Shown: positions 1 through 64,000 of the stretch, in pieces
Position numbering within the stretch: position 1 is the stretch's first letter
How the letters are laid out: the number at the start of each line of letters is the position of its first letter
From: Epilithonimonas mollis
GTDB taxonomy: Bacteria > Bacteroidota > Bacteroidia > Flavobacteriales > Weeksellaceae
Reading direction: 5' to 3'
Length of the DNA stretch: 64,000 nt
NCBI RefSeq assembly: GCF_900142325.1
Contig: NZ_FRAM01000001.1
Span: forward strand, 930,001-994,000
The notes under the pieces: model-generated
The model's input: only the letters and a program-made list of their open reading frames with translations
Database searches by the model: none
Told to the model about the DNA's origin: nothing
Made by a program: the position numbers and the translations under genes

Positions 1-439
1 CCAATGCTACCTTTAACTGAATAAAATATTTCCCTTTTGGCAAATCGAAGGTAGCAGGAAAATCAACACTGATTTTATAAACATCCGCATCATCCAGAGT
101 GGAATCATAATCAAAAAGCTGAGAAGTCGGCACAAGATTCGTAAATGTCTGTATCGCATCACTGGGAATTCCTTCTTTTTCTTTTAAGATATAAACATTG
201 ACATAGCTGACAGGCGAAGCACTTTTCAGAACATTGAATGTCAATTGTTTGACCGTTAATATTTTTCCTGATGCAACATCAAAATCAGATGCCGCACTGT
301 AATCAAAACTGCCACCTATAGTGATATTTTCTCCGTTGGATGTGCGATCCGACCCAACACCATAGCTGCATGCCGTACCATTCTGCGCAAAGCCGAAAAT
401 CCCGGACAGCGCCAATAAAAAAAGTAAGTTTCTTTTCAT
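1..439 (-). CDS. Secreted protein of unknown function, N-terminal part only
   Basis: The reading frame is open from the ATG at 439 to the window edge, giving about 146 residues and no stop, so the C-terminus lies outside. It begins MKRNLLFLLALSGIFGFAQ, a classic Bacteroidota signal peptide with cleavage after FAQ. The mature part is rich in Ser, Thr, Asp and Val and contains segments such as LTVKQLTFNVLK and YVNVYIL, which suggest a beta-sandwich. I do not recognise a catalytic motif. Proteins of this style in flavobacteria often end in a T9SS sorting domain, but that end cannot be seen. It is transcribed away from the window, next to the minus-strand regulator at 574-2040. Confidence 0.75.
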   Translation of the reverse strand, partial: MKRNLLFLLALSGIFGFAQNGTACSYGVGSDRTSNGENITIGGSFDYSAASDFDVASGKILTVKQLTFNVLKSASPVSYVNVYILKEKEGIPSDAIQTFTNLVPTSQLFDYDSTLDDADVYKISVDFPATFDLPKGKYFIQLKVAL

Positions 440-573
440 TTTAATCTTCAATAATTTGATGCTAAACTACCGAACTGAAAGTCAGAATCAAAACAAAAGC
501 CTTTCAAAATCCTCAATTTTGAAACCGGCAAAAACCAATCAAAACATTATCAATCAGACAATTAAATTTAAAA

Positions 574-2040
574 TCAATGCTCTTTTCCATGATTCCTTTT
601 GGAAGCTTCCCGCAAGAAAACTGATGGCGAAATGCCCGTAATATTTTTGAAAACAGTAGTGAAAGAACTGTGCGAGGTAAAGCCGGATTCCTGAGCGAGA
701 TAGCTGATCTTGTAATTCTGATAAGCTTTGTTATTATAGATCTTTTTGCAGATATAGGCAATGCGTAGCTCATTGATATAAGCATTGAAATTTTTTCCTT
801 TCTGATTATTGATAACCTCGGACAGATAGCTTGTATTGGTTTTCAATGAAACGGCAAGATTGGAAATATTAAGCTTTGGATTAGTGAATTTCCCTGACTC
901 TTCAAATTTCGCAAGCTTTTCCAGAAGTTCTTTTTCAGCCAGTTCGGGAATGGTTATTCTTTCGGTCTTTATTTCCGGTTCTGTTTTGTCCGTCTCAGAG
1001 ACCATCTGATTTTTCTTCAGATTATCAATGAGCAGTTCGAAGGCTTTCTTTTCCTTTTGGCGTCTTTGCAAAATGAAGACAATAAGAAGCAGAAGCAACG
1101 CAAGAAAAACGGTGCTGATTACCGCTATCAGTTTTGTATTGCTGTCGGCATTAGAAATAGCATTCCGGTAATCTTTCTGCTCCTCAGAAATGGCGGAATT
1201 GATAGCCTTATATTCCTTCTCTTTATTTGAGTTGCTGAGTTCCAGATATTTTTCGTTATAGAAAACCGACCTGTCATTATCGCCAGCCAGCCTGTAATTT
1301 TCTGCAAGGCTTTGATAGACATCAGATTCCAGGCGTGTATTTTTCAAATCTTTGCTGATAAGAATCTTCTGCAAAGAGTCTATAGCACGTTTATAGTCGC
1401 CATTTTTGGAATAGATGCCAGAGAGAGCTTTATTGATGAAAAGATCCAGCTCTTTGTTTTCTGCATCTTTGATCACCAGTGACTGCTTGAGAAACAGTTC
1501 TGCCGAATCATTTTTATTGATGAAGATATAAGAATTCCCGATGTTGTACAAAGACCGTCTGTAATGATAAACCGGAATCGCCGAGACGGATGAGACGGAC
1601 TGGAATTCTTCTAATGACTTTTTATAATACCGATTGGCTTCCGGATATTTTTTCTCATCAAAAACGATATTCCCCAATTCTAGGTAAGAAAGCCCTTTGT
1701 AGAGTTTCTTCGCATTGCCCTCAGGCATTTTGTTGATCTGTACAATGGCTTTGTCCAGATATTCTTTGGCTTTATCATTCAGGTTCAGCTGTGTGTACTG
1801 GTGCGAAAGTGATCCGTAGATCTTGGCAGTCAGCTCATAATTGTTGGTTTCCTCTGCCAGTTCCTTTGCCTCGAATAGCAATTGCGTTGATTTGTTAAAA
1901 TCATTCTTTTTGAAATATTCTACAGCCAGCTCCATCAGTTCTCTGCTTTTCCTGTCTCTGGGATCTGTTTCCACAGATTTGCTCTGCGCAAAGCCGTTTG
2001 CGAAAAAAAGAATCATTGCAATAATAAACAGGTTGCGCAT
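574..2040 (-). CDS. Membrane-bound TPR protein with cytoplasmic AraC-type DNA-binding domain
   Basis: A 488-residue one-component regulator. A signal sequence (MRNLFIIAMILFFANGFAQ) is followed by helical TPR-like repeats over about residues 30-290, for example in DKAKEYLDKAIVQ and GDYKRAIDSLQKI. One strong transmembrane helix comes next (VISTVFLALLLLLIVFIL), then a short coiled linker and a C-terminal AraC/XylS helix-turn-helix (ISYLAQESGFTSHSSFTTVF). The layout places the TPRs in the periplasm and the HTH in the cytoplasm. This family is common in Chryseobacterium and resembles the sensor logic of hybrid two-component proteins but without a kinase. The ligand and target genes cannot be read from sequence. 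The start is the ATG at 2040, required to include the signal peptide. Confidence 0.85.
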   Translation of the reverse strand: MRNLFIIAMILFFANGFAQSKSVETDPRDRKSRELMELAVEYFKKNDFNKSTQLLFEAKELAEETNNYELTAKIYGSLSHQYTQLNLNDKAKEYLDKAIVQINKMPEGNAKKLYKGLSYLELGNIVFDEKKYPEANRYYKKSLEEFQSVSSVSAIPVYHYRRSLYNIGNSYIFINKNDSAELFLKQSLVIKDAENKELDLFINKALSGIYSKNGDYKRAIDSLQKILISKDLKNTRLESDVYQSLAENYRLAGDNDRSVFYNEKYLELSNSNKEKEYKAINSAISEEQKDYRNAISNADSNTKLIAVISTVFLALLLLLIVFILQRRQKEKKAFELLIDNLKKNQMVSETDKTEPEIKTERITIPELAEKELLEKLAKFEESGKFTNPKLNISNLAVSLKTNTSYLSEVINNQKGKNFNAYINELRIAYICKKIYNNKAYQNYKISYLAQESGFTSHSSFTTVFKNITGISPSVFLREASKRNHGKEH

Positions 2041-2119
2041 TTTTATAGTGTATGATTGAAATCAATCATCAAAATTAGTAATTATTTTAAACTAAATAGC
2101 TTGGACGGTTTTCATAAAA

Positions 2120-2142
2120 AAACCGGCTTCTAAAACCGGCTT
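2120..2142 (-). terminator. Hairpin terminator after gpmI
   Basis: Read on the minus strand, AAGCCGG and CCGGTTT form a G/C-rich stem with one G-U pair, followed by a T run. It lies about 20 bases beyond the gpmI stop codon. The same bases also look like two direct copies of AACCGGCTT, so the hairpin is imperfect. Confidence 0.45.
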
Positions 2143-2162
2143 TTAATTATATGATAAAAAAT

Positions 2163-3689
2163 CTAGTTTGCAAGGATGTTCCCGGTCATTTCCTCCGGAA
2201 TATCGACGCCCATTACTTTCAGGATAGTTGGCGCAACATCACCCAGTTTTCCCGGCATCAGGTTCCAGGTATGGTCTTTATCCATAACAATAAACGGAAC
2301 CAGATTCGTGGAATGCTGGGTGTTTGGACTGCCGTCAGGATTGATCATCACATCAGAGTTTCCGTGGTCTGCCAGGATGAAAACCGCATAACCGTGTTCA
2401 TAAGCCGTCGTCGCGACTTTCTGAATGCACTCGTCCACCACTTCTGCTGCTTTTACAGCTGCCGAAAACACACCTGTGTGACCCACCATATCTGTATTTG
2501 CAAAGTTAAGAACCACAAAATCTGCCGATTCTTTTTCCAGTTCCGGAACGATAGAATTCGTAATATCGTAAGCGGACATTTCCGGTTTCAGGTCATAAGT
2601 CGGAACATCTTTCGGACTCGGGCAGAGCAATCGTCTTTCCTGAACGAATTCAGCTTCACGACCGCCTGAGAAAAAGAAAGTCACATGCGGATACTTTTCC
2701 GTTTCAGCAATTCTGATCTGGGATTTCCCTGCAGATTCCAGAACCTCGCCCATTGTTTTCTGAAGCACATTCTCATCAAAAACGACTTTTACGTTCTGGA
2801 ATGTTTTATCATAGTTCGTCAAAGTCACATAATACAGATCCAGTTTTTTCATTCCATATTCCGGAAAATCCTGCTGAGAAAGCACTTCAGTAATCTCACG
2901 ACCCCGGTCTGTACGGAAATTGAAACAGATTACCACATCGTGATCCTCGATTCTTGCAATCGGGAAATGGTTCTGAACACCAACAATTGGTTTGATGAAC
3001 TCATCCGTCACATCCTCGTTATAAGAATCCTGAATAGACTGGACAAAATCTTTGGTTTCTGCCCCGACACCATTGACCAGAAGGTCATAAGCCAGCTTCA
3101 CACGCTCCCATCTTTTGTCTCTGTCCATCGCATAATAACGACCGATAACAGAAGCAAGTTTTCCCGTTGTGGATTTCATGTGGTTCAGTAAATCCTCTAT
3201 GAAACCTTTTCCGGATTTCGGATCACAGTCGCGACCGTCTGTGAAGGCATGGACATACACTTTGTCCGTGAAACCGAACTCGTGCGCTGCCGTCAGCAAG
3301 CCTTTCAGGTGATTGATATGAGAATGTACACCGCCATCAGAAACCAACCCGATAAAGTGTACTTTTTTGTTATTCGCTTTGGCATATTCAAAAGCTTGCT
3401 GAATCACGGTTTCTTTTCCAAGGCTTCCGTTTTCCACAGCCATATTCAGTTTCACAAGATTCTGATAAACCACACGGCCAGCACCCAGATTCATATGTCC
3501 CACTTCCGAGTTCCCCATCTGTCCGGCTGGTAAACCGACCGCCAGTCCACTTGCTTCCAGCGTTGTGTTCGGAAAAGTTTTCAGGGCATAATCCATAAAA
3601 GGCGTATTGGCCTGAGCAATAGCGGAAACAGCGGGATTGGGCCCTATTCCCCAACCATCTAATATTGCAAGAATTGCTTTCTTTGACAT
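2163..3689 (-). CDS. gpmI: 2,3-bisphosphoglycerate-independent phosphoglycerate mutase
   Basis: A 508-residue enzyme of the alkaline-phosphatase superfamily that interconverts 3- and 2-phosphoglycerate in glycolysis and gluconeogenesis; length is normal for the family. It opens with the metal-binding ILDGWG motif, carries the phospho-serine motif MGNSEVGHMN near residue 60, then HAFTDGRDCDP and, near the C-terminus, the metal ligands ADHGNSD and QHST. It is cytoplasmic and needs Mn. It is a single-gene unit with its own promoter about 25 bases upstream and a hairpin downstream. Nothing is unusual; identification is secure. Confidence 0.98.
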   Translation of the reverse strand: MSKKAILAILDGWGIGPNPAVSAIAQANTPFMDYALKTFPNTTLEASGLAVGLPAGQMGNSEVGHMNLGAGRVVYQNLVKLNMAVENGSLGKETVIQQAFEYAKANNKKVHFIGLVSDGGVHSHINHLKGLLTAAHEFGFTDKVYVHAFTDGRDCDPKSGKGFIEDLLNHMKSTTGKLASVIGRYYAMDRDKRWERVKLAYDLLVNGVGAETKDFVQSIQDSYNEDVTDEFIKPIVGVQNHFPIARIEDHDVVICFNFRTDRGREITEVLSQQDFPEYGMKKLDLYYVTLTNYDKTFQNVKVVFDENVLQKTMGEVLESAGKSQIRIAETEKYPHVTFFFSGGREAEFVQERRLLCPSPKDVPTYDLKPEMSAYDITNSIVPELEKESADFVVLNFANTDMVGHTGVFSAAVKAAEVVDECIQKVATTAYEHGYAVFILADHGNSDVMINPDGSPNTQHSTNLVPFIVMDKDHTWNLMPGKLGDVAPTILKVMGVDIPEEMTGNILAN

Positions 3690-3710
3690 TGTTGATTTGT
3701 TTTATTACTA

Positions 3711-3718
3711 CAAATTTA
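3711..3718 (-). promoter_or_regulatory. Bacteroidota -7 promoter element of gpmI
   Basis: The minus strand reads TAAATTTG here, matching the TAnnTTTG consensus, 21 bases upstream of the gpmI ATG. The expected leader is therefore short. Confidence 0.6.
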
Positions 3719-4279
3719 CGAAATGGAAAAGAGAGTGCGTAGTTTGGTAAGTATTTTTTTTATTCCGGAGAACAATTTCATTTAATTATAAAATTTATCC
3801 CCTGATGTGGGAAGGCTGCGTTCAAACTAAATTTTATTCTGGAAGAAGTCTGATCCAAGTCTTTATCAGAATAGAAGCTCCTATGTTTAAAACTTGAACA
3901 TTTATAATTTTTCCAATTTTTTTTTTAAATCGACAAATATTGTCACCAAAAAACATCAGGCCGATTTCAGTATCAGAAAAGAATAGACATGATTGTCATT
4001 AGTAACATTTTTCTCACTTACCGCCTGACTTCCTCTTATTTAAGTCCGATACAACTCTGATATAAGTCCGATATGAATCTGATAAAATATCTGATTTGTA
4101 ATGCTTTTTCAGCTAACTTATGGAGAACTTGAGTCGAAGCAAGCAGCACAAAATGTTATTTCATTGCTTTTCATCGGTTATTGTTTAGCATAGAAGTAAA
4201 CCAGCGAACAATTATTAATGTTATGTTTTGCCAGTCGACAAATATTCTTACCTTTAAGACCCTTTTTTAAAAAATTAAA
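3719..4279. other. Intergenic region without a recognised gene
   Basis: About 560 AT-rich bases between the divergent gpmI and the SUI1-type gene. No open frame of convincing length or composition is seen. Two loose copies of TAAGTCCGATA occur near 4040-4072 and there are several long A/T runs. No tRNA-like fold or strong hairpin was recognised. Confidence 0.6.
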
Positions 4280-4603
4280 ATGGACTTAAGAGACCAACTG
4301 AAAAACCTTTTCCCAGACCACGAAGAGCAGGATTTTGAAATGCCGAAAGAAACGTTCAGACAGAAAGAACCTTTGGTCTGCAAATTCGAAAAGAAAGGCA
4401 GAAACGGGAAACCGGTAACAATTATCGAAGGTTGGGAAGGCGATGATGAAGGCTTGAAAGAGATTTCGAAAAAAATCAAAACAATCCTTGGAATAGGTGG
4501 ATCAGAAAAAGATGGCGTCATCATCATCCAGGGTGACAACCGTGACAAAATCATGACGATCCTGAAAGATATGGGCTACAGAACAAAACGTGTCGGAGGG
4601 TAA
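4280..4603 (+). CDS. SUI1/eIF1-like translation initiation factor (YciH family)
   Basis: A 107-residue protein with a short charged N-terminal region and a C-terminal SUI1 domain. The core GKPVTIIEGWEGDDEGLKEI matches the family pattern in which a Gly-Lys-x-Val-Thr strand is followed by a helix. The ending GDNRDKIMTILKDMGYRTKR is also typical. Bacterial YciH-type proteins resemble eukaryotic eIF1 and are thought to act on the ribosome, probably in start-site fidelity or translation under stress; that role is inferred from the family. The gene stands alone, followed by a 7-bp tandem repeat. Confidence 0.88.
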   Translation: MDLRDQLKNLFPDHEEQDFEMPKETFRQKEPLVCKFEKKGRNGKPVTIIEGWEGDDEGLKEISKKIKTILGIGGSEKDGVIIIQGDNRDKIMTILKDMGYRTKRVGG

Positions 4604-4611
4604 TATCAATA

Positions 4612-4660
4612 ATTGATAATTGATAATTGATAATTGATAATTGATAATTGATAATTGATA
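4612..4660. repeat. Seven tandem copies of ATTGATA
   Basis: Seven uninterrupted 7-bp units run from 4612 to 4660, between the stop of the SUI1-type gene and the nucleoside phosphorylase promoter region. The unit is pure and shows no divergence, so copy number is likely to vary by slippage. Confidence 0.95.
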
Positions 4661-4705
4661 ATTCTATTATCTCAAATAAATATTTAAAATCTTAAAACAA
4701 TATAT

Positions 4706-5560
4706 ATGATTAACAAATTAGCAGCTTCCGAATTGGTACTGAATGACGACGGAAGTGTTTACCATCTTAATCTTCTTCCGGAAGATCTTGCAGAAAAAGT
4801 ACTTCTTGTGGGCGACCCGGACAGGGTTCCGAAAGTATCAAGATATTTTGACACCATCGAAGTTAAAAAGAATAAAAGAGAGTTTTATACCCATACGGGA
4901 ACTTTGCGTGGTGAGAGAATTACTGTGATGTCAACAGGAATTGGTACAGAGAACATCGATATTGTGATGAACGAGTTGGATGCATTGGTCAACATCGATT
5001 TGAAAGAAAAAGAATTTAAAAAAGAGCATAAGTCGCTGGAACTTTTCCGTATGGGAACTTGTGGAAGCGTGAATCCCGATATCGAGGTCAACAACATGCT
5101 GGTGACAGAAAATGTAGTCGGTCTGGATGGATTGATGCATTTTTATCAGGATTATCAATTTGAGAATGAATTCAGTAAAAATTTTCTGGAGAAATTCCCT
5201 TACGAAAGAATCAAGCCTATGCTATATTTTGCAGACCGGGCAGAGGAACTGGGGACTTTATATGCCGATGCAAAGTACAGAGGAAACACTGCGACTTTCC
5301 CGGGATTCTATGCGCCGCAAGGCCGCCAGCTGAGACTGAAAGCTCTGGATGATCAGTTCCTTGAAATCCTGAATGACCTTGGGGTTTCCAACTTCGAAAT
5401 GGAAACTTCGGCCATCTATGGATTATCAAAACTGCTGGGACACAAAGCAATCACTGTGAACTGTGTAATCGCCAACAGAAGACGCGGCGAGTTTGCGAGC
5501 GACCATCATGCATCAGAAAAAATGATGATAGAATGGGTTCTTGACAGGATTATCAAATAG
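4706..5560 (+). CDS. Nucleoside phosphorylase (uridine phosphorylase-like)
   Basis: A 284-residue member of the PNP/UDP phosphorylase family I, which splits nucleosides with phosphate into base and ribose-1-phosphate for salvage. Family signatures visible are VLLVGDPDRVPKVS (phosphate-binding Gly-Asp-Pro-x-Arg) near residue 35, the VMSTGIGTENIDIV strand and loop, RMGTCGSVNPDI, and the ribose-binding FEMETSAIYGLS near residue 233. Flavobacterial homologues are usually annotated as uridine phosphorylase, but substrate preference cannot be decided from sequence alone. It is cytoplasmic and convergent with tag, sharing a bidirectional hairpin. Confidence 0.9.
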   Translation: MINKLAASELVLNDDGSVYHLNLLPEDLAEKVLLVGDPDRVPKVSRYFDTIEVKKNKREFYTHTGTLRGERITVMSTGIGTENIDIVMNELDALVNIDLKEKEFKKEHKSLELFRMGTCGSVNPDIEVNNMLVTENVVGLDGLMHFYQDYQFENEFSKNFLEKFPYERIKPMLYFADRAEELGTLYADAKYRGNTATFPGFYAPQGRQLRLKALDDQFLEILNDLGVSNFEMETSAIYGLSKLLGHKAITVNCVIANRRRGEFASDHHASEKMMIEWVLDRIIK

Positions 5561-5589
5561 ATCTCGGATTTTAAAATCCGGTCATTGAG

Positions 5590-5619
5590 AAGCAGCATTC
5601 ATTACTGAATGCTGCTTTT
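5590..5619. terminator. Bidirectional terminator between the phosphorylase gene and tag
   Basis: A perfect 12-bp stem (AAGCAGCATTCA, 5590-5601, pairing with 5606-5617) with a 4-base loop, flanked by short T runs. It sits between two convergent genes and overlaps the end of the intergenic gap. Confidence 0.8.
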
Positions 5620-6183
5620 CTATATTTGGTTTCTCACAAAACAGCTTTCTATATGGTCATCTACAATTCCCGTGGCCTGTAAATGAGAATAAACAACCGT
5701 TGAACCCAGAAATTTGAATCCTCTTTTCTTTAGGTCCTTACTAATTTTATCTGACAATTCTGTAGTAGCCGGCGCATCTGTATGAACCTTCCATCTATTA
5801 ATAATGCGGTTTCCACCCGTGAATGTTGAAATGTAATCATAGAAACTACCAAATTCTTTCTGAAGTTCCATAAACTTCTGAGCGTTCGAAATAGCTGCAT
5901 TCACCTTTAGTCTGTTCCTGACAATACCGGTATCCTGCAACAGTTCTTCCATCTTATTTTCGTCGTAATTCGCAATCTTTTTATAATCGAACTGATCAAA
6001 AGCTTGCCGGAATGTTTCTCTTTTCCTTAGAATGGTAATCCAGCTTAAGCCCGCCTGGAAGCTTTCCAGAATAAGGAATTCGAACATCGTATTATCATCG
6101 GTCACTAATCTTCCCCATTCTTCATCATGGTATTTCTGATACAATTTGTCGTTACCGCACCATGCACATCTGATTTTTTCCAT
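5620..6183 (-). CDS. tag: DNA-3-methyladenine glycosylase I
   Basis: A 187-residue base-excision repair glycosylase that removes 3-methyladenine from alkylated DNA. The family zinc site is intact: the N-terminal RCAWCGN cysteine and YHDEEWG histidine pair with the C-terminal DDHIESC histidine and cysteine. The SFQAGLSWITILRKRE segment is the Tag helix-hairpin-helix region. Length matches the family (about 185-195). It is a single gene convergent with the phosphorylase and divergent from the 112-residue acidic-repeat protein. It is cytoplasmic and probably constitutive; no operator is seen. Confidence 0.97.
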   Translation of the reverse strand: MEKIRCAWCGNDKLYQKYHDEEWGRLVTDDNTMFEFLILESFQAGLSWITILRKRETFRQAFDQFDYKKIANYDENKMEELLQDTGIVRNRLKVNAAISNAQKFMELQKEFGSFYDYISTFTGGNRIINRWKVHTDAPATTELSDKISKDLKKRGFKFLGSTVVYSHLQATGIVDDHIESCFVRNQI

Positions 6184-6324
6184 TGCTTTTATTTTTTGTC
6201 AATTTAGGAACATTATAATTTCAGAACAAAACATTAACGTTCATTAAGATTTCTCGGCATTCTAATTGAATCATTGATTAATATCAAATCAAAATATTCA
6301 ATATTAATCACAAAATAAATTATT

Positions 6325-6663
6325 ATGAGTACGGAAAATCAAAAATACAACGACGCTGAAAGAGCGGTTGACAGAACAGAAAATTCTTTGGAAAACGCAG
6401 CGGACAGAACAAAGAATAAAATCAGTGAATATGCTGACCGGGCAAGAAATTACATTGATGAACAAAAAAGAAAAAATGAAGAACCAACAAGAGACGGTTT
6501 CTTTGAAAACCTGAAAGCCAGTGCTGCAGACGCCTGGGAAGATACCAAGGATTTTGCAGACAAGGCCTGGGAAAGCACAAAAGATACCGCTTCTGATGCC
6601 TGGGAAAAGACCAAAGATGCGGCTGAAGATGTAAAAGCAGAAGTTAGAAAAGCGACCAATTAG
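6325..6663 (+). CDS. Hydrophilic LEA/YtxH-like helical repeat protein
   Basis: A 112-residue, highly charged protein without a signal peptide or membrane helix. Its second half holds near-repeats of about 11 residues (AWEDTKDFADK, AWESTKDTASD, AWEKTKDAAED), as in LEA-like and CsbD/YtxH-like stress proteins that form amphipathic helices. The first half carries RAVDRTENSLENAADRTKNK. A role in desiccation or envelope stress is a family-based guess; no enzyme motif is present. It stands alone, with a terminator directly after it. Confidence 0.7.
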   Translation: MSTENQKYNDAERAVDRTENSLENAADRTKNKISEYADRARNYIDEQKRKNEEPTRDGFFENLKASAADAWEDTKDFADKAWESTKDTASDAWEKTKDAAEDVKAEVRKATN

Positions 6664-6694
6664 TTTTTAAGTTAGTAATAGTTTTTCACAACGG

Positions 6695-6730
6695 AAGGAG
6701 AAGATTTTTTAGAAGTCTTCTCCTTTTTAT
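6695..6730 (+). terminator. Terminator after the LEA-like gene
   Basis: AAGGAGAAGA (6695-6704) pairs perfectly with TCTTCTCCTT (6716-6725), followed by a T-rich tail. It ends just before the promoter of the M28 peptidase. Confidence 0.8.
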
Positions 6731-6732
6731 TT

Positions 6733-6740
6733 TATATTTG
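6733..6740 (+). promoter_or_regulatory. -7 promoter element of the M28 peptidase
   Basis: TATATTTG matches TAnnTTTG. The ATG at 6746 is only 5 bases beyond, so the message should be leaderless or nearly so. This also argues against the GTG at 6740, which lies inside the motif, as the start. Confidence 0.6.
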
Positions 6741-6745
6741 TGAGT

Positions 6746-7909
6746 ATGAAAAGACGTTTTTTAATCAGCTTGTTTTTGTTAGGGTTTTTGGCCAACTCTC
6801 AGACTTTCAGTCAGGATTATGCTAATATCAGCAATCAGGTTTCCCAGACCAACATCAATACCTACCTTCAGGAATTTGAGGCTTTGGGGGTGAAAACGAC
6901 AGGTTCCACCGTTAACAATAATGCCTACATCTGGCTTAAAAACAAATATCTTTCCTTCGGATATAGTGAAGCCGACATCTCAAAAGACAGTTTCTCATAC
7001 AATGGGCAAACCAGTGCAAATCTTATTGTTACAAAACAAGGAGCAAAATACCCAAACATCTTTATCATCATCTGTGGGCATTACGATACCATCACAGGCA
7101 CCGGAACCAATGACAACGGCAGCGGTGTTTCCGTAATTCTGGAAGTAGCAAGGCTGCTGAAAAATGTACCAACAGAATATTCGGTTAAATTCATCAATTT
7201 CTCCGGAGAAGAGCAAGGTTTACTGGGATCCGCCCATTATGTCAGCAATGTCGTGAACGCCACTAATCCCAAAATGAACATCCGTCTTGTCTTGAACATC
7301 GACGAAGTCGGTGGCATCAAAGGTCAAAACAACGATACTGTAACCTGTGAAAGGGACGAATCCAACTCGCCTAGCTCGAACAATGCCGCCTCCAATAACT
7401 TCACGCAGCAGCTCATCAACTGTGTCAGACTATACTCACCGCTGAAAACCAATCAAAGCTACGCCTATGCATCGGACTATATGCCGTTTCAGGCCAATGG
7501 AGAAGTTATCACCGGATTATTCGAATACAACGAAACCCCATATGCCCATACTGTAAATGACAAGTATTCTAATCTGGATCCTGTGTACATCTACAATATA
7601 GCAAAAGCTGTAACTGGTGCCGTTCAGCATTTTGCAGTCGCTGGCCAGGCTCTCGGTACTGATTCGGCAAAAGATCTCGAAGCAGATTTCCGGGTGTATC
7701 CAAATCCTGCTAAAGATTATTTACAACTGGAATTTACAAATAATAACAATCAGCATTTCACTTTTACGATGACATCACTTACAGGAGAAATGATCATGAA
7801 AACAGAAAACCTCAAAAAGATTGACATATCCATGCTTCCGAAAGGCGTCTATCTAGGTACATTCAAAATCGGAGCATTGCAGATCACCAAAAAAATAATA
7901 GTAGAATAA
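6746..7909 (+). CDS. Secreted M28 family zinc aminopeptidase with T9SS sorting domain
   Basis: The ATG at 6746 begins a signal peptide (MKRRFLISLFLLGFLANSQ). The M28 zinc site is complete: GHYDT (His and Asp), NDNGSG, FSGEEQGLLGS (catalytic and ligand Glu), NIDEVGG (Asp) and PYAHTVNDKYSNLD (His). The last 75 residues form a T9SS type A sorting domain with YPNPAKDYL near its start and a KKIIVE end. The enzyme should be exported to the surface or medium and remove N-terminal amino acids from peptides. It is a single-gene unit, followed by a stretch that looks like a repetitive intergenic element. Confidence 0.93.
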   Translation: MKRRFLISLFLLGFLANSQTFSQDYANISNQVSQTNINTYLQEFEALGVKTTGSTVNNNAYIWLKNKYLSFGYSEADISKDSFSYNGQTSANLIVTKQGAKYPNIFIIICGHYDTITGTGTNDNGSGVSVILEVARLLKNVPTEYSVKFINFSGEEQGLLGSAHYVSNVVNATNPKMNIRLVLNIDEVGGIKGQNNDTVTCERDESNSPSSNNAASNNFTQQLINCVRLYSPLKTNQSYAYASDYMPFQANGEVITGLFEYNETPYAHTVNDKYSNLDPVYIYNIAKAVTGAVQHFAVAGQALGTDSAKDLEADFRVYPNPAKDYLQLEFTNNNNQHFTFTMTSLTGEMIMKTENLKKIDISMLPKGVYLGTFKIGALQITKKIIVE

Positions 7910-7954
7910 CTGAGCTCCTGGAGAATTTGGGCAATCCCTTCCTCCACATAGCCA

Positions 7955-8036
7955 ATGCACGGGTCGCGCTATCCGCTCATATCTTTTCCGCCCGCCCTTC
8001 CCAGCCCGGGAAAAGGATAACCGCTACTATCGCTAT
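7955..8036. repeat. GC-rich intergenic element
   Basis: An island of much higher GC than its surroundings lies between two genes. It contains GGTCGCGCTATCCGCT, then CTTTTCC ... GGAAAAG as arms around a C-rich loop, then GGATAACCGCTACTATCGC. The arrangement resembles dispersed intergenic elements I remember in Chryseobacterium and Flavobacterium genomes; that identification rests on memory and is not tested here. It could act as a transcript-end hairpin for the M28 gene. Confidence 0.45.
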
Positions 8037-8156
8037 TGCAGAAAATAAGAAAACTCTATTAAAAAATTAAGCGGTCAGTTCTCTTCAATTTCCTGTAATT
8101 TTATCATTGGAAATAAAACAATCGTAATAATTTAGTTTTACGAAATCAAAAATCCT

Positions 8157-8164
8157 TATCTTTG
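8157..8164 (+). promoter_or_regulatory. -7 promoter element of the sigma-54 activator gene
   Basis: TATCTTTG fits TAnnTTTG, and the ATG begins 6 bases after it, so transcription should start at or beside the initiation codon. Confidence 0.6.
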
Positions 8165-8169
8165 CAGCT

Positions 8170-9354
8170 ATGCAGAAAATCTTAATCGTAGAAGACGAAA
8201 AAGCAATATCCGGAGTTCTACACAGTATTTTATCAGACGAATTACCAGACTATGAATTCGAAATCGCAGAAGACGGTCTCGAAGGGTATAAATTCATAGA
8301 AAAAGAAGATTTTTCTTTGGTAATCTCTGACATCAAAATGCCGAAACTTTCCGGAACAGAATTGCTGAAACAGACTTTACAGCTGAAGCCTGACACCACT
8401 TTTGTGATGATCTCCGGGCACGCCGATATCGATACGGCAGTGAGCTGCCTGAAAGAAGGCGCATACGATTTCATCTCAAAACCTATCGACATCAACAGGT
8501 TGATTACAAGTGTGAAAAATGCGCTGGACAAAGGTAATCTTCAGAAAGACAATAGACACCTGAAGCAGGAAAACAATCAGCTGAAGAAAAAGGTTAATAA
8601 AAAATACCAGATGGTCGGCGAATCTGCTGCTCTCAAAAGAATCCAGGAAATCATCGACAAGGTCGCTCCTTCTGATGCCCGGGTGATGATAACCGGACCA
8701 AACGGAGCTGGTAAGGAATTAGTTGCCCATGCGATCCATTCACAGAGCGAGCGTTCCAGAGGACCAATGGTGGAAGTGAACTGCGCTGCGATCCCGTCAG
8801 AACTGATAGAAAGCGAATTATTCGGTCACGTAAAGGGCTCTTTTACTGGTGCTATCAAAGATAAATCAGGAAAATTCGAACAGGCTACAGGCGGAACTAT
8901 TTTTCTGGACGAGATCGGTGACATGAGTCTGGTTGCTCAGGCAAAAGTTCTGAGAGCATTGCAGGAAAGTAAGGTTTCTCCGGTCGGCAGCGACAAGGAA
9001 ATCAAAGTAGATGTGCGTGTAATTGCTGCTACGAACAAAAATCTGACAAAAGAAATCGAAGCCGGAAAATTCCGCGAAGATTTGTTTCACAGGCTTTCTG
9101 TTATAGAAATCAATGTTCCGTCCCTGAATGACAGGAAAGAGGATATTCCTCTGCTGGTAGAATATTTCACACAGGTTATTTCTAATGAAAACGGAAGCAC
9201 ACCAAAGAAATTTGATGAAAGATCTATTAAAGCTTTGCAACAATACGACTGGACAGGAAATATCCGCGAACTAAGAAATGTGGTAGAAAGATTAATCATC
9301 TTGGGTGCAGATCCTGTGACTGCTGATGACGTTGCTAATTTTGTAAAGAAATGA
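8170..9354 (+). CDS. Sigma-54-type response regulator lacking a DNA-binding domain
   Basis: A 394-residue protein with an N-terminal receiver domain (KILIVEDEKAISG, phospho-Asp in LVISDIKMP, Lys in FISKPID) and a central AAA+ domain of the NtrC class. The Walker A motif is atypical (GPNGAGKE rather than GESGTGKE); Walker B is TIFLDEIGDMS. The sigma-54 contact loop reads GSFTGA instead of the canonical GAFTGA, and the R-finger region FREDLFHRL is present. The protein ends at DDVANFVKK, straight after the AAA lid, with no Fis-type helix-turn-helix. It may act from solution or through a partner. No histidine kinase gene is adjacent. A terminator follows. Confidence 0.88.
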   Translation: MQKILIVEDEKAISGVLHSILSDELPDYEFEIAEDGLEGYKFIEKEDFSLVISDIKMPKLSGTELLKQTLQLKPDTTFVMISGHADIDTAVSCLKEGAYDFISKPIDINRLITSVKNALDKGNLQKDNRHLKQENNQLKKKVNKKYQMVGESAALKRIQEIIDKVAPSDARVMITGPNGAGKELVAHAIHSQSERSRGPMVEVNCAAIPSELIESELFGHVKGSFTGAIKDKSGKFEQATGGTIFLDEIGDMSLVAQAKVLRALQESKVSPVGSDKEIKVDVRVIAATNKNLTKEIEAGKFREDLFHRLSVIEINVPSLNDRKEDIPLLVEYFTQVISNENGSTPKKFDERSIKALQQYDWTGNIRELRNVVERLIILGADPVTADDVANFVKK

Positions 9355-9375
9355 GATTAAATAAATAATATATTT

Positions 9376-9411
9376 AACCGTCTCGTTCCTTTCAACGAGA
9401 CGGTTTTTTTT
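9376..9411 (+). terminator. Terminator after the sigma-54 activator
   Basis: A perfect 12-bp stem (9376-9387 with 9394-9405, AACCGTCTCGTT) and a 6-base loop, then a run of T. Confidence 0.92.
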
Positions 9412-9471
9412 GAATAAAAATGAAAAATCCGTCATTATGTTTTTCATTTAATAAAATAAACAGGAGATAAA

Positions 9472-10836
9472 ATGAAATTTTTAAATAAACAATATACACA
9501 GGAAGGACTGAAGCTGGCGCTTCCCGTGATGCTGACGCAGGTCGGGCAAGTCTCTGTAAACCTGTTCGATAACATCATTGTAGGAAAACTTTTGGGAGCA
9601 AAGGCTTTAGCGTCGGTTTCTTTGGGAAACGCCTTATTCTTTTCTATTTTCGTACTGGCATTAGGATTTTCTTTTGCGATTCCGCCTCTTGTTTCAGAAG
9701 CTAATTCACAGAAGAAGCATAATGTGATCAATTCGGTTTTCAGACATGGTTTTGTCATCAACCTCGGGATCGGAATCTTGCTGATGATTCTTTTATTAGC
9801 CGGATTACCCTTGATCTATCACATGGATCAGCCTGCCGAAATCATTCCGGATACAATTAGTTTTCTCAGCATCATGGCATTTACAATGATTCCGTTTATG
9901 ATGTTCCAGACTTTGAGAGAAGTTTCGGAAGGCTTGTCGTTCACAATTGGTGTGACCAAGGCTACTATCATTGCGAATGTGATTAACATCATCTTGAATT
10001 ATGTTTTTATCAAAGGACTTTTCGGATTGCCGGCAATGGGCGTTCAGGGCTCTGCTTTGGCGACGCTTCTGGCAAGAATTTTTATGGTGGTTTTTCTTTA
10101 TTATGTTTTGGTAAAAGAGCCGAAAACCAGACGTTACATCAAAGAATTTTCTTTAAAGATCAGTCTTTTTACAAAAGAAATGTTCCGAAAAATGTTCAAA
10201 CTGGGATTGCCAACGGCTTTACAAATGTTCTTCGAAGTAACAGCTTTTGCAGCTGCCGCTTTTATCTGTGGAATGGTAAGTTCCAAAGACATTGCTTCTC
10301 ATCAGATCGCATTATCTATGGCATCGTTTACATTCAATCTATGTATTGGATTCAGTGTGGCTTCTACGGTGATGATTGGAAATAAAATGGGCGTGAATGA
10401 CTTTGACGGATTGAGAAAAATCGGGATTAATAACTTTAAGTTAACGTTGATTTACATGGGATTTTGTGGAATAATGTTCATCATATTCAGAAATGTTCTG
10501 CCCCATTTTTTCACGAAAGAAAGTGACACTTTGGTCATTGAACTGGCTTCAAAACTGATGATTATCGCAGCATTATTTCAATTATCAGACGGTATCCAAG
10601 TGACTGCTTTAGGTTGTTTAAGGGGAATTCAGGATGTAAAAATCCCGAGTGTCATTACATTCTTAGCTTATTGGGTTTTCACAATTCCTGTTGGTTATTT
10701 TCTTTGTGTGACTTTGAAAATGGGTGCATTCGGGATGTGGATTGCTTTGGGAATCGGGTTGACAATTTCTGCGATTCTTCTGGTAATTAGATTTTTGAGA
10801 TTAAGTAAGAGGAAAGCTTTGGCCGGAGTTAATTAA
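9472..10836 (+). CDS. MATE family multidrug/Na+ antiporter
   Basis: A 454-residue inner-membrane protein with twelve hydrophobic segments in two similar halves, as expected for multidrug and toxic compound extrusion pumps that use Na+ or H+ gradients. Family-like segments are ALPVMLTQVGQVSVNLFDNIIVGKL at the start of helix 1 (residues about 15-40), LFGLPAMGVQGSALATLLAR near residue 185, and LGLPTALQMFFEV at the start of the second half. Substrate is unknown. The gene stands alone between a terminator and an imperfect inverted-repeat element. Confidence 0.9.
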   Translation: MKFLNKQYTQEGLKLALPVMLTQVGQVSVNLFDNIIVGKLLGAKALASVSLGNALFFSIFVLALGFSFAIPPLVSEANSQKKHNVINSVFRHGFVINLGIGILLMILLLAGLPLIYHMDQPAEIIPDTISFLSIMAFTMIPFMMFQTLREVSEGLSFTIGVTKATIIANVINIILNYVFIKGLFGLPAMGVQGSALATLLARIFMVVFLYYVLVKEPKTRRYIKEFSLKISLFTKEMFRKMFKLGLPTALQMFFEVTAFAAAAFICGMVSSKDIASHQIALSMASFTFNLCIGFSVASTVMIGNKMGVNDFDGLRKIGINNFKLTLIYMGFCGIMFIIFRNVLPHFFTKESDTLVIELASKLMIIAALFQLSDGIQVTALGCLRGIQDVKIPSVITFLAYWVFTIPVGYFLCVTLKMGAFGMWIALGIGLTISAILLVIRFLRLSKRKALAGVN

Positions 10837-10842
10837 TAAATT

Positions 10843-10911
10843 TCTCACAGATTTAGCAAATTTTGCAGATTCTCTTTTTAAATATCTGCTTTATCTGCCT
10901 AATCTGCGAGA
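10843..10911. repeat. Imperfect inverted-repeat intergenic element
   Basis: The arm at 10843-10871 (starting TCTCACAGATTTAGCA) pairs with the arm ending at 10911 (ending TAATCTGCGAGA), with roughly four of five positions matching over about 29 bases. Each arm is itself built from CAGATT-like words. It could end the MATE transcript or be a mobile-type intergenic repeat. Confidence 0.6.
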
Positions 10912-10984
10912 CGACTTTCGCCAAAGTCCAGTTATTAAGCTGATTATAATTTGTAACATTGCGCAAAAAGCTATTTTAAATTTT

Positions 10985-10992
10985 TAAATTTG
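10985..10992 (+). promoter_or_regulatory. -7 promoter element of argS
   Basis: TAAATTTG, a perfect TAnnTTTG match, lies 17 bases before the argS ATG. Confidence 0.6.
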
Positions 10993-11009
10993 CAACACAA
11001 AATTTCGAA

Positions 11010-12773
11010 ATGAATATTAAACAATATATACAGTCAAAAATAACCGAAATTATCTCTCAACTCTACGGAATCGAAGGTGTGACGCTGGAAGTTCAGAAAA
11101 ATAAAACTGAGTTTGAAGGAGATTTCACTATTGTCATTTTCCCTTTGGTAAAACAGGCGAAAAAAAGCCCGGATGTGATCGGAACCGAATTGGGCGAAGA
11201 AGTGAAAAATCAAATTGATTTTGTTGAGAATTTCAATGTGGTAAAAGGTTTTCTTAATCTGAAAATCAAAGACCAGTTGTTCGCTGAGCAATTATCTGAA
11301 ATCAGCAATGATTTTGACAATGTAACGCCAAAAAATCAAACGGTAATGGTGGAATATTCTTCGCCAAACACCAATAAACCGCTCCATTTGGGACACATCA
11401 GAAATAATCTTCTCGGTTTTTCTGTGGCAGAAATCCTGAAAGCAGACGGTTACAATGTCATCAAAACGCAAATTATTAATGACCGAGGAATCCACATCTG
11501 CAAATCGATGCTGGCCTGGGAAAAATTCGGAAATGGTGAAACACCCGAATCTACTGGCTTAAAAGGCGACAAGTTGGTTGGAAACTACTATGTGGAATTC
11601 GATAAACTGTATAAATCTGAAATTAAAGCACAAATGGCTGACGGAATAGATGAGGAAACTGCGAAAAAGCAGGCGCCATCTATCATCGAAGCTCAAGAAA
11701 TGCTTTTGAAATGGGAACAAAACGACCCGGAAGTTCGCCAACTTTGGGAAATGATGAACGAATGGGTTTATGCAGGATTTAATCAGACTTATTCCAGATT
11801 GGGTGTTAATTTTGACCAGATTCAATATGAGAGCAACACTTATATTCTTGGGAAAGATCTGATTCAGAAAGGTCTGGAAAACGGAATTCTCTACAGAAAA
11901 GATGACGGTTCGGTTTGGTGTGATCTTACAGATGAAGGTCTTGACCAAAAATTGTTGTTACGTTCGGACGGAACTTCGGTTTATATGACTCAGGATTTGG
12001 GAACTGCTGTGGAGCGCTTCAAAGACAATGACATTCAAAAACTGATCTATACCGTTGGAAATGAGCAGGATTATCACTTTCAGGTTCTTTTCAAAATCCT
12101 TAAAAAATTAGGCTATGAGTGGGCAGACCAGCTTTATCATTTGTCTTACGGAATGGTAGAATTGCCGGAAGGCAAAATGAAATCGCGTGAAGGTACCGTG
12201 GTTGATGCCGATGATTTGGTGGAAGAGATGTATAAAACTGCGAAAGAAAAATCTCAGGAGTTAGGTAAACTGGAAAATCTGAGCGATGAAGAAAAGGAGC
12301 GTTCTTATGAGACTGTTGGTCTTGGCGCTTTGAAGTATTTTATCCTGAAAGTGGATCCGAAGAAAAAGATGCTTTTCAACCCTGCGGAGAGTATTGATTT
12401 CAACGGCAATACTGGACCGTTTATTCAATATACTTATGCCAGAATCCAGTCGCTATTGGATAAAGCCGGCTTTGAAACAAAAAAATTAACTGATTCTTAT
12501 CTTCCAAACGACAGTGAAAAGGATCTGATTATGCTTTTATCCGAACTCAAAGATGTTGTAAACAAAGCTGCGGAATCACTGAGTCCGGCTTTGGTTGCGA
12601 ATTATGTCTATGAATTGGTAAAAAGTTATAATTCATTCTATCAAAATAATCCAATTCTGAATCAAGATGATGAAACGGCGAAACAATTCCGTCTTCAGTT
12701 ATCTGAACTAACAGGAAAAACCATTAGAAAAGGTTTATCATTACTTGGAATTGGTACTGTAAACAGAATGTAA
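11010..12773 (+). CDS. argS: Arginyl-tRNA synthetase
   Basis: A 587-residue class I synthetase that charges tRNA-Arg; the length is standard. An N-terminal tRNA-recognition domain spans about residues 1-110. The HIGH-type motif is SSPNTNKPLHLGHIRNNL near residue 115 and the KMSKS-equivalent is EGKMKSREGT near residue 388. The C-terminal anticodon-binding helical domain contains ESLSPALVANYVYELVKSYN, ending in LLGIGTVNRM, the usual C-terminus of ArgS. It is cytoplasmic and essential, with its own promoter and terminator. Confidence 0.98.
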   Translation: MNIKQYIQSKITEIISQLYGIEGVTLEVQKNKTEFEGDFTIVIFPLVKQAKKSPDVIGTELGEEVKNQIDFVENFNVVKGFLNLKIKDQLFAEQLSEISNDFDNVTPKNQTVMVEYSSPNTNKPLHLGHIRNNLLGFSVAEILKADGYNVIKTQIINDRGIHICKSMLAWEKFGNGETPESTGLKGDKLVGNYYVEFDKLYKSEIKAQMADGIDEETAKKQAPSIIEAQEMLLKWEQNDPEVRQLWEMMNEWVYAGFNQTYSRLGVNFDQIQYESNTYILGKDLIQKGLENGILYRKDDGSVWCDLTDEGLDQKLLLRSDGTSVYMTQDLGTAVERFKDNDIQKLIYTVGNEQDYHFQVLFKILKKLGYEWADQLYHLSYGMVELPEGKMKSREGTVVDADDLVEEMYKTAKEKSQELGKLENLSDEEKERSYETVGLGALKYFILKVDPKKKMLFNPAESIDFNGNTGPFIQYTYARIQSLLDKAGFETKKLTDSYLPNDSEKDLIMLLSELKDVVNKAAESLSPALVANYVYELVKSYNSFYQNNPILNQDDETAKQFRLQLSELTGKTIRKGLSLLGIGTVNRM

Positions 12774-12787
12774 AACTTATTATAATA

Positions 12788-12815
12788 AAAGCCTCGAAAT
12801 TCGAGGCTTTGTTGT
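12788..12815 (+). terminator. Terminator between argS and the subtilisin gene
   Basis: AAAGCCTCGA (12788-12797) pairs with TCGAGGCTTT (12801-12810); T-rich sequence follows. The genes converge here, so it probably serves both. Confidence 0.85.
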
Positions 12816-12836
12816 TTTTATATTTTTAATAATTTT

Positions 12837-14921
12837 TTATTCTTTAATAATTTTTTTAGCAACCATTCCGGTTTTTGTTTTTACAATAATCATATAAACA
12901 CCAGTGGGGAATGCACCAAAATTGATTTTCTGAGATTTATCCTGATTAGTTTTTTCAAAAATCAATTTTCCATTCATATCAAAAACTGCAATTCTTTCCG
13001 CTTCGTTCTGAAAATTGACATTCACAATATCTTTAGTTTTAGCAGGGAATATTTTGATACCGTCATTGGAATTTTCATTGGAAGCCAGCGTTATTTTTTT
13101 GGTGCCGGTTGCAACCAGTGCAAAACTCTGAGACGCAGCATTGCCATCCTGATCGACAAGTGAATTTTTATTGGTTACTTCTATCCTGTAAATACCTTCT
13201 GCAACAGGGTTATCAACCACGATCTGCTCCACATTATCAACAGTATTATCGCCTTTTGCTGCATTGGCATTAGGATCCGAAATGTCAAGTTTCCAAGGAT
13301 AATAAGTTGTTCCCGAGCTAATTTCCACAACTCTCAGATCGAGATCATTCACCAATCTGGAAGTATGATTCTGCTGAAGATCAATATCTGTAGTAAAATA
13401 ATCGATTGCAGGATCAACCCAGGAAATACTGACTTTCAGCGGCTCGTTTCCTTTCGCTTTTATTTCTTTGGTATATTTAACTCCAGATTGCAGATCATTT
13501 TTATAAAAATAGGCATCTTCATTTATTTTATTTACCAGAACCTGAGCTGCTTTTTTAGCATCTACCAAACCCCAGCCATACCAAACATCCGGGCCAGGTC
13601 TTCCCGCTTCATTCGCTGTATGGGTCAGTAAAGCTTTCATTTCATCAGCTCTGAAAATAAAATTATTATTACCGGAAATACTTCTTTCAATCTGTGTGAT
13701 CGCTCCGGCAACAGCACTTACAATCGGTGCAGCATAAGACGTCCCGAAATTCACGGCATAGTTGCTGGTATTCGGCTGGGAAGTAATATAATTTGCCATA
13801 ATCATATCTACGCCTACTGCAGCAAGATCGGGTTTCACAGCACCATCTTTTCTTGGTCCCGCGCTACTGAAACTGCCTTTAACAACATCACTTGCCTGGG
13901 TATATTTCTGATTGGCAGTTGTCAGTTGGTTGACGGCGCCGACTGTAATTATATTTTTCGCCAATGATCCAAAATACACGCAGTTGTTCATCTGGCTGCA
14001 ATTTGCAGGAGGCACATCATCATTTGGTCCAAAAAGATCCCACGCCTCTGTTGTTGTGTTGTAACGGTATTTTACAGAATTTGCATCCGGTCCGACACCA
14101 TAATAATTTCCGGTTGATTTCACAATGATCTGTTCTGGACGGGCATATACAATTTTATCAAAATTATAATCCTGTTCGCCATACGCACCCGCATAGGTAT
14201 CCTGATGGTTCAGGTCATAATTACCATACCAGTAGTAAGTATTTGTAGAGTTCGGTTTGCTCCAACCGGAATTAATCCCATAGGAATGATTGGAAATATT
14301 GAGATTAGGCAATGCAGCAAGCTTTTCGTACTGATTTCCGATTGGTAAAGTCTTGGCAAACATATAATTATCAACTTTTGCGGCAGGAAGTACGCCTTTT
14401 GATCTGGATTTCTGATAGGTATTTCCACTCTGATTAAAAGTTCCCGACGCCAAGCCGTTACCGATCAGAACGCTGTTTACATTTGTCGTATGAAAACTTA
14501 CAGACAGCGATTGCAGAGATGTATCCTCCTTGTTCGCAGCTCTTGTCGTTGCAAACTGTTCATGATTTGCCATTACCAGCCCGGAATCAAAAGTTGTTAT
14601 TGTTATTCCTGATCCTGTAACTGGCGATGCGATCCCGGAAACTGTTCCGTTTTGCAGTTCATCTATATTGGAACTGGCATTGGCGCCAGTATCTTCCGTA
14701 CTGTAAAATAAAGGAATTCTTCCGGCAAAGCCTGCGAGGTTACGCTTCAGGCTGTCCGCTGCTTTTGATGAATATCTGCCGGCATTATTTTGAAAATAGG
14801 CATCCAGTTTCTTTTCATTTTCAAGACGCTGTTTAGTAAACTCATTTTTAAGTTTAAGATCCTGAGCATTAGAAAAATAAAATGAAAATAAAAGGCCTGC
14901 ACTGAATAAAATTCTTTTCAT
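12837..14921 (-). CDS. Secreted subtilisin-like (S8) serine peptidase with T9SS sorting domain
   Basis: A 694-residue exported protease. It starts with a signal peptide (MKRILFSAGLLFSFYFSNAQ). The S8 triad is visible as Asp in ITTFDSGL, His in SFHTTNVNSVLIG (where the usual HGTHVAG is replaced) and Ser in FGTSYAAPIVSAVAG. The oxyanion Asn region is SNHSYGIN. A beta-sandwich P-domain-like region with DIDLQQNH and VNDLDLRV follows, and the C-terminus is a T9SS type A domain ending KKIIKE. It should degrade proteins outside the cell. It is a single gene with its own promoter, divergent from dnaE. Confidence 0.92.
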   Translation of the reverse strand: MKRILFSAGLLFSFYFSNAQDLKLKNEFTKQRLENEKKLDAYFQNNAGRYSSKAADSLKRNLAGFAGRIPLFYSTEDTGANASSNIDELQNGTVSGIASPVTGSGITITTFDSGLVMANHEQFATTRAANKEDTSLQSLSVSFHTTNVNSVLIGNGLASGTFNQSGNTYQKSRSKGVLPAAKVDNYMFAKTLPIGNQYEKLAALPNLNISNHSYGINSGWSKPNSTNTYYWYGNYDLNHQDTYAGAYGEQDYNFDKIVYARPEQIIVKSTGNYYGVGPDANSVKYRYNTTTEAWDLFGPNDDVPPANCSQMNNCVYFGSLAKNIITVGAVNQLTTANQKYTQASDVVKGSFSSAGPRKDGAVKPDLAAVGVDMIMANYITSQPNTSNYAVNFGTSYAAPIVSAVAGAITQIERSISGNNNFIFRADEMKALLTHTANEAGRPGPDVWYGWGLVDAKKAAQVLVNKINEDAYFYKNDLQSGVKYTKEIKAKGNEPLKVSISWVDPAIDYFTTDIDLQQNHTSRLVNDLDLRVVEISSGTTYYPWKLDISDPNANAAKGDNTVDNVEQIVVDNPVAEGIYRIEVTNKNSLVDQDGNAASQSFALVATGTKKITLASNENSNDGIKIFPAKTKDIVNVNFQNEAERIAVFDMNGKLIFEKTNQDKSQKINFGAFPTGVYMIIVKTKTGMVAKKIIKE

Positions 14922-14934
14922 TGAATCGTTTTTG

Positions 14935-14942
14935 CAAAGATA
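14935..14942 (-). promoter_or_regulatory. -7 promoter element of the S8 peptidase
   Basis: The minus strand reads TATCTTTG, matching TAnnTTTG, 13 bases before the ATG. Confidence 0.6.
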
Positions 14943-15054
14943 ATCATTAATGAATCAAGAAGTTATTTTTTAATAATTTTTAATTCCAAGATAAATTGCA
15001 TTGACTTTTTTCGTGTCTTTCAAAACTGTAACTTTACACAAATTTCTTATGTAG

Positions 15055-18000
15055 ATGTATTTAGTTTTCGATACAGAAACCACCGGTTTACCAAAAAATT
15101 TCAACGCTCCGATTTCAGACTCAGACAACTGGCCAAGAATGGTTCAGATTGCCTGGCAACTGCATGATGACAATGGAAATCTGATAGAAAATCAAGATTA
15201 CATCATCAAGCCGGAAGGTTATGATATTCCTTTCAATGCTTCTAGAATCCATGGGATTACTACAAAAATAGCCAATGAAGAAGGACGAGATCTTCAGGAC
15301 ATTCTGGAAGAATTTTCACAGGTTCTGGCAAAAGTTAGAGTTGTTTCCGGTCACAATGTAGAATTCGACTACAACATCGTTGGTGCCGAATTTTATCGGA
15401 AAAACATCACTGACAATCTTCAGGAAAAGCCAAAAGCCGACACAATGATTCTGGGAACAGATTATTGCAAACTGGAAGGCGGACGAGGCGGGAAATATAA
15501 GTCCCCTAAGCTGGAAGAACTTTACGAAAAACTATACGGACACAAATTTGATGAAGCGCACAATGCAGCGGCTGACGTTAACGCAACCGCCCAGGTTTTT
15601 TTCGAAATGATGAGAATCGGCATAATTCCTTCAGATATTCTAAAAATTCCTGAATCGAAACTAAAGGAATATCAATTAGCCAATCCCAATCCGATAAAAC
15701 CTTTCGGAATCGTTATCAGAAGACAGGTTGCAAGCTTCAACAACAAGAAAAAGCAAACTGATTTTGGAAGTGTGGACGAAATCGATCTGGGAAAATATTT
15801 CCATTTTGACAACCACAGTGTTTTTTCGACCTTGACTGCAACTACCAATATCAATGACCTTATTTTAAAAGCTAAAGAAGATAATTTCCCGGCCGTCGGC
15901 ATGGTAGATTTGGGAAATATGATGGGCGCTTTTAAGTTTGTGTCTGCTGTAGAAAGTGCCAATTCTGACATCAGCAAAAAACATAAGGAATATCTCACCA
16001 GAAAACAGGAATCAGAAGAAAAAGGCGAAACTCTAAACGAAGAAGAGCCCAACTCAAATCTTTTAATACCAATCGTTGGCTGCGAATTTTACATCTCCGA
16101 AAGATATGAGCAAAAACAGTTTACCAAAGATGACCCGGACAGAAGAACACAGGTGGTATTGCTGGCAAAAGATTTTAACGGTTACAAAAACTTAGTCAAA
16201 TTATCGAGCATTGGTTTTCAGAAAGGATTTTATTTTGGTGTTCCCAGAATCAGCCGAGAATTGATCTCACAATACAAAGAAGGCTTAATTGCACTTACAT
16301 CAGGCATCAATGGTGACATCCCAAGCACAATCCTAAATATCGGGGAACAGCGTGGTGAGGAATTATTCCAATGGTGGAAGAACACATTTGGTGATGATTT
16401 TTATGTTCAGATCCAGAATCATAAACTGCCGGAAGAAGAACACCTGAATGAGGTTTTACTTCAATTCTCAGATAAATACAATGTTAAAATCCTGGCTCAG
16501 AATGAGACTTTTTATACTAATAAAAGCGATGCCAATATTCAGGATATTTTGAGCTGCATCAAAGACGGCGAAAAATTGTCAACTCCGATCGGAAAAGGGT
16601 TTGGAAAAAGAAAAGGCCTGACAACGGATGAATATTATATCAAGAATTCTGATGAATTAAAGGAAACTTTCCTGGCTTATCCTGATGCTTTTGAAGCTTA
16701 TGAAGAATTTTTAGTGAAGTTCAAGCCTTACACATTGAAGCGTGATGTTTTACTGCCGAAATTTGATATTCCTCAGGAGTTCATCAATCCGGAAGATGAT
16801 ATAGATGGCGGAAAACGTGGCGAGATGGCTTATCTGACGCATCTGACTTATGCTGGTGCAGAAAAACGCTATCCGGAGATCACAGATGAGATCAGGGAAA
16901 GACTTGATTTTGAGCTGGATGTAATCGCCAACACTGGTTATCCCGGTTACTTTTTGATTGTTCAGGATTTTTGTAATGAAGCCAGAAATATGGGTGTCTG
17001 GGTTGGTCCGGGAAGAGGTTCTGCTGCAGGCTCTGCGGTCGCCTATTGTATCGGAATCACCAATGTTGATCCGATTAAATATGATCTGCTTTTTGAGAGA
17101 TTCCTGAATCCGGAAAGGGTTTCGATGCCTGATATCGATATCGATTTTGATGACGAAGGCCGCGATAAAATCATAAAATGGGTGGTGGACAAATATGGTC
17201 AGGATCAAGTGGCACAGATTATAACTTATTCCGTTCTTGGCGGAAAATCAGCCATTAAAGATGCAGGAAGAGTCCTGGATGTTTCAATACCTGAGACGAA
17301 TATGATTGCGAAACTAATTCCACCAAGTCCGGGAATGAACATCGGAAAAGCTTTGACCAAATACGACAAGCTGAAGCCAGAAGACCAACAGTTGGTGGAT
17401 GAAATGAAAGCAATTCTCGGTAATCCGAACGACTCAAGGTTTTCTGTGCTGGAAAGTGCCAAGAAAATGGAAGGCTGTATCCGGAATACCGGAATCCATG
17501 CCTGTGGTGTGATCATCACGCCGGAACCCGTCAGCAATCTGGTTCCGATTACAATTGCGGCGAAAGATGCAGATATTCTTGTGTCCCAGTTCGATAACTC
17601 GGTGGCGGAAAGTGCCGGTTTATTAAAAATGGACTTTTTGGGACTGAGAACTTTAACGATTATTAAAGATGCAGTTAAGCTTGTCAAAGAACGACACGGA
17701 ATCAACATTGATCCGGATGCAATTCCGCTGGATGACACCAAAACTTATCAGTTATTCAAAGAAGGAAGAACAATCGGGATCTTCCAATATGAAAGTCCGG
17801 GCATGCAAAAGTATATGCGTGAACTGAAACCGACAGTTTTTGCAGATTTGATTGCAATGAATGCCTTGTATCGACCTGGCCCAATTAAATATATCCCGAA
17901 TTTCATCAACAGAAAACACGGCACCGAGGAAATCATTTATGATTTGCCTGAAACCCAGGAATACCTGGAGGAAACTTACGGAATCACGGTTTACCAGGAA

Positions 18001-19701
18001 CAGGTTATGCTTCTGTCTCAGAAATTGGCCAATTTTACAAAAGGTGAAGCCGATACGCTGAGAAAAGCAATGGGTAAAAAGCAGATTGATGTTCTGAATA
18101 AAATGTACCCGAAATTCATAGAAGGCGGACGAAAAAACAATCTCAATGAAGAACGGCTCGAAAAAATCTGGAACGACTGGAAAGCTTTTGCAGAATACGC
18201 CTTCAACAAGTCGCACTCAACCTGTTATGCGTGGATCGCATATCAAACCGCTTATTTGAAAGCCAATTATCCTGCAGAATATATGGCAAGCGTAATGAGT
18301 AATAATATCAACAACACGGCCTCCATCACTATGTTCATGGAAGATTGCAAGGCGATTGGCGTGGATGTACTGGGTCCGGATGTGAATGAATCTCAATACA
18401 AATTCTCTGTAAATGACAAAGGCCAGATCCGTTTCGGATTGGGAGCTATCAAAGGAATTGGAGAAGGTCCGAGTGAGGCGATTACAAGAGAACGTCAAAA
18501 TGGAAGATTTAAAAATATTTATGATTTCTTTGAAAGAATTCCGTCTTCTCAAGCCAATAAAAGAGTGGCGGAAAGTTTGGTGATTGCCGGTGCGTTTGAC
18601 GAACTCGACTCTTATCATCGTGGACAGTATTTTGATATCGATTCATCCGGAAGAACCAATCTGGAAAGGCTTTTGCGATACGGTCAAAGTTTTCAGGAAA
18701 GTAAAAATGAAATGGAAAATTCACTTTTTGCAGATTTTGCAGAAGAAGTCCAGATCGAACAACCAAAACTTTTGCCATGTGCAGAATGGCCGAATATGCA
18801 TAAGCTGAACCGTGAAAAAGAAATCATCGGATTCTATCTTTCTGCGCATCCGCTCGATGAATTTAAATATCAGTTTCAGTTTATGCAAGGGGTACTTTCT
18901 AAAAAAGCAGTTCTGGAAGAGAAAAAAGAAGAAATCGTATTGGAAGAGGTAGTACCGATTCTGGAAGCAGATAGTATTCCGGACGATGAGATTCCTGAAA
19001 TTATTGTGTCTGATGAAATCGGTCTGGAAGATGAAATCATAGAAGAAATAACGGTGAAAGCCGAGCCAAAAGGCAATTTCAACTTTCTGAATCTGGATGA
19101 AGTAGAGGCATTTAAAGATATTGCATTCCCCAATAAATCGCCTGAATTATTTGAGGAAAAGAAAAGCTGGAAGGATCGTCAGAACGAAAAAGATAATACT
19201 AAAGAATACACTGTTGCCGGGCTGATCACAGAATATCGTGTGGCAGACGGTTTTAGAAGTGGCGAAAAAGTAGCTTTTGTTATGCTGGAAGATTACACAG
19301 GCTCTTATTCTTTCCGTTTGGGCGACCGGGATTATATGCGGTTGAAGGACAAGCTGGAAGTACAGCGTTTTGTCATTATGAAAATCAAATTTTCTCAAGG
19401 CAAAGACGGGCGTGTTTTTGTAAACGTGAATGATGTTCTGGAGCTGAAAGAAGCTTTTGACAGATTTGCAAAAAGTCTTTCGATCGTCGTTCCGCTAGAA
19501 TCATTGAGGAAAAATGATATAGAATTCTTCCGGGAAAAACTGATTCAGAATCAGGGTGAGCAAAAATTAAACTTTTTTATAAAAAATCCCGATGACCAGT
19601 CTGTTTTGGAAGTTGTATCGATGCAGCATCATATCAACATCAACGAAAATCTGCTGGAAGTCATCCATCAGATTAATAATTATGAGGTTTTTTTGAATTA
19701 A
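15055..19701 (+). CDS. dnaE: DNA polymerase III alpha subunit with fused N-terminal proofreading exonuclease
   Basis: A 1548-residue replicative polymerase. Residues 1 to about 190 form a DEDDh exonuclease: FDTETTGLP (Asp6, Glu8), SGHNVEFDYNIV, and HNAAADVNAT with the His and Asp of motif III. A PHP domain follows from about residue 248, but its metal site reads HFDNH (250-254) where active enzymes have HLHVH. The polymerase core has GPGRGSAAGSAVAYC and catalytic Asp693, Asp695 and Asp697 in PDIDIDF. An acidic, Glu-rich linker precedes the C-terminal OB fold (VAGLITEYRV). The start is the ATG at 15055; the preceding ATG at 15049 is followed immediately by a stop. Cytoplasmic, essential. Confidence 0.96.
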   Translation: MYLVFDTETTGLPKNFNAPISDSDNWPRMVQIAWQLHDDNGNLIENQDYIIKPEGYDIPFNASRIHGITTKIANEEGRDLQDILEEFSQVLAKVRVVSGHNVEFDYNIVGAEFYRKNITDNLQEKPKADTMILGTDYCKLEGGRGGKYKSPKLEELYEKLYGHKFDEAHNAAADVNATAQVFFEMMRIGIIPSDILKIPESKLKEYQLANPNPIKPFGIVIRRQVASFNNKKKQTDFGSVDEIDLGKYFHFDNHSVFSTLTATTNINDLILKAKEDNFPAVGMVDLGNMMGAFKFVSAVESANSDISKKHKEYLTRKQESEEKGETLNEEEPNSNLLIPIVGCEFYISERYEQKQFTKDDPDRRTQVVLLAKDFNGYKNLVKLSSIGFQKGFYFGVPRISRELISQYKEGLIALTSGINGDIPSTILNIGEQRGEELFQWWKNTFGDDFYVQIQNHKLPEEEHLNEVLLQFSDKYNVKILAQNETFYTNKSDANIQDILSCIKDGEKLSTPIGKGFGKRKGLTTDEYYIKNSDELKETFLAYPDAFEAYEEFLVKFKPYTLKRDVLLPKFDIPQEFINPEDDIDGGKRGEMAYLTHLTYAGAEKRYPEITDEIRERLDFELDVIANTGYPGYFLIVQDFCNEARNMGVWVGPGRGSAAGSAVAYCIGITNVDPIKYDLLFERFLNPERVSMPDIDIDFDDEGRDKIIKWVVDKYGQDQVAQIITYSVLGGKSAIKDAGRVLDVSIPETNMIAKLIPPSPGMNIGKALTKYDKLKPEDQQLVDEMKAILGNPNDSRFSVLESAKKMEGCIRNTGIHACGVIITPEPVSNLVPITIAAKDADILVSQFDNSVAESAGLLKMDFLGLRTLTIIKDAVKLVKERHGINIDPDAIPLDDTKTYQLFKEGRTIGIFQYESPGMQKYMRELKPTVFADLIAMNALYRPGPIKYIPNFINRKHGTEEIIYDLPETQEYLEETYGITVYQEQVMLLSQKLANFTKGEADTLRKAMGKKQIDVLNKMYPKFIEGGRKNNLNEERLEKIWNDWKAFAEYAFNKSHSTCYAWIAYQTAYLKANYPAEYMASVMSNNINNTASITMFMEDCKAIGVDVLGPDVNESQYKFSVNDKGQIRFGLGAIKGIGEGPSEAITRERQNGRFKNIYDFFERIPSSQANKRVAESLVIAGAFDELDSYHRGQYFDIDSSGRTNLERLLRYGQSFQESKNEMENSLFADFAEEVQIEQPKLLPCAEWPNMHKLNREKEIIGFYLSAHPLDEFKYQFQFMQGVLSKKAVLEEKKEEIVLEEVVPILEADSIPDDEIPEIIVSDEIGLEDEIIEEITVKAEPKGNFNFLNLDEVEAFKDIAFPNKSPELFEEKKSWKDRQNEKDNTKEYTVAGLITEYRVADGFRSGEKVAFVMLEDYTGSYSFRLGDRDYMRLKDKLEVQRFVIMKIKFSQGKDGRVFVNVNDVLELKEAFDRFAKSLSIVVPLESLRKNDIEFFREKLIQNQGEQKLNFFIKNPDDQSVLEVVSMQHHININENLLEVIHQINNYEVFLN

Positions 19702-19734
19702 AGTATTAATTATAATAATATAAAATTTTTACAT

Positions 19735-19765
19735 AATCCAACTAGATATTCCTAGTTGGATTTAT
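19735..19765 (+). terminator. Terminator after dnaE
   Basis: AATCCAACTAG (19735-19745) pairs perfectly with 19752-19762; T-rich sequence follows. Confidence 0.85.
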
Positions 19766-19864
19766 TATTTATAAAAATAAAATAATATTATTAAATAAAT
19801 AAATAATTTTGCATTTATATATAAAATAATTAATATTTTTTGTAATTAATTAAATTAATGTAAT

Positions 19865-19872
19865 TATATTTG
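19865..19872 (+). promoter_or_regulatory. -7 element, first tandem T9SS gene
   Basis: TATATTTG. The leader then ends in TAAATAATTATG, a sequence shared with the next two paralogues. Confidence 0.6.
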
Positions 19873-19897
19873 ACTTAAAATTATAAATTAAATAATT

Positions 19898-21517
19898 ATG
19901 AAAAAAAAGTTATTTTTAAGTCTCTTGACTCTAGGAACATTGGCTAAAGCACAATTTTCGGAAAATTTTGATGCCAGCACAAGCACACCCGCAGGCTGGA
20001 CAGTTATTAATGGCGGAGGCACATCCACCTTCATTTTCGATGCCGGAGCACCAGGGTCTGTTCTGTCAGCACCAAATGCAGCTCAGATCAATTATGATGC
20101 AACTGCGCATGACGACTATTTAGTAACTCCTGCCATTACTGTAACCGCAGGAGTTAATGACAGGTTAACATTTTTTGTTAAAAACCAAGACCCTGCTTAT
20201 GTAGAAAATTATGATGTGAAAATTTCTACTACTACCGCAACCGCTGCAGCTTTCACAACTTTCATTAAAGCGAACGCACCTGCTCCAAATGCATGGACAC
20301 AAGTTATCCTTGATCTCACGCCTTATCTTGGACAAACCATTTACGTTGGATTCCATGCTACCTCTACAGACAAGTTCCGACTGCTGTTTGACAATGTGGT
20401 TAGTGACAGCGCTCCAACTATAGCCCCAGATTGCCCCGGCCTGGCATCTCCAGCTGACAATGCCACAAACATTGACAATAACGCAACCACACTAATCTGG
20501 ACAGCCCCAACTACAGGAGGATCGGTATCTTACTACGAATTATACATGGATACAAACACTACTCCATCAACTAAGATTGGTAATTACGTAAATCCAACCG
20601 CAGCATTTGGCACCGCTACTAATAATCCTATTTTAGCCGGAACCAAATATTATTGGAGAGTTGTTGCCGTTAACTCAGCGGGAAATTCTACTGGATGTAG
20701 TACAGTTTACAATTTTACCACTAAAGCAAACCCTTTATCTCCTTATTGCAATGGCAGTTTAACCTTCAGTGGTGGAATAGAACCAATTACTTCTGTTGTT
20801 TTTTCCGATATGACCAACTCATCTGCAGCCACCTCTACAGCCTCACATGAAGACTATACTACAAAAGTTGCAACAGTAGAACAAAGTAAAACATACTCAA
20901 TTACCTTGCAAGGAAATACAACAGGAACATATTATGATAGATTTATTGTATTTATAGATTGGAATAAAGATGGTGATTTTGCAGATGCAGGCGAAACTCT
21001 TTTTGGAACTAACGCTACGATGCTACAACTATATAACTCAACAGGAATCGACGGAAAAACAGTAACAGCAAACATAACCATTCCAGCAACAGCTACATTA
21101 GGAAATACTAGAATGAGAATAAAGAAAAACTATATCTCCGCAAGCAATGCAAACTCCACAACACATTATCTGAGTCCTTGTTTTTCCAGTGGAACAACAG
21201 CCGCCGCTACAACCGGAACCTCAGGATACGGACAAGCAGAAGACTACACACTTAACATTGTATCGCCAACAATGTCAGCATCAGAGATCAATAAAAACAA
21301 GGTATATATCTACCCAAATCCTTTCAGAGAAATTCTAAACATTTCTGACATAAAACATGTTAAGTCTATTTCCATAAATGACGCATCAGGAAGAGAAGTT
21401 AAATCTCTCGCTCCATCTGCGGAACTTAATCTTTCCAGCTTAAAAGCAGGATTATATATAGTAAACCTTAAAATGGAAGATGGAAGCACTAAAACTTTCA
21501 AGACAATAAAAAAATAA
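19898..21517 (+). CDS. T9SS-exported surface protein, paralogue 1 (anchor-J/Fn3/GEVED)
   Basis: A 539-residue protein with a signal peptide, then a MAM-like 'choice-of-anchor J' domain (FSENFDAST ... GWTVINGG, DDYLVTPAITV, FDNV), one fibronectin-III-like repeat with the YYWRVVAVNSAGNSTGC signature, and one GEVED domain (FIDWNKDGDFADAGETLFG ... GYGQAEDYTLNIV). It ends with a T9SS type A sorting domain (IYPNPFREIL ... LKAGLYIVNLKMEDGS). No catalytic residues are recognised; the fold mix suggests an adhesin or glycan-binding surface protein, which is inference. It is the first of four tandem paralogues, each with its own promoter and hairpin. Confidence 0.85.
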   Translation: MKKKLFLSLLTLGTLAKAQFSENFDASTSTPAGWTVINGGGTSTFIFDAGAPGSVLSAPNAAQINYDATAHDDYLVTPAITVTAGVNDRLTFFVKNQDPAYVENYDVKISTTTATAAAFTTFIKANAPAPNAWTQVILDLTPYLGQTIYVGFHATSTDKFRLLFDNVVSDSAPTIAPDCPGLASPADNATNIDNNATTLIWTAPTTGGSVSYYELYMDTNTTPSTKIGNYVNPTAAFGTATNNPILAGTKYYWRVVAVNSAGNSTGCSTVYNFTTKANPLSPYCNGSLTFSGGIEPITSVVFSDMTNSSAATSTASHEDYTTKVATVEQSKTYSITLQGNTTGTYYDRFIVFIDWNKDGDFADAGETLFGTNATMLQLYNSTGIDGKTVTANITIPATATLGNTRMRIKKNYISASNANSTTHYLSPCFSSGTTAAATTGTSGYGQAEDYTLNIVSPTMSASEINKNKVYIYPNPFREILNISDIKHVKSISINDASGREVKSLAPSAELNLSSLKAGLYIVNLKMEDGSTKTFKTIKK

Positions 21518-21534
21518 TTAAAAAACAGCAATTG

Positions 21535-21565
21535 AAAACCCACTTTACAAGTGGGTTTTTCTTTT
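21535..21565 (+). terminator. Terminator after T9SS paralogue 1
   Basis: AAAACCCACTT (21535-21545) pairs with 21549-21559, followed by T residues. Confidence 0.9.
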
Positions 21566-21658
21566 TTAAAGAAGACAACAAATTATTTAATATACCCAAA
21601 TACATAAATATCCTTATTATAATTATAAAAATAATATCATTTTATTAAAAATAATTAT

Positions 21659-21666
21659 TACATTTG
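21659..21666 (+). promoter_or_regulatory. -7 element, second tandem T9SS gene
   Basis: TACATTTG fits TAnnTTTG; the leader carries TGTTAAACAA and ATAAATAATTATG as in paralogue 3. Confidence 0.6.
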
Positions 21667-21693
21667 TTTGAATGTTAAACAAAATAAATAATT

Positions 21694-23706
21694 ATGAAAA
21701 AACTTTTACTTCCTTTAATTGTTGGATTAGGATTTAGCTCCTTTTCTAATGCACAACACACAGTTTTCCATGACAATTTTGACAGCTACGCCAATTTCGC
21801 AATCTCTACGGTTGGTAGTTGGACACTGACAGACGTTGATGCTAAAACAACTTATGGATTCAACGGTATTCAATTCCCTAACACCGGAGTTGCAAAGTCA
21901 TTTCAGGTATTCAATTCCACAGCTACCACTCCAGCAATGACGCCTTCATCAACATCAGATTGGAGCGCAAAATCCGGAGCTAAAACAATGGTATCTTTCG
22001 GAGCAACATCTACTCCGTGGTCTAATGACTGGATGATTACACCTCAGATTCAATTAGCATCTGACGGAGGAACCCTCAGCTTCTGGGCAAAATCCTGTGA
22101 TGCGCAATATGGCGCAGAAAAATTCAGAGTATACGTCTCAACATCCGGAACTGCCGTGGCAAACTTCACTCCTTTGGCAGCAGTCACAACCACTCCTTCG
22201 GATGCAACCTGGTATGAATACACTTATAATCTAAGTGCTTACGCAGGACAACAGGTATACCTTGCTATTCAGTGTACTTCTGATGATCAGTTCGGTTTTG
22301 CTGTAGATGATTTCAAGGTTACCTCTACAACTAACCGTACAACAGTTCCGGACTGTGCATCGCTAAGCTTACCAGCCAATGCCGCAACAAATGTTTCCGC
22401 CGCATCAACTGTTTTTACATGGACATCCTCTTCAGGCGCAGAGTCATATGATTTCTATATGGACACAAATCCTAATCCCACTACGTTTGTTGCAAATGTA
22501 ATAGGAACAGGATACTCAAATACAACTACTCTGGCAGCCAACACAACCTATTATTGGAAAGCGGTTCCTAAGAACGCCAACGGATCAGCAGCCGGCTGCG
22601 CAGTCTTTTCATTCACAACGGGGTCTCTTCTTCCTGGATGCGCAATCAATATGACACCCGCCGATACTGCTACAGGTGTCGTTTATGGCCCGACAGCTTT
22701 ATCGTGGGCAGCACCAAACAGCGGATTACCACAAACAGGTTATGATCTGTATTTTGGCACAAACCCTGCATCTCTGACACTTTTAGCATCTCCTTCTGCA
22801 ACAGCTACAACCTACAGTGTAACAACAACAGTTGCTGAAACAACATATTATTGGAAATTAGTTCCGAAAAATGCAAACGGCTCAGCACAAGGCTGCGCTA
22901 CTTACTCTTTCACTACAAGAAGCAATCCTGTCGCTCCTTACTGTGGACCGGTAACTTATTCTTCACCAGAGCCAATTACCTATGTTAACTTTAAATACAA
23001 TACAGCCAATACATCTTCCGCAGTTGTAGCAGGCACTCCCTCTCACGAAGCGTTTTTAAGCAAAGAATTTAAAGTTGAACAGGGAGGCACTACAGAAATC
23101 AGTGTTAACTCTAATACAACGAGTACATCTTTAAGACATTATTATACTGTATTTATAGATTGGAACAACGACGGTGATTTTGCAGATGCAGGTGAAAGCT
23201 ACTATACAACTTCAGATAATTATTTCTTCAATCCTGGAAGCTTAGGCGTTAACACTGCTAATATTGTAACCAAAAACTTAGTTGTACCTTCAACCGCTCC
23301 ATTAGGAAAAGTACGTATGAGAATAAAAGCTGTTTATGGCGGAAATCCTCCTTCTTCAAACGCTACAACCAACATGCAGAATCCATGCGCAAACACAGGA
23401 GGAACATCACATTGGGGACAAGCAGAAGACTATACAATAGAAGTTGTACCGCTAGGAAGCTTAGCAGTATCTGATATCAAAAAAGCAAACATTGCGGTTT
23501 ACCCTAATCCTTTTGTAGATGTTGTAAATATTTCGGATGTGAAAAACGTTAAATCAATCTCGATTGTTGACATGGCCGGAAGACAAGTTAAAACACTATC
23601 CCCTTCGTCAGAAATTAATCTTTCCGAATTGAAATCCGGAATGTATATCATAAACCTGAATATGACAGATGGAAATACAAAAGCTATTAAGGCTATAAAA
23701 AAATAA
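21694..23706 (+). CDS. T9SS-exported surface protein, paralogue 2 (anchor-J/2xFn3/GEVED)
   Basis: A 670-residue relative of its neighbours. After a signal peptide comes an anchor-J domain (VFHDNFDSYA, NDWMITPQIQL, FAVDDFKV), two fibronectin-III-like repeats each ending in TYYWKxVPKNANGSAxGC, a GEVED domain (FIDWNNDGDFADAGESYY ... HWGQAEDYTIEVV) and the T9SS sorting domain (VYPNPFVDVV ... LKSGMYIINLNMTDG). The second Fn3 copy explains its extra length relative to paralogue 1. Exported to the cell surface; function unknown, probably binding. The C-terminal domain is the part most similar across the four genes. Confidence 0.85.
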   Translation: MKKLLLPLIVGLGFSSFSNAQHTVFHDNFDSYANFAISTVGSWTLTDVDAKTTYGFNGIQFPNTGVAKSFQVFNSTATTPAMTPSSTSDWSAKSGAKTMVSFGATSTPWSNDWMITPQIQLASDGGTLSFWAKSCDAQYGAEKFRVYVSTSGTAVANFTPLAAVTTTPSDATWYEYTYNLSAYAGQQVYLAIQCTSDDQFGFAVDDFKVTSTTNRTTVPDCASLSLPANAATNVSAASTVFTWTSSSGAESYDFYMDTNPNPTTFVANVIGTGYSNTTTLAANTTYYWKAVPKNANGSAAGCAVFSFTTGSLLPGCAINMTPADTATGVVYGPTALSWAAPNSGLPQTGYDLYFGTNPASLTLLASPSATATTYSVTTTVAETTYYWKLVPKNANGSAQGCATYSFTTRSNPVAPYCGPVTYSSPEPITYVNFKYNTANTSSAVVAGTPSHEAFLSKEFKVEQGGTTEISVNSNTTSTSLRHYYTVFIDWNNDGDFADAGESYYTTSDNYFFNPGSLGVNTANIVTKNLVVPSTAPLGKVRMRIKAVYGGNPPSSNATTNMQNPCANTGGTSHWGQAEDYTIEVVPLGSLAVSDIKKANIAVYPNPFVDVVNISDVKNVKSISIVDMAGRQVKTLSPSSEINLSELKSGMYIINLNMTDGNTKAIKAIKK

Positions 23707-23722
23707 GTTAAAATTTCAGAAT

Positions 23723-23758
23723 AAAAACCCACTCTATAAACGAGTGGGTTTTTTTTTA
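23723..23758 (+). terminator. Terminator after T9SS paralogue 2
   Basis: AAAAACCCACTC (23723-23734) pairs with 23742-23753 and runs into a T tract. Confidence 0.9.
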
Positions 23759-23837
23759 AAATTACATACTTTATAAATAAATTATGATTTTTATAAATAT
23801 TAAATATTATAAATCACAATTTATTCAAAATAATTAT

Positions 23838-23845
23838 TAGATTTG
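23838..23845 (+). promoter_or_regulatory. -7 element, third tandem T9SS gene
   Basis: TAGATTTG fits TAnnTTTG, with the same leader ending (ATAAATAATTATG). Confidence 0.6.
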
Positions 23846-23869
23846 TGAAGTGTTAAACAATAAATAATT

Positions 23870-26125
23870 ATGAAGAAATTTTTACTATCGTGCTTTTTAG
23901 CACTAGGTATTGGCGCCAGCGCACAATACAATTATTTAGGAAACTTCGAAGAGACTGATGTATCCATTTATGGACAATTCGGTACCGGAACTATTACTGC
24001 CGCTGCTGCATGTAGCGGAGGATTTGGCGGACAGATTTCACCTACTGCAGCTGTTCCTCAGACTGGATGGATGCTGATGCTGGACGAACTGGAAGTTGCG
24101 CAACCTACCCAAACCAACAACAGCCAAGCTGCTACTGTTTCAATAAAGTACAAAAAAGCAAGTGGCCCTGTTGGAACATTGTATCTCACCCTGTTTCAAT
24201 ATGATGAAGTTGAAGATATATGGAACATAACACCTATCGCCGCAGGCGTTTCGTTAACAAGTGCAGCAATAACAACCTGCTCAACTGTTACAGGTACAAT
24301 TCCTGCCGGCGTATTGGAAGCTGGAAAGGTATATGCTGTAGGGGCATTTTACGTTAGATCATCAGGAACCGGAAACATCTACATGGATGATATTTCCATT
24401 GTACAGGATGTAGTTACTACTGCTCCAAACTGTACAACAATTACCGCTCCTGCAAATAATTCTACTATAGGGTCAGGTATGGCTAATATTGTTTGGGCTG
24501 CTGCTCCAACGGCAACAAGTTATAAACTGACAGTCGGAACCACAGCTGGCGGTTCTGATGTATACAATGGCGTTATCACAGGAGGTGTTACAAACCATTA
24601 TGTTCCTGTAGCTAAAAATTCTGTTTATTATGCAAAGGTAGTACCTTCAAATACTAACGGAGATGCTACTGGATGTACAGGCATTATGTTCAACACAGAT
24701 AATACAGTGGCTTATTGTACTCCTACATCAACAACTGTTGACGAAAAATTCAGCAAAGTTGTAGTTGCAGACATCAATCAGACAACATCCTCAACAGCAG
24801 CTTATGTGGATAATACAGGAGTTACAGGTCATGTAATCGCTGGAAAAACATACCCAATTACAGTAACTATGGGTACAGGATATACAGGTGATATTGTAGC
24901 GGTATGGATTGATGCTAATCAAAATGGAGCATTCGAAGATGGCGAAAGAACGATATTAACATATAGCAACTCTACAAAACAGGCAACCGGAAATATCGCA
25001 GTTCCTTCCGGAGCATTGATAGGAAATACCAGAATGAGAATAAGAGTTGACTACCAGGCAACACCGATTCCTTGTGGCGGACAAGCATCAGGATATGGAC
25101 AAGCTTGGGATTTCACAGTTAACATAGCTGCGCTTGCACTACCTAGCTGTACTACGATTACAGCTCCTGCAGATCTGGCAACAGGAGTATCTGCTCCTTC
25201 TGCAACACTTACCTGGAACGCAGACACTATGGCAGACAGTTATAAAGTATATGTAGGAACCACAGCTGGCGGAACAAATGTTGTCAATGGTACTGTTGCT
25301 ACAACTACAAGTTTTGCTTTAACTAACCTTAGCAAAAATACTACCTACTATGCAAAAGTTGTCCCTACAAACACTCTGGGTGATGCTACAGGTTGTTCGG
25401 AAATATCTTTTACAACTGGAACCAGCTGGACTTATTGTACAGCAACTCACGGTACAGTGAATGCTGATAGAATCTCTAATGTTAACTTTGGAGGAATCAA
25501 CAACCCAAGTTCAGCAACAACAGTAACTGGCGGTTACGAAGATTTCACCAGCGTTACAGGCAACGTAGAAGCTAACGGAACCTACACAATGACCGTAGCT
25601 ATCGCAAGTGGTAACGCAAACGACAGAGTAGGAGTCTGGGTAGATTCAAACAACAATGGTACTTTTGAAACAACGGAATACACAGTATTGACTACTAGTG
25701 GTACTACAAGCGCAAGCGGAAACATTGCTATTCCTTCAAATGCGGTTATAGGAAACACTCGTATGAGAGTTAGATTACAAAGATCTACATCTGGCCCTGG
25801 TGCAGCAAATGCTTGCGGAAACTTAACCGGTCAGGGAAGAACACAGGATTACACAGTGAACATTGTACCAGAAGGTACCCTTGCAGCATCAGATATCAAC
25901 AAAGCTAATGTAGCAATCTATCCTAACCCATTCAAAGATGTACTTAGAATCTCTGATGTGAAAGGTGTGAAATCCATTTCAGTAAATGATATGTCTGGAA
26001 GACAAGTTAAAACTCTTGCACCATCTGCAGAAATTAACTTATCAAGTCTGAAAGAAGGATTATATATCGTTAATCTTCAAATGGAAGACGGAAGCATAAA
26101 ATCCTTCAAAGCAATTAAAAAATAA
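23870..26125 (+). CDS. T9SS-exported surface protein, paralogue 3 (two Fn3-GEVED units)
   Basis: A 751-residue protein and the longest of the set. After the signal peptide the N-terminal sandwich domain differs from paralogues 1 and 2 but matches paralogue 4 (TGWMLMLDEL, SIKYKKASGPVGTLYLTL, CSTVTGTIPAGVL). Two consecutive Fn3-plus-GEVED units follow: TSYKLTVGTTAGGSDV ... VWIDANQNGAFEDGE, then DSYKVYVGTTAGGTNV ... VWVDSNNNGTFETTE. In both GEVED copies the usual DWNxDGDF becomes DANQNGAF or DSNNNGTF. The end is a T9SS type A domain (IYPNPFKDVL ... LKEGLYIVNLQMEDG). Surface role; no enzymatic motif. Confidence 0.85.
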   Translation: MKKFLLSCFLALGIGASAQYNYLGNFEETDVSIYGQFGTGTITAAAACSGGFGGQISPTAAVPQTGWMLMLDELEVAQPTQTNNSQAATVSIKYKKASGPVGTLYLTLFQYDEVEDIWNITPIAAGVSLTSAAITTCSTVTGTIPAGVLEAGKVYAVGAFYVRSSGTGNIYMDDISIVQDVVTTAPNCTTITAPANNSTIGSGMANIVWAAAPTATSYKLTVGTTAGGSDVYNGVITGGVTNHYVPVAKNSVYYAKVVPSNTNGDATGCTGIMFNTDNTVAYCTPTSTTVDEKFSKVVVADINQTTSSTAAYVDNTGVTGHVIAGKTYPITVTMGTGYTGDIVAVWIDANQNGAFEDGERTILTYSNSTKQATGNIAVPSGALIGNTRMRIRVDYQATPIPCGGQASGYGQAWDFTVNIAALALPSCTTITAPADLATGVSAPSATLTWNADTMADSYKVYVGTTAGGTNVVNGTVATTTSFALTNLSKNTTYYAKVVPTNTLGDATGCSEISFTTGTSWTYCTATHGTVNADRISNVNFGGINNPSSATTVTGGYEDFTSVTGNVEANGTYTMTVAIASGNANDRVGVWVDSNNNGTFETTEYTVLTTSGTTSASGNIAIPSNAVIGNTRMRVRLQRSTSGPGAANACGNLTGQGRTQDYTVNIVPEGTLAASDINKANVAIYPNPFKDVLRISDVKGVKSISVNDMSGRQVKTLAPSAEINLSSLKEGLYIVNLQMEDGSIKSFKAIKK

Positions 26126-26146
26126 TCCCAGATTAAATTTTAAATC

Positions 26147-26174
26147 AAGCCGTTCTTTTAGAACGGCTTTTTTA
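26147..26174 (+). terminator. Terminator after T9SS paralogue 3
   Basis: AAGCCGTTCT (26147-26156) pairs with AGAACGGCTT (26160-26169), then a T run. Confidence 0.9.
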
Positions 26175-26270
26175 TTATATCCAATCGGAAACCGCTTTTA
26201 ATGTTAATATTCTTTTCACAAATAAAAAAAAACTTTATATTCGTATCAGTTTTAATAAATTTATAACATT

Positions 26271-27872
26271 ATGAAAAAAATTCTATTCTCTTGCCTGTTG
26301 GCATTAGGTATTGGTGTGAATGCTCAGTACGACTTCAGCCAAGATTTCGAAAGTGATGACCTTACCGGATGGACATTTTTCGGAGCACAGGGTACAGCTG
26401 GTTTTAATACTGTAAACTTTTGTAGCGGTGCCAGATCTGGAGTACTGAACTACAGCACAGCTACCCCAAGAACAGGATGGATGGCTGAACTTTTAGACAT
26501 CAGCGATTTCACGGGACAAACTGACAATGGTCAAAAAGTTAATGTAACTTTCAAATACAAAAAAGCTACAGGTCTTACAGGAACGCTCTATGTCATGTAC
26601 GCAAAACAAGATGATGAAACAGGACTTTGGACAATATATCCCGTAGGTACTGGAGTAAGCCTGACGTCAGGAGCAGTTACCACTTGTGGAACTGTAACAG
26701 GTTCGATACCTGCAGGAACTTTTGATCCGGAAGGCGTATATGGTATTGGAACATGGCTGGAAGCTACTGGAGGTACTTCCGGAGCTCTGTATGTTGATGA
26801 TATTGTGGTAAAACAAGAAATTGCAACAGCAGTTCCTAATTGTACGGCATTTACATACCCTACAAACGGAAGTACAGTTGCCGCAGGTACTGTAGGATTT
26901 ACTTGGACAGGTGTAGAAAACGCAGCGAAGTATAAACTGATGATTGGTACTACAAGTGGAGCATCAGATGTTTTAAACACTACTGTTATCGGTAGCGTGA
27001 ATGTGGTAAACACGCCGCTTCTTGCTAATACAACTTACTACGCAAAAGTTGTCCCTACCAATAACGTCGGGGATGCTGTAGGATGTCAGGAGATTACTTT
27101 CACAACCAACAGCACAGTTGGACACTGTGGTCCGTTGACTTCTATCGCACCAACAGCAATTGCACCTATAAAATCCGTTACTTTTGCAGGTGTAACCAAT
27201 ACTTCTGATGCATCAGCTGTAGGCATCGGATCTTTCCCGGTACATCAGAATTTCACGAACATTGAATTCCCTGTATTGAATACTGTTTCCACTCTACCAT
27301 TATCCGTAACAGGTAACAATAATACAAATCCGGCTAACGGGTGGGCAATATCAGTTTTCATCGACTGGAATAATGACGGTGATTTCGATGACGCAGGAGA
27401 ATCTTACTTTAACACTACTCCAACAATGAGAAGAACTGTTGGGGTACCTAGTACAGTAACTGTAACAGGTGATATCACAATACCTTCCGGTGTTGCTTTT
27501 GGTAAAAAGACAATGAGAATAAAATATAACTTCTCAGGAACTACAATCCACCCATCTTTAGAAACAGCTTGTGGAAACATGCAGAATGGACAGGTAGAAG
27601 ATTATACAATCGACTACAAAGATGCTCTTGCAGTTTCTGACGTGAACAAAGGTAAGATCTCCATATTCCCTAACCCATTCAAAGATGTTCTTAACATCTC
27701 TGACGTGAAAGGTGTGAAATCTATCTCTGTAAGCGATATCTCAGGAAGAGAAGTAAAATCTCTGGCTCCGGCTGCAGAACTGAACCTTTCCAGCCTGAAA
27801 ACAGGACTTTACATTGTAAACCTTAAAATGGAAGACGGAAGCGTTAAAACTTTCAAAGCTATTAAGAAATAA
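26271..27872 (+). CDS. T9SS-exported surface protein, paralogue 4 (Fn3/GEVED)
   Basis: A 533-residue protein with a signal peptide and the same N-terminal domain as paralogue 3 (FSQDFESDDLTGWTFFG, TGWMAELLDI, FKYKKATGLTGTLYVM, CGTVTGSIPAG). It has one Fn3-like repeat (KYKLMIGTTSGASDV ... TYYAKVVPTNNVGDAVGC), one GEVED domain (FIDWNNDGDFDDAGESYF ... MQNGQVEDYTIDY) and the T9SS sorting domain (IFPNPFKDVL ... LKTGLYIVNLKMEDG). Its leader differs from those of paralogues 1-3: the -7 element is TATATTCG at 26236. Function unknown; likely surface-exposed. Confidence 0.85.
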   Translation: MKKILFSCLLALGIGVNAQYDFSQDFESDDLTGWTFFGAQGTAGFNTVNFCSGARSGVLNYSTATPRTGWMAELLDISDFTGQTDNGQKVNVTFKYKKATGLTGTLYVMYAKQDDETGLWTIYPVGTGVSLTSGAVTTCGTVTGSIPAGTFDPEGVYGIGTWLEATGGTSGALYVDDIVVKQEIATAVPNCTAFTYPTNGSTVAAGTVGFTWTGVENAAKYKLMIGTTSGASDVLNTTVIGSVNVVNTPLLANTTYYAKVVPTNNVGDAVGCQEITFTTNSTVGHCGPLTSIAPTAIAPIKSVTFAGVTNTSDASAVGIGSFPVHQNFTNIEFPVLNTVSTLPLSVTGNNNTNPANGWAISVFIDWNNDGDFDDAGESYFNTTPTMRRTVGVPSTVTVTGDITIPSGVAFGKKTMRIKYNFSGTTIHPSLETACGNMQNGQVEDYTIDYKDALAVSDVNKGKISIFPNPFKDVLNISDVKGVKSISVSDISGREVKSLAPAAELNLSSLKTGLYIVNLKMEDGSVKTFKAIKK

Positions 27873-27895
27873 TTCTTTTTAAAATTAATACTCAG

Positions 27896-27924
27896 ACCCA
27901 TCTCATAACAGAGATGGGTTTTTT
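27896..27924 (+). terminator. Terminator after T9SS paralogue 4
   Basis: ACCCATCTC (27896-27904) pairs with GAGATGGGT (27911-27919), then a T run. Confidence 0.9.
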
Positions 27925-28056
27925 ATTCAACATATATTTATTCCTTTTTCACAAAATTTCAGATTATAAAAAACTTATTTTGCGTATATCCAGAAAATTT
28001 TTAATTTAGCAGCTCAATATTTGTTAATTATTAATTTTAAAAAAACGCAAATTATT

Positions 28057-28446
28057 ATGTCTGTAAAGTACAACATTGTGGAACGTAAGAATCCACTGGA
28101 CAAGAATGCACCTTCTAAATTCTATGCCAGCGCAAAAGCCGATGGCGAAATCAACCTGAAAGCGATTGCCAAAGAAATAGCTGGCGGATCTACCACAGTC
28201 TCGGACACCGATGTATTAGCCGTCCTGAATGACCTTATCAAAGCAATGACCCGTCATCTGACACAGGGTGAGATCGTGAAGCTGGGAGATTTCGGGAACT
28301 TCCAGATTACCATATCCAGCGATGGTGCAGAAACGGCTGAAAAAGTAACGGCTGCCAACATCAAGAACAACAAGATCACGTTCCGCCCGGGAGCAGATCT
28401 TCGTGATATGCTGAAAATCGTAAAGTTTGAAAAATATAAGAAGTAA
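28057..28446 (+). CDS. HU-related DNA-binding protein
   Basis: A 129-residue protein of the Bacteroidota HU-related family (longer than the 90-residue classical HU). The ATG at 28057 is preferred over the TTG at 28021, giving MSVKYNIVERKNPLDKNAP, the usual start of this family. The dimerisation helices include TDVLAVLNDLIKAMTRHL, and EIVKLGDFGNFQITISSDG is the HU hairpin with the conserved Gly-Asp-Phe-Gly turn. The arm reads ITFRPGADLRDMLKIVKFEKY. It would bind and bend DNA as part of the nucleoid. It is followed by an unusual GC-rich repeat tract. Confidence 0.88.
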   Translation: MSVKYNIVERKNPLDKNAPSKFYASAKADGEINLKAIAKEIAGGSTTVSDTDVLAVLNDLIKAMTRHLTQGEIVKLGDFGNFQITISSDGAETAEKVTAANIKNNKITFRPGADLRDMLKIVKFEKYKK

Positions 28447-28485
28447 AAAACCCTATTTATCAGGTTTCTGACTGCACCCAAAGCA

Positions 28486-28559
28486 GACCGCCCCCATGAC
28501 TTCACGGGGGCGGTCTCGTCTTGTCACGGGGGCGGTCCGGTGATCGCACGGGGGCGGTC
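28486..28559. repeat. GC-rich repeats with 22-bp period plus an inverted copy
   Basis: CACGGGGGCGGTC occurs at 28503, 28525 and 28547, exactly 22 bases apart, with 9-base variable spacers. An inverted copy (GACCGCCCCC, from 28486) can form an 11-bp perfect stem with the first repeat (28485-28495 with 28506-28516). The tract lies between the convergent HU-like and M13 peptidase genes. Confidence 0.9.
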
Positions 28560-28610
28560 TGAAGAAGCCTCCGGTCCTGACAGATCAGAAAGCCCATATA
28601 TTCCGAAATA

Positions 28611-28636
28611 AAAAAGCCTGCTTTCGCAGGCTTTTT
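28611..28636. terminator. Bidirectional terminator before the M13 peptidase end
   Basis: AAAAAGCCTGC (28611-28621) pairs perfectly with 28626-28636; A and T tracts on both sides suit termination in both directions. Confidence 0.9.
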
Positions 28637-28649
28637 GGATATAAAATTC

Positions 28650-30674
28650 TTACCAGATTTTGATCCTTTCCTCTGGTTTCTTGTATAGCTTGTCCCCTTC
28701 TTTGACATCAAATGCTTTGTAAAAAGCATCCGTATTCACCAACGGTCCGAAACTTCTGAAAAACCCCGGAGAGTGCGGATCAGTCTTCACCTGATTCGTC
28801 AGATACTTGTCGGTTGACAATGTTCTCCAGACGGTTGCCCAGCTCAGGAAAAATCTCTGATCCGGTGTGTATCCGTCGATTTTGTCAGGGTTTCCTTTAT
28901 CCTTAAGGTACATCTGTAATGCATCATAAGCAATATTCACCCCACCAAGATCAGCGATATTCTCCCCGTTCGTAAACGTACCATTTACCTTCACGTCTTT
29001 TGCCGGTTCATATTTGTCATATTGTGCCGCTAAGCTTTTTGTTGCTTTCTCAAAGTTGGTCTTATCTTCGGCTGTCCACCAGTCCGTCAAATTACCGTCA
29101 CCATCAAACTGTGCACCGCTGTCGTCGAAACCATGCGTCATCTCGTGTCCGATCACCGCTCCGATACCGCCAAAGTTAACCGCAGCATCCGCATCAGGAT
29201 TGAAGAAAGGCGGCTGAAGGATCGCAGCAGGGAAGACGATCTCGTTGTTTACAGGGTTATAATAAGCATTTACCGTTTGTGGAGACATGCCCCATTCTGT
29301 TTTATCAACCGGCTTACCTATTTTTTCCAGTTCTTTGCTGTACTGCCAGCTTTCGACATTCTGCAGGTTAGAATACAGCGTTCCGCCATCCTTCTCGGAT
29401 TTTAGATTCAGCTTGGAGTAGTCTTTCCATTTGTCCGGATAAGCAATTTTCACCGTGAATTTATTCAGCTTATCAAGTGCTTTTTGTTTTGTGGTAGAAG
29501 ACATCCAGGTAAGGCCATTGATATGCACGCCAAAGCTCTTTTTAAGGTAATCGATATAAGTCATCATTTGGGCTTTAGCCGCCGGCGTAAAGTATTTATC
29601 AACATAAACCTTCCCAAAGGCTTCTCCCAGCACACCATTGATAAGCGACAAAGCTCTCTTGTTAAGGGCTCTTTGTTCCTGTTGCCCCTGAAGGTACTTG
29701 CTGTAGAAATCAAACTTCAGGTCATCCATCTTCTGAGTAAGGTAGCTTGCACTTCCGGAAGTCAGATGGAATTTCAGATAATTTTTAATTAATGGGATAT
29801 TCTTTTCGGTTAAAAAAGTATCCAGATTTTTATAATAATTAAGTTCCCCGACGATTACTTTATCAGTCTGAACACCAACGCTTGTAAGATATTTTGTAAG
29901 GTCAACATTCTTAACAAGAGCCTTCAGTTGTGGCAATGTCTTCGGGTTGTACTGCAGATTGGCATCGCGGATCTGCTCATTGGTCAACAGGGTTTTTGCC
30001 ATTTTCTTTTCGAAATCTACAATCTGTCCTGCAACAGCATCCGCATCTTTGTATCCGATCTCGGTCAGCACTTTAGCTACATATTTTTTATATTCTGCAA
30101 TCGTCTCCGTATTTTTTGGAGATTCTTTCTGATAATAATCTCTGCCCAGGCCAAATGATGCATCGCCCAGATACACGGCATTCATCTTAGAATTCTTCAG
30201 GTCACCATCCACGCCCCAGCCGTAGAAAGCATTCTCCCCTCTTTTAGTAGCTTCATCGAGATACTTTTGCAGATCTGCCAGATTCTTGATCGCATCAATC
30301 TTCGCGAGATCACCTTTGATCGGGTTGAGGCCATCTGCATTACGCTTGTCCATATCCATGTAGGTTTCGTAAAGTGCCTGTATTTTCTGCCCTTCCGACC
30401 CAACAGCAAATTTTTCTTTCAGGATATTATCCAACAGTACCAAAGAATTGTTATCCGTGGTTTCTCTAAGCTGGTTAAAAGAACCCCAGCTTGGCTTATC
30501 TGCAGGGATTTTTGCAGTCTTCATCCAGGTTCCGTTGACGTAGTTGTAAAAGTCATCCTGGGGACGGACTGATGTATCCATATAGTTAAGCTCCAAAGCA
30601 GCCTGCTTGGTTTGCGCAAAAGTAGTACTGAATAAAGAAGTCAGCATCAATGCACTAAGAGAGATCTTTTTCAT
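28650..30674 (-). CDS. M13 family (neprilysin/PepO-like) zinc metallopeptidase
   Basis: A 674-residue exported endopeptidase. It begins with a signal peptide (MKKISLSALMLTSLFSTTFAQ). The M13 signature is complete: substrate-binding VNAYYNPVNNEIVFPAAIL, the zinc motif VIGHEMTHGFDDSGAQFD with HExxH, and the third ligand in GENIADLGGVNIAYDAL. The C-terminus LYKKPEERIKIW matches the conserved CxVW-type ending of the family, here IKIW. It probably degrades oligopeptides in the periplasm or outside; there is no T9SS domain. It is a single gene, convergent with the HU-like gene. Confidence 0.96.
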   Translation of the reverse strand: MKKISLSALMLTSLFSTTFAQTKQAALELNYMDTSVRPQDDFYNYVNGTWMKTAKIPADKPSWGSFNQLRETTDNNSLVLLDNILKEKFAVGSEGQKIQALYETYMDMDKRNADGLNPIKGDLAKIDAIKNLADLQKYLDEATKRGENAFYGWGVDGDLKNSKMNAVYLGDASFGLGRDYYQKESPKNTETIAEYKKYVAKVLTEIGYKDADAVAGQIVDFEKKMAKTLLTNEQIRDANLQYNPKTLPQLKALVKNVDLTKYLTSVGVQTDKVIVGELNYYKNLDTFLTEKNIPLIKNYLKFHLTSGSASYLTQKMDDLKFDFYSKYLQGQQEQRALNKRALSLINGVLGEAFGKVYVDKYFTPAAKAQMMTYIDYLKKSFGVHINGLTWMSSTTKQKALDKLNKFTVKIAYPDKWKDYSKLNLKSEKDGGTLYSNLQNVESWQYSKELEKIGKPVDKTEWGMSPQTVNAYYNPVNNEIVFPAAILQPPFFNPDADAAVNFGGIGAVIGHEMTHGFDDSGAQFDGDGNLTDWWTAEDKTNFEKATKSLAAQYDKYEPAKDVKVNGTFTNGENIADLGGVNIAYDALQMYLKDKGNPDKIDGYTPDQRFFLSWATVWRTLSTDKYLTNQVKTDPHSPGFFRSFGPLVNTDAFYKAFDVKEGDKLYKKPEERIKIW

Positions 30675-30890
30675 TTTGATTATGATATTATTTGATATAA
30701 TTTGTATCTAATATTAACAATTCGTTACAATAAACATATTAAATTTCCGGCCGTTAATATAATCATAAGTCACCAAATGCAAGCCTTTAGTCAGCTAAAA
30801 ATTAAAGCTTTAAATATAATTAATCCAAATCTTAGGATTTTACTGGTCAGAATTATATTTTTACAATAAAAATAATTTAATAGTTCATAA

Positions 30891-32498
30891 ATGCATCATA
30901 ACTTATTATTGATACTTGCCCTCTTATTCTCAGTGTTCATGATGGTGATGCTGGCCAAAAGACTGAAGATTGCCTATCCTATTTTTCTGGTATTGGCAGG
31001 GTTGATAATTAGTATTCTGCCCGGCATCCCAGAAATAGAACTGGATCCGGAATTGGTATTTCTGATATTCCTGCCTCCACTGTTATATGAAGCAGCTTGG
31101 TACACCTCCTGGAATGACTTCTGGCGTTGGAAAAGACCCATTTCTCTCCTGGCTTTCGGGTTGGTTTTTGCCACATCGCTGGTAGTTGCTTATCTATCCA
31201 GAGAAATGATTTCCGGTTTTACACTCGCACTCGGATTTTTACTTGGAGGGATTGTGTCACCACCAGATGCAGTTGCTGCAACCACTGTTTTGAAAGGATT
31301 ACCAGTACCTAAAAGAATCATCAGCATCCTGGAAGGTGAGAGCCTGGTCAATGATGCTTCCTCCCTGATAGTTTTCAGATTTGCTTTGGCTGCTATACTT
31401 ACAGGTAGCTTTTCTATGCATGAAGCTGTGGGGCAATTCTTTTTAGTAGCAGGAATGGGAATCGTAGTAGGATTAGTTGGTGCCGGATTAATGTATCTCA
31501 TTCATCGTTTTTTACCGACAACCTCGGCGATCGATGCCGCACTCACGATTATGACACCATATGTGCTGTATCTAGGCGCAGAGCAGTTTCATTTTTCCGG
31601 TGTGATGGCAGTGGTTACGGGAGGCCTTTTTATTTCTTACCGGTCACACGAGATATTCAAAAATGGAAATACCAGACTCAATATGCTGGGCGTCTGGACT
31701 ACAGTGATATTCGTGATGAATGCCATGGTCTTTATTTTAATCGGGTTATCGCTTCCGTCCATTATCCGCGGACTGGAAGAAGCTTCATTGATCCAGGGCA
31801 TCAAATATGGTGTTATCATCAGCATTGTCGTCATCATCATTCGTTTTCTCTGGATATATCCTGCGGCTTTCGTTCCGAGGTGGCTTTTCAAATCTGTCAG
31901 AAAAGAACAGGCTCCGGGCTGGAAAGGCCCGCTTGTGATCGGATGGGCAGGCATGAGAGGCGTTGTTTCTCTTGCAACAGCACTTTCCATCCCTTTTGTA
32001 ATGGAGGACGGATCGCCTTTTCCACACAGAAATCTGATTTTGCTGATCACCTTTATTGTTATTTTTATTACTTTGGTTGTTCAGGGGCTAAGTTTGCCAT
32101 TCGTTGTCAAGAAACTGAATATTCCCGCAATGGATTTCGTACTTCCACAGGAACAGCAGGAAGCCCAGATCCAGATCAGACTTAACAGACTGGCTCTGAA
32201 CCATATCAATTCCAATTACCCGGATGCTATCGATAAAAGTAATCTTCTGAAAAATTACCATATGCAGATCTCCATACAAACAGAGAATACAGAAAATCAG
32301 TTGGACCTTCTGGAATGTAACAACTGTACAACGCAGGAGATCGACAGATTCGAGCAAATACTAAAGGAAATATACGCCAAGCAAAGACTGGATATCTTCC
32401 AAATGAGGAGAGAAAAATATTATGACGATGAAGAAATCCGAAAAGCTGAACTCCAGCTGGATCTGAATGACCTGAAAATAAACCCTAATTTCCATTAG
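30891..32498 (+). CDS. CPA1-family Na+/H+ antiporter
   Basis: A 535-residue inner-membrane protein with about twelve hydrophobic helices in the first 415 residues. The signature EGESLVNDASSLIVFRFALA contains the Asn-Asp pair that binds the cation in the CPA1/NhaP/NHE family, and FLPPLLYEAAW is another conserved stretch. GWAGMRGVVSLATALSIP is the conserved helix with a functional Arg. The last 110 residues are a charged cytoplasmic helical tail that may sense pH. It would exchange Na+ (or K+) for protons. It is the last clearly core gene before the tRNA scar. Confidence 0.92.
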   Translation: MHHNLLLILALLFSVFMMVMLAKRLKIAYPIFLVLAGLIISILPGIPEIELDPELVFLIFLPPLLYEAAWYTSWNDFWRWKRPISLLAFGLVFATSLVVAYLSREMISGFTLALGFLLGGIVSPPDAVAATTVLKGLPVPKRIISILEGESLVNDASSLIVFRFALAAILTGSFSMHEAVGQFFLVAGMGIVVGLVGAGLMYLIHRFLPTTSAIDAALTIMTPYVLYLGAEQFHFSGVMAVVTGGLFISYRSHEIFKNGNTRLNMLGVWTTVIFVMNAMVFILIGLSLPSIIRGLEEASLIQGIKYGVIISIVVIIIRFLWIYPAAFVPRWLFKSVRKEQAPGWKGPLVIGWAGMRGVVSLATALSIPFVMEDGSPFPHRNLILLITFIVIFITLVVQGLSLPFVVKKLNIPAMDFVLPQEQQEAQIQIRLNRLALNHINSNYPDAIDKSNLLKNYHMQISIQTENTENQLDLLECNNCTTQEIDRFEQILKEIYAKQRLDIFQMRREKYYDDEEIRKAELQLDLNDLKINPNFH

Positions 32499-32628
32499 CA
32501 AAAAAGCTCTTCACATCCTGAGTACTGCAACTCTGCCGAAAATCGGATCACGAAAATCTTTCGTTTAAAATTCGCATTAAGTGTCATTTAAAAAATAGAG
32601 ATGATATCTCTTTCCTCAATATAACAAA

Positions 32629-32653
32629 AAAGCTTCACAAATTGTGAAGCTTT
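32629..32653 (-). terminator. Terminator of the lost tRNA
   Basis: AAAGCTTCAC pairs with GTGAAGCTTT (inner arms of 32629-32653). The T run lies on the low-coordinate side, so it serves minus-strand transcription arriving from the tRNA-like 3' end next to it. Confidence 0.75.
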
Positions 32654-32654
32654 A

Positions 32655-32673
32655 TGCGATCCGGACGGGACTT
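32655..32673 (-). tRNA. tRNA 3'-end remnant, probable attachment site
   Basis: Read on the minus strand, AAGTCCCGTCCGGATCGCA has the form of the last bases of a T-loop, a T-stem 3' strand (CCCGT), an acceptor 3' strand (CCGGATC) and a discriminator G, close to bacterial tRNA-Asp 3' ends. Bases upstream on the minus strand do not continue into the rest of a tRNA, so only the 3' end is present. A terminator follows directly. This is what remains at one junction after an integrative element recombines into a tRNA gene. Confidence 0.6.
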
Positions 32674-33087
32674 GTTCTTATTTGAAAAACTCCCTATCCA
32701 TAAGCTTTATATCGTTCTCTTATTTTTAGGTCACCGAATAGGTCACTTTTTTAAATAAGTTTAAGATTGTTTGTTTTTACTGGTGCAAATATATGTCTTT
32801 TTTTAGTTTTTCCAAATAAAAGACCATTTTTGATCACTAATTTTTACTAAAACACAGACTTTCAAAGACAAAAAATTCCTCTCCATATTTTTCACTCTTA
32901 AAATAATAATCATGATAACAAAATTGTCAATTATATATTTGAATAAACGACATTAAAAAACTACGAAATTACTTTTGTGCTAATCTGGTTTATATTTGAT
33001 AAATTGTAAAATTTTAATAAAGTAAATTCAATGCAAATTATCTCCTAATGATAACGTACTATGTCATAAAAATCAACAATTGATGTT
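32674..33087. other. Island-end region without a convincing gene
   Basis: AT-rich stretch between the tRNA scar and the CBASS operon end. On the minus strand it contains a promoter-like TATATTTG near 32786-32793, then two copies of GTGACC separated by TATTCG (about 32732-32749), then a very short frame (MDREFFK) that stops before the tRNA end. It may be the trimmed end of a mobile element. No integrase is present. Confidence 0.5.
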
Positions 33088-33909
33088 TTATTTACTCCAT
33101 TTTAAGTTTTGTGCATACTTTGTATGTGGTCCAATTTCATGTGGAAAAGATTTCGAACCGGTCTCATGACCTAATGTTTGAATAACTTCATCCGTAACCC
33201 AGATGTAATTTTCAGATGTTTTATTCTTTAAATCTTTAAGTAATGGCATTTGCTCATCATTAATTACTAAATCAAAAACTTCATAAATAAAAAGACCTTT
33301 ACCTCCCATATCCAAATCAATTATAGGTGATTGAATTTTTTTCTTAAATCTATAGTCGATGTATCTAAAAGGCCGCCAGGTTAAAATTTCTGTTGCAATT
33401 AATTCTTCACAAAATTCTCTCCAAGGCGAAATCTCACGATCCTCCTTTGAATCAAACCATTTAAGAAATTCAATTAGATTTTTACCTTTTACATGAACAC
33501 GCAGATCATTTTTTGCAATTCCCTTTTCAGTTTCAAATTTTCTATCAGGTCTAACATCTAATTCTTCGAATTTTCTTTCACAGCCAGGTAATGTTTTATA
33601 ACAACCACCCACAGGCTGAAAATATTTTCTTGTTCTGCTTTTAACAAGCAAGTATTCATTTTCAACTTTTATTCTATACAGATATGAAATAGAAACACGA
33701 ACATCAGTATTTTTTAACAAAACCTTTGACTGGAAATAAAACCCAAGTCTATTGTAGTTTTCATATACAAAAGTTACAATGAAGGTAAGTAATGTGATAT
33801 ATCCCGTAGTGGAATATTTAGATTCTGTCCAGTTTCCTTTTTCGATGTATCCTCCAACGATTAGAATAACAGACAGAATTATTTGTAGAAAGATAGGTCC
33901 TTTTTTCAT
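33088..33909 (-). CDS. CBASS effector: two-TM protein with NUDIX-like domain
   Basis: A 273-residue protein. Two hydrophobic helices (about residues 5-21 and 36-49) anchor it in the inner membrane, and the remainder is cytoplasmic. The soluble part resembles the SMODS-associated NUDIX domain: QPVGG at residues 98-102 and a NUDIX-box-like E156-x7-R164-E165-F-C-E168-E169. The closing Gly of the box is missing, so it may bind rather than hydrolyse a nucleotide signal. Its position as the last gene of the operon, overlapping the ATPase gene by 4 bases, marks it as the effector. The expected action is membrane disruption on sensing the cyclic oligonucleotide; this is family-level inference. Confidence 0.75.
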   Translation of the reverse strand: MKKGPIFLQIILSVILIVGGYIEKGNWTESKYSTTGYITLLTFIVTFVYENYNRLGFYFQSKVLLKNTDVRVSISYLYRIKVENEYLLVKSRTRKYFQPVGGCYKTLPGCERKFEELDVRPDRKFETEKGIAKNDLRVHVKGKNLIEFLKWFDSKEDREISPWREFCEELIATEILTWRPFRYIDYRFKKKIQSPIIDLDMGGKGLFIYEVFDLVINDEQMPLLKDLKNKTSENYIWVTDEVIQTLGHETGSKSFPHEIGPHTKYAQNLKWSK

Positions 33910-34790
33910 ACAATTTTAGGGCTTGGATTAAGTTTTTTAATTGTCTCGGCGACAGTTTCAAAATCTAAAGCTTTATCCGGGAAACATTTTGCAACAGCTT
34001 CTGGCAATATTCTTAATCTTATATCTGAAAAAGAAAAAGAAAGTCCATTGTTCGATTCCTCTCCTGACAGGTTAGCCAATTCCTCTAACTGCTTATCTGT
34101 AATTTCAACACCAGCGAGAGAGGTTTTAAAAAGAAGCACTCTTTCCTCAAAGGTGGGACGCTCAAATTCTAAAATAATTGCCGCCCTTCTCACAATAGCT
34201 TCATCAAGAAAATGCAATCTGTTTGTCGACATAAACAATATTGCTCGCCCATTTAGTTCACGAATTTCATCAATTTTTTGAATTAATGTATTTACAGCTG
34301 CTTTTTCTTCCTGATGCATCTGCATGGTAGATCTTGTCGAAGCAATTGCATCAGCTTCGTCAATTAGTAAAAATGCTATTCGTTTCTTACCTGCTTGAGT
34401 TTTTAGTTCAGCAAATGCATCATTTACTAAATTCCCCATTTGACCATGAAGACCTTCTCCTCTAACTCTTGTACTCAGTTTTAGAAAAAAACCTTCCTTT
34501 TTTAATTCCCTAAGCATTCTGTCCGCAATGGCCTCGGCAGAAACAGTTTTGCCTGTTCCTGCGTCACCTGCCAATATAATTAATGGATATTTTTCTTTCA
34601 GTTGTGAAATTACTGGAAGTTCTGTTTTATGAAATTTTTTGCTCCACTCAACAAGACCTTCTTGATCCAGCAAGAGCTTTAAGTTCGAAAGTATCCTATT
34701 ATATTTGTTTTCAAAACCAATTAAGTGTTTAGCTCTTTCGGCAATTTCTCTACTAGGAAGTTCTGTTATATTATCAAAAATTGTACTCAT
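33906..34790 (-). CDS. TRIP13/Pch2-like AAA+ ATPase (CBASS Cap6-type)
   Basis: A 294-residue single-domain AAA+ protein. Walker A is GDAGTGKT (75-82), Walker B is FLLIDEADAIAS with DEAD at 144-147, sensor 1 is ILFMSTNR, and the paired arginines are in AIVRRAAIILEF. The pore-loop region is RGEGLHGQMGNLV. It resembles eukaryotic TRIP13, which remodels HORMA proteins; in CBASS the equivalent ATPase opens the HORMA-CD-NTase complex and switches signalling off. Its gene lies 2 bases after the HORMA gene and overlaps the effector start (ATGA), so the four genes form one operon. Confidence 0.88.
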   Translation of the reverse strand: MSTIFDNITELPSREIAERAKHLIGFENKYNRILSNLKLLLDQEGLVEWSKKFHKTELPVISQLKEKYPLIILAGDAGTGKTVSAEAIADRMLRELKKEGFFLKLSTRVRGEGLHGQMGNLVNDAFAELKTQAGKKRIAFLLIDEADAIASTRSTMQMHQEEKAAVNTLIQKIDEIRELNGRAILFMSTNRLHFLDEAIVRRAAIILEFERPTFEERVLLFKTSLAGVEITDKQLEELANLSGEESNNGLSFSFSDIRLRILPEAVAKCFPDKALDFETVAETIKKLNPSPKIV

Positions 34791-34792
34791 AT

Positions 34793-35302
34793 TTATTTAA
34801 AATTCTTTTTTTGTAATTCATATCCATTACTTGCATACAACTGTGCATCTGACTGTTGCAGATGCGGAAAATTAGTATTAATATCTGTACTACCCCAACT
34901 GAGTTTTAATTCCTTTTGAAAATTTGTTTTCTCTTCAGAAGTTAGGTTCCTCCATTTCTGAGTATGAGATAATATAATTGATAGTGAAGTGTTATCAGTA
35001 TCTGGCCAATCATTATTTTTCCCAGCGCGTTCGCTGTCGGTTGCATCACCTAAATCATTTACAATAAATTTAGCTGCTTTCACTGGCAAACCCGTATTGG
35101 TATTGATCAAGGTTATGCTTACTGATTGTAAATAATATTTTTCTGCATATTTGAGCACATCATGGAAAACCTTATCTACGTATTCCATTGTCCACTTATT
35201 AGTGCGTCTGGCAATTGTTCTGATATCTGCCTCACAGCTTTCAAATGTTTTTCTTATATCAAGGACCGTATAAGTATTTGTTTTTGTATTTGTTCCGTAC
35301 AT
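34793..35302 (-). CDS. Bacterial HORMA-domain protein (CBASS Cap7-type)
   Basis: A 169-residue protein. The N-terminal stretch TVLDIRKTFESCEADIRTIARRTNKW and the following VDKVFHDVLKYAEKYYLQSVSITLI correspond to the first helices and strand of bacterial HORMA domains found in CBASS. The C-terminal part from about residue 130 would form the mobile safety belt. In these systems HORMA binds a peptide, closes around it and activates the adjacent CD-NTase; TRIP13 reverses this. Recognition rests mainly on context plus the N-terminal pattern. It sits 8 bases after the CD-NTase gene. Confidence 0.78.
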   Translation of the reverse strand: MYGTNTKTNTYTVLDIRKTFESCEADIRTIARRTNKWTMEYVDKVFHDVLKYAEKYYLQSVSITLINTNTGLPVKAAKFIVNDLGDATDSERAGKNNDWPDTDNTSLSIILSHTQKWRNLTSEEKTNFQKELKLSWGSTDINTNFPHLQQSDAQLYASNGYELQKKNFK

Positions 35303-35310
35303 AGTTTAAT

Positions 35311-36297
35311 TTATTTAATGTTAAAGGTTGGACCGAAAACACTTTTCCATTCTTGTATAGTATCTCCTTCATTATTTCTTGCTTGAGCAAAGTTCAAAGT
35401 ATCAAATGCCTCTTCAGCCTCTTCAATAATTTCGGCCCATCTTGGTTTGGTCATTCTCTTTGCAACATTATTTTCTTTATTAGTATTGTCAGCAACATAG
35501 ATTGCTGAATCGTACTGTGTCGGAACACTACGAATGGAATCTTGAAAAATAATTTCTGGAAATTCAGTAGAACTTACAAATTCAAAAAAACGAATGATTC
35601 CTTCTTCGATATTTGTTTGGATTCCTTTATTTATGTCAAGATAGGCAACAATCAATTCAATCGTAAAAGAAGATAATCCTGGTTCATTATCAGAAGGTTT
35701 TAATTCTTTGTAATTTCTCCACCATTTTATAGCTCTTACAATTGAAGTGTAAGCAGAATTTTCTTGTCTTCTGTTAAGTGAAAAACTTAACTGCTTGGAA
35801 ATACTGGTAATATACTTTTTACCATTTCCATGTCTGCTGGGTTGCCATACATAATCCTTTGGTGTGCTTAATGGGACTACAGGAACAATATCAACGCTTA
35901 GTCCGGAACCTGAAAAATAAATGGTTACCGACTTTGTGTTTCCAGCAGCATCCACATCTTTAGAAATGTCTTTTTGTGGATAAATTTCTTCCAAATATTC
36001 TACAATAAAATCAAAAAGCTTCCCAATGTCATTATGAATATCTTCATCACCAGTAACAAAAAGTACAAGATCAATATCTATGGGATGGTCTCCCGTAGGT
36101 TTCAAAATCGTATGTTTTTTCCACGAACCAGCGAGAAGATATTTCTCAACCTTTAATCCATGTCTGTCATCTTCAGCAATTTTTTTGTCTAATTTTTCTT
36201 TCAGGTTGTTTACCTGATCTCTATACTTGCCCATGTTTTCAGGCTGCAGTTTGATTTTACTAATAAAAAACTGTAAATCTTTGTCTGATAATTTCAT
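35311..36297 (-). CDS. CD-NTase (cGAS/DncV-like nucleotidyltransferase) of a CBASS operon
   Basis: A 328-residue nucleotidyltransferase. The GS motif GSWKKHT (Gly57, Ser58) is followed by the metal-binding DID (Asp74, Asp76) in HPIDIDLVLF and the third acidic residue Asp136 in LSVDIVPVV. This triad is complete, so it should be active, making a cyclic di- or trinucleotide after phage infection. The helical second half (IVRAIKWWRNYKE) is the nucleotidyltransferase-associated domain. Which clade it belongs to, and so which product, cannot be read here. It is the first gene of the four-gene operon; a 15-bp palindrome lies 54 bases upstream. Confidence 0.9.
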   Translation of the reverse strand: MKLSDKDLQFFISKIKLQPENMGKYRDQVNNLKEKLDKKIAEDDRHGLKVEKYLLAGSWKKHTILKPTGDHPIDIDLVLFVTGDEDIHNDIGKLFDFIVEYLEEIYPQKDISKDVDAAGNTKSVTIYFSGSGLSVDIVPVVPLSTPKDYVWQPSRHGNGKKYITSISKQLSFSLNRRQENSAYTSIVRAIKWWRNYKELKPSDNEPGLSSFTIELIVAYLDINKGIQTNIEEGIIRFFEFVSSTEFPEIIFQDSIRSVPTQYDSAIYVADNTNKENNVAKRMTKPRWAEIIEEAEEAFDTLNFAQARNNEGDTIQEWKSVFGPTFNIK

Positions 36298-36350
36298 TTT
36301 TTTTGTTTATTAAATTTATTACATCAAACTTTTCTCCTACAATAGCAGTA

Positions 36351-36365
36351 ATGACAAACTGTCAT
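36351..36365. promoter_or_regulatory. Palindrome upstream of the CBASS operon, possible operator
   Basis: ATGACA-AAC-TGTCAT is a perfect 6-bp inverted repeat with a 3-base centre, 54-68 bases before the CD-NTase ATG. Its TTTG on the minus strand could be a -33 box for a weak AAAGTTTG -7 element nearer the gene. Confidence 0.4.
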
Positions 36366-36514
36366 AAAAGTCTGATTTTAATATAAATAGAGCCAAATGT
36401 AATTTTATTTTTCAAAAATATATTACGGAAATCCGTAAGCATATTATAATCTTTTAAAGAACCTCAAAAAACTACTAGCTCTTTCTCATTTATATAATGA
36501 TATTAAAAATTGGT

Positions 36515-36550
36515 AAACTCCAAGTATCATTTTTAGGATACCTGGAGTTT
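36515..36550 (-). terminator. Hairpin after the 58-residue gene
   Basis: AAACTCCA plus GTATC (36515-36528) pairs with GATAC plus TGGAGTTT (36537-36550), with one mismatch. It lies 8 bases beyond the stop codon of the small minus-strand gene. Confidence 0.65.
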
Positions 36551-36558
36551 AAATGGAG

Positions 36559-36735
36559 TTACTTTTCCTTGGTAACTCCTTTGAAGGGAGTGTTACTAGA
36601 AGTTTTTACATCCATAAATCTACCTGTAGCAGTATCGCGTTTCACCCAAGAATCTGTTTGTGGATTGTAGGTTTGTGAACGCCCTTTAACTGCTCCATTT
36701 CTGTGACCGTCTCCAGTCGGTTTGTTAGTTGCCAT
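36559..36735 (-). CDS. Conserved small basic protein, 58 residues
   Basis: The frame from the ATG at 36735 to the TAA at 36559 encodes a 58-residue, basic, probably disordered protein starting MATNKPTGDGHRNGAVKGR and containing SWVKRDTATGRFMDVK and TPFKGVTKEK. I recall this type of sequence (KPTGDGxR.GAVK.RSQ ... KRDT..GRFMD) as a small hypothetical protein recurring in accessory islands of many bacteria, with no assigned role. There is no signal peptide or Cys. It has its own hairpin and diverges from the sigma-like operon across a repeat-rich control region, which suggests shared regulation. Confidence 0.8.
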   Translation of the reverse strand: MATNKPTGDGHRNGAVKGRSQTYNPQTDSWVKRDTATGRFMDVKTSSNTPFKGVTKEK

Positions 36736-36802
36736 AATTAGTAAGCATTTTTTCCTTTAACATTCTAGGCCATAAAGGAATTGACCATTGAACAAACTTC
36801 AA

Positions 36803-36881
36803 TCATATACTAATTCCATTAGAAAGATTTTTTTAACTTTGAAGTATATGAGCCTATCCACTCATATACTAATTCCATTAG
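36803..36881. promoter_or_regulatory. Operator region with two 20-bp direct repeats and an inverted copy
   Basis: TCATATACTAATTCCATTAG is present identically at 36803-36822 and 36862-36881. AGTATATGAG at 36843-36852 is the exact inverse of CTCATATACT at 36861-36870. Three related half-sites therefore flank the promoter of the sigma-like gene, one upstream of its -7 element and two in the leader. Confidence 0.85.
36834..36841 (+). promoter_or_regulatory. -7 promoter element of the sigma-like operon
   Basis: TAACTTTG matches TAnnTTTG, giving a leader of about 50 bases that contains the inverted repeat of the operator region. Confidence 0.6.
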
Positions 36882-36901
36882 TAATGCATTTTGGTATATA
36901 G

Positions 36902-37597
36902 ATGAATGTAGAACAAAAAAAAACCGATGAAATAGTTTTTGAGACATTACCCAGTGATGAGCTTATAGATTATATTTCTTTTAAAGAAGAATATCCTGAA
37001 GAAGCTGCTGCAGCGTTTACCGAGTTTTGTAGTAGGTTTGAAAGAGATATTTTGCAAAAAGCAGAAATATATTGTAATAAATTTAATTACAGTGAGGTTG
37101 TTGCACTTGAAATAGCAACTTGTGCTTTTGCCCGCGTTTGGAAATATCACTCTTTTAATAAAAGTAAAGCCAAGTATCCGGATGATATTGATCGGTCGAT
37201 TTTGTTATGGCTTTATCCAATAGTATATACTCAATTGGTAAAATATGGAGATTTAAATACCTGTGCGGAACCTGATGAAGACGATTTATCAATTGTAGAG
37301 AATATTGATGATCTAATTTCGTTAACAGTAGGAGACGATGATATACAAAAGAAAAGAGAGCTGAAAATTAGATTAGAAATCATTGAGAGAGCTATGCTTG
37401 GTCTATCTGAAAAACATAAGATTGTGTATCTTACATATAAAGCTTACGAAAATACCGGAAAAAAAAATATACCAAGGTCAGTGGGTAAAAAATTGAGAGA
37501 CAGATTGAATTTAGTTCAAAATTCAATTCAGGTTTATAAAAAAGAAGCTAATGATCACATTAATAACTATCTAAAAGCTTTCAATGGGAATAGATAA
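36902..37597 (+). CDS. Sigma-70-like protein, divergent member
   Basis: A 231-residue acidic protein. Residues about 45-110 (VVALEIATCAFARVWKYHSF ... ILLWLYPIVYTQLVKY) resemble sigma-70 region 2: a helix with an aromatic RVWKY pattern and then a WLYPI segment like the WLYRIARN of ECF sigmas. Residues about 165-215 (AMLGLSEKHKIVYLTYKAYE ... IPRSVGKKLRDRLNLVQNSIQVYKKEA) resemble the region 4 helix-turn-helix. Between them is an acidic linker. It could be a dedicated sigma factor or a sigma-derived transcription regulator. It is the first gene of a three-gene operon with overlapping reading frames. Confidence 0.6.
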   Translation: MNVEQKKTDEIVFETLPSDELIDYISFKEEYPEEAAAAFTEFCSRFERDILQKAEIYCNKFNYSEVVALEIATCAFARVWKYHSFNKSKAKYPDDIDRSILLWLYPIVYTQLVKYGDLNTCAEPDEDDLSIVENIDDLISLTVGDDDIQKKRELKIRLEIIERAMLGLSEKHKIVYLTYKAYENTGKKNIPRSVGKKLRDRLNLVQNSIQVYKKEANDHINNYLKAFNGNR

Positions 37598-37928
37598 AAA
37601 ATATATAGGAAAGGTTACAGAGACTAACCTTGATGATTGGTTACATTCAACAGGTTTTTTATTTCCTCAGAATAAAACTCAGATAGAGAGGTTTAATAAA
37701 CTTTATGAAGATTATGATTTTAAGTTGAAAAACACAGGTATTAATGTCAAATCAATTATTGATGGTTCTTTTTGCGTTGAAAAAGAATCAAAAATTATAT
37801 CAATTGACACAAACTTAAGTCATGAAATAGAAAGTTTGAAAATGGTCGCCAGAAAAGGGCAAAGCAATATTTCTCAAAGCGTCTTTGACAAAATGAAACA
37901 GAATCAGAAAAAGAAGAAAGGTGATTGA
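37584..37928 (+). CDS. Unknown 114-residue protein between the sigma-like and peptidase genes
   Basis: It overlaps the end of the sigma-like gene by 14 bases and its own stop overlaps the peptidase start by 8 bases, so it is surely translated as part of the operon. It starts MGIDKKYIGKVTETNLDDWL, has GFLFPQNKTQIERFNKLYEDYDFKL in the middle, and ends in a very basic tail (MKQNQKKKKGD). No signal peptide or membrane helix. I do not recognise the family. Its place between a sigma-like protein and an ImmA-type protease is where an anti-sigma or protease substrate would fit, but that is only context. Confidence 0.75.
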   Translation: MGIDKKYIGKVTETNLDDWLHSTGFLFPQNKTQIERFNKLYEDYDFKLKNTGINVKSIIDGSFCVEKESKIISIDTNLSHEIESLKMVARKGQSNISQSVFDKMKQNQKKKKGD

Positions 37929-38721
37929 TAGCAGTTCCTTATCAAAAATTAAAAAGCTTGCTGGATCCATTAGTGGAAATTTCAATACTGAAAAAATAAT
38001 TCCATTACATCTTATTGCAGAATCTGAGGACATTGAGGTATTTTATGATCATTATGACAAAGGGACTTTTGATGGAATGACTGTTTATGATGATAATGAA
38101 TTTTATATTCATATTAATATAGATAATCATAATAGGTTTAATTCTCCGCGTTCTAGATTTACACTAGCCCACGAACTTGGGCACTATTTTATAGACACAC
38201 ATCGCGTTGGACTCAAACTGGGAATTTTAGAACCTCATCCCTCGAAAATTGACAGGGTTCAATTCGATAAAATTGAAAGAGAAGCAGATTATTTTGCGGC
38301 TTGTCTCTTAATGCCAGAAGAATCTTTTCAACGAAATTTATGGAAGAGAAAAAAATTTAGTTTTAAAGTGATTGATGAGTTAAGCAAGGAATATAATGTG
38401 AGTAAAACTTCATGTGCACTCAGATTTGCAGAAATAGGAAATCATCCTATCAAAATAGTTTATGCTGAGAATGGATTTGTGAAATGGCAAAAAAACAGTC
38501 AGGGCTTCCCTTTCTGGAACTTACTTAATGATAAAAAAGTTCCTGAAGGTTTAGCTATGGCTGATTATTTTAAAAATGTAAAAACTTCAATTGAAAATCC
38601 AGAAGAAATTTTTGCTATTGATTGCTTTGAAAATGTAAAATCCGAAGACTCCAGAAGAATTTTCTATGAACATTGTATAGTGTATGAAAATTGTGCACTA
38701 AGTATTATTTGGGAAGATTAA
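37921..38721 (+). CDS. ImmA/IrrE-type zinc metallopeptidase
   Basis: A 266-residue cytoplasmic protein of the COG2856 family. The zinc motif is HELGH (84-88) in FTLAHELGHYFIDTH, with the third acidic ligand expected in READYFAACLLMPEE about 35 residues on, all typical of ImmA/IrrE. The C-terminal 100 residues (KIVYAENGFVKWQKN ...) form an extra domain. ImmA cleaves the ICE repressor ImmR, IrrE cleaves DdrO, and CapP acts with CapH in some CBASS loci. By analogy this protein may cut the sigma-like or 114-residue partner on a damage or infection signal. The start is GTG at 37921, set by the operon overlap and the fit of the N-terminus. Confidence 0.88.
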   Translation: MIDSSSLSKIKKLAGSISGNFNTEKIIPLHLIAESEDIEVFYDHYDKGTFDGMTVYDDNEFYIHINIDNHNRFNSPRSRFTLAHELGHYFIDTHRVGLKLGILEPHPSKIDRVQFDKIEREADYFAACLLMPEESFQRNLWKRKKFSFKVIDELSKEYNVSKTSCALRFAEIGNHPIKIVYAENGFVKWQKNSQGFPFWNLLNDKKVPEGLAMADYFKNVKTSIENPEEIFAIDCFENVKSEDSRRIFYEHCIVYENCALSIIWED

Positions 38722-39075
38722 ATATTCCTTAAATTGAAAAATCTAATCTAAATATGCTTTATACATTATGGTAAATATTCAAAATTTTAATCTAAAGTAA
38801 ATTGAGTGACCTATATATTTGGAAGTAAAATATTATATTTTAATAAAAATCAACTCAATCATTTTTATAGAATTAAACTGGATAGAGTATAATAATATTT
38901 GGCGACTACATCCAAGTATATAACAACCTTATTTCAATTATCTAACGATGCTGTGTAAAAACTTCCCTTTCCCTTTTGATTTTAATGGTTTTATATATGA
39001 TTAGAAAAATAAAAAGGAAAATAGGTATTTTGATATCTTAACAAGAGAAAAAATAATTAAAATATCTGATTTACT
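38722..39075. other. Intergenic stretch, nothing recognised
   Basis: About 350 AT-rich bases after the peptidase gene, without a coding-like frame, clear hairpin or repeat. Confidence 0.6.
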
Positions 39076-39297
39076 ATGAGCGAAATGTCCGATTTTAAAA
39101 AGAATTATTTTAAGCATCTTGAAGAAGAAGTCACAGCAATATTAAAGGAAAATCAAAATATTGTATCTGTATTTATCAACTTTGCACAATCAAAGAATAT
39201 TAATTTGATTGAACAGGAATTGAAATATGCTCAAATGTCAGGAATAACAGTTAACTCAAAAGATTTATTTTTAAAACTTAACGAGGATATTCTGTAG
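39076..39297 (+). CDS. Hypothetical 73-residue protein
   Basis: A short frame beginning MSEMSDFKKNYFKHLEEEV and rich in Glu, Asn and Ile. It looks helical and soluble, with no signal peptide. I do not recognise it. Codon choice is AT-rich like its neighbours, and the frame is free of overlap with any larger gene, which supports it being real. It lies between the defence block and the metal block and has no obvious partner. An alternative start at 39082 would remove two residues. Confidence 0.5.
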   Translation: MSEMSDFKKNYFKHLEEEVTAILKENQNIVSVFINFAQSKNINLIEQELKYAQMSGITVNSKDLFLKLNEDIL

Positions 39298-39495
39298 TGT
39301 ATAAAACGAGAAATGGATATTTTACCTCTCTTAGTAGTACAACACTCCAAATCAATAGTTGATAATCGTGAATTCATTACAGATTACTATAAAATTATCA
39401 AGATATGCAATCCTTAAAATCAGATTTCATCTCCTTTTAAGGACTTTTTGTTTTAAAGGCAGATAGGTTGCTTCTTTTCGTAAAATATAGTTAAT
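39298..39495. other. Intergenic stretch with one hairpin
   Basis: No gene is seen. TCCTTAAAA and TTTTAAGGA (about 39413-39446) form a hairpin followed by a T tract, a plausible rightward terminator. Confidence 0.5.
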
Positions 39496-39533
39496 AAACA
39501 AATACAGATATGAATACATATCTGTATTTGTTT
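39496..39533. repeat. 38-bp near-perfect palindrome
   Basis: 17-base arms (AAACAAATACAGATATG and its exact complement) with a 4-base centre, AATA. It lies 67 bases beyond the multicopper oxidase stop. No strong T tract follows in either direction, so an operator or element end is as likely as a terminator. Confidence 0.85.
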
Positions 39534-39599
39534 GAAAAGAATCAAGATGAATCGTGTATACTTCTTTAAACCTCTGATAGGGTTGTTGAATTTATAATT

Positions 39600-41870
39600 T
39601 TAATAATTAAGAGATAAGCCAACACCAAATCCCATATCACTATCATAATGGGTACGTATACCCACATTTTTATTAATGATATATCTGAGTTCAGTCATAT
39701 ATTCCATATCGGTGTTGACCATAAACCCTGCTCTCAATCGTTTTGTAATAGGAATATCTTCTCGCATTAAAGAAAGGCGTACAATACCATCATGATATAC
39801 TTCTGCCTGGAAATTTACTAACATTGGCAATGTGTACATAAAACCTAAGCTAATTGCCCTACGTGTATCTTTTTCATTTCTCTGTCCGAATAAATTGGTT
39901 TCGTGTTCATCTATTCCCATTTTTCGGTAACGCCAATCAAAACCGATGAAGGGCATAAACCATTGCATCTTTCCGATGTATCTTCCCAAATGAGTTTCTA
40001 CTTCGTAGCCGTGCATATCGTTGTAGCCTAAACGCCACTCTGTACCCAAACTCCATCTCGCATTTTGAAACATTGCATCCCCATCGTTACCATTGGTTGC
40101 AAAATCGTTCTGTGCCATAAAGTGCGACATATTGCTCTCTCTTTGCAATTTATTGTAGGCTTGCTTTTTATTGGGTAAATATGGATTTTGGTAGTCATCA
40201 ACTGCAAAAACCCTGTTCATACCAGACATCATATGATAGAGGATATGACAATGAAAAAACCAATCTCCTTCCTCGTTCGCTAAAAACTCAATGGTATCGG
40301 TTTCCATTGGCATTATATCCAACACATTCTTCAATGGTGATTTTTCTCCTTTACCATTGATTACTCTGAAATCAAAGCCGTGCAAATGCATTGGATGGCG
40401 CATCATTGAGTTATTGTAAATGGTAATGCGCAAAATTTCCCCTTTCTTTACAGGTATTTTATCGGTTTCAGAAAGTATTTTATTATCCATACTCCACACG
40501 TAGCGGTTCATATTTCCGGTAAGGGTAAACTTTAATTCTTTTACAGGTGCGTCTTTAGGAAGTGTGGTATTGTATGGGGATTGTAACATAGCATAATTCA
40601 ATGTTTTGATATCGCCTAAAGCATTTGCATTGTAACGATTGGGGTCATTATCCATATTCATATTGTGCTGACTGTGGTCTTGCTTTTGCTTAGCATCTCC
40701 AGTAATTTCAGGATACATTACCACATTCATGTCCATTTGGTTCAGGCTCATTTTCATTCCCATATCATCTAAATCACCATTCATTTTCATCATATCGTTC
40801 ATCATTTTCATTCCTTCAAAATATTTCAATTTTGGAAGTGGAGAAATAAGTTGCTTGATACCATTACCTACAAAATAACTTGCAGATTGTGTTCTGTCTT
40901 CGGTAGTTGCTAAAAATTCGTAAGAAACACCATCTTCAGGAATGGTTACTACAATATCGTAAGTTTCGGAAACTGCAATGATTAACCTATCAACTTCTAC
41001 AGGTTCTACATCATTACCATCATTGGCTACTACAGTAATTTTACCGCCTGCATATCGTAACCAAAAATAGGATGAAGCTCCACCGTTTGACACTCTTAAT
41101 CTTACTTTATCTCCCGCTTTTAGTGTTTTGCCATCAACTGATTTTAAATCTGTGGTATGATTGCCGTTGATTAATATTTTGTCATAATATACATCGCTTA
41201 CATCCATCGCCAACATTCGTTTCCATTCGTTTTTAATCTTTGTTTTAAAGTAACCTTCCTTGATGGCTTCTGCATAAGATTGGGTAGCATTTTTTTTGAT
41301 GGCTGCCCAATCATTCGCATTATGCAACATTCTGTTAATGTTATCAGGGTTAAGGTTTGTCCATTCGCTTAAAATGATGGGTACGGTTGGTAAATCATCA
41401 ATTCCTTTTCTAAATGTTCTATCGTTATCGCGCTTTTTCATTACAAAGCTGCCATACATTCCAATCTGCTCCTGCAATCCTGAGTGGGAATGGTACCAGT
41501 GCGTACCATGCTGGATAATCGGAAAACGGTAGGTGTAGGTTGTGCCCGGTGCGATGGGTTTTTGTGTAAGCCAGGGCACACCGTCTTCTTTATTGGGCAG
41601 GAACACACCATGCCAGTGAAGTGATGTGCTTTCTTTCAATTGGTTGTGCACCACTATTTCGGCAGTGTCGCCCTCGGTAAAGGTAAGGGTGGGCATGGGG
41701 ATTTGCCCGTTTACGGCAATCGCCCGCTTTTGCTTACCTGCATAGTTGACAAGGGTATCTTTTACATACAGGTCGTAATGCACTACTTTTTGGGCGTAAA
41801 TTATTTGAGTTGCCAATAGTAATATTACTATTGGCAACAGTTTTTTATAAATATTTTTTTGAATAACCAT
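39600..41870 (-). CDS. Multicopper oxidase (CopA-type) with C-terminal outer-membrane domain
   Basis: From the ATG at 41870 the protein starts MVIQKNIYKKLLPIVILLL...AQ, a signal peptide. A longer frame upstream runs into the IS inverted repeat and is not used. Copper sites are intact: HWHGVFLPNKEDGVP, GTHWYHSHSG, HPMHLHGFDF and WFFHCHILYHMMSGM (T1 site with Cys). A Met-rich insert (GMKMMNDMMKMNGDLDDMGM) suits Cu(I) binding. The last 160 residues (AGFMVNTDMEYMTELRY ... GFGVGLSLNY) look like a CopB-type beta-barrel domain. It would oxidise Cu(I) in the periplasm. An IS now separates it from the HMA/DUF3347 gene. Confidence 0.93.
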   Translation of the reverse strand: MVIQKNIYKKLLPIVILLLATQIIYAQKVVHYDLYVKDTLVNYAGKQKRAIAVNGQIPMPTLTFTEGDTAEIVVHNQLKESTSLHWHGVFLPNKEDGVPWLTQKPIAPGTTYTYRFPIIQHGTHWYHSHSGLQEQIGMYGSFVMKKRDNDRTFRKGIDDLPTVPIILSEWTNLNPDNINRMLHNANDWAAIKKNATQSYAEAIKEGYFKTKIKNEWKRMLAMDVSDVYYDKILINGNHTTDLKSVDGKTLKAGDKVRLRVSNGGASSYFWLRYAGGKITVVANDGNDVEPVEVDRLIIAVSETYDIVVTIPEDGVSYEFLATTEDRTQSASYFVGNGIKQLISPLPKLKYFEGMKMMNDMMKMNGDLDDMGMKMSLNQMDMNVVMYPEITGDAKQKQDHSQHNMNMDNDPNRYNANALGDIKTLNYAMLQSPYNTTLPKDAPVKELKFTLTGNMNRYVWSMDNKILSETDKIPVKKGEILRITIYNNSMMRHPMHLHGFDFRVINGKGEKSPLKNVLDIMPMETDTIEFLANEEGDWFFHCHILYHMMSGMNRVFAVDDYQNPYLPNKKQAYNKLQRESNMSHFMAQNDFATNGNDGDAMFQNARWSLGTEWRLGYNDMHGYEVETHLGRYIGKMQWFMPFIGFDWRYRKMGIDEHETNLFGQRNEKDTRRAISLGFMYTLPMLVNFQAEVYHDGIVRLSLMREDIPITKRLRAGFMVNTDMEYMTELRYIINKNVGIRTHYDSDMGFGVGLSLNY

Positions 41871-41902
41871 TTTAGAAATTTCAATTTTATAATTACTAAA
41901 AA

Positions 41903-43447
41903 GAGGCTGTCTCAAAAGGACAGTCTTTTTTTGTGCTTTGTTTAAAAATCCGATTTTTGAAGTTTTCTATTTTTGATTTTTTGAAAAACAAAGCTAAAAA
42001 AGTCAAAAAAACAGTCTATTTCAGGCTGCTTTTGCCATTTTTTTGAGATTATGGGCAATGGCGAGAATGCCGATTTCTACTTCGACCTTAGTTTTTCCTC
42101 GAAGCATAAAACGTTTAAAATTTTTGTTGTGTTTGAGCTCTGCAAAAACAGGTTCAACATCGTGACATCGCTGTTTTCGGAGTTTGATGCCTTTTTTGGT
42201 ATTGAGAAGTTTGAAAACCCTTTCCCTGATTTTTGCCAGCTTCGGATTGTTTTGAGAAGTGGTTATTTGTCCCGATTTTTGATCTTTTCTGAAGTAATTG
42301 TATTTAACATAAGATTTTATTTTCTTGTTTTTCAGTAGGTTATAGTTTTCTTCCGAACCGTAGCCTGCATCGGCAACGAGCTCTTTCGGAACTTTATGAT
42401 AGCTGTCTTCAAAACCTTTTAAATGAGACTCCAATGTTTTGGTATCCGTAGGATTGGGATGAATGGAATAATGTAAAATAAATTGTTTATTCGTAGAAAT
42501 CTGTAGATTATAGGCCGCTTTGAGTTGTCCGTTTCGCATATGATCCTCTTTCATCCGCATAAAAGTAGCATCTGTATCGGTCTTGGAATAAGAGTTTCTG
42601 GCTTGTAAAATCGCCTGTTGTTTTTTGTATTTATCCAAATTGTTTGCCCAGTTTTTATTGGCATAATTCAGTTTCTGGCGAACTTTCGAAGGTATTTTTT
42701 TATCCTTCAACACCTCGTTGATCTTGTCGATGGTTTGTGTTACTTTTTCTGAATCAATCTCTTTAAAATCGATGTTTTCAGTGTTTTGAAGCTCTTCTTT
42801 TGCCACACTTTCTGCATAATTCCAAAGTTCTTCCAGTTGCTCTGCAATTCTTAGCTGATGCTTCTTGATGGCTCTTCCCCAAACAAAAGTATAGCGGTTG
42901 GCATTGGCCTCTATCTTGGTCCCATCTACAAAAGTGGTTTCCAGGCTTACCAAACCTTCCTTCTCCAAAAGCAAAACAATTTGTGTAAAGATGGCTTTTA
43001 CTTCACCCTTTAATCGCTCGCTTCGAAACCTGTTCAAAGTATTATGATCAGGACGGCTCATCGCCGAAAGCCACATAAAATGGATGTTTTCCTTCAATGC
43101 CTGTTCCATTTTCCGGCTTGAATAAATGTTACTCAAATAACCATAAATCAATACTTTCAAAAGCATTTTCGGATGGTAAGACGATGTTCCTCCCGGTTTG
43201 TAGGTTTTGATTAAGTTTTTAATATCCAAACCATCGATAATGTTTGAAACTATTTTCACAGGATGCTTGTCATCAATCAACTCCGACAAATTCGGAGGAA
43301 AAAGCAAATTTTCTTTGGGATTGTAATCTTTAAAGACTACCTTTTAATTAATTAACACACAGCAATTTACAAAATTTGCTACAATTAGGAAAGCCTCGGC
43401 TTTCCTTTTTTGCATAAAAAAGGCTATCTCGCTTTTGAGACAGCCTC
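41903..43447. mobile_element. IS1182-type insertion sequence
   Basis: Both ends carry GAGGCTGTCTCAAAAG as inverted repeats, at 41903-41918 and the mirrored copy ending at 43447. The element is about 1545 bp and contains one transposase gene on the minus strand. A hairpin (AGGAAAGCCTCGGCTTTCCT, near 43388) lies upstream of the transposase. I find no clear target-site duplication at the flanks. Confidence 0.9.
42021..43307 (-). CDS. IS1182-type DDE transposase
   Basis: A 428-residue transposase. N-terminal FPPNLSELIDDKHPVKIVSN and SRPDHNTLNRFR are typical of IS1182-type and related IS5-like transposases. The DDE residues lie in TTFVDGTKIEANANRYTFVW, ELVADAGYGSEENY and DVEPVFAELKHNKNFKRF. The usual start with ATG is not present: the coding signal extends 12 codons upstream (KVVFKDYNPKEN) to a stop codon, and the first usable codon is TTG at 43307. 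The gene may start at TTG, or a start codon may have been lost, making activity doubtful. Confidence 0.9.
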   Translation of the reverse strand: MLFPPNLSELIDDKHPVKIVSNIIDGLDIKNLIKTYKPGGTSSYHPKMLLKVLIYGYLSNIYSSRKMEQALKENIHFMWLSAMSRPDHNTLNRFRSERLKGEVKAIFTQIVLLLEKEGLVSLETTFVDGTKIEANANRYTFVWGRAIKKHQLRIAEQLEELWNYAESVAKEELQNTENIDFKEIDSEKVTQTIDKINEVLKDKKIPSKVRQKLNYANKNWANNLDKYKKQQAILQARNSYSKTDTDATFMRMKEDHMRNGQLKAAYNLQISTNKQFILHYSIHPNPTDTKTLESHLKGFEDSYHKVPKELVADAGYGSEENYNLLKNKKIKSYVKYNYFRKDQKSGQITTSQNNPKLAKIRERVFKLLNTKKGIKLRKQRCHDVEPVFAELKHNKNFKRFMLRGKTKVEVEIGILAIAHNLKKMAKAA

Positions 43448-43455
43448 CTTTGTTT

Positions 43456-44328
43456 TTAATTTATCATTTCTACTACCTTACCACAGGTTAGCATTTGAGA
43501 ACCGTAATATGGATTTTTAACAGCTTCTTCCTTGCTCAGCCAATTTGCTCCTTTCCCGTTATTATACATTGGGCAATGCTGATAATATACAGGAATCTCC
43601 TGCTTTGATACCTTAGCCAACTCATACATATTATTAGAAAGCAAAACGAATGTTTCCCTTTGTTGGGCAACATTTTTTGAAGCAGCAATCTTTTCGGCAT
43701 TTGCAGTCAAGTCTTTCATCACTTTCATCCAAACGCTATGCTCCTTGGTAGAAAGTTTTGCCATTTCTACCGCTTTGATGGCTTTCACTAAATCGGCAGC
43801 TTTTGTGGATGAAGTGCCTGCATCAGTTTTTACCAAAGCATCTTTCACTGAAAAATAATTGTCAAAAACAGTTTTCAATTGTGGTAAATTTTGGGCATCG
43901 GTAGTTTTTGTTGTTGCCATTTCGTTGTGATTTGCGTGTTGATTTTTCATATCCATACCTGCGTCATTAGATTTTGCGACCGGCTTTAATTCCCTGCTGT
44001 ATTGACAACATCCTGAAAGTTTGGCATACACATCATCTGGAGCTAAAAACTTCTCGCTGTCATAGCCTGCCAAAGCGATACGTTTCAATATTTCGTCCTG
44101 ATTGGTCTTACCGCTATCATAAGTGAGTGTAGCCATTTTAGTGTCTTTATTCCATTCTACACTGGCTATCTTGTTCAAGTTGCCTGCTTTTTCGATAGTG
44201 GCTTTACACATACCGCAATTGCCGTAAATTTTTACGGTTTCTGTTTTCGCATTCTTGATTTGTGCGAAACTGTTTATTGATGATAGTAATACGGTAATTA
44301 CCATCACTATTTTTGATAATGATTTCAT
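43456..44328 (-). CDS. Periplasmic HMA-domain and DUF3347 copper protein
   Basis: The ATG at 44328 gives a signal peptide (MKSLSKIVMVITVLLSSINSFAQ); 22 residues of upstream frame are excluded. Residues about 28-95 form a heavy-metal-associated domain with IYGNCGMCKATIEKAG, the metal site being CGMC. The C-terminal half is a DUF3347 domain (FDNYFSVKDALVK ..., QHCPMYNNGKGANWLSKEEAVKNPYYGSQML), which in Bacteroidota is often found beside copper genes; the middle segment is Met/His-rich (MDMKNQHANHNEM). It probably binds Cu in the periplasm and hands it to the oxidase gene beyond the IS. Confidence 0.88.
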   Translation of the reverse strand: MKSLSKIVMVITVLLSSINSFAQIKNAKTETVKIYGNCGMCKATIEKAGNLNKIASVEWNKDTKMATLTYDSGKTNQDEILKRIALAGYDSEKFLAPDDVYAKLSGCCQYSRELKPVAKSNDAGMDMKNQHANHNEMATTKTTDAQNLPQLKTVFDNYFSVKDALVKTDAGTSSTKAADLVKAIKAVEMAKLSTKEHSVWMKVMKDLTANAEKIAASKNVAQQRETFVLLSNNMYELAKVSKQEIPVYYQHCPMYNNGKGANWLSKEEAVKNPYYGSQMLTCGKVVEMIN

Positions 44329-44423
44329 TTTGAAAATTTTTAATTTAATTAGAAATACAAAAGGGGTGCGAAAACCGGATTTGGTTTTCGACAAGACATA
44401 ACTTTGGCTGTAAAGCCTCCGTT

Positions 44424-44816
44424 TTAGCTTATTTTAGGCGGTTGCCAAATGGATGAGTAGCCTAAAGAATAGTAGGCTTGTTCAAACCCGAATTTTTGCT
44501 TTTTGTTTTCAGCAAAAGGGTCTGTTATATTTAAATCAATTGGTATTAATAAGCTGACAAAAGATGAAGAAGTACTGCATCTGCAAGAGCTGTGTTTACA
44601 ATTGCCATCGCAGTCGTTACCATCGTTACATTTTTTATCTGACTTGTGCTTGCAACTGTCTTTGTCGTGCAATTTATCAGATTTTTCTTCTGAGCAGGAC
44701 TTTTTTTCAGTGCTTGTTGATTTTTTGGAACAGGCATAGCTTTGAATAGGTATCAAAAAGAAACCCAAACAAAATAGTGTTATCACACTCGTATATATTC
44801 TTAAATTTGTCAACAC
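44424..44816 (-). CDS. Exported Cys/His-rich protein of the DUF6660 type
   Basis: A 130-residue protein with an N-terminal hydrophobic signal (VITLFCLGFFLIPIQSYACS). A Lys/Asp/Cys/His-rich middle (about residues 35-80) holds many paired cysteines such as CKHKSDKKC and CDGNCKHSSCRC. A short hydrophobic strand follows and the ending is SLGYSSIWQPPKIS. That ending also appears in the partial protein at the right edge of the window (DQIWQPPKI). The Cys/His richness and neighbours point to periplasmic or membrane-associated metal binding. Its exact role is unknown. Confidence 0.75.
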   Translation of the reverse strand: MLTNLRIYTSVITLFCLGFFLIPIQSYACSKKSTSTEKKSCSEEKSDKLHDKDSCKHKSDKKCNDGNDCDGNCKHSSCRCSTSSSFVSLLIPIDLNITDPFAENKKQKFGFEQAYYSLGYSSIWQPPKIS

Positions 44817-44884
44817 AACAAATTTACAAATAAAAATATATTTTCAACAGCTTAGCTATATATATTTCAATTTCTTAGTAAAAA

Positions 44885-46105
44885 TTAAAAATAGGTAGAA
44901 ATTCCAAAACTGAAGCCTGTCGTAGTTGATGAAGGATTTGCAAAAACATCTCTTTGTTTCTGAAATCTGTAATTAATTCTAAAAACAGTCTGTGCATTTG
45001 GTCTTAAACTAATTGCAGGCATTACACTCCATAGGTCATCTCCAATTTTGTTGTTATTTTCTCTAAAGTGGCCTACATTCCAGTCTATATATTCAAAACG
45101 GCATGCAACATTAACAACGGCTTTTTCCCAACCTAGAATTTTTCTTTTAACTATGGGTTGCACAATATCAAGAAATCCTCCATATTGTCTATCCCCATAT
45201 TGCTGTGTATAAGTTTCAGGAACATCTACTTTTACCCATGCCCATTCCGCAGTAATAAAAGTTCCCAAATTTGGAAGTGTATTATTATAATCCAATGCAA
45301 ATACTCTTACTCTTCTCTTATCATCGATCTGGAGACCATCATCCTGAAATTTATTGTAAATACCTCCCATATAAGAAACTCCAATCTCTCCTGCTTTTTT
45401 ATGTCTTGTAGCAATTTTGGCGGTTAAAAGAGGGATGCCGCTATTGATTCCTTCAAAACGTTCGGGATTACTTTTGGCAGCGGGCAAATAAGTTTTGTTC
45501 TGACTATTATCAATAATTGAATTATCAAAATTTCCGGAAAGATAGGCTTCATAGCCAATCATCCAATCTGCTTTATACATTTTTCCATATAACCCAAAGC
45601 CGGCGTTGCTAAATGTTGCAGGCAACATTTGTGTTGCTGATATAGGACGATCAGTAAATTCCCATTTCGGACCATCATGATTTTGGTTGAAAGCCCCAAT
45701 TGGATTCATGATAATTCCTCCTCGCAAATTAAGCAGGGGATTAAGCTCCACATCAATGGCAGCAAATTCAATATTAATCTCTTTACCACCTTCTTCCAAT
45801 TCTATTTCACTAAGAAATTTTATTTTGGACGAAATTGAAGAAGATACGAAAAGTGTCATTCTTCGTAATTGAAATTGATGTCCTTCTGATACGCCGTCGG
45901 TACTGATGTGCTGCCAGTTGAGTTCTGCATAGCCTCCGATAGAGACAGGTACTTTTCCTAGGCCTAAGAAAGGGCGTGTGTAGACAGCATCCATATTTAA
46001 AGATTGGGCGCTGTCTATAGGAATTCTTTTTAATAGCTCAGTATCGACCTGTGCTATGGTTGTTTGAAATATTAAAAATACAGTAAGGTAGAGGATTTTT
46101 TTCAT
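44885..46105 (-). CDS. Outer-membrane porin, OprO/OprP-like
   Basis: A 406-residue outer-membrane beta-barrel. It starts with a signal peptide (MKKILYLTVFLIFQTTIAQ), has GGYAELNWQHISTDGVSEGHQFQLRRMTLFVSSSISSKIKF (about residues 57-97; the pattern of first barrel strands in phosphate-selective porins), and ends with an aromatic-terminated strand (FSFGISTYF), the outer-membrane insertion signal. It is the last of three genes whose reading frames touch: the dihaem and Rieske genes precede it, with a 4-base ATGA overlap. The transported solute is unknown. Confidence 0.85.
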   Translation of the reverse strand: MKKILYLTVFLIFQTTIAQVDTELLKRIPIDSAQSLNMDAVYTRPFLGLGKVPVSIGGYAELNWQHISTDGVSEGHQFQLRRMTLFVSSSISSKIKFLSEIELEEGGKEINIEFAAIDVELNPLLNLRGGIIMNPIGAFNQNHDGPKWEFTDRPISATQMLPATFSNAGFGLYGKMYKADWMIGYEAYLSGNFDNSIIDNSQNKTYLPAAKSNPERFEGINSGIPLLTAKIATRHKKAGEIGVSYMGGIYNKFQDDGLQIDDKRRVRVFALDYNNTLPNLGTFITAEWAWVKVDVPETYTQQYGDRQYGGFLDIVQPIVKRKILGWEKAVVNVACRFEYIDWNVGHFRENNNKIGDDLWSVMPAISLRPNAQTVFRINYRFQKQRDVFANPSSTTTGFSFGISTYF

Positions 46106-46548
46106 ACGGGTTTCTTTAAAGAAATTTTCAAAAAATCGGATTCTATGTACAGCGGAAATTTTCTTAGTGCCCTATCAGCAGGACCGTTTTGTACATGCCC
46201 TTTATTGGTAAATTCGCTACCGTGTGCAGGACATTGGAGCTTGTCTCCAAACACTTGCAATTGGCTTCCCTGATGGCTACATTGCATCCATAATGCCTCG
46301 TATTGGGTTTCTGAAAAACGAAATACGCAGATAGGATATTTCAGGATATCATTTTGAATGATGACATAAGAACGTTTTTTATCTGGATATTTTGCTTCCA
46401 CAAAATCTACCAAAGGCAATATAATGTAATCTTCTTCAATTGTTCCAGCAACTATTTTATTGCTTATACACCCTGAAAGAACGATAGGAAGTGCTGTAAT
46501 CCCCAAACAGGCAAAACCACATTTTTTTATAAATTCAAGTCTATCCAC
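46102..46548 (-). CDS. Rieske [2Fe-2S] lipoprotein
   Basis: A 148-residue protein with an N-terminal hydrophobic signal and lipobox-like LSGC near residue 26. The cluster motif is intact: CSHQGSQLQVF and CPAHGSEF supply two Cys and two His. The C-terminus (RKFPLYIESDFLKISL) is a typical Rieske ending. It would transfer electrons at the periplasmic face of the membrane. It is two bases after the dihaem protein gene and overlaps the porin start, so it probably passes electrons to or from the dihaem partner; the full pathway is not known. Confidence 0.9.
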   Translation of the reverse strand: MDRLEFIKKCGFACLGITALPIVLSGCISNKIVAGTIEEDYIILPLVDFVEAKYPDKKRSYVIIQNDILKYPICVFRFSETQYEALWMQCSHQGSQLQVFGDKLQCPAHGSEFTNKGHVQNGPADRALRKFPLYIESDFLKISLKKPV

Positions 46549-46550
46549 TT

Positions 46551-47753
46551 TTATAATGATTTTAAAAATTTAATAATAGCTTCTTTCTCCTGAGATAATA
46601 ACTGCATGTATTTATTTTTGCTATTTGTAGCTTCTCCACCATGCAGTTGTATAGCTTCCTCTATACTTTTTGCTCTACCATCATGCATTAGGGAATATTG
46701 CCCCCCTTGTGATTTTGGTGATAAACCCAGTCCCCACAATGCAGGAGTACGCCATTCATAGGTCTTTGCAGATCCTTCTGTATATCCATCATCCAAAGCA
46801 TTGCCCATATCATGAAGCAATAGATCTGTGTATGGGTAAAACTTTTTATTTGATAATGCTGAAATTGAAGATGATGAAGTTTTTAATTCCGAGACATGGC
46901 ATTTAATGCAACTTATTTGGGTAAATAGAGCCTGCCCCTGCTTAACACTATTGTTTTCTGGATCTCGTTGAATCGGCGTTTTTAATGTACGCAGATAAAA
47001 TACGACATCTGCAATGGTTTTGTCAGAGACCTCTGGGTCAATGTTCATTCCTGAATAAACATCTTGAGGATTAAATGTTGAAGCAATGCCCATATCTTGA
47101 TTATAGGCATTAACAGTCTGTTGATGTAAACTGTATGTGGATGCTTTTTTACCAAATCGTCCGATATACTTCCCTCCTTTTGGGATCGCAAAAGGAAATG
47201 GCGCTTGATATGCTGGAAGCACTATGTAATTTGGAACTCCTGAAATCCCATCATTATCTGCATCAAAAGGATCAGCCATTGCCAAGATATCTGTATCGGA
47301 CACCAATTCAATAAAACCCAATCCTGTATTTGCAGGCGGAGTAAATTTGGAAAATGTCGCTCCGAAAGGAATTGTCTCCGGAGTATAACCCGGTATCGCT
47401 CTATTCTGTAATTGGGGACCACCTAAATGTAAAAATAAATTACCCGTTTCGTCAACCTGACCAAAACGAGTCAGCGTAGAAAAAGGCGTGCCCTTTCCGT
47501 CACCGGCATGGCAACTGCCGCAACTTGTTGCTACAAATGTAGGCCCAAGCCCTTTTTCAACTGTGAAAATTTCATCATTAAAAGCAATATCTCCTTTCAA
47601 AAATTGCTGGTTTTCAGCGTAGGACAAACCCTCAATCGGACCGTCTAATAATTCGCCTTCGTCTATTGCTTCCGGATGGAGGTTATCACAAGCCTGCACG
47701 ATAATAAAAACAAGATAGCAAAGTACAACAACAGATAAATATCTTTTACTCAC
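46551..47753 (-). CDS. Dihaem oxidoreductase-like lipoprotein (DUF1111 family)
   Basis: I place the start at the GTG at 47753, giving MSKRYLSVVVLCYLVFIIVQACDN, a lipoprotein signal with lipobox before ACD; the longer TTG frame runs into the promoter. Two c-type haem motifs are seen: CGSCHAGDGKG and CIKCHVSEL. Flanking patterns such as GLGPTFVATSC, LGLSPKSQGGQYSLMHDGRA and EEAIQLHGGEA match the dihaem thiol-oxidoreductase-like family (DUF1111). Bacteroidota homologues often sit in iron-responsive loci. It is the first gene of the dihaem/Rieske/porin operon. Confidence 0.87.
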   Translation of the reverse strand: MSKRYLSVVVLCYLVFIIVQACDNLHPEAIDEGELLDGPIEGLSYAENQQFLKGDIAFNDEIFTVEKGLGPTFVATSCGSCHAGDGKGTPFSTLTRFGQVDETGNLFLHLGGPQLQNRAIPGYTPETIPFGATFSKFTPPANTGLGFIELVSDTDILAMADPFDADNDGISGVPNYIVLPAYQAPFPFAIPKGGKYIGRFGKKASTYSLHQQTVNAYNQDMGIASTFNPQDVYSGMNIDPEVSDKTIADVVFYLRTLKTPIQRDPENNSVKQGQALFTQISCIKCHVSELKTSSSSISALSNKKFYPYTDLLLHDMGNALDDGYTEGSAKTYEWRTPALWGLGLSPKSQGGQYSLMHDGRAKSIEEAIQLHGGEATNSKNKYMQLLSQEKEAIIKFLKSL

Positions 47754-47767
47754 GATTATTTTTTTTT

Positions 47768-47775
47768 CAAATATA
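47768..47775 (-). promoter_or_regulatory. -7 promoter element of the dihaem operon
   Basis: The minus strand reads TATATTTG, partly inside the palindrome at 47770-47813, with the GTG start 14 bases downstream. Confidence 0.6.
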
Positions 47776-47813
47776 AACAAATTGTTAGACTAATCTAACA
47801 ATTTGTTTATATT
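47770..47813. promoter_or_regulatory. 44-bp perfect palindrome over the dihaem promoter, probable operator
   Basis: Two 20-base arms match exactly with a 4-base centre (CTAA, 47790-47793). The core GTTAGACTAATCTAAC resembles the shape of DtxR/IdeR-class operators (TTAGGTTAG..CTAACCTAA). Overlap with the -7 element is the expected position for a repressor site. Confidence 0.75.
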
Positions 47814-47964
47814 AATCTAATTTTATTGTAATATTTAATCTGGATTTCGGTTTTTGAACTTTTATCTTATTTAACACATAGTCATATTCCAAAAATTTTA
47901 AAAGTGTTCTACTCAGAGTAATCTAATGGAAGATTTTTATAGTGTAAGAAACGAAGGTATAATT
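47814..47964. other. Intergenic stretch, no gene
   Basis: AT-rich sequence between the palindrome and the IS-like repeat. A short plus-strand frame (MEDFYSVRNEGIILSK..., from about 47926) is too short to support. Confidence 0.5.
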
Positions 47965-48049
47965 CTGTCCAAACTTTTTTTGGCGAGGCATACAATTAAT
48001 TACTAGATTAAAAAAGCAAAGAGGCTGTCCGAAAAGTTTGGACAGCCTC
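47965..48049. repeat. IS-end-like hairpin and inverted repeats
   Basis: GAGGCTGTCC (48021-48030) and GGACAGCCTC (48040-48049) form a perfect 10-bp stem. CTGTCCAAACTTTT (47965-47978) is the inverse of 48032-48045. The outer word GAGGCTGTC is shared with the ends of the IS at 41903-43447, so this may be a remnant of related IS ends or a small non-autonomous element. Confidence 0.6.
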
Positions 48050-48150
48050 AATTTTTGCTGGTTCTATTCTTACCCCAATACAGGAGGAGTATATGAATAT
48101 TTGATTCTCAGAAGGTGTATCTGACTTTTAGGTCACTTCCTTTTGCTTTT

Positions 48151-49227
48151 TTAATCTTCTATAATAAATTTTGTATTGCTATTATCTAATTTAAGAAAAT
48201 AAACTCCTTTTGGTAGACTTTTCAAATTAACTGTATTCCCATTCTCGAATGGTTTTTCAATTGTTTGAACATTTTGTCCAGCAGAATTAATAATTAATGC
48301 AATTTTAAATTTTTTCAAATCTTTTTCGCCAGTTACTCTTAAAACATTTCCTCTAACTGGATTTGGCACAATGGTTAGATTTTTAGATATTGAAACATCA
48401 TCTACAGCCATAAAAGCTCCCCAAATCAGCGCAACAAATTCAGGGCGGTCTATATATGGATTCCTATTTCCCTGATATGTGAAAGCTGCATTATTTCGTG
48501 CTATTTCAAAAGCTGAGACTGGATCTCCATCATTCCACGCAAGTAATTGTTTGAGTTCCCAAGTTTGAAGACCTGGAAATGCCGAAGAGCCTAAAATGTT
48601 TCCACTGCTGAAACCAGAAAGTTGTGTTTCATATCTTGTTACAAAATATAAAATCATTCTTGCAATATCTCCCTTAAATTCATCTATTGGTTCAAAAACA
48701 GTACCTGCGTAGCCCGCGGAAGCCGAACTTCCTAATTTTGAACCATTTAATGAAGTAAAGGAAACCGTTCCTACTTTTCCAAATGGGTAATTTGATCGCA
48801 TTCCGTTTACCTTGCCATCAGTTGGTGTCACAAAATGGACATCTGATCTCATTGGTAAGTTTTGGTTAAATAAGCTTTGTGGTACTACATGCTCCCTATT
48901 ATAACAATCGCCTTCACTGCTGTAATTACCACACTGGTTAGAACCGTGGTTATAGTTGTATGGATCTGATCCAAGTGGATTTTCTGAATACATATCCATT
49001 ACAGTTCCGTCGTTTTCATAAAAATAATCTCGGTCTGTAGTTTGAAATGCATTTAATAATCCTGCATACCCTTTGTCTTGGTGCCCATTGGTAATTATTG
49101 TTTTAAGTTTTGATTTTAGGGTTGCTCCAGAAAGACCTGCTGTTCCGTCATAATAATTCGTTGGTGCTTGTGCAGAGATTGTACAAAATACAAAGCCCGT
49201 CAAAAGATTTAGTAATAATTTTTTCAT
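48151..49227 (-). CDS. Secreted endonuclease I with T9SS sorting domain
   Basis: A 358-residue exported nuclease. The signal peptide is MKKLLLNLLTGFVFCTISAQ. The endonuclease I family motif is DCYNREHVVPQSLF (His of the beta-beta-alpha metal site) followed by HFVTPTDGKVNGMRSNYPFG. Further on, ARMILYFVTRYE and NPYIDRPEFVALIWG match the family. The last 75 residues are a T9SS type A sorting domain (IVPNPVRGNVL ... LPKGVYFLKLDNSN). It would degrade extracellular DNA or RNA for nutrients. The gene stands alone after an intergenic stretch with a small tandem repeat. Confidence 0.93.
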   Translation of the reverse strand: MKKLLLNLLTGFVFCTISAQAPTNYYDGTAGLSGATLKSKLKTIITNGHQDKGYAGLLNAFQTTDRDYFYENDGTVMDMYSENPLGSDPYNYNHGSNQCGNYSSEGDCYNREHVVPQSLFNQNLPMRSDVHFVTPTDGKVNGMRSNYPFGKVGTVSFTSLNGSKLGSSASAGYAGTVFEPIDEFKGDIARMILYFVTRYETQLSGFSSGNILGSSAFPGLQTWELKQLLAWNDGDPVSAFEIARNNAAFTYQGNRNPYIDRPEFVALIWGAFMAVDDVSISKNLTIVPNPVRGNVLRVTGEKDLKKFKIALIINSAGQNVQTIEKPFENGNTVNLKSLPKGVYFLKLDNSNTKFIIED

Positions 49228-49276
49228 GCTAATGTTAAAAAATAAAAGGTTTATAAAAGTTGTTTGAATGAATTTT

Positions 49277-49318
49277 TGTTTGGAAAATATTGTTTGGAGA
49301 ATATTGTTTGGAGAATAC
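49277..49318. repeat. Three tandem copies of a 14-bp unit
   Basis: TGTTTGGAAAATAT, TGTTTGGAGAATAT and TGTTTGGAGAATAC run back to back upstream of the endonuclease gene. Confidence 0.9.
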
Positions 49319-49355
49319 TTAATTTTTATTCAGAAAATGATACATTGTATTTTAA

Positions 49356-49550
49356 TTATTTAGAGTGTGTTTGATGGTTAGATGGTCTGGGATGAATTTT
49401 TGTATACTTAATACTAAATTTATAAGTCTGATGTATTATTAGCAAAAGAAAAAAAAGGGCACAACAGATTAGATAAAAGATATCCTTGGATGAAACCCTA
49501 TGTTTACTATTACGTATTGCTTTTCTTTTTAATGTCCTTTTAAAACTCAT
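49356..49550 (-). CDS. Possible small membrane protein, 64 residues
   Basis: The frame starts MSFKRTLKRKAIRNSKHRV, strongly basic, then has one hydrophobic helix (IFYLICCALFFLLLIIHQTY) and a basic tail. It begins 10 bases after the PAP2 phosphatase stop, which suggests co-transcription. I do not recognise the family, and with AT-rich DNA a chance frame is possible. The positive N-terminus and single helix would place it in the inner membrane. Confidence 0.4.
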   Translation of the reverse strand: MSFKRTLKRKAIRNSKHRVSSKDIFYLICCALFFLLLIIHQTYKFSIKYTKIHPRPSNHQTHSK

Positions 49551-49560
49551 TACATTACTT

Positions 49561-50370
49561 TTAAAAGGACAATTGATAGTTTAGCCCCATTATATTCGTT
49601 TTATCAAATTTTTGATAAAATGGCGAAATCATAGAAGCAGACTTACCCTTGCTGATGTTAAACAAAGAATTGATTTTGGGATATAACCAATAAGCTATTT
49701 CTGTTGACAATATCCCAACTCCAGCGCCTGCAAATACATCAGTTACCCAATGTTTGTTATTAATTACCCGGTATACACTTGTAAAAACCGCAAATGAATA
49801 TCCCGATATTCCAAGCCAGTAATTGGTGTCCTTATATTCACGGAATAAAAAGTGGGCAGTCGAAAAGGCAACAGCAGCATGTCCCGAAGGAAACGACATA
49901 TTATTGGATTTATCAGGTCGTTCTTCTCCGATTAATTTCTTACTTGGAAGTACAATAGCCGCTGTCAAAGCCTGGCTGGTTGCAAAAATAATTGTTCTTT
50001 CTTTAAAATTATGTTTACCCTTCATTCCTGCTATATTCAAGGCATACACCATTGCAGCAGGGACGTACTGTGTATAATTATCCAGCTTTGAATTGGACAA
50101 ATTATGTTCATTCACTTCTCCCCTAACATCACGATCTATTTCTTTCATCTCAGGAACAACAAAACTGATGGCACCGACTGTAATCAAGCTTGCCGGGATA
50201 ATTAATTTCTTGTAACTTAATTGATGATGTTTCAGATCAGATACTTCTAAAGAATCATAGTAATCTAGAGTATTTAACTTCAGACTGTCTTGTGCTGAGG
50301 CTAAACAACAAATCTGCATCAATATTATGAGCATATATTTTTTGAAAAAATTTGTCATGGGAATATGCAT
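49561..50370 (-). CDS. PAP2-family membrane phosphatase
   Basis: A 269-residue protein of the PAP2/acid phosphatase type. The three-part active site is complete: KLIGEERPD (K-x6-RP pattern), SFPSGHAAVAFS (PSGH) and VYRVINNKHWVTDVFAG (R-x5-H-x3-D). An N-terminal hydrophobic segment acts as signal or anchor, and further membrane helices surround the motifs. Such enzymes dephosphorylate undecaprenyl pyrophosphate or lipid A, for example; the substrate cannot be assigned. Start: ATG at 50370, with an alternative at 50358. It may form a unit with the following small membrane protein. Confidence 0.9.
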   Translation of the reverse strand: MHIPMTNFFKKYMLIILMQICCLASAQDSLKLNTLDYYDSLEVSDLKHHQLSYKKLIIPASLITVGAISFVVPEMKEIDRDVRGEVNEHNLSNSKLDNYTQYVPAAMVYALNIAGMKGKHNFKERTIIFATSQALTAAIVLPSKKLIGEERPDKSNNMSFPSGHAAVAFSTAHFLFREYKDTNYWLGISGYSFAVFTSVYRVINNKHWVTDVFAGAGVGILSTEIAYWLYPKINSLFNISKGKSASMISPFYQKFDKTNIMGLNYQLSF

Positions 50371-50542
50371 TTTGATTTAATTCAGTGGTTATTTTCGAAC
50401 ATAGTTATTGATGTTCCGATATAAAACCGGAATAAAAACAATAGAATTATATTGATTTAAAGATTAGTTAGATATTGGAGGTTGCTTTAAAAACTTCATT
50501 TTATTTATTGAATTGCAATGTTTAAAAAAATCTGAAAAGTAA

Positions 50543-52582
50543 TTATTCAAATTTCATTTTCTGAATTCTTACGGCATTCAGAATAGCAATAAGTGAAACT
50601 CCTACATCAGCAAAAACAGCTTCCCACATGGTTGCTAAACCACCAGCTCCAAGAATAAGCACAATTGCTTTCACTACAAATGCTAGGATGATATTCTGCC
50701 AAACAATCTTTTTTGTTTTTTTACCGATATTGATTGCCATGGGAATTTTTGAAGGTTTATCATCCTGAATTACGACATCGGCTGTTTCAATAGTCGCATC
50801 ACTTCCTAATCCACCCATAGCAATTCCTACGTCACTCAATGCAACCACTGGTGCATCATTTACCCCGTCACCAACAAATGCGACGCTCTCTTTTCTTGCT
50901 TTAATCTCTTTAACTTTATTGACTTTGTCTTCTGGAAGTAAATCACCAAAAGCATTATCAATTCCTATCTCGTCCGCAACATATTTAACCACACTACTTT
51001 TATCCCCACTGAGCATAGTCACCTTAACATTAAGATTATGAAGTTTTTTGATTGTAATCCCTGCATCTTCTTTTATACTGTCTGCAATAGTAATAAGGCC
51101 AGCAAATTTTCCTTCATATGCTATTGCGATGATAGTATAAATAATTGTGGAAGGGTCAATATCATATTTAATATTGAATTTATCCATTAGCTTAAAATTA
51201 CCCACCAGCAAATCTTTTCCGTTCACAGTCGCTTTAAGACCGTGACCTGCAATTTCTTCAGTATTATCAAGATTGATAGAATTATCAATTTCTCCAACAT
51301 ACTCATGAATAGCGGTTGCGACAGGATGCGTTGACTTACTCTCCAGCGTATTTACAAGTTTAAGAATTTCATCCTGGTCAAAACCTGGTTCAATTTTAAC
51401 TTCCTGAACTTTAAAAACACCTTCAGTCATTGTTCCGGTTTTGTCCATTACAACGTTTTGTATCTCAGCAATTTTATCGAGAAAATTACTTCCTTTAAAT
51501 AAAATCCCATTTCTGCTTGCGGCACCAATCCCTCCGAAATATCCTAAAGGAATCGATATTACCAATGCACAAGGGCATGAGATCACTAAAAATACCAGCG
51601 CACGATACAACCAATCTCTAAATACATAATCATCAACAATGAAATATGGTACAACGCAGATTAAAATTGCCAATAAGACGACTATAGGTGTATATATACG
51701 AGCAAATTTTCTGATAAAAAGTTCTGTAGGGGCTTTTTGTGATGTGGCATTCTGTACCAATTCCAAAATCTTACTTAATTTACTGTCTTCGTAAGCAGTA
51801 GTGATCTTTACTTGTGCGACGCTCGTCAGATTGATCATTCCTGCTAAAACTGACTCCCCTTTGCTTTTCGTATCTGGTTTACTTTCGCCTGTTAAAGCAG
51901 CGGTGTTGAAGGATGCCGAATCACTTAGCAATTCACCGTCCAACGCTAATTTTTCACCAGGTTTCAATTGAATAATCTCTCCTATTTTAGCTTGTGCAGC
52001 TTTTATAGTTTTAGGAATATTATTCTCCAAAATTGTAACCTCATCTGGTCGCTGGTCAAGTAAAGCTTTAATATTACTCTTAGCCCTTGTAACTGCGAGA
52101 GTTTGAAAGGTCTCTCCTACAGCATAGAACAACATTACAGCAACACCTTCAGGATATTCTGCGATAACAAATGCGCCGACAGTAGCAATGGTCATCAGTA
52201 AAAATTCCGAAAAAACATCACCTTTTACGATACTTTCAATAGCTTCTTTTATAACAGGAAGGCCAACAGGAGCATAAGCAGCCACATACCATATTGTCCT
52301 AATCCATCCATCAAACCATTCAATTTTAACGTAATTATCAAATACAATTCCCGTTAATAGAAGCACAAGTGATATTACTGATGGTAAAAACATTTGAAAA
52401 ATAGTTTTATCCGTGCTTCCGTGGTCGTGTCCGTCTTCATCGCTATGATCATGATCATGCCCGTCGTTCGCTGTATGTTTCGATTTTTTCAGGAGATTAT
52501 CAGCCTTTTTATCAATCTTTTCCTCTTGTGCAGAGCAGCAGAGCTGTTTGCCCTCTGCGTCATACTTGTGAATGTGTTCCAT
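50543..52582 (-). CDS. Zn/Cd/Pb-exporting P-type ATPase (P1B-2)
   Basis: A 679-residue heavy-metal ATPase. The N-terminal 60 residues are His/Asp-rich (DGHDHDHSDEDGHDHG) with a CC pair, replacing the common HMA domain. The transmembrane metal site is SCPCALVIS, the phosphorylation site DKTGTMTEG, and the hinge AFVGDGVNDAPVVALSDVGIAMG. TM8 contains the ADVGVSL segment with the Asp typical of Zn/Cd-type pumps, whereas Cu-type pumps have Met and Ser there. It would pump Zn2+, Cd2+ or Pb2+ out of the cytoplasm. It is 43 bases after mgtC-like. Confidence 0.93.
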   Translation of the reverse strand: MEHIHKYDAEGKQLCCSAQEEKIDKKADNLLKKSKHTANDGHDHDHSDEDGHDHGSTDKTIFQMFLPSVISLVLLLTGIVFDNYVKIEWFDGWIRTIWYVAAYAPVGLPVIKEAIESIVKGDVFSEFLLMTIATVGAFVIAEYPEGVAVMLFYAVGETFQTLAVTRAKSNIKALLDQRPDEVTILENNIPKTIKAAQAKIGEIIQLKPGEKLALDGELLSDSASFNTAALTGESKPDTKSKGESVLAGMINLTSVAQVKITTAYEDSKLSKILELVQNATSQKAPTELFIRKFARIYTPIVVLLAILICVVPYFIVDDYVFRDWLYRALVFLVISCPCALVISIPLGYFGGIGAASRNGILFKGSNFLDKIAEIQNVVMDKTGTMTEGVFKVQEVKIEPGFDQDEILKLVNTLESKSTHPVATAIHEYVGEIDNSINLDNTEEIAGHGLKATVNGKDLLVGNFKLMDKFNIKYDIDPSTIIYTIIAIAYEGKFAGLITIADSIKEDAGITIKKLHNLNVKVTMLSGDKSSVVKYVADEIGIDNAFGDLLPEDKVNKVKEIKARKESVAFVGDGVNDAPVVALSDVGIAMGGLGSDATIETADVVIQDDKPSKIPMAINIGKKTKKIVWQNIILAFVVKAIVLILGAGGLATMWEAVFADVGVSLIAILNAVRIQKMKFE

Positions 52583-52625
52583 AATATTTTGATTAAATGT
52601 TTACATTTTTAAATCTTAAAGTAAG

Positions 52626-53102
52626 CTAAACGTTGTTTCCTTCATCATGATTACTTTTGTTTGAAATATTACTTTTTATTATCTTTCTAAACCATGTGAA
52701 TTTATTAAGAGATAATAATATGTAAATTAAAACGGTAGAAAATATGGCCAGTACATACATATTGAGAGCAACTGCAGAGCCGACTGCAGCCGTAGCCCAT
52801 AAGGCAGATGACGTTGTTAGCCCCATAAGACCGTTGCCTTTATCCTTAAAGCTCAAACCTGCGCCGATAAAGCCGAGTCCCGTTGCTATCGCAGCGAGCA
52901 TTCGTGCAATAGCAGATTTATCATCTGTAAGGTGAGATGCAATTGCAACAAACAGACACGAAGCCAAGGTAATTGCACCAAAAGTTCTGATTCCCGCATC
53001 TTTATGGGATGTTTCCCTCTCAAAACCTATAATACAACCTAATACTATTGACAAAAAGAGTTTAGCTGCAATAATTAACTCAAAGCGGAGATCCATATTC
53101 AT
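52626..53102 (-). CDS. MgtC/SapB-family inner-membrane protein
   Basis: A 158-residue protein. It has the MgtC core: LFLSIVLGCIIGFERE, AGIRTFGAITLASCLF and GLGFIGAGLSFKDK, together with GLTTSSALWATAAVG. Four to five membrane helices are visible. MgtC proteins help growth at low Mg2+ and affect membrane ATPase activity; short versions like this lack the regulatory C-terminal domain. Its gene follows the LTA-synthase-like gene by 5 bases and precedes the P-type ATPase, so the three are probably one transcript. Confidence 0.93.
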   Translation of the reverse strand: MNMDLRFELIIAAKLFLSIVLGCIIGFERETSHKDAGIRTFGAITLASCLFVAIASHLTDDKSAIARMLAAIATGLGFIGAGLSFKDKGNGLMGLTTSSALWATAAVGSAVALNMYVLAIFSTVLIYILLSLNKFTWFRKIIKSNISNKSNHDEGNNV

Positions 53103-53107
53103 ATCAA

Positions 53108-55081
53108 TTATTTTTTTTGATTCTGCTTCAAACCATTATTTTTATAAAGGTAATAGGCTGTTTGATAATTCGCAATTGCCCTTCTTACTATTTCCGGCTT
53201 AGGTAATACAGCAATCTGATCGTTTTTTCCTTGTATATATTTAAAAGTCTCAACTTTTTGTTGGGGTGAAAGGATGACGAGATCATCATTCTCCATATAG
53301 GCAAGTTTTTGGTAAGTCCCAACAAATATTCTGGGAATATAGTTGTCGCTAAGTACATTTTTTCCATACAGATTGCTTGTATATTTCCATCCTAAAAAGT
53401 TAAATAAAGTAGGATACAAATCAATTTGAGAACACATTTTATCGATTTTCAAAGACTGCTTGTCTTGAAGATTTACAATCATCGCGGGAATATGGTATTT
53501 TGATATATCAATTTCATTTTTCCCAGCGCTGCTGGCACAGTGGTCTGCAACAATAACAATAACAGTATTTTTATACCATGGCTTATTTTTTATCTTTTTC
53601 AGAAATGCTCCTATTGCATAATCTGTATATTTAACTGCTCCTTCTCTTCCTGAACCAGAGGGAATATCAATTTTTCCATCCGGATAGGTGAACGGTCGGT
53701 GATTTGACGTAGTCATAACAAAGTCGTAGAAGGGTTTGCCACTTTTATATTGCTGATCTGATTTTCTGATTACCTCATTGTAAAGATCCTCGTCACATAT
53801 ACCCCATGCGTTTTCGAAAGTAATATTTCTATCATCGATTGAAGTTCTTGGCGCAAGATAGTTTTCCTTTGCAAATGCATTTCTGTTTCTATCAATAATG
53901 TTATATCCGTTATTCCCAAAATACTTGTTCATATTATCAAAATATCCGTCCCCTCCATAAAAAAAACTTGTATCATAACCCTGCTGACTGAAAATTGATC
54001 CTATTGTTGTCAGCTGGTCATTATTTTTTCGTCTGACGATACTATTACCTGGTGTAGGGGGTATTGCAAGAGAAAGAGCTTCCATTCCTCGAACCGTTCT
54101 CGTACCTGTAGCATACATATTTGTAAATAAAACACTTTCTTTTGCAAGCGAATCCAATACCGGAGTTATACCCTGATTATTTCCAAAAGTTTTCATGAAA
54201 TCTGCACTGAAACTTTCCATTGTAATCATAATTACATTAGGTCTTTGTACAGTTGCTGTGGTGGGTTTAATTTTTCTTTCGATTGAGAAACTGTTCTGCA
54301 GAAATATAGAACTGCTGTCTTTCAAATCATTTTTAATAATCTTAAAAGCATCCTTATTATCCATAAGTTGATAAAAATGATCGTAATTAATTTCATTATT
54401 ATTATAAGCAGAAAAGAATGAATAGATTCCTGATTTTGACAATTCATTTTGATAGCGGTTGGTACTCAAATCCGCAAAATTGTTTTCGACTAAGAAAGCA
54501 TAAACAAGAGTTGCTACAAAAATTCCAACCGTTATTTTCAGCCTTGAAAAAAATCTGGTAGTGCCTTTGAAAGTATCAAAAAAATATTTTTTTCGGATAC
54601 AGAAAAAAATTACAAAAAATGTGAGAATTATCATCACTGCAATTAATATTGGCAGGGGATAAGACTCATTGATATTATTAATTACTTCGTAAGTGTAAAT
54701 AAGATAGTCTACAGCGATAAAATTAAACCGGCTTTCAAATTCCTGCCAAAAAGTTATTTCAGCAAAAAAGGAAAAAAACAGAATCAATACAACAAGAGAA
54801 AAAGAAAAGTAGGTAATGATTTTATTTAATCTAGAATCTACCAATCGTTGGGGCAAAATCAACAAATAAAGGCTATATGGAAATATGAAAAACAAACCTA
54901 CCCCTATGTCATATATAAGTCCTAATAAAAATACTCTAATAAAAGCTACTGCAGAAAACTCAGCCTTAGGAAATGAGGACAATACAAATCCCAGCCTTAG
55001 TAAAAAAGACATTATGATAAATAATAGAAAAAATCTGGCAAGCAATGCATAGCTGCTCTTAAAAAGACTTTTAGGTTTCAT
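53108..55081 (-). CDS. LTA-synthase-like phosphoglycerol/phosphoethanolamine transferase
   Basis: A 657-residue protein of the alkaline-phosphatase superfamily. About five N-terminal helices (to residue 200) precede a periplasmic catalytic domain. Metal and nucleophile residues are visible: ITMESFSADFMKTFG (Glu), MYATGTRTVRGMEAL (Thr nucleophile), TSNHRPFTYP and IVADHCASSAG (Asp, His). In Gram-positives such enzymes build lipoteichoic acid; in Bacteroidota the family probably transfers head groups onto envelope lipids or glycans, which is inference. It overlaps a degenerate reading frame upstream by ATGA. Confidence 0.88.
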   Translation of the reverse strand: MKPKSLFKSSYALLARFFLLFIIMSFLLRLGFVLSSFPKAEFSAVAFIRVFLLGLIYDIGVGLFFIFPYSLYLLILPQRLVDSRLNKIITYFSFSLVVLILFFSFFAEITFWQEFESRFNFIAVDYLIYTYEVINNINESYPLPILIAVMIILTFFVIFFCIRKKYFFDTFKGTTRFFSRLKITVGIFVATLVYAFLVENNFADLSTNRYQNELSKSGIYSFFSAYNNNEINYDHFYQLMDNKDAFKIIKNDLKDSSSIFLQNSFSIERKIKPTTATVQRPNVIMITMESFSADFMKTFGNNQGITPVLDSLAKESVLFTNMYATGTRTVRGMEALSLAIPPTPGNSIVRRKNNDQLTTIGSIFSQQGYDTSFFYGGDGYFDNMNKYFGNNGYNIIDRNRNAFAKENYLAPRTSIDDRNITFENAWGICDEDLYNEVIRKSDQQYKSGKPFYDFVMTTSNHRPFTYPDGKIDIPSGSGREGAVKYTDYAIGAFLKKIKNKPWYKNTVIVIVADHCASSAGKNEIDISKYHIPAMIVNLQDKQSLKIDKMCSQIDLYPTLFNFLGWKYTSNLYGKNVLSDNYIPRIFVGTYQKLAYMENDDLVILSPQQKVETFKYIQGKNDQIAVLPKPEIVRRAIANYQTAYYLYKNNGLKQNQKK

Positions 55082-55094
55082 ACCGAGAATAGAT

Positions 55095-55209
55095 TTATTT
55101 TAAAGTTAAATGTGGATAGCGATCCCATGAACCGCCAAGGAAGCTTCCTGAAGTGATTGATAATACGTGGGCCAGAGCCAATAATTATGACATCAAATCT
55201 GTTTTCCAT
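55095..55209 (-). pseudogene. Remnant of a FAD-dependent oxidoreductase with internal deletion
   Basis: The minus strand opens with MENRFDVIIIGSGP, an FAD-binding Rossmann motif. After about 14 codons the frame becomes meaningless, while the +1 frame reads HVLSITSGSFLGGSWDRYPHLTLK and then a stop, which looks like a natural protein end. The pieces are what one would see if nearly all of a large oxidoreductase gene had been deleted with a frame change. The exact family is not clear; the N-terminus fits several flavin oxidoreductases. Confidence 0.55.
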
Positions 55210-55244
55210 ATTCCAATATTTTTGATTATTAATATTGTAAATCT

Positions 55245-56138
55245 TTAAAGATGTGCTTCGCCTTCTTTGTGTCCTTCTGTTTCAATTTGAAAAGTAGTAT
55301 GTGAAATTTTAAAATCAGTAGTAGCTTTTTCTGTAAGTGTTTTTAGTAGAATATTCATATCCTCACTACGCTCAGCAATGACATGTGAGCTCATTGCATT
55401 AAATCCTGAAGTAAGAGACCAAACATGCAGGTCATGTATTTTTTTGACTCCATTTATGGATTCAAGGGATTTCCGTAAATCTTCTATGTTAACATCATTT
55501 GGTGTACCTTCTAAGAGAACATTTATAGCCTCCTTCAACAGTTTCCAAGTCCTTGGAAATATTAAAAGACCTATTGCAGCAGAAATTAATGGATCAGCAT
55601 AATACCAACCTGTTGTTAACATTATTATTCCTGCAATCATTACTCCTATCGATGTTAATCCATCGGAAAGAACTTCAAAATAAGCGCCCTTCATATTTAG
55701 ACTCTCGGAAGAATCTTTACGGATAATTATGATCCCTATGATATTTACCACTAAACCAATCCCAGCTACAATCAACATAGGAGTACTTTGTACCTCTGGA
55801 GGATTATTAAATCTCTGATATGCTTCAAACAAAACATATATAGAAATACCTAATAAAACAACCGCATTAATAACGGCAGCCAATATTTCTGTTCTATAGT
55901 AACCAAAAGTTTTCTGAGAAGTTGCTTTTCTTTCACCTATCTTGATAGCAACGAATGCTAAAAATAGCCCTACCACATCTGTCAACATGTGTGCTGCGTC
56001 AGCTAACAACGCGAGACTCTTTGTTGTAATACCTCCTATTACCTCTGCAATCATATATGTGCCACTTAAGCACAGTACAATCAATAGATTTTTTTTGTGC
56101 TTTGATGAGGCTGAAAGATTTTTATTATCGTTATTCAT
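55245..56138 (-). CDS. Cation diffusion facilitator (CzcD/ZitB-like)
   Basis: A 297-residue inner-membrane protein with six helices. The metal-binding helices contain LALLADAAHMLTDVVGL (His and Asp) and EVLSDGLTSIGVM (Asp), the site that selects Zn2+ in this family. A cytoplasmic C-terminal domain holds DLHVWSLTSGFNAMSSHVIA and ends with a His-containing tail (EGHKEGEAHL). It exchanges H+ for Zn2+, Cd2+ or Co2+, exporting metal from the cytoplasm to the periplasm, where the CzcA pump at 59269-63633 can take it further. It belongs to the minus-strand metal cluster. Confidence 0.94.
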   Translation of the reverse strand: MNNDNKNLSASSKHKKNLLIVLCLSGTYMIAEVIGGITTKSLALLADAAHMLTDVVGLFLAFVAIKIGERKATSQKTFGYYRTEILAAVINAVVLLGISIYVLFEAYQRFNNPPEVQSTPMLIVAGIGLVVNIIGIIIIRKDSSESLNMKGAYFEVLSDGLTSIGVMIAGIIMLTTGWYYADPLISAAIGLLIFPRTWKLLKEAINVLLEGTPNDVNIEDLRKSLESINGVKKIHDLHVWSLTSGFNAMSSHVIAERSEDMNILLKTLTEKATTDFKISHTTFQIETEGHKEGEAHL

Positions 56139-56166
56139 AATTTCTAGATGTTATCTTATATCCAAA

Positions 56167-57045
56167 CTACATTTCAAAATAGGAATCATTCTCTTTTTTA
56201 GCGGGAATATTTTTCTCACCAATCATTTGAAGTAGGTTGATTTCAATCGTCTGAGCCAAAGCTGTCATTGGTGTATCAACAGGAGTATTCTCAAAAGGAT
56301 CCTGCATGATAATAGCTGTTTTCTCTATCGTAATAAATATAATAGGGACAATAATAGTAGTGACTATTTCGACAGTCAACTGAGAATCTTCCAAACCAAA
56401 AGGCAATAAAAAAGCAAAAACATAAATCAATGTATGCAGCAGGATACTGTAAGCTCTTGGAAATACTGTATTTTTCAATCGCTCGCATTTTCCCATGCTG
56501 TCGCATAATCTCATAAGAACCTCATTTAACTGAACTTCTTTAAAATCAGAAATATGACCTTCCGCAGCAATTTTTCTAATCTGTTCGGAATGCTTATCCA
56601 AAATTGCATTAGGAATATTTGTTCCTGTAATGTTATGGGACTGCAGATAATTCTTCACTTTATCTGAAAATACCTGTTTTCTCAATGCTTCACCCAAGGC
56701 ATACACCCACACAATCTGTCTTTCTGCAACTAGCCTGCTCTCCTCGGGTAGTTCAGGAACAAACTGTCTTACTAATCTTATAAAAGATCTTGAATCATTG
56801 ACGATAGCGCCCCATACGGTTCTTGCCTCCCACCATCTTTCATATGACTGTGCTGTTCTGAATGCCAGAAGTAATGACACTGCCGTTCCCAGCAATGCGG
56901 GGATACTTAATGGAATAGATATTTTTTTAAATAGAGATATATCATCCAAAAAACCTATAAAAAAAGCAAAAAATACAATCAATATGATCTGGTACTTAAT
57001 CTGACGGACAAAATATCCTATCGAAATTCTTTTGTTGAGTAACAT
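56167..57045 (-). CDS. Bestrophin-family channel
   Basis: A 292-residue membrane protein with the bestrophin/UPF0187 signature RTAQSYERWWEARTVWGAIVNDSRSFIRLV (residues about 63-92) and the ending PFENTPVDTPMTALAQTIEINLLQMIGE. There are two pairs of hydrophobic helices. Bacterial homologues are pentameric ion channels, some of them selective for cations. Why it sits among metal genes is not known; it may balance charge. It shares transcription direction with its neighbours and lies 28 bases from the CDF gene. Confidence 0.93.
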   Translation of the reverse strand: MLLNKRISIGYFVRQIKYQIILIVFFAFFIGFLDDISLFKKISIPLSIPALLGTAVSLLLAFRTAQSYERWWEARTVWGAIVNDSRSFIRLVRQFVPELPEESRLVAERQIVWVYALGEALRKQVFSDKVKNYLQSHNITGTNIPNAILDKHSEQIRKIAAEGHISDFKEVQLNEVLMRLCDSMGKCERLKNTVFPRAYSILLHTLIYVFAFLLPFGLEDSQLTVEIVTTIIVPIIFITIEKTAIIMQDPFENTPVDTPMTALAQTIEINLLQMIGEKNIPAKKENDSYFEM

Positions 57046-57076
57046 CGCTTTTTTGTATTTGATATTTATATTTTTT

Positions 57077-57823
57077 CTACTTGTTAATTTCTAGGGAGAA
57101 CCCTTTATTTCTTTTTATTATTTTCAAAACAACATATAACAGCATAGTCACTATGCAACCTATAATAAAAACATTATTGAAATGAAGATGGTTATTCATA
57201 ACTTCTGCCGAAATATCAAATACAGTAAAAATCAGAAAGATGGCAAAAAGTCCGTTTTTTTCTTTAAGCAAAACTTTTCTGATACTGAACCTCAGCTGAT
57301 TACTTTTGAACAATGAAAAATTAGGTATAAACGGAGGTACTCTTTCAGTCCACCTGATATAATAATCCCCAAATTTTCTTTCAAGAAATTGCTCCTCAGC
57401 AAATATGATTCTTTCATAATAGATCCAATAAAAAAGGACGAATGAAACTATAAACCATATGCTTTCAGTCAACAGAGCTAAACCAAGCCACATAAAGAAA
57501 TTTCCGAGATACAGTGGATTTCTGACAATACTGTAAATTCCTGTCGTATTTAATTCATCAGCTACCTGACCCGCTTTTGTGTTTCTGCCTGATGTATTTT
57601 TTGGAGTAAAGCCAACTGTGTAAATCCTTATGCTTAATCCGAAAATACTTATAAGGAGGCAAAACAATTCATAATAAACATTACATTCAGAGATACTTCT
57701 GTTCCAATTGGTCTCAATAAAAACTGCTAAACCAATGAAAAGAATGATGAGCGGTAAAAAACTTCTGTATCTGAATAGCCAGTTACCTTGTTTTTCAAGT
57801 TCTTGTTTTAAGGCCATAATCAT
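57077..57823 (-). CDS. Isoprenylcysteine carboxyl-methyltransferase-like membrane protein
   Basis: A 248-residue protein with several membrane helices and the ICMT/PEMT methyltransferase core GIYSIVRNPLYLGNFFMWLG (residues about 94-113), then YYERIIFAEEQFLERKFGDYYIRWTERVPPFIP, whose ERxL...GxxYxxYxxRVPxFxP pattern is the S-adenosylmethionine-binding end of the family. Relatives of this group accompany Czc metal-resistance genes in other bacteria, where they carry the label 'methyltransferase family protein'. The true substrate is unknown. Start: ATG at 57823 or 57817. Confidence 0.85.
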   Translation of the reverse strand: MIMALKQELEKQGNWLFRYRSFLPLIILFIGLAVFIETNWNRSISECNVYYELFCLLISIFGLSIRIYTVGFTPKNTSGRNTKAGQVADELNTTGIYSIVRNPLYLGNFFMWLGLALLTESIWFIVSFVLFYWIYYERIIFAEEQFLERKFGDYYIRWTERVPPFIPNFSLFKSNQLRFSIRKVLLKEKNGLFAIFLIFTVFDISAEVMNNHLHFNNVFIIGCIVTMLLYVVLKIIKRNKGFSLEINK

Positions 57824-57835
57824 TAAATTTTAAAT

Positions 57836-57869
57836 AAGAGTGAAACACCTTAAGGTTAATTTCACTCTT
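57836..57869 (-). terminator. Hairpin between the Czc genes and the methyltransferase gene
   Basis: AAGAGTGAAA (57836-57845) pairs with TTTCACTCTT (57860-57869). It directly follows the czcB-like stop on the minus strand; a partial T tract is present. Confidence 0.55.
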
Positions 57870-57877
57870 TTAGTTTA

Positions 57878-59197
57878 CTAATGTCCGTGATCTCCGGCAT
57901 TTGATAATTTAGCATTCACGAAAAAAGCTCCTTTCACTACAATTTTTGAATCTTTTGGTATTTCAACGACAGGAGTAATAGCAGTATATCCCATTTCAGA
58001 TGAGCCTTTGGCTACTTCCACTTTCTCAAAATTCATTTTCTTTCCCTGCTCCTTTGCATGATTACCAGCTTCCTGTTCATTTTTGTGACCGTGTTCAGCT
58101 TCTCCTTCATCATGTCCATGTCCATGATCATCATCTGCCTTCTCTAGAGCTTCATGCTCCTCAGCTTTTTTGTCTGTCTGTACAAATACATAGAACTTAC
58201 CGTCAGCCTCTACAATTGCCTCATCGGGAACTGCAGGCGTTGTCGCACTCTCAAGATTAATTACACCTGTGATATTCATTCCGTCGATCAACCCCACTTT
58301 ATTTCCTGTAACATTGGCATGAACAGAAATGGTCTTGCTTTCATTTTCAAAAGAAGAACCGATACTGTAAACCGTTGCATTATAAAATATTTCAGGATTA
58401 TTGGTTAATTTAAACTGTACTTTCTGACCTACTTTCATTTTAGGTAAGTCTCTTTCAAATACCTGAAGATCCAAGTGAATTGAACTGTTATCTATCATTT
58501 CCAAAACCGGTGATGAAACATCTACATAACTTCCTATTTGTGCATTGATATTACTAATTACACCACTGATAGGAGCAGTAATAACCAATCCTGAACGGAG
58601 ATTTCCATTGTTGACTCTTCCTGGGCTTATGCCCATCAGCTGAAGTTGTCTCTGTAAAGATGCTCTTTGTGTTCTCAGACTCTTCAGTTCGGCATCAGAA
58701 CTCTGTAGATTCTTTTTGGCTCCTGCATCATTGTCAAATAGCTCTTTCTGCCTTCTGAATTCCTGCTCTGCAAAAGATATTCGACTGTTTACGGTTAAAT
58801 ATTGCTCCTGCAGCTGAATGTATTCTGGATTACTGATGCTTGCCAACACCTGCCCTTTTCTTACATAATCACCAATCTGAAAATTAATGGTCTTAATAAC
58901 ACCTCCATATAAAGAGGTCACTGTAGCTTTTTTATCATTAGGAACCCTCAACAATCCGTTGGCTTTTATGGTTGACGTTAGGTCTTTCATTTCAACTTGT
59001 CCCAGTAAGACTCCTACAGATTTCATTTGTTCTTCTGTAAGTTCAGCAATAGTTTTCGGTCCTTCTTCGTGAGCACCCTCTTCAGCTTGTTCTGTTTTGG
59101 GTTTTTCTGTTGTTGCTTCCGCTGTATCTTTCTTTCCGCAACTAACAGCAAAAAGTGAAATTAAAGCTAGAGATACAATACTATATTTGATTTTCAT
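57878..59197 (-). CDS. CzcB-like periplasmic adaptor lipoprotein
   Basis: A 439-residue membrane-fusion protein of an RND metal efflux system. The lipoprotein signal ends in LFAVSCGKKD. The barrel-sandwich and hairpin domains are seen as SLYGGVIKTINFQIGDYVRKGQVLASIS and VITAPISGVISNINAQIGSYV. A His/Asp/Glu-rich insert (DDDHGHGHDEGEAEHGH) near residue 350 suggests Zn or Co binding. The C-terminus (KVEVAKGSSEMGYTAI) is the membrane-proximal domain. It links the inner-membrane pump to the outer-membrane channel; the pump is the gene directly upstream. Confidence 0.93.
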   Translation of the reverse strand: MKIKYSIVSLALISLFAVSCGKKDTAEATTEKPKTEQAEEGAHEEGPKTIAELTEEQMKSVGVLLGQVEMKDLTSTIKANGLLRVPNDKKATVTSLYGGVIKTINFQIGDYVRKGQVLASISNPEYIQLQEQYLTVNSRISFAEQEFRRQKELFDNDAGAKKNLQSSDAELKSLRTQRASLQRQLQLMGISPGRVNNGNLRSGLVITAPISGVISNINAQIGSYVDVSSPVLEMIDNSSIHLDLQVFERDLPKMKVGQKVQFKLTNNPEIFYNATVYSIGSSFENESKTISVHANVTGNKVGLIDGMNITGVINLESATTPAVPDEAIVEADGKFYVFVQTDKKAEEHEALEKADDDHGHGHDEGEAEHGHKNEQEAGNHAKEQGKKMNFEKVEVAKGSSEMGYTAITPVVEIPKDSKIVVKGAFFVNAKLSNAGDHGH

Positions 59198-59268
59198 CTT
59201 TATAAATTTATTTGTCAGATGAAGTACCTGTAATACTGATTAATTAATAGCATTACAGGCATTTCATT

Positions 59269-62200
59269 TTATTGATTGATTATTGAATTAATGATAATGA
59301 CAGATTCATTGACCTGCTGAATGGATTGCAGATATTTCAACTGAATATTGGTAGAAGTCTGCAAAGCAAAAAGATATTCCACATATGATATTTCCCCTGT
59401 TTTATATCCCAACTGCCCTGCTTTTGTAATCTTCTCAGCATTTGGAATAGCCTGATTGACATAGTAATCATACTGTTTTATATTTTGCTGATATTGGTTC
59501 AAAGCATTTTCAAGCTGTGCTTCCAATTGTTTTTGCTGAAACTTCGCATTGGACTCCGCCATTTGCTTTTGATAATCCAGTGAACGAATTCTCGCCTTGG
59601 TTGCACCAAAAGTTAATGGAATAGAAACTCCAATTGTTGCAGAATGAAATCTGTTTCCACCGTTAAAATATTGATCCATTCCATTTACAGTCTGAAAACC
59701 AATCAGTGACTGATTTGTATAACCTATTGTGAAATCCGGTAAACCTAGGGACTTTTCAACCTTTTTGTTTTTCTCAGCAATCTCCATATCCTGATAAAAA
59801 GCCCTTACCGTAGGATGTCTTGCAACAACAGTACTGTCCAGAACATAATCCGCTTTCAGAGGATGATAATTCTCATCATATAATATGGTAAAATCCTCAG
59901 AAGTATTTAAAAGTGCCTTTAGGTTTTTGTAAGCATTAATCAAATACACCCAATTTTGTTTGAGTAACAGATTAATTTCTCCTTTCTGCGTTTCAGCGGT
60001 ATTAATTTCAATTTTTTTAACATCTCCCGCTTTAAACCTAACTGTTGCAATTCTAATAAAATCGGTATATAAGCTGTCCAGGTTTTGAAGTTTTGTCTGA
60101 TTGTACTGCAAGTACTCAATCTGATAATAATATGTTCTAACCTGTTTAGCGAGTTCATTTGCAGACACCTCTTTACTTATTTGTTTACCTTTCACCTGCT
60201 CGTTAATAAGGTCTTTTTTGGCTTTAAATAAGCTGGGAAATGGAATTGTCTGAGAAATGGAAAACATTTGATCAAACTTTTTCGAGTTATACTGTCCCAA
60301 TTGCATATCTGCATTCATTTTAGGAAGTTCTTTGGCGGTAGGCAATAATGCTTCCGTGGCCTTAATATCCAGATCTTTTGACTTCATCAGGTTATTGTTG
60401 GTTAGCGCCATCTTGGTAGCCTCCTCAAGACTCAACGGATTACCCTGCTGTGCTTTAAAAGTCTGACCTAAAAATAAGAATCCTAATATCACAAGTGTTG
60501 CAACTGATTTATTACCTATTTTCTTTATGTTGATTTTTGTATTAAAAATAATATAAAGCATAGGCAATACAAATAATGTCAGGAATGTAGCTGTTACCAA
60601 ACCTCCAATAACAACTGTTGCCAGTGGTTTCTGAACTTCTGCTCCTGCTCCCGTAGAAATTGCCATTGGCAAAAATCCTAATGAAGCCACCGTCGCTGTC
60701 ATCAAAACGGGTCTCAACCTCGTTTTGGTACCTACCAATACGCGCTTTAGAATATCGGTTTCGCCTTCTTTTTCCAGTTGGTTGAAAGTGCCTATCAAAA
60801 CAATTCCGTTCAAAACCGCAACTCCAAATAAAGCAATAAATCCAATTCCTGCACTGATACTGAATGGCATATCTCTTAATATTAAAGCGAAAACACCACC
60901 AATAGCACTCATTGGAATGGCTGTAAAAATTAGCGCAGCCTGTTTAAAAGAGTGAAATGTAAAATATAAAAGCATAAAGATCAGTAGCAACGACACAGGA
61001 ACAGCAATCATCAACCTTGCGCTCGCCGCCTTTAGATTTTCAAACTGACCACCATAGGTGAAATAATATCCCGACGGAAGTTTAACCTGTTGATCCAGCT
61101 TTTTCTGAATATCTTCCACAACGCTTTCAACATCTCTGCCTTTGACATTGAAACCGATAACAATTCTTCTTTTTCCTGCCTCACGACTGATTTGTGCGGG
61201 ACCTAATTTATAACTGACATTTGCCACCTGTGAAAGAGGAACCTGCACTCCGGAATTGGTGGAGATCATCAGGTTATTTACATCATCGATATTAGTTCTG
61301 TTCAGACTGTCTAAACGGACAACAAGATCGAATCTTCTTTCATTTTCGAAAACCTGTCCTGCTGCCTGTCCCGCAAATGCAGTACTTACAGCACTGTTGA
61401 CATCCTGAATATTCAGTCCATAATTGGCCATTCTTGTTCTGTCGTATTCTACATTAATCTGCGGCAGTCCACTAACACGTTCTATTTGTGGGGAAGTTGC
61501 TCCCTGAACCGATTGAATAACTTTTGCTGTTTTATCTGCATAAATTGCCAATGAATCTAAATTCTCACCAAATATCTTCACCGCAACGTCCTGTCTGATA
61601 CCGGTCATTAGTTCATTAAAACGCATTTGGATTGGCTGGTTTTTTTCAAAGAAAACTCCTGGAATGGTCTCCAGTTTTTCAGAAATTTCGTCGGCTAATT
61701 GTTCATAAGATTTCTTGGTTTTCCACTCATCCTGTGGTTTTAGTACGACAATCATATCCGTGGCTTCCGGCGGCATAGGATCAGTAGGGACTTCTGCAGC
61801 TCCTGTTTTTCCGACAACCATTTTTACCTCATCGAATTGCTTGATAATTCTTGAAGCCTGCATAGAAGTTTCTATACTTTGACTTAAAGAACTTCCTTGT
61901 GGTAAAATACAGTGAAAAGCAAAATCTCCTTCTTGTAACTGAGGAATAAATTCTCCTCCCATTCTACCAAAAATCAAAACTGCAATGGCAAATATGGCAA
62001 TTGTCACTCCTACAAGCCAATATTTAATTTTCAGGGCTTTTTCCAGAAGTGGCTGATAGATTTTTTGGAGTCTGTTCATCATCTTATCTGAGAAAGTCTC
62101 TTTATGAGATGGCTTTTTTGACAAGATTAAGGCGCTCATCATAGGAATATAAGTCAGTGACAAAATAAAAGCTCCTAGAATTGCAAATCCTACTGTCTTA

Positions 62201-63633
62201 GCCATTGGTGTGAACATTTTACCTTCAACACCCACTAAAGTTAGAATCGGAATATAAACGATTAAAATAATGATCTCTCCGAATGCAGCACTGCTTCTAA
62301 TCTTTGACGCAGAAAGGAAAACCTCTTCATCCATTTCATTTTGAGTCATTACCTTCATACTTTTTCTCATTCCAAGATGATGAAGGGTGGCTTCGACAAT
62401 AATCACTGCACCATCTACAATCAAACCAAAATCAATAGCTCCTAAACTCATCAGGTTGGCGCTTACCCCAAAAACATTCATCATTCCTAAAGCAAATAGC
62501 AATGAAAGGGGAATTGCTGAAGCTACAATCAAACCAGCTCTTAAATTTCCAAGGAAAATAACCAAGACAAAGATTACGATCAATGCTCCTTCAATCAGGT
62601 TTTTTTCTACAGTACTGATTGCTCTTCCTACCAGATCTGTTCTGTCCAAAAATGGCTCAATCACAACATCTGCCGGAAGCGATTTCTGAATGGTAGGAAT
62701 TTTTTCTTTAACTCTTTGAACGACTTCATTACTATTGGCGCCTTTCAGCATCATAATTACACCTCCCACTGCATCTACTTCGCCATTATAAGTCAAAGCT
62801 CCATAACGGACTGCGTGGCCTAAGCCAACATTGGCTACATCTTTAATGAAAATCGGAACACTACCCGTTTCATTTTTGACAGCTATATTTTTTACATCTT
62901 CAATCGAAGTAACGATTCCGATTCCACGAATAAAATAGGCATTCGGCTTTTTATCAATATAAGCACCTCCGGTGTTTTGATTGTTTTTCTCTAAAGCAGT
63001 AAATATATCTGTAATACTTACTCCCATTGCTTTTAGACGGTTTGGATTTACTGCAACTTCATACTGTTTCAACTCTCCTCCAAAGCTGTTAATTTCCGCA
63101 ACACCAGGAGTTCCGTTAAGCTGTCTGCGGACAATCCAGTCCTGCATTGTTCTTAGCTCCTTACTGCTGTATTTTTTCTCACTGCCTTTTTTAGGGTGAA
63201 GAATATATTGATAGACTTCGCCCAAACCTGTACTTACAGGAGCCATTTCAGGTGTTCCCACACCTTTCGGAATTTCTTCGGCAGCTCTTTTTAATTGTTC
63301 GCTGATTAACTGACGGGCAAAATAAACGTCTACATCTTCTTTGAAAACAACGGTAATAACTGATAGCCCAAACCTTGAAATACTTCTTGTTTCTTCAATA
63401 TTTGGGACATTGGCAATACTTTGCTCGATTGGAAAAGTAACGAGTTGCTCCACTTCCTGTCCTGCAAGCGTCGGGCAAACTGTAATAATCTGTACCTGAT
63501 TGTTGGTGATGTCCGGTACGGCATCAATAGGTAATTTTGTGGCGCTCCAAGCACCCCAAATGACTAACATCAAAGTCATCAAGCCTATGATGATTTTATT
63601 TTTGATGCTAAATCTTATGATATTATCTAACAT
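59269..63633 (-). CDS. CzcA-type RND metal pump fused to a TolC-like outer-membrane channel
   Basis: A 1454-residue protein. Residues 1 to about 1040 form a heavy-metal RND pump: FSIKNKIIIGLMTL at the start of TM1, the large periplasmic domains (GVVNSFGGEL-type porter region), and the GAIDFGLIVDGAVIIVEA segment with charged residues in TM4. A hydrophobic stretch (VATLVILGFLFLGQTFKAQ, to about residue 1061) resembles a signal peptide. Residues 1063-1454 match outer-membrane efflux proteins: NPLSLEEATKMALTNNN, HPTVRAFYQDMEIAEKN, and helices ending in YVEYLFALQTSTN. It would expel Zn, Co, Cd or Cu through both membranes. It is divergent in architecture from the usual two-gene arrangement. Confidence 0.94.
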   Translation of the reverse strand: MLDNIIRFSIKNKIIIGLMTLMLVIWGAWSATKLPIDAVPDITNNQVQIITVCPTLAGQEVEQLVTFPIEQSIANVPNIEETRSISRFGLSVITVVFKEDVDVYFARQLISEQLKRAAEEIPKGVGTPEMAPVSTGLGEVYQYILHPKKGSEKKYSSKELRTMQDWIVRRQLNGTPGVAEINSFGGELKQYEVAVNPNRLKAMGVSITDIFTALEKNNQNTGGAYIDKKPNAYFIRGIGIVTSIEDVKNIAVKNETGSVPIFIKDVANVGLGHAVRYGALTYNGEVDAVGGVIMMLKGANSNEVVQRVKEKIPTIQKSLPADVVIEPFLDRTDLVGRAISTVEKNLIEGALIVIFVLVIFLGNLRAGLIVASAIPLSLLFALGMMNVFGVSANLMSLGAIDFGLIVDGAVIIVEATLHHLGMRKSMKVMTQNEMDEEVFLSASKIRSSAAFGEIIILIVYIPILTLVGVEGKMFTPMAKTVGFAILGAFILSLTYIPMMSALILSKKPSHKETFSDKMMNRLQKIYQPLLEKALKIKYWLVGVTIAIFAIAVLIFGRMGGEFIPQLQEGDFAFHCILPQGSSLSQSIETSMQASRIIKQFDEVKMVVGKTGAAEVPTDPMPPEATDMIVVLKPQDEWKTKKSYEQLADEISEKLETIPGVFFEKNQPIQMRFNELMTGIRQDVAVKIFGENLDSLAIYADKTAKVIQSVQGATSPQIERVSGLPQINVEYDRTRMANYGLNIQDVNSAVSTAFAGQAAGQVFENERRFDLVVRLDSLNRTNIDDVNNLMISTNSGVQVPLSQVANVSYKLGPAQISREAGKRRIVIGFNVKGRDVESVVEDIQKKLDQQVKLPSGYYFTYGGQFENLKAASARLMIAVPVSLLLIFMLLYFTFHSFKQAALIFTAIPMSAIGGVFALILRDMPFSISAGIGFIALFGVAVLNGIVLIGTFNQLEKEGETDILKRVLVGTKTRLRPVLMTATVASLGFLPMAISTGAGAEVQKPLATVVIGGLVTATFLTLFVLPMLYIIFNTKINIKKIGNKSVATLVILGFLFLGQTFKAQQGNPLSLEEATKMALTNNNLMKSKDLDIKATEALLPTAKELPKMNADMQLGQYNSKKFDQMFSISQTIPFPSLFKAKKDLINEQVKGKQISKEVSANELAKQVRTYYYQIEYLQYNQTKLQNLDSLYTDFIRIATVRFKAGDVKKIEINTAETQKGEINLLLKQNWVYLINAYKNLKALLNTSEDFTILYDENYHPLKADYVLDSTVVARHPTVRAFYQDMEIAEKNKKVEKSLGLPDFTIGYTNQSLIGFQTVNGMDQYFNGGNRFHSATIGVSIPLTFGATKARIRSLDYQKQMAESNAKFQQKQLEAQLENALNQYQQNIKQYDYYVNQAIPNAEKITKAGQLGYKTGEISYVEYLFALQTSTNIQLKYLQSIQQVNESVIIINSIINQ

Positions 63634-63788
63634 TGGATTTAAATTTTATTGAATGTCGAGCTCATTTCATCAAAAAAAAAGGATGAATTATGAACGACAA
63701 AGATGAGCGGAAACACGATGCAATGATATTGCAAAGTTTCCACGACAAAATGATGAAAGACACACGTCTTACATTAAATCAATAAAAA

Positions 63789-64000
63789 TTAAATTTTAGG
63801 GGGTTGCCAAATCTGGTCATACACCAAATGAGCAAAATCATTTTTTTGAAAATGAATTTTTTTTGAGAAATATTCGGTTACCTTTTGTGATAAAGGCATT
63901 AAAGGCTCTATTTTAGAAGATGCTACTGTTATCTGACAACAGTTACAGGTACATAATGGAGAACAAATATCTCCTTTGTCTTTAGAATGAGAATCTTCAG
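63789..64000 (-). CDS. DUF6660-type exported metal-associated protein, C-terminal part
   Basis: The frame is open from the window edge at 64000 to the TAA at 63789, giving about 70 residues. It contains ICSPLCTCNCCQITVASSKIEP, with five cysteines in a short stretch, and ends VYDQIWQPPKI, matching the C-terminus of the protein at 44424-44816. The N-terminus with its signal sequence is outside. It lies just upstream of the CzcA fusion gene, separated by 155 bases with no clear gene. The Cys cluster suggests metal binding. Confidence 0.7.
   Translation of the reverse strand, partial: EDSHSKDKGDICSPLCTCNCCQITVASSKIEPLMPLSQKVTEYFSKKIHFQKNDFAHLVYDQIWQPPKI

Follow-up and report, generated by a model that had tools for sequence, protein, structure and literature searches.

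A portable cassette of a sigma-like protein, a small partner and a CapP-like protease recurs beside several antiviral systems and looks like an undescribed switch

Lau and colleagues are said to have described, in 2022, the CapH+CapP pair as a single-stranded DNA (ssDNA)-activated M78 protease acting with a helix-turn-helix (HTH) repressor. PMC13373217 and PMC10904395 also describe this pair and report activation of both CapP and PprI by ssDNA. According to PMC13373217, three DNA-damage controllers of immune operons (CapW/BrxR, CapH+CapP and CapK+CapS) are repressors. PMC10904395 describes PprI(IrrE)-DdrO of Deinococcus, which resembles the locus analysed here in its M78 protease, its C-terminal GAF-like domain and the control of a regulator by cleavage, and differs in that the substrate is the DNA-binding repressor DdrO and that no sigma factor figures in the system as described there.

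In the window (the whole 64-kb stretch of DNA analysed), we confirmed a four-gene set adjoining a CBASS operon that an earlier note had outlined, with all ORFs found in place:

33088-33909, minus strand: CBASS 2TM/Sa_NUDIX effector (family profile matches)
33906-34790, minus strand: CBASS TRIP13-like ATPase (AAA) (family profile matches)
34793-35302, minus strand: CBASS HORMA (bacHORMA_1) (family profile matches)
35311-36297, minus strand: CBASS CD-NTase (family profile matches)
36514-36551, unstranded: hairpin resembling a terminator that separates CBASS from the 58-aa gene (arms of 15 nt, 93% complementary)
36559-36735, minus strand: 58-aa gene, PDC-S38 family (PADLOC PDC-S38, 5.2e-34)
36902-37597, plus strand: SIG, the sigma-like protein, 231 aa (ORF list, family profile)
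37584-37928, plus strand: MID, the small middle protein, 114 aa (gene overlaps that of SIG by 14 nt)
37921-38721, plus strand: CapP-like M78 (ImmA/IrrE) metalloprotease, 266 aa, GTG start (gene overlaps that of MID by 8 nt)

With its CD-NTase, HORMA, TRIP13 and effector genes, the operon at 33088-36297 (minus strand) is a type III CBASS. Homologues of PDC-S38 stand first in many of the divergent operons at the cassette loci compared, and because only 3 nt (L021) or 26 nt (L014) separate such a homologue from the next gene, the 58-aa gene probably just opens the controlled divergent defence operon or serves it as an accessory gene. The earlier note had proposed the 58-aa gene as a target; the divergent gene or operon is the likely target.

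Computation across related loci yielded a conserved cassette, sigma homology in SIG, CapP homology in the protease, a link to defence operons and a common DNA motif. The cassette shares with CapH+CapP a CapP-type protease with a homologous C-terminal domain, a small-protein gene directly upstream of it, a place at the promoter end of operons of the CBASS, Pycsar and Bub kinds and a presumed ssDNA trigger, but in place of an Xre HTH CapH it has an unrelated 114-aa protein and an ECF-sigma protein, and repression by it is only a possibility. It resembles ECF sigma and anti-sigma pairs (SigW/RsiW, SigE/ChrR) in the homology of SIG over regions 2 and 4, in a partner gene just downstream and in a motif upstream of its own gene; unlike the partners in those pairs, MID shows no homology to any known anti-sigma domain, a soluble M78 protease would bring about the release, and the motif departs from normal ECF -35/-10 spacing. 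CapK+CapS and CapW/BrxR, as described in PMC13373217, adjoin the same kinds of operon, and CapS likewise has narrow and wide palindromic sites, but the cassette has no kinase, STAS or WYL domain. No description of the SIG-MID-protease set was found in the open-licence PMC literature, covered mainly as titles and abstract openings, which leaves absence from print unproved; the claim that no described system has this exact set stands to that extent, although the PADLOC capH and capP models already match two of the three proteins.

Homology places SIG as a divergent ECF sigma-70-family protein, with region 2, an acidic linker and region 4 in its 231 residues. A profile of its family matched ECF sigmas in the PDB, including RpoE and SigW (6.5e-10 for the latter), profile-profile comparison with presumed ordinary ECF sigmas gave an E of 6.5e-25, and a plasmid homologue carries the NCBI name 'sigma-70 family'; the SIG sequence alone had no credible match in Pfam, NCBIfam or PADLOC. 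The AlphaFold2 model (mean pLDDT 87, pTM 0.56) retrieved mostly ECF sigmas at the top of the Foldseek list, with a best E of 0.012 and TM-scores of about 0.2-0.3, which are poor superpositions. The sigma-70-like assignment in the earlier note was therefore upheld by the family-profile, AlphaFold2/Foldseek and profile-profile results, and the contrary outcome that it had named, a protein with no sigma fold, did not arise. Its remark that no HTH repressor is present is right for Xre-type HTHs but incomplete, as SIG itself has a region-4-like HTH. Four relatives (L087, L076, L077, L069) passed the Pfam cut-off for Sigma70_r2 and none passed those for region 4.

The protease matched Pfam M78 (2.1e-14) and PADLOC capP (3e-66), and its profile matched CapP (7t5t, 1.9e-24) over positions 77-266, a homology that includes the C-terminal domain; the H-E-x-G-H motif and the downstream E119/E121 were invariant in 20/20 aligned sequences. 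The peptidase had thus been correctly called ImmA-type. MID is a member of an uncharacterised family and a candidate substrate or partner; the family alignment shows conservation of G-x-x-x-P close to the N-terminus and of A-R ... M close to the C-terminus. Profile searches with MID found no HTH, no credible Pfam match and no PDB relative, its AlphaFold2 model was of low confidence (pLDDT 68, pTM 0.31) and had no match among PDB structures at E < 3, and no anti-sigma fold or homology was recognisable in the sequence searches or in that low-confidence model. The basic character ascribed to MID applies to the window's protein (pI 9.1) but does not mark the family, whose values run from 4.3 to 9.5. 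The PADLOC capH model labels MID (4.2e-13), but we rejected its identity with CapH, since the same model also matches true HTH CapH proteins (2e-29 to 3e-32, 3/3) and Pfam HTH_3, present in the true CapH of L093 (4.6e-13), has nothing credible in MID. The capH model also matched two of three type-B middle proteins tested (8.8e-5 and 2.2e-4), perhaps by weak mixing.

SIG, MID and the protease keep this order as a conserved cassette, which occurs in Bacteroidota and in a small number of other phyla. Among SIG relatives with E <= 1e-11 (L001-L006, L018-L022 and L036-L042, several being near copies of the window), the protease gene followed in 18/18 loci and a MID-like gene came after SIG in 17, the eighteenth (L039) being added once the model was iterated; the cassette was also present at two weaker SIG matches (L008 and L009). 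A further match, L007/L017 (G097), was false, with in-frame stops, and was dropped. None of the 29 other weaker SIG matches with loci (L023-L035 and L043-L058), the presumed ordinary ECF sigmas, had a protease within 1.5 kb. In an independent scan by protease, for which the best 80 of 94 matches were taken, the 19 best (L059-L077) had a MID-like gene directly upstream in every case and, with models iterated on these loci, a SIG-like gene in 17; the exceptions were L070, which ends at the contig start, and L068, where other ORFs occupy the place of SIG. The idea that these are chance neighbours or mis-called ORFs, already hardly credible given the conserved gene order and overlap, was rejected because the order recurs across SIG- and protease-based locus searches. 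The proposed check for co-occurrence elsewhere accordingly returned a conserved, defence-linked set rather than unrelated neighbours.

A second subtype (B) combines different SIG-like and middle proteins with a related protease; it scores low for the motif described below, which is absent from it. MID-A accompanied SIG-A in 41/42 cases and MID-B accompanied SIG-B in 21/21, with no mixed pairs, in a count to which near copies and the sequences that seeded the type-B models also contribute. Partial distance correlations (n=40) were 0.61 for SIG-MID, 0.47 for MID-protease and 0.25 for SIG-protease, values that appear to fit a chain SIG-MID-protease, although the preference of the protease for MID over SIG is weak, as it was seen in 78% of subsamples.

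A divergent defence operon faces the cassette in 28 of the 31 distinct loci whose divergent side can be read (CBASS in 14, ubiquitin-like in 13, Pycsar in one). This count excludes loci nearly identical to the window (L010-L013, L059), duplicates of a locus and three loci whose divergent side is not covered (L062, L068, L070). Eight deeper-branching cassettes (L038-L042, L076, L077, L087) had no recognised defence operon, and with these included the adjacency is 28/39; because of them the ancestral role of the cassette may be broader. These eight also speak for a stress or toxin-antitoxin-like module that hitch-hikes in defence islands with no tie to its neighbours, a reading that we nonetheless regard as very improbable: the link is divergent and promoter-proximal, as opposed to 0/15 for the downstream side (loci with at least 6 kb of sequence), and the DNA motif sits between the divergent units. 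L066 and L181 carry closely similar cassettes (SIG 97% identical), the former beside a ubiquitin-like operon and the latter beside CBASS, so the cassette can be separated from the operon that it would control; the three genes are portable, recur beside several antiviral systems and look like an undescribed switch.

The intergenic region carries the following elements:

36804-36850, unstranded: cis site P1, which repeats the left arm of P2 at a distance of 59 nt upstream and has a degenerate right arm (26-nt direct repeat, 92%; arms by eye)
36834-36841, plus strand: TAnnTTTG -7-like element directed at SIG (consensus match)
36863-36901, unstranded: cis site P2, an inverted pair of half-sites ending at the SIG start codon (motif score)
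36423-36439, minus strand: weak candidate for an additional motif site, located upstream of the CD-NTase gene (11.7 bits)

Upstream of SIG, 22/31 loci had a motif score of 9 bits or more, as against 27/620 random windows scored with the full motif model; for the loci, kin of the one tested were excluded from each model on the basis of manually compiled lists, and the SIG start was moved manually in some. In nine of the 31 (L014, L063, L069, L180, L186, L187, L188, L190, L192) neither direction reached 9 bits, and L189 was counted as positive (9.5 bits at -187), probably by chance. Training left out L019 and L020, whose sites the sampler put elsewhere, and L038-L042. Outside the training set, both plasmid loci reached at least 9 bits, the best site of the locus was upstream of SIG in L038 and L039 but 12 nt inside the called ORF in L041, L040 was weak (8.8 bits) and L042 had none. 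Within P2, 36881-36897 was the top position of the window at 13.1 bits (model without the window site but with kin) and scored 13.0 bits with kin excluded; a pair comparable to P1 and P2, 60 nt apart, occurs in L006. The candidate at 36423-36439 has the second-best window score and may be a chance match; control of CBASS through it was kept as a lead only, given the weak score and a near-equal third site elsewhere (11.6 bits). ECF promoters have a -35/-10 pair spaced by about 16 nt. The motif blocks TnACGG and GTATA lie about 6 nt apart, and inspection by eye showed no second block at a distance of 16 nt; the motif could not be read cleanly as a -35/-10 pair. The paired sites are close to palindromic and would therefore suit a dimeric operator. 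Because motif variants largely follow the recognition helix of SIG region 4, SIG itself is suggested to read DNA. TAnnTTTG, which we take to be the -7 element of Bacteroidota housekeeping promoters, was directed at SIG within 130 bp in 11/21 loci (2.7 expected) and away from SIG, toward the defence operon, in 0/21, the latter not significant.

We propose, giving it about an even chance, that the cassette is a portable dedicated controller that would switch on the divergent defence operon through SIG freed by the protease. In quiet cells MID would, like an anti-sigma factor, keep SIG, an ECF-sigma-derived DNA reader, inactive; DNA damage or phage attack would give rise to ssDNA and thereby activate the CapP-like protease, which would cleave MID, and the freed SIG would act at the motif between the units, inducing the defence operon and also adjusting its own operon. 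The conserved order, the defence link, the SIG/MID pairing, the covariation chain, the separability of the cassette, the motif, the -7-like element toward SIG and the reported ssDNA activation of CapP and PprI speak for this controller; we infer ssDNA sensing, MID as substrate and inhibitor, SIG as reader of the motif, and activation over derepression. The poor superpositions of SIG, a MID with no recognisable anti-sigma fold, the eight cassettes with no recognised defence operon, the weak CBASS promoter site, the hairpin between the 58-aa gene and CBASS, and the fact that only four of nine loci outside motif building (L185-L193) reach 9 bits, one probably by chance, speak against it. The fuller version, in which a soluble protease sensing DNA damage would cleave a new kind of cytosolic anti-sigma and free a dedicated ECF sigma, CBASS, Pycsar and ubiquitin-like operons of Bacteroidota would be switched on positively instead of being derepressed and at least two different SIG/MID pairs would plug into one protease family, we advance tentatively, as somewhat less than an even prospect.

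Derepression in the manner of CapH+CapP, with SIG, alone or with MID, repressing both units until an ssDNA-activated protease destroys MID or SIG, is a less probable but substantial alternative. The block spacing of about 6 nt tells against a sigma activator, and the near-palindromic paired half-sites have narrow and wide spacing as reported for the repressor CapS in PMC13373217, where CapW/BrxR, CapH+CapP and CapK+CapS are all described as derepression systems. The place of the SIG-facing site in the window's subfamily is repressor-like as well, since this site lies past the -7-like element and stops 4 nt short of the SIG start codon, and in the same subfamily the RNA polymerase-contact motif of region 2.2 is degenerate (EIATCAF for DLVQETF). 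Against this, region 2 with its near-invariant tryptophan is retained in the SIG family, deeper-branching relatives have a canonical ECF region 2.2 (L038-L041) or pass Pfam Sigma70_r2, and toward the defence operon no housekeeping-like promoter was seen, by the non-significant count above. It is unlikely that the protease instead cuts SIG itself or an unlinked protein, with MID as adaptor or chaperone. In favour of this reading, no cleavage site is known and in CapH+CapP the DNA-binding protein is the cleaved partner (PMC13373217); against it, MID sits between SIG and the protease in gene order and its partial correlation with the protease exceeds that of SIG, weakly as noted.

If the controller model is true, a sigma-built cassette would follow a different logic from the repressor controllers and would explain how many Bacteroidota operons of the CBASS, Pycsar and ubiquitin-like kinds are regulated, and it supplies a testable DNA motif. 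The PADLOC capH model covers both true HTH CapH proteins and the MID family, which is unrelated to them, so CapH+CapP totals derived from this model may combine different mechanisms. A search of phage records with the protease gave no match at E <= 1e-15. On viral contigs, for which 80 loci were kept, seven carried a SIG-like ORF (L216-L221 and L243), two of them (L219 and L221) together with a MID-like ORF.

Sigma-like gene, middle gene and peptidase gene form an ordered cassette, SIG-MID-protease, that faces a 58-aa gene and a type III CBASS operon across the divergent intergenic region:

33088-36297 (-), type III CBASS operon: CD-NTase, HORMA, TRIP13-like ATPase and 2TM/Sa_NUDIX effector
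36559-36735 (-), 58-aa gene
36902-37597 (+), SIG, 231-aa sigma-like protein
37584-37928 (+), MID, 114-aa protein
37921-38721 (+), protease, 266-aa CapP-like M78 peptidase

Coordinates and overlaps of the four ORFs agree with the earlier note, and its CBASS neighbourhood was confirmed. Scanning named genomes by protease revealed a near-identical locus (L059) in Chryseobacterium sp. 39-10. Other genera of the window's family (G175, G179, G269) encode a SIG with 97-100% identity, suggesting recent horizontal transfer; an ORF near the cassette (42021-43307) looks transposase-like. Downstream of the cassette, the gene at 39076-39297 is probably decayed; its 73-aa ORF resembles the N-terminal part of a 343-aa protein that is still whole at the equivalent place in locus L010 (8390-9421). 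By eye, other small proteins, presumably DUF2188-like or of a MAKDSSG... type, take the 58-aa gene's place as first gene on the divergent side (L015 246-548; L016 7911-8156; L144 224-400; L296 5145-5309).

Co-occurrence in other genomes, proposed earlier as a check, was found: in whole-genome searches all 18 SIG relatives with E <= 1e-11, several of them near copies of the window, are followed by the protease, and all have MID when an iterated model is used. The cassette is also present at two weaker SIG matches (L008, L009); L007 was a false SIG match, and the other 29 fetched weaker matches had no protease within 1.5 kb. In an independent protease scan of named genomes, the 19 best matches (among the best 80 of 94) all adjoin MID and 17 of them SIG, both recognised by models iterated on the searched loci; the L070 locus is truncated where its contig begins, and in L068 other ORFs occupy SIG's place. 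Cassette-bearing organisms include Flavobacterium, Tenacibaculum, Sphingobacterium, Mucilaginibacter, Fodinibius (which we place in the phylum Balneolota) and Planctomycetota/Phycisphaerae. By eye, a true HTH CapH gene lies upstream of many proteases that are further removed, most of them proteobacterial.

The link to defence genes likewise extends beyond the window, with a divergent defence operon in 28 of the 31 distinct loci whose divergent side is readable (28/39 if eight more cassettes without such an operon, L038-L042, L076, L077 and L087, are included). Cyclase homology, with all seeds PADLOC-checked, identified CBASS in 14/31; E1/UBL homology identified a ubiquitin-like operon in 12/31, with L066 the sole PADLOC-checked E1 seed, UBL seeds picked by eye, and L015 and L016 counted from a 50-residue UBL fragment only. 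L189 adds an E1-E2/JAB operon and L064 a Pycsar system (1/31). The divergent side of L188 encodes a PifA-like protein, and the single protein tested in each of L067 and L192 gave no match. On the downstream side, where 15 named loci offer 6 kb or more of sequence, no cyclase, E1 or UBL match was found. One plasmid cassette adjoins a Pycsar system according to NCBI annotation; a second has no annotated defence operon adjoining. SIG is 97% identical between L066 (7018-7683), beside a ubiquitin-like operon, and L021 (1498-2163), beside CBASS, as though regulator or operon had been swapped recently; L066 and the CBASS-associated L181 also share a 97% identical SIG, which argues that the cassette moves between systems. 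L038-L042, lacking a divergent defence operon, perhaps have a general stress role; the cassettes of L038, L041 and, by eye, L040 follow a gene that we take to be RibF-like.

The sigma-like identity claimed for SIG stands at family level. As a single sequence SIG had no credible match in Pfam, NCBIfam, PADLOC or PDB, and an 18-member profile (A4) matched SigW (6.5e-10) and RpoE (1.4e-7) in PDB, its C-terminal part matching RpoH and, weakly, SigA. Compared with a profile of 28 presumed ordinary ECF sigmas, the SIG profile gave E 6.5e-25; on this profile evidence we conclude that SIG, as a family, is an ECF sigma. The Pfam Sigma70_r2 cut-off of 24 bits was passed by L087 (39.1), L076 (30.5), L077 (26.1) and L069 (25.0) and missed by L015 and L042, and no scanned family member passed the region-4 cut-offs. 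NCBI labels a plasmid homologue (NZ_MN657149.1) "sigma-70 family RNA polymerase sigma factor". L038-L041 have the canonical form of the region 2.2 RNAP-contact motif; the window's subfamily has a degenerate one. Structure prediction, suggested in the earlier note, bore the identity out in part: AlphaFold predicts a wholly helical protein (mean pLDDT 87, pTM 0.56) and Foldseek returned a top list of mostly ECF sigmas (ranks 1-10, probability 0.97-1.0), but with a best E of 0.012, query TM-scores of ~0.2-0.3 and large rmsd, so that support comes from ranking and not from superposition.

The protease is a member of Pfam Peptidase_M78, as expected of the ImmA-type peptidase proposed earlier, and a 20-member profile matched CapP (PDB 7t5t) at 1.9e-24 over positions 77-266, C-terminal domain included; H-E-x-G-H and, downstream of it, E119/E121 are invariant in 20/20. 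MID yielded no credible relative of known structure, no HTH and no fold match for its loose, helical, low-confidence model (pLDDT 68, pTM 0.31); its conserved residues are G-x-x-x-P towards the N-terminal end and A-R ... M towards the C-terminal end. PADLOC's capH model PDLC04142 matches MID at 4.2e-13, and we rejected MID as a CapH: the model also matches 3/3 HTH CapH proteins (2e-29 to 3e-32) and seems to combine two families, HTH CapH and the unrelated MID, so that the label does not signify membership. The model may also match type-B middle proteins (see below) weakly.

According to one study, DNA-damage controllers of immune operons include CapW/BrxR, CapH+CapP and CapK+CapS, and CapW or CapH+CapP accompanies 219 of 544 Bub operons (PMC13373217); some of those 219 may be SIG-MID-protease cassettes. 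Whereas in CapH+CapP an HTH CapH lies upstream of the protease, the cassette instead has SIG and an HTH-less MID. In the open-licence PMC literature, covered chiefly through titles and abstract starts, we found no account of such a set that includes a sigma factor; what sets the cassette apart within CapP-type protease control is its other DNA reader and other partner.

A second subtype, type B, has the same gene order in 21 loci, where two other proteins, of ~200 and ~132 aa, precede a related CapP-like protease (for example L078/L149, L151-L163, L171-L176 and L178, often beside CBASS or Pycsar). Its divergent side holds a cyclase operon in 9/21 (L212 among them), a Pycsar cyclase in L197 and L205, and a BilD protein in L210. 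Type-B SIG reached Sigma70_r2 at 1.7e-4 at best, under the cut-off, and its profile matched the ECF sigma profile at E 1.3e-9, by which it is also sigma-like. MID-A accompanies 41/42 SIG-A of the window's type (L087's MID is unrecognised) and MID-B 21/21 SIG-B, counts that take in near copies and ten seeds of the type-B models; since the types are never mixed, SIG and MID may form a functional pair. Partial distance correlations over 40 loci were 0.61 for SIG-MID, 0.47 for MID-protease and 0.25 for SIG-protease (0.49, 0.46 and 0.30 in a thinned set of 32), SIG-MID exceeding SIG-protease in 99% of subsamples and MID-protease doing so in 78%, weak evidence for a chain with MID central.

In the window, two copies of a 26-nt direct repeat (92%) lie 59 nt apart upstream of SIG; L006 has a comparable pair 60 nt apart. 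A shared motif emerged from Gibbs sampling of 23 upstream regions, roughly T[ACG]ACG[GC]nTTTnnGTATA toward SIG (log-likelihood 281 vs 197-206 in eight shuffled sets run with fewer restarts); at many divergent loci there is another copy, in opposite orientation and at variable distance. With its own site left out of the model and kin kept, the window's site ranks first over all 64-kb positions; the second-ranked, upstream of CD-NTase, is barely above the third. With kin left out of each model, a site scoring 9 bits or more lies within 200 bp upstream of SIG in 22/31 loci vs 27/620 random windows from the same loci. Outside training, both plasmid loci reached 9 bits, as did only 4/9 of L185-L193 (one probably by chance; L186-L188 have a variant core), and among five deeper relatives the locus-best site was upstream of SIG in two, 12 nt inside the called ORF in a third, and absent or weak in the remaining two. 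Left-one-out scores in type A have a median of 15.5 and a minimum of 9.5 (21 loci, L019 and L020 dropped); type-B upstream regions have a median of 1.6 and a maximum of 9.0 (21 loci). Several of the latter have, by eye, different repeats, TATGCTCA ... TGAGCATA. Motif cores largely track the SIG region-4 helix, in a comparison of related loci with strings typed by eye and no probability attached.

Motif cores and SIG region-4 helices.
GCGTGA; SIRKYK; 4 loci
CCGTTA or CCATTA; SI[RQ]VYKK and close forms; 7 loci
Mostly CGTGAC; NIR/NLR/GIR forms; exceptions CGTGAA (L015, L016) and TGACG (L069, L183)
Core without CGTKA; S[VI]NTY subfamily; 5 loci

TAnnTTTG is the -7 consensus of Bacteroidota housekeeping promoters. 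Toward SIG it occurs within 130 bp upstream in 11/21 loci, some related, vs 2.7 expected (0/400 shuffles); toward the defence operon it occurs within 260 bp in 0/21 vs 2.6 expected (23/400 shuffles equally low, not significant).

CapP and PprI are ssDNA-activated, the latter requiring its C-terminal GAF-like domain (PMC13373217; PMC10904395), and by this analogy we infer that the window protease senses ssDNA. SIG as DNA reader, MID as partner and the protease would be the cassette's three roles: ssDNA would activate the protease, the activated protease would cleave MID, and freed SIG would act at the motif. There SIG might recruit RNA polymerase, a reading to which we give an even chance and which we favour because of SIG's two-domain sigma architecture, the canonical region 2.2 of deeper-branching relatives and the (non-significant) failure to see any housekeeping promoter facing the defence operon. 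These points count against derepression, in which the promoter would merely be freed with no polymerase recruitment by SIG. We consider derepression the less likely of the two, although the sites are near-palindromic and paired with narrow and wide spacing, as described for CapS (PMC13373217), their spacing is unlike that of an ECF promoter, the site follows the -7-like element and precedes the SIG start, and the window's subfamily has the degenerate RNAP-contact motif.

Among 80 retained IMG/VR loci, seven viral contigs (L216-L221, L243) carry SIG-like ORFs near M78 proteases, two of the seven with MID-like ORFs; these are possible phage-borne versions.
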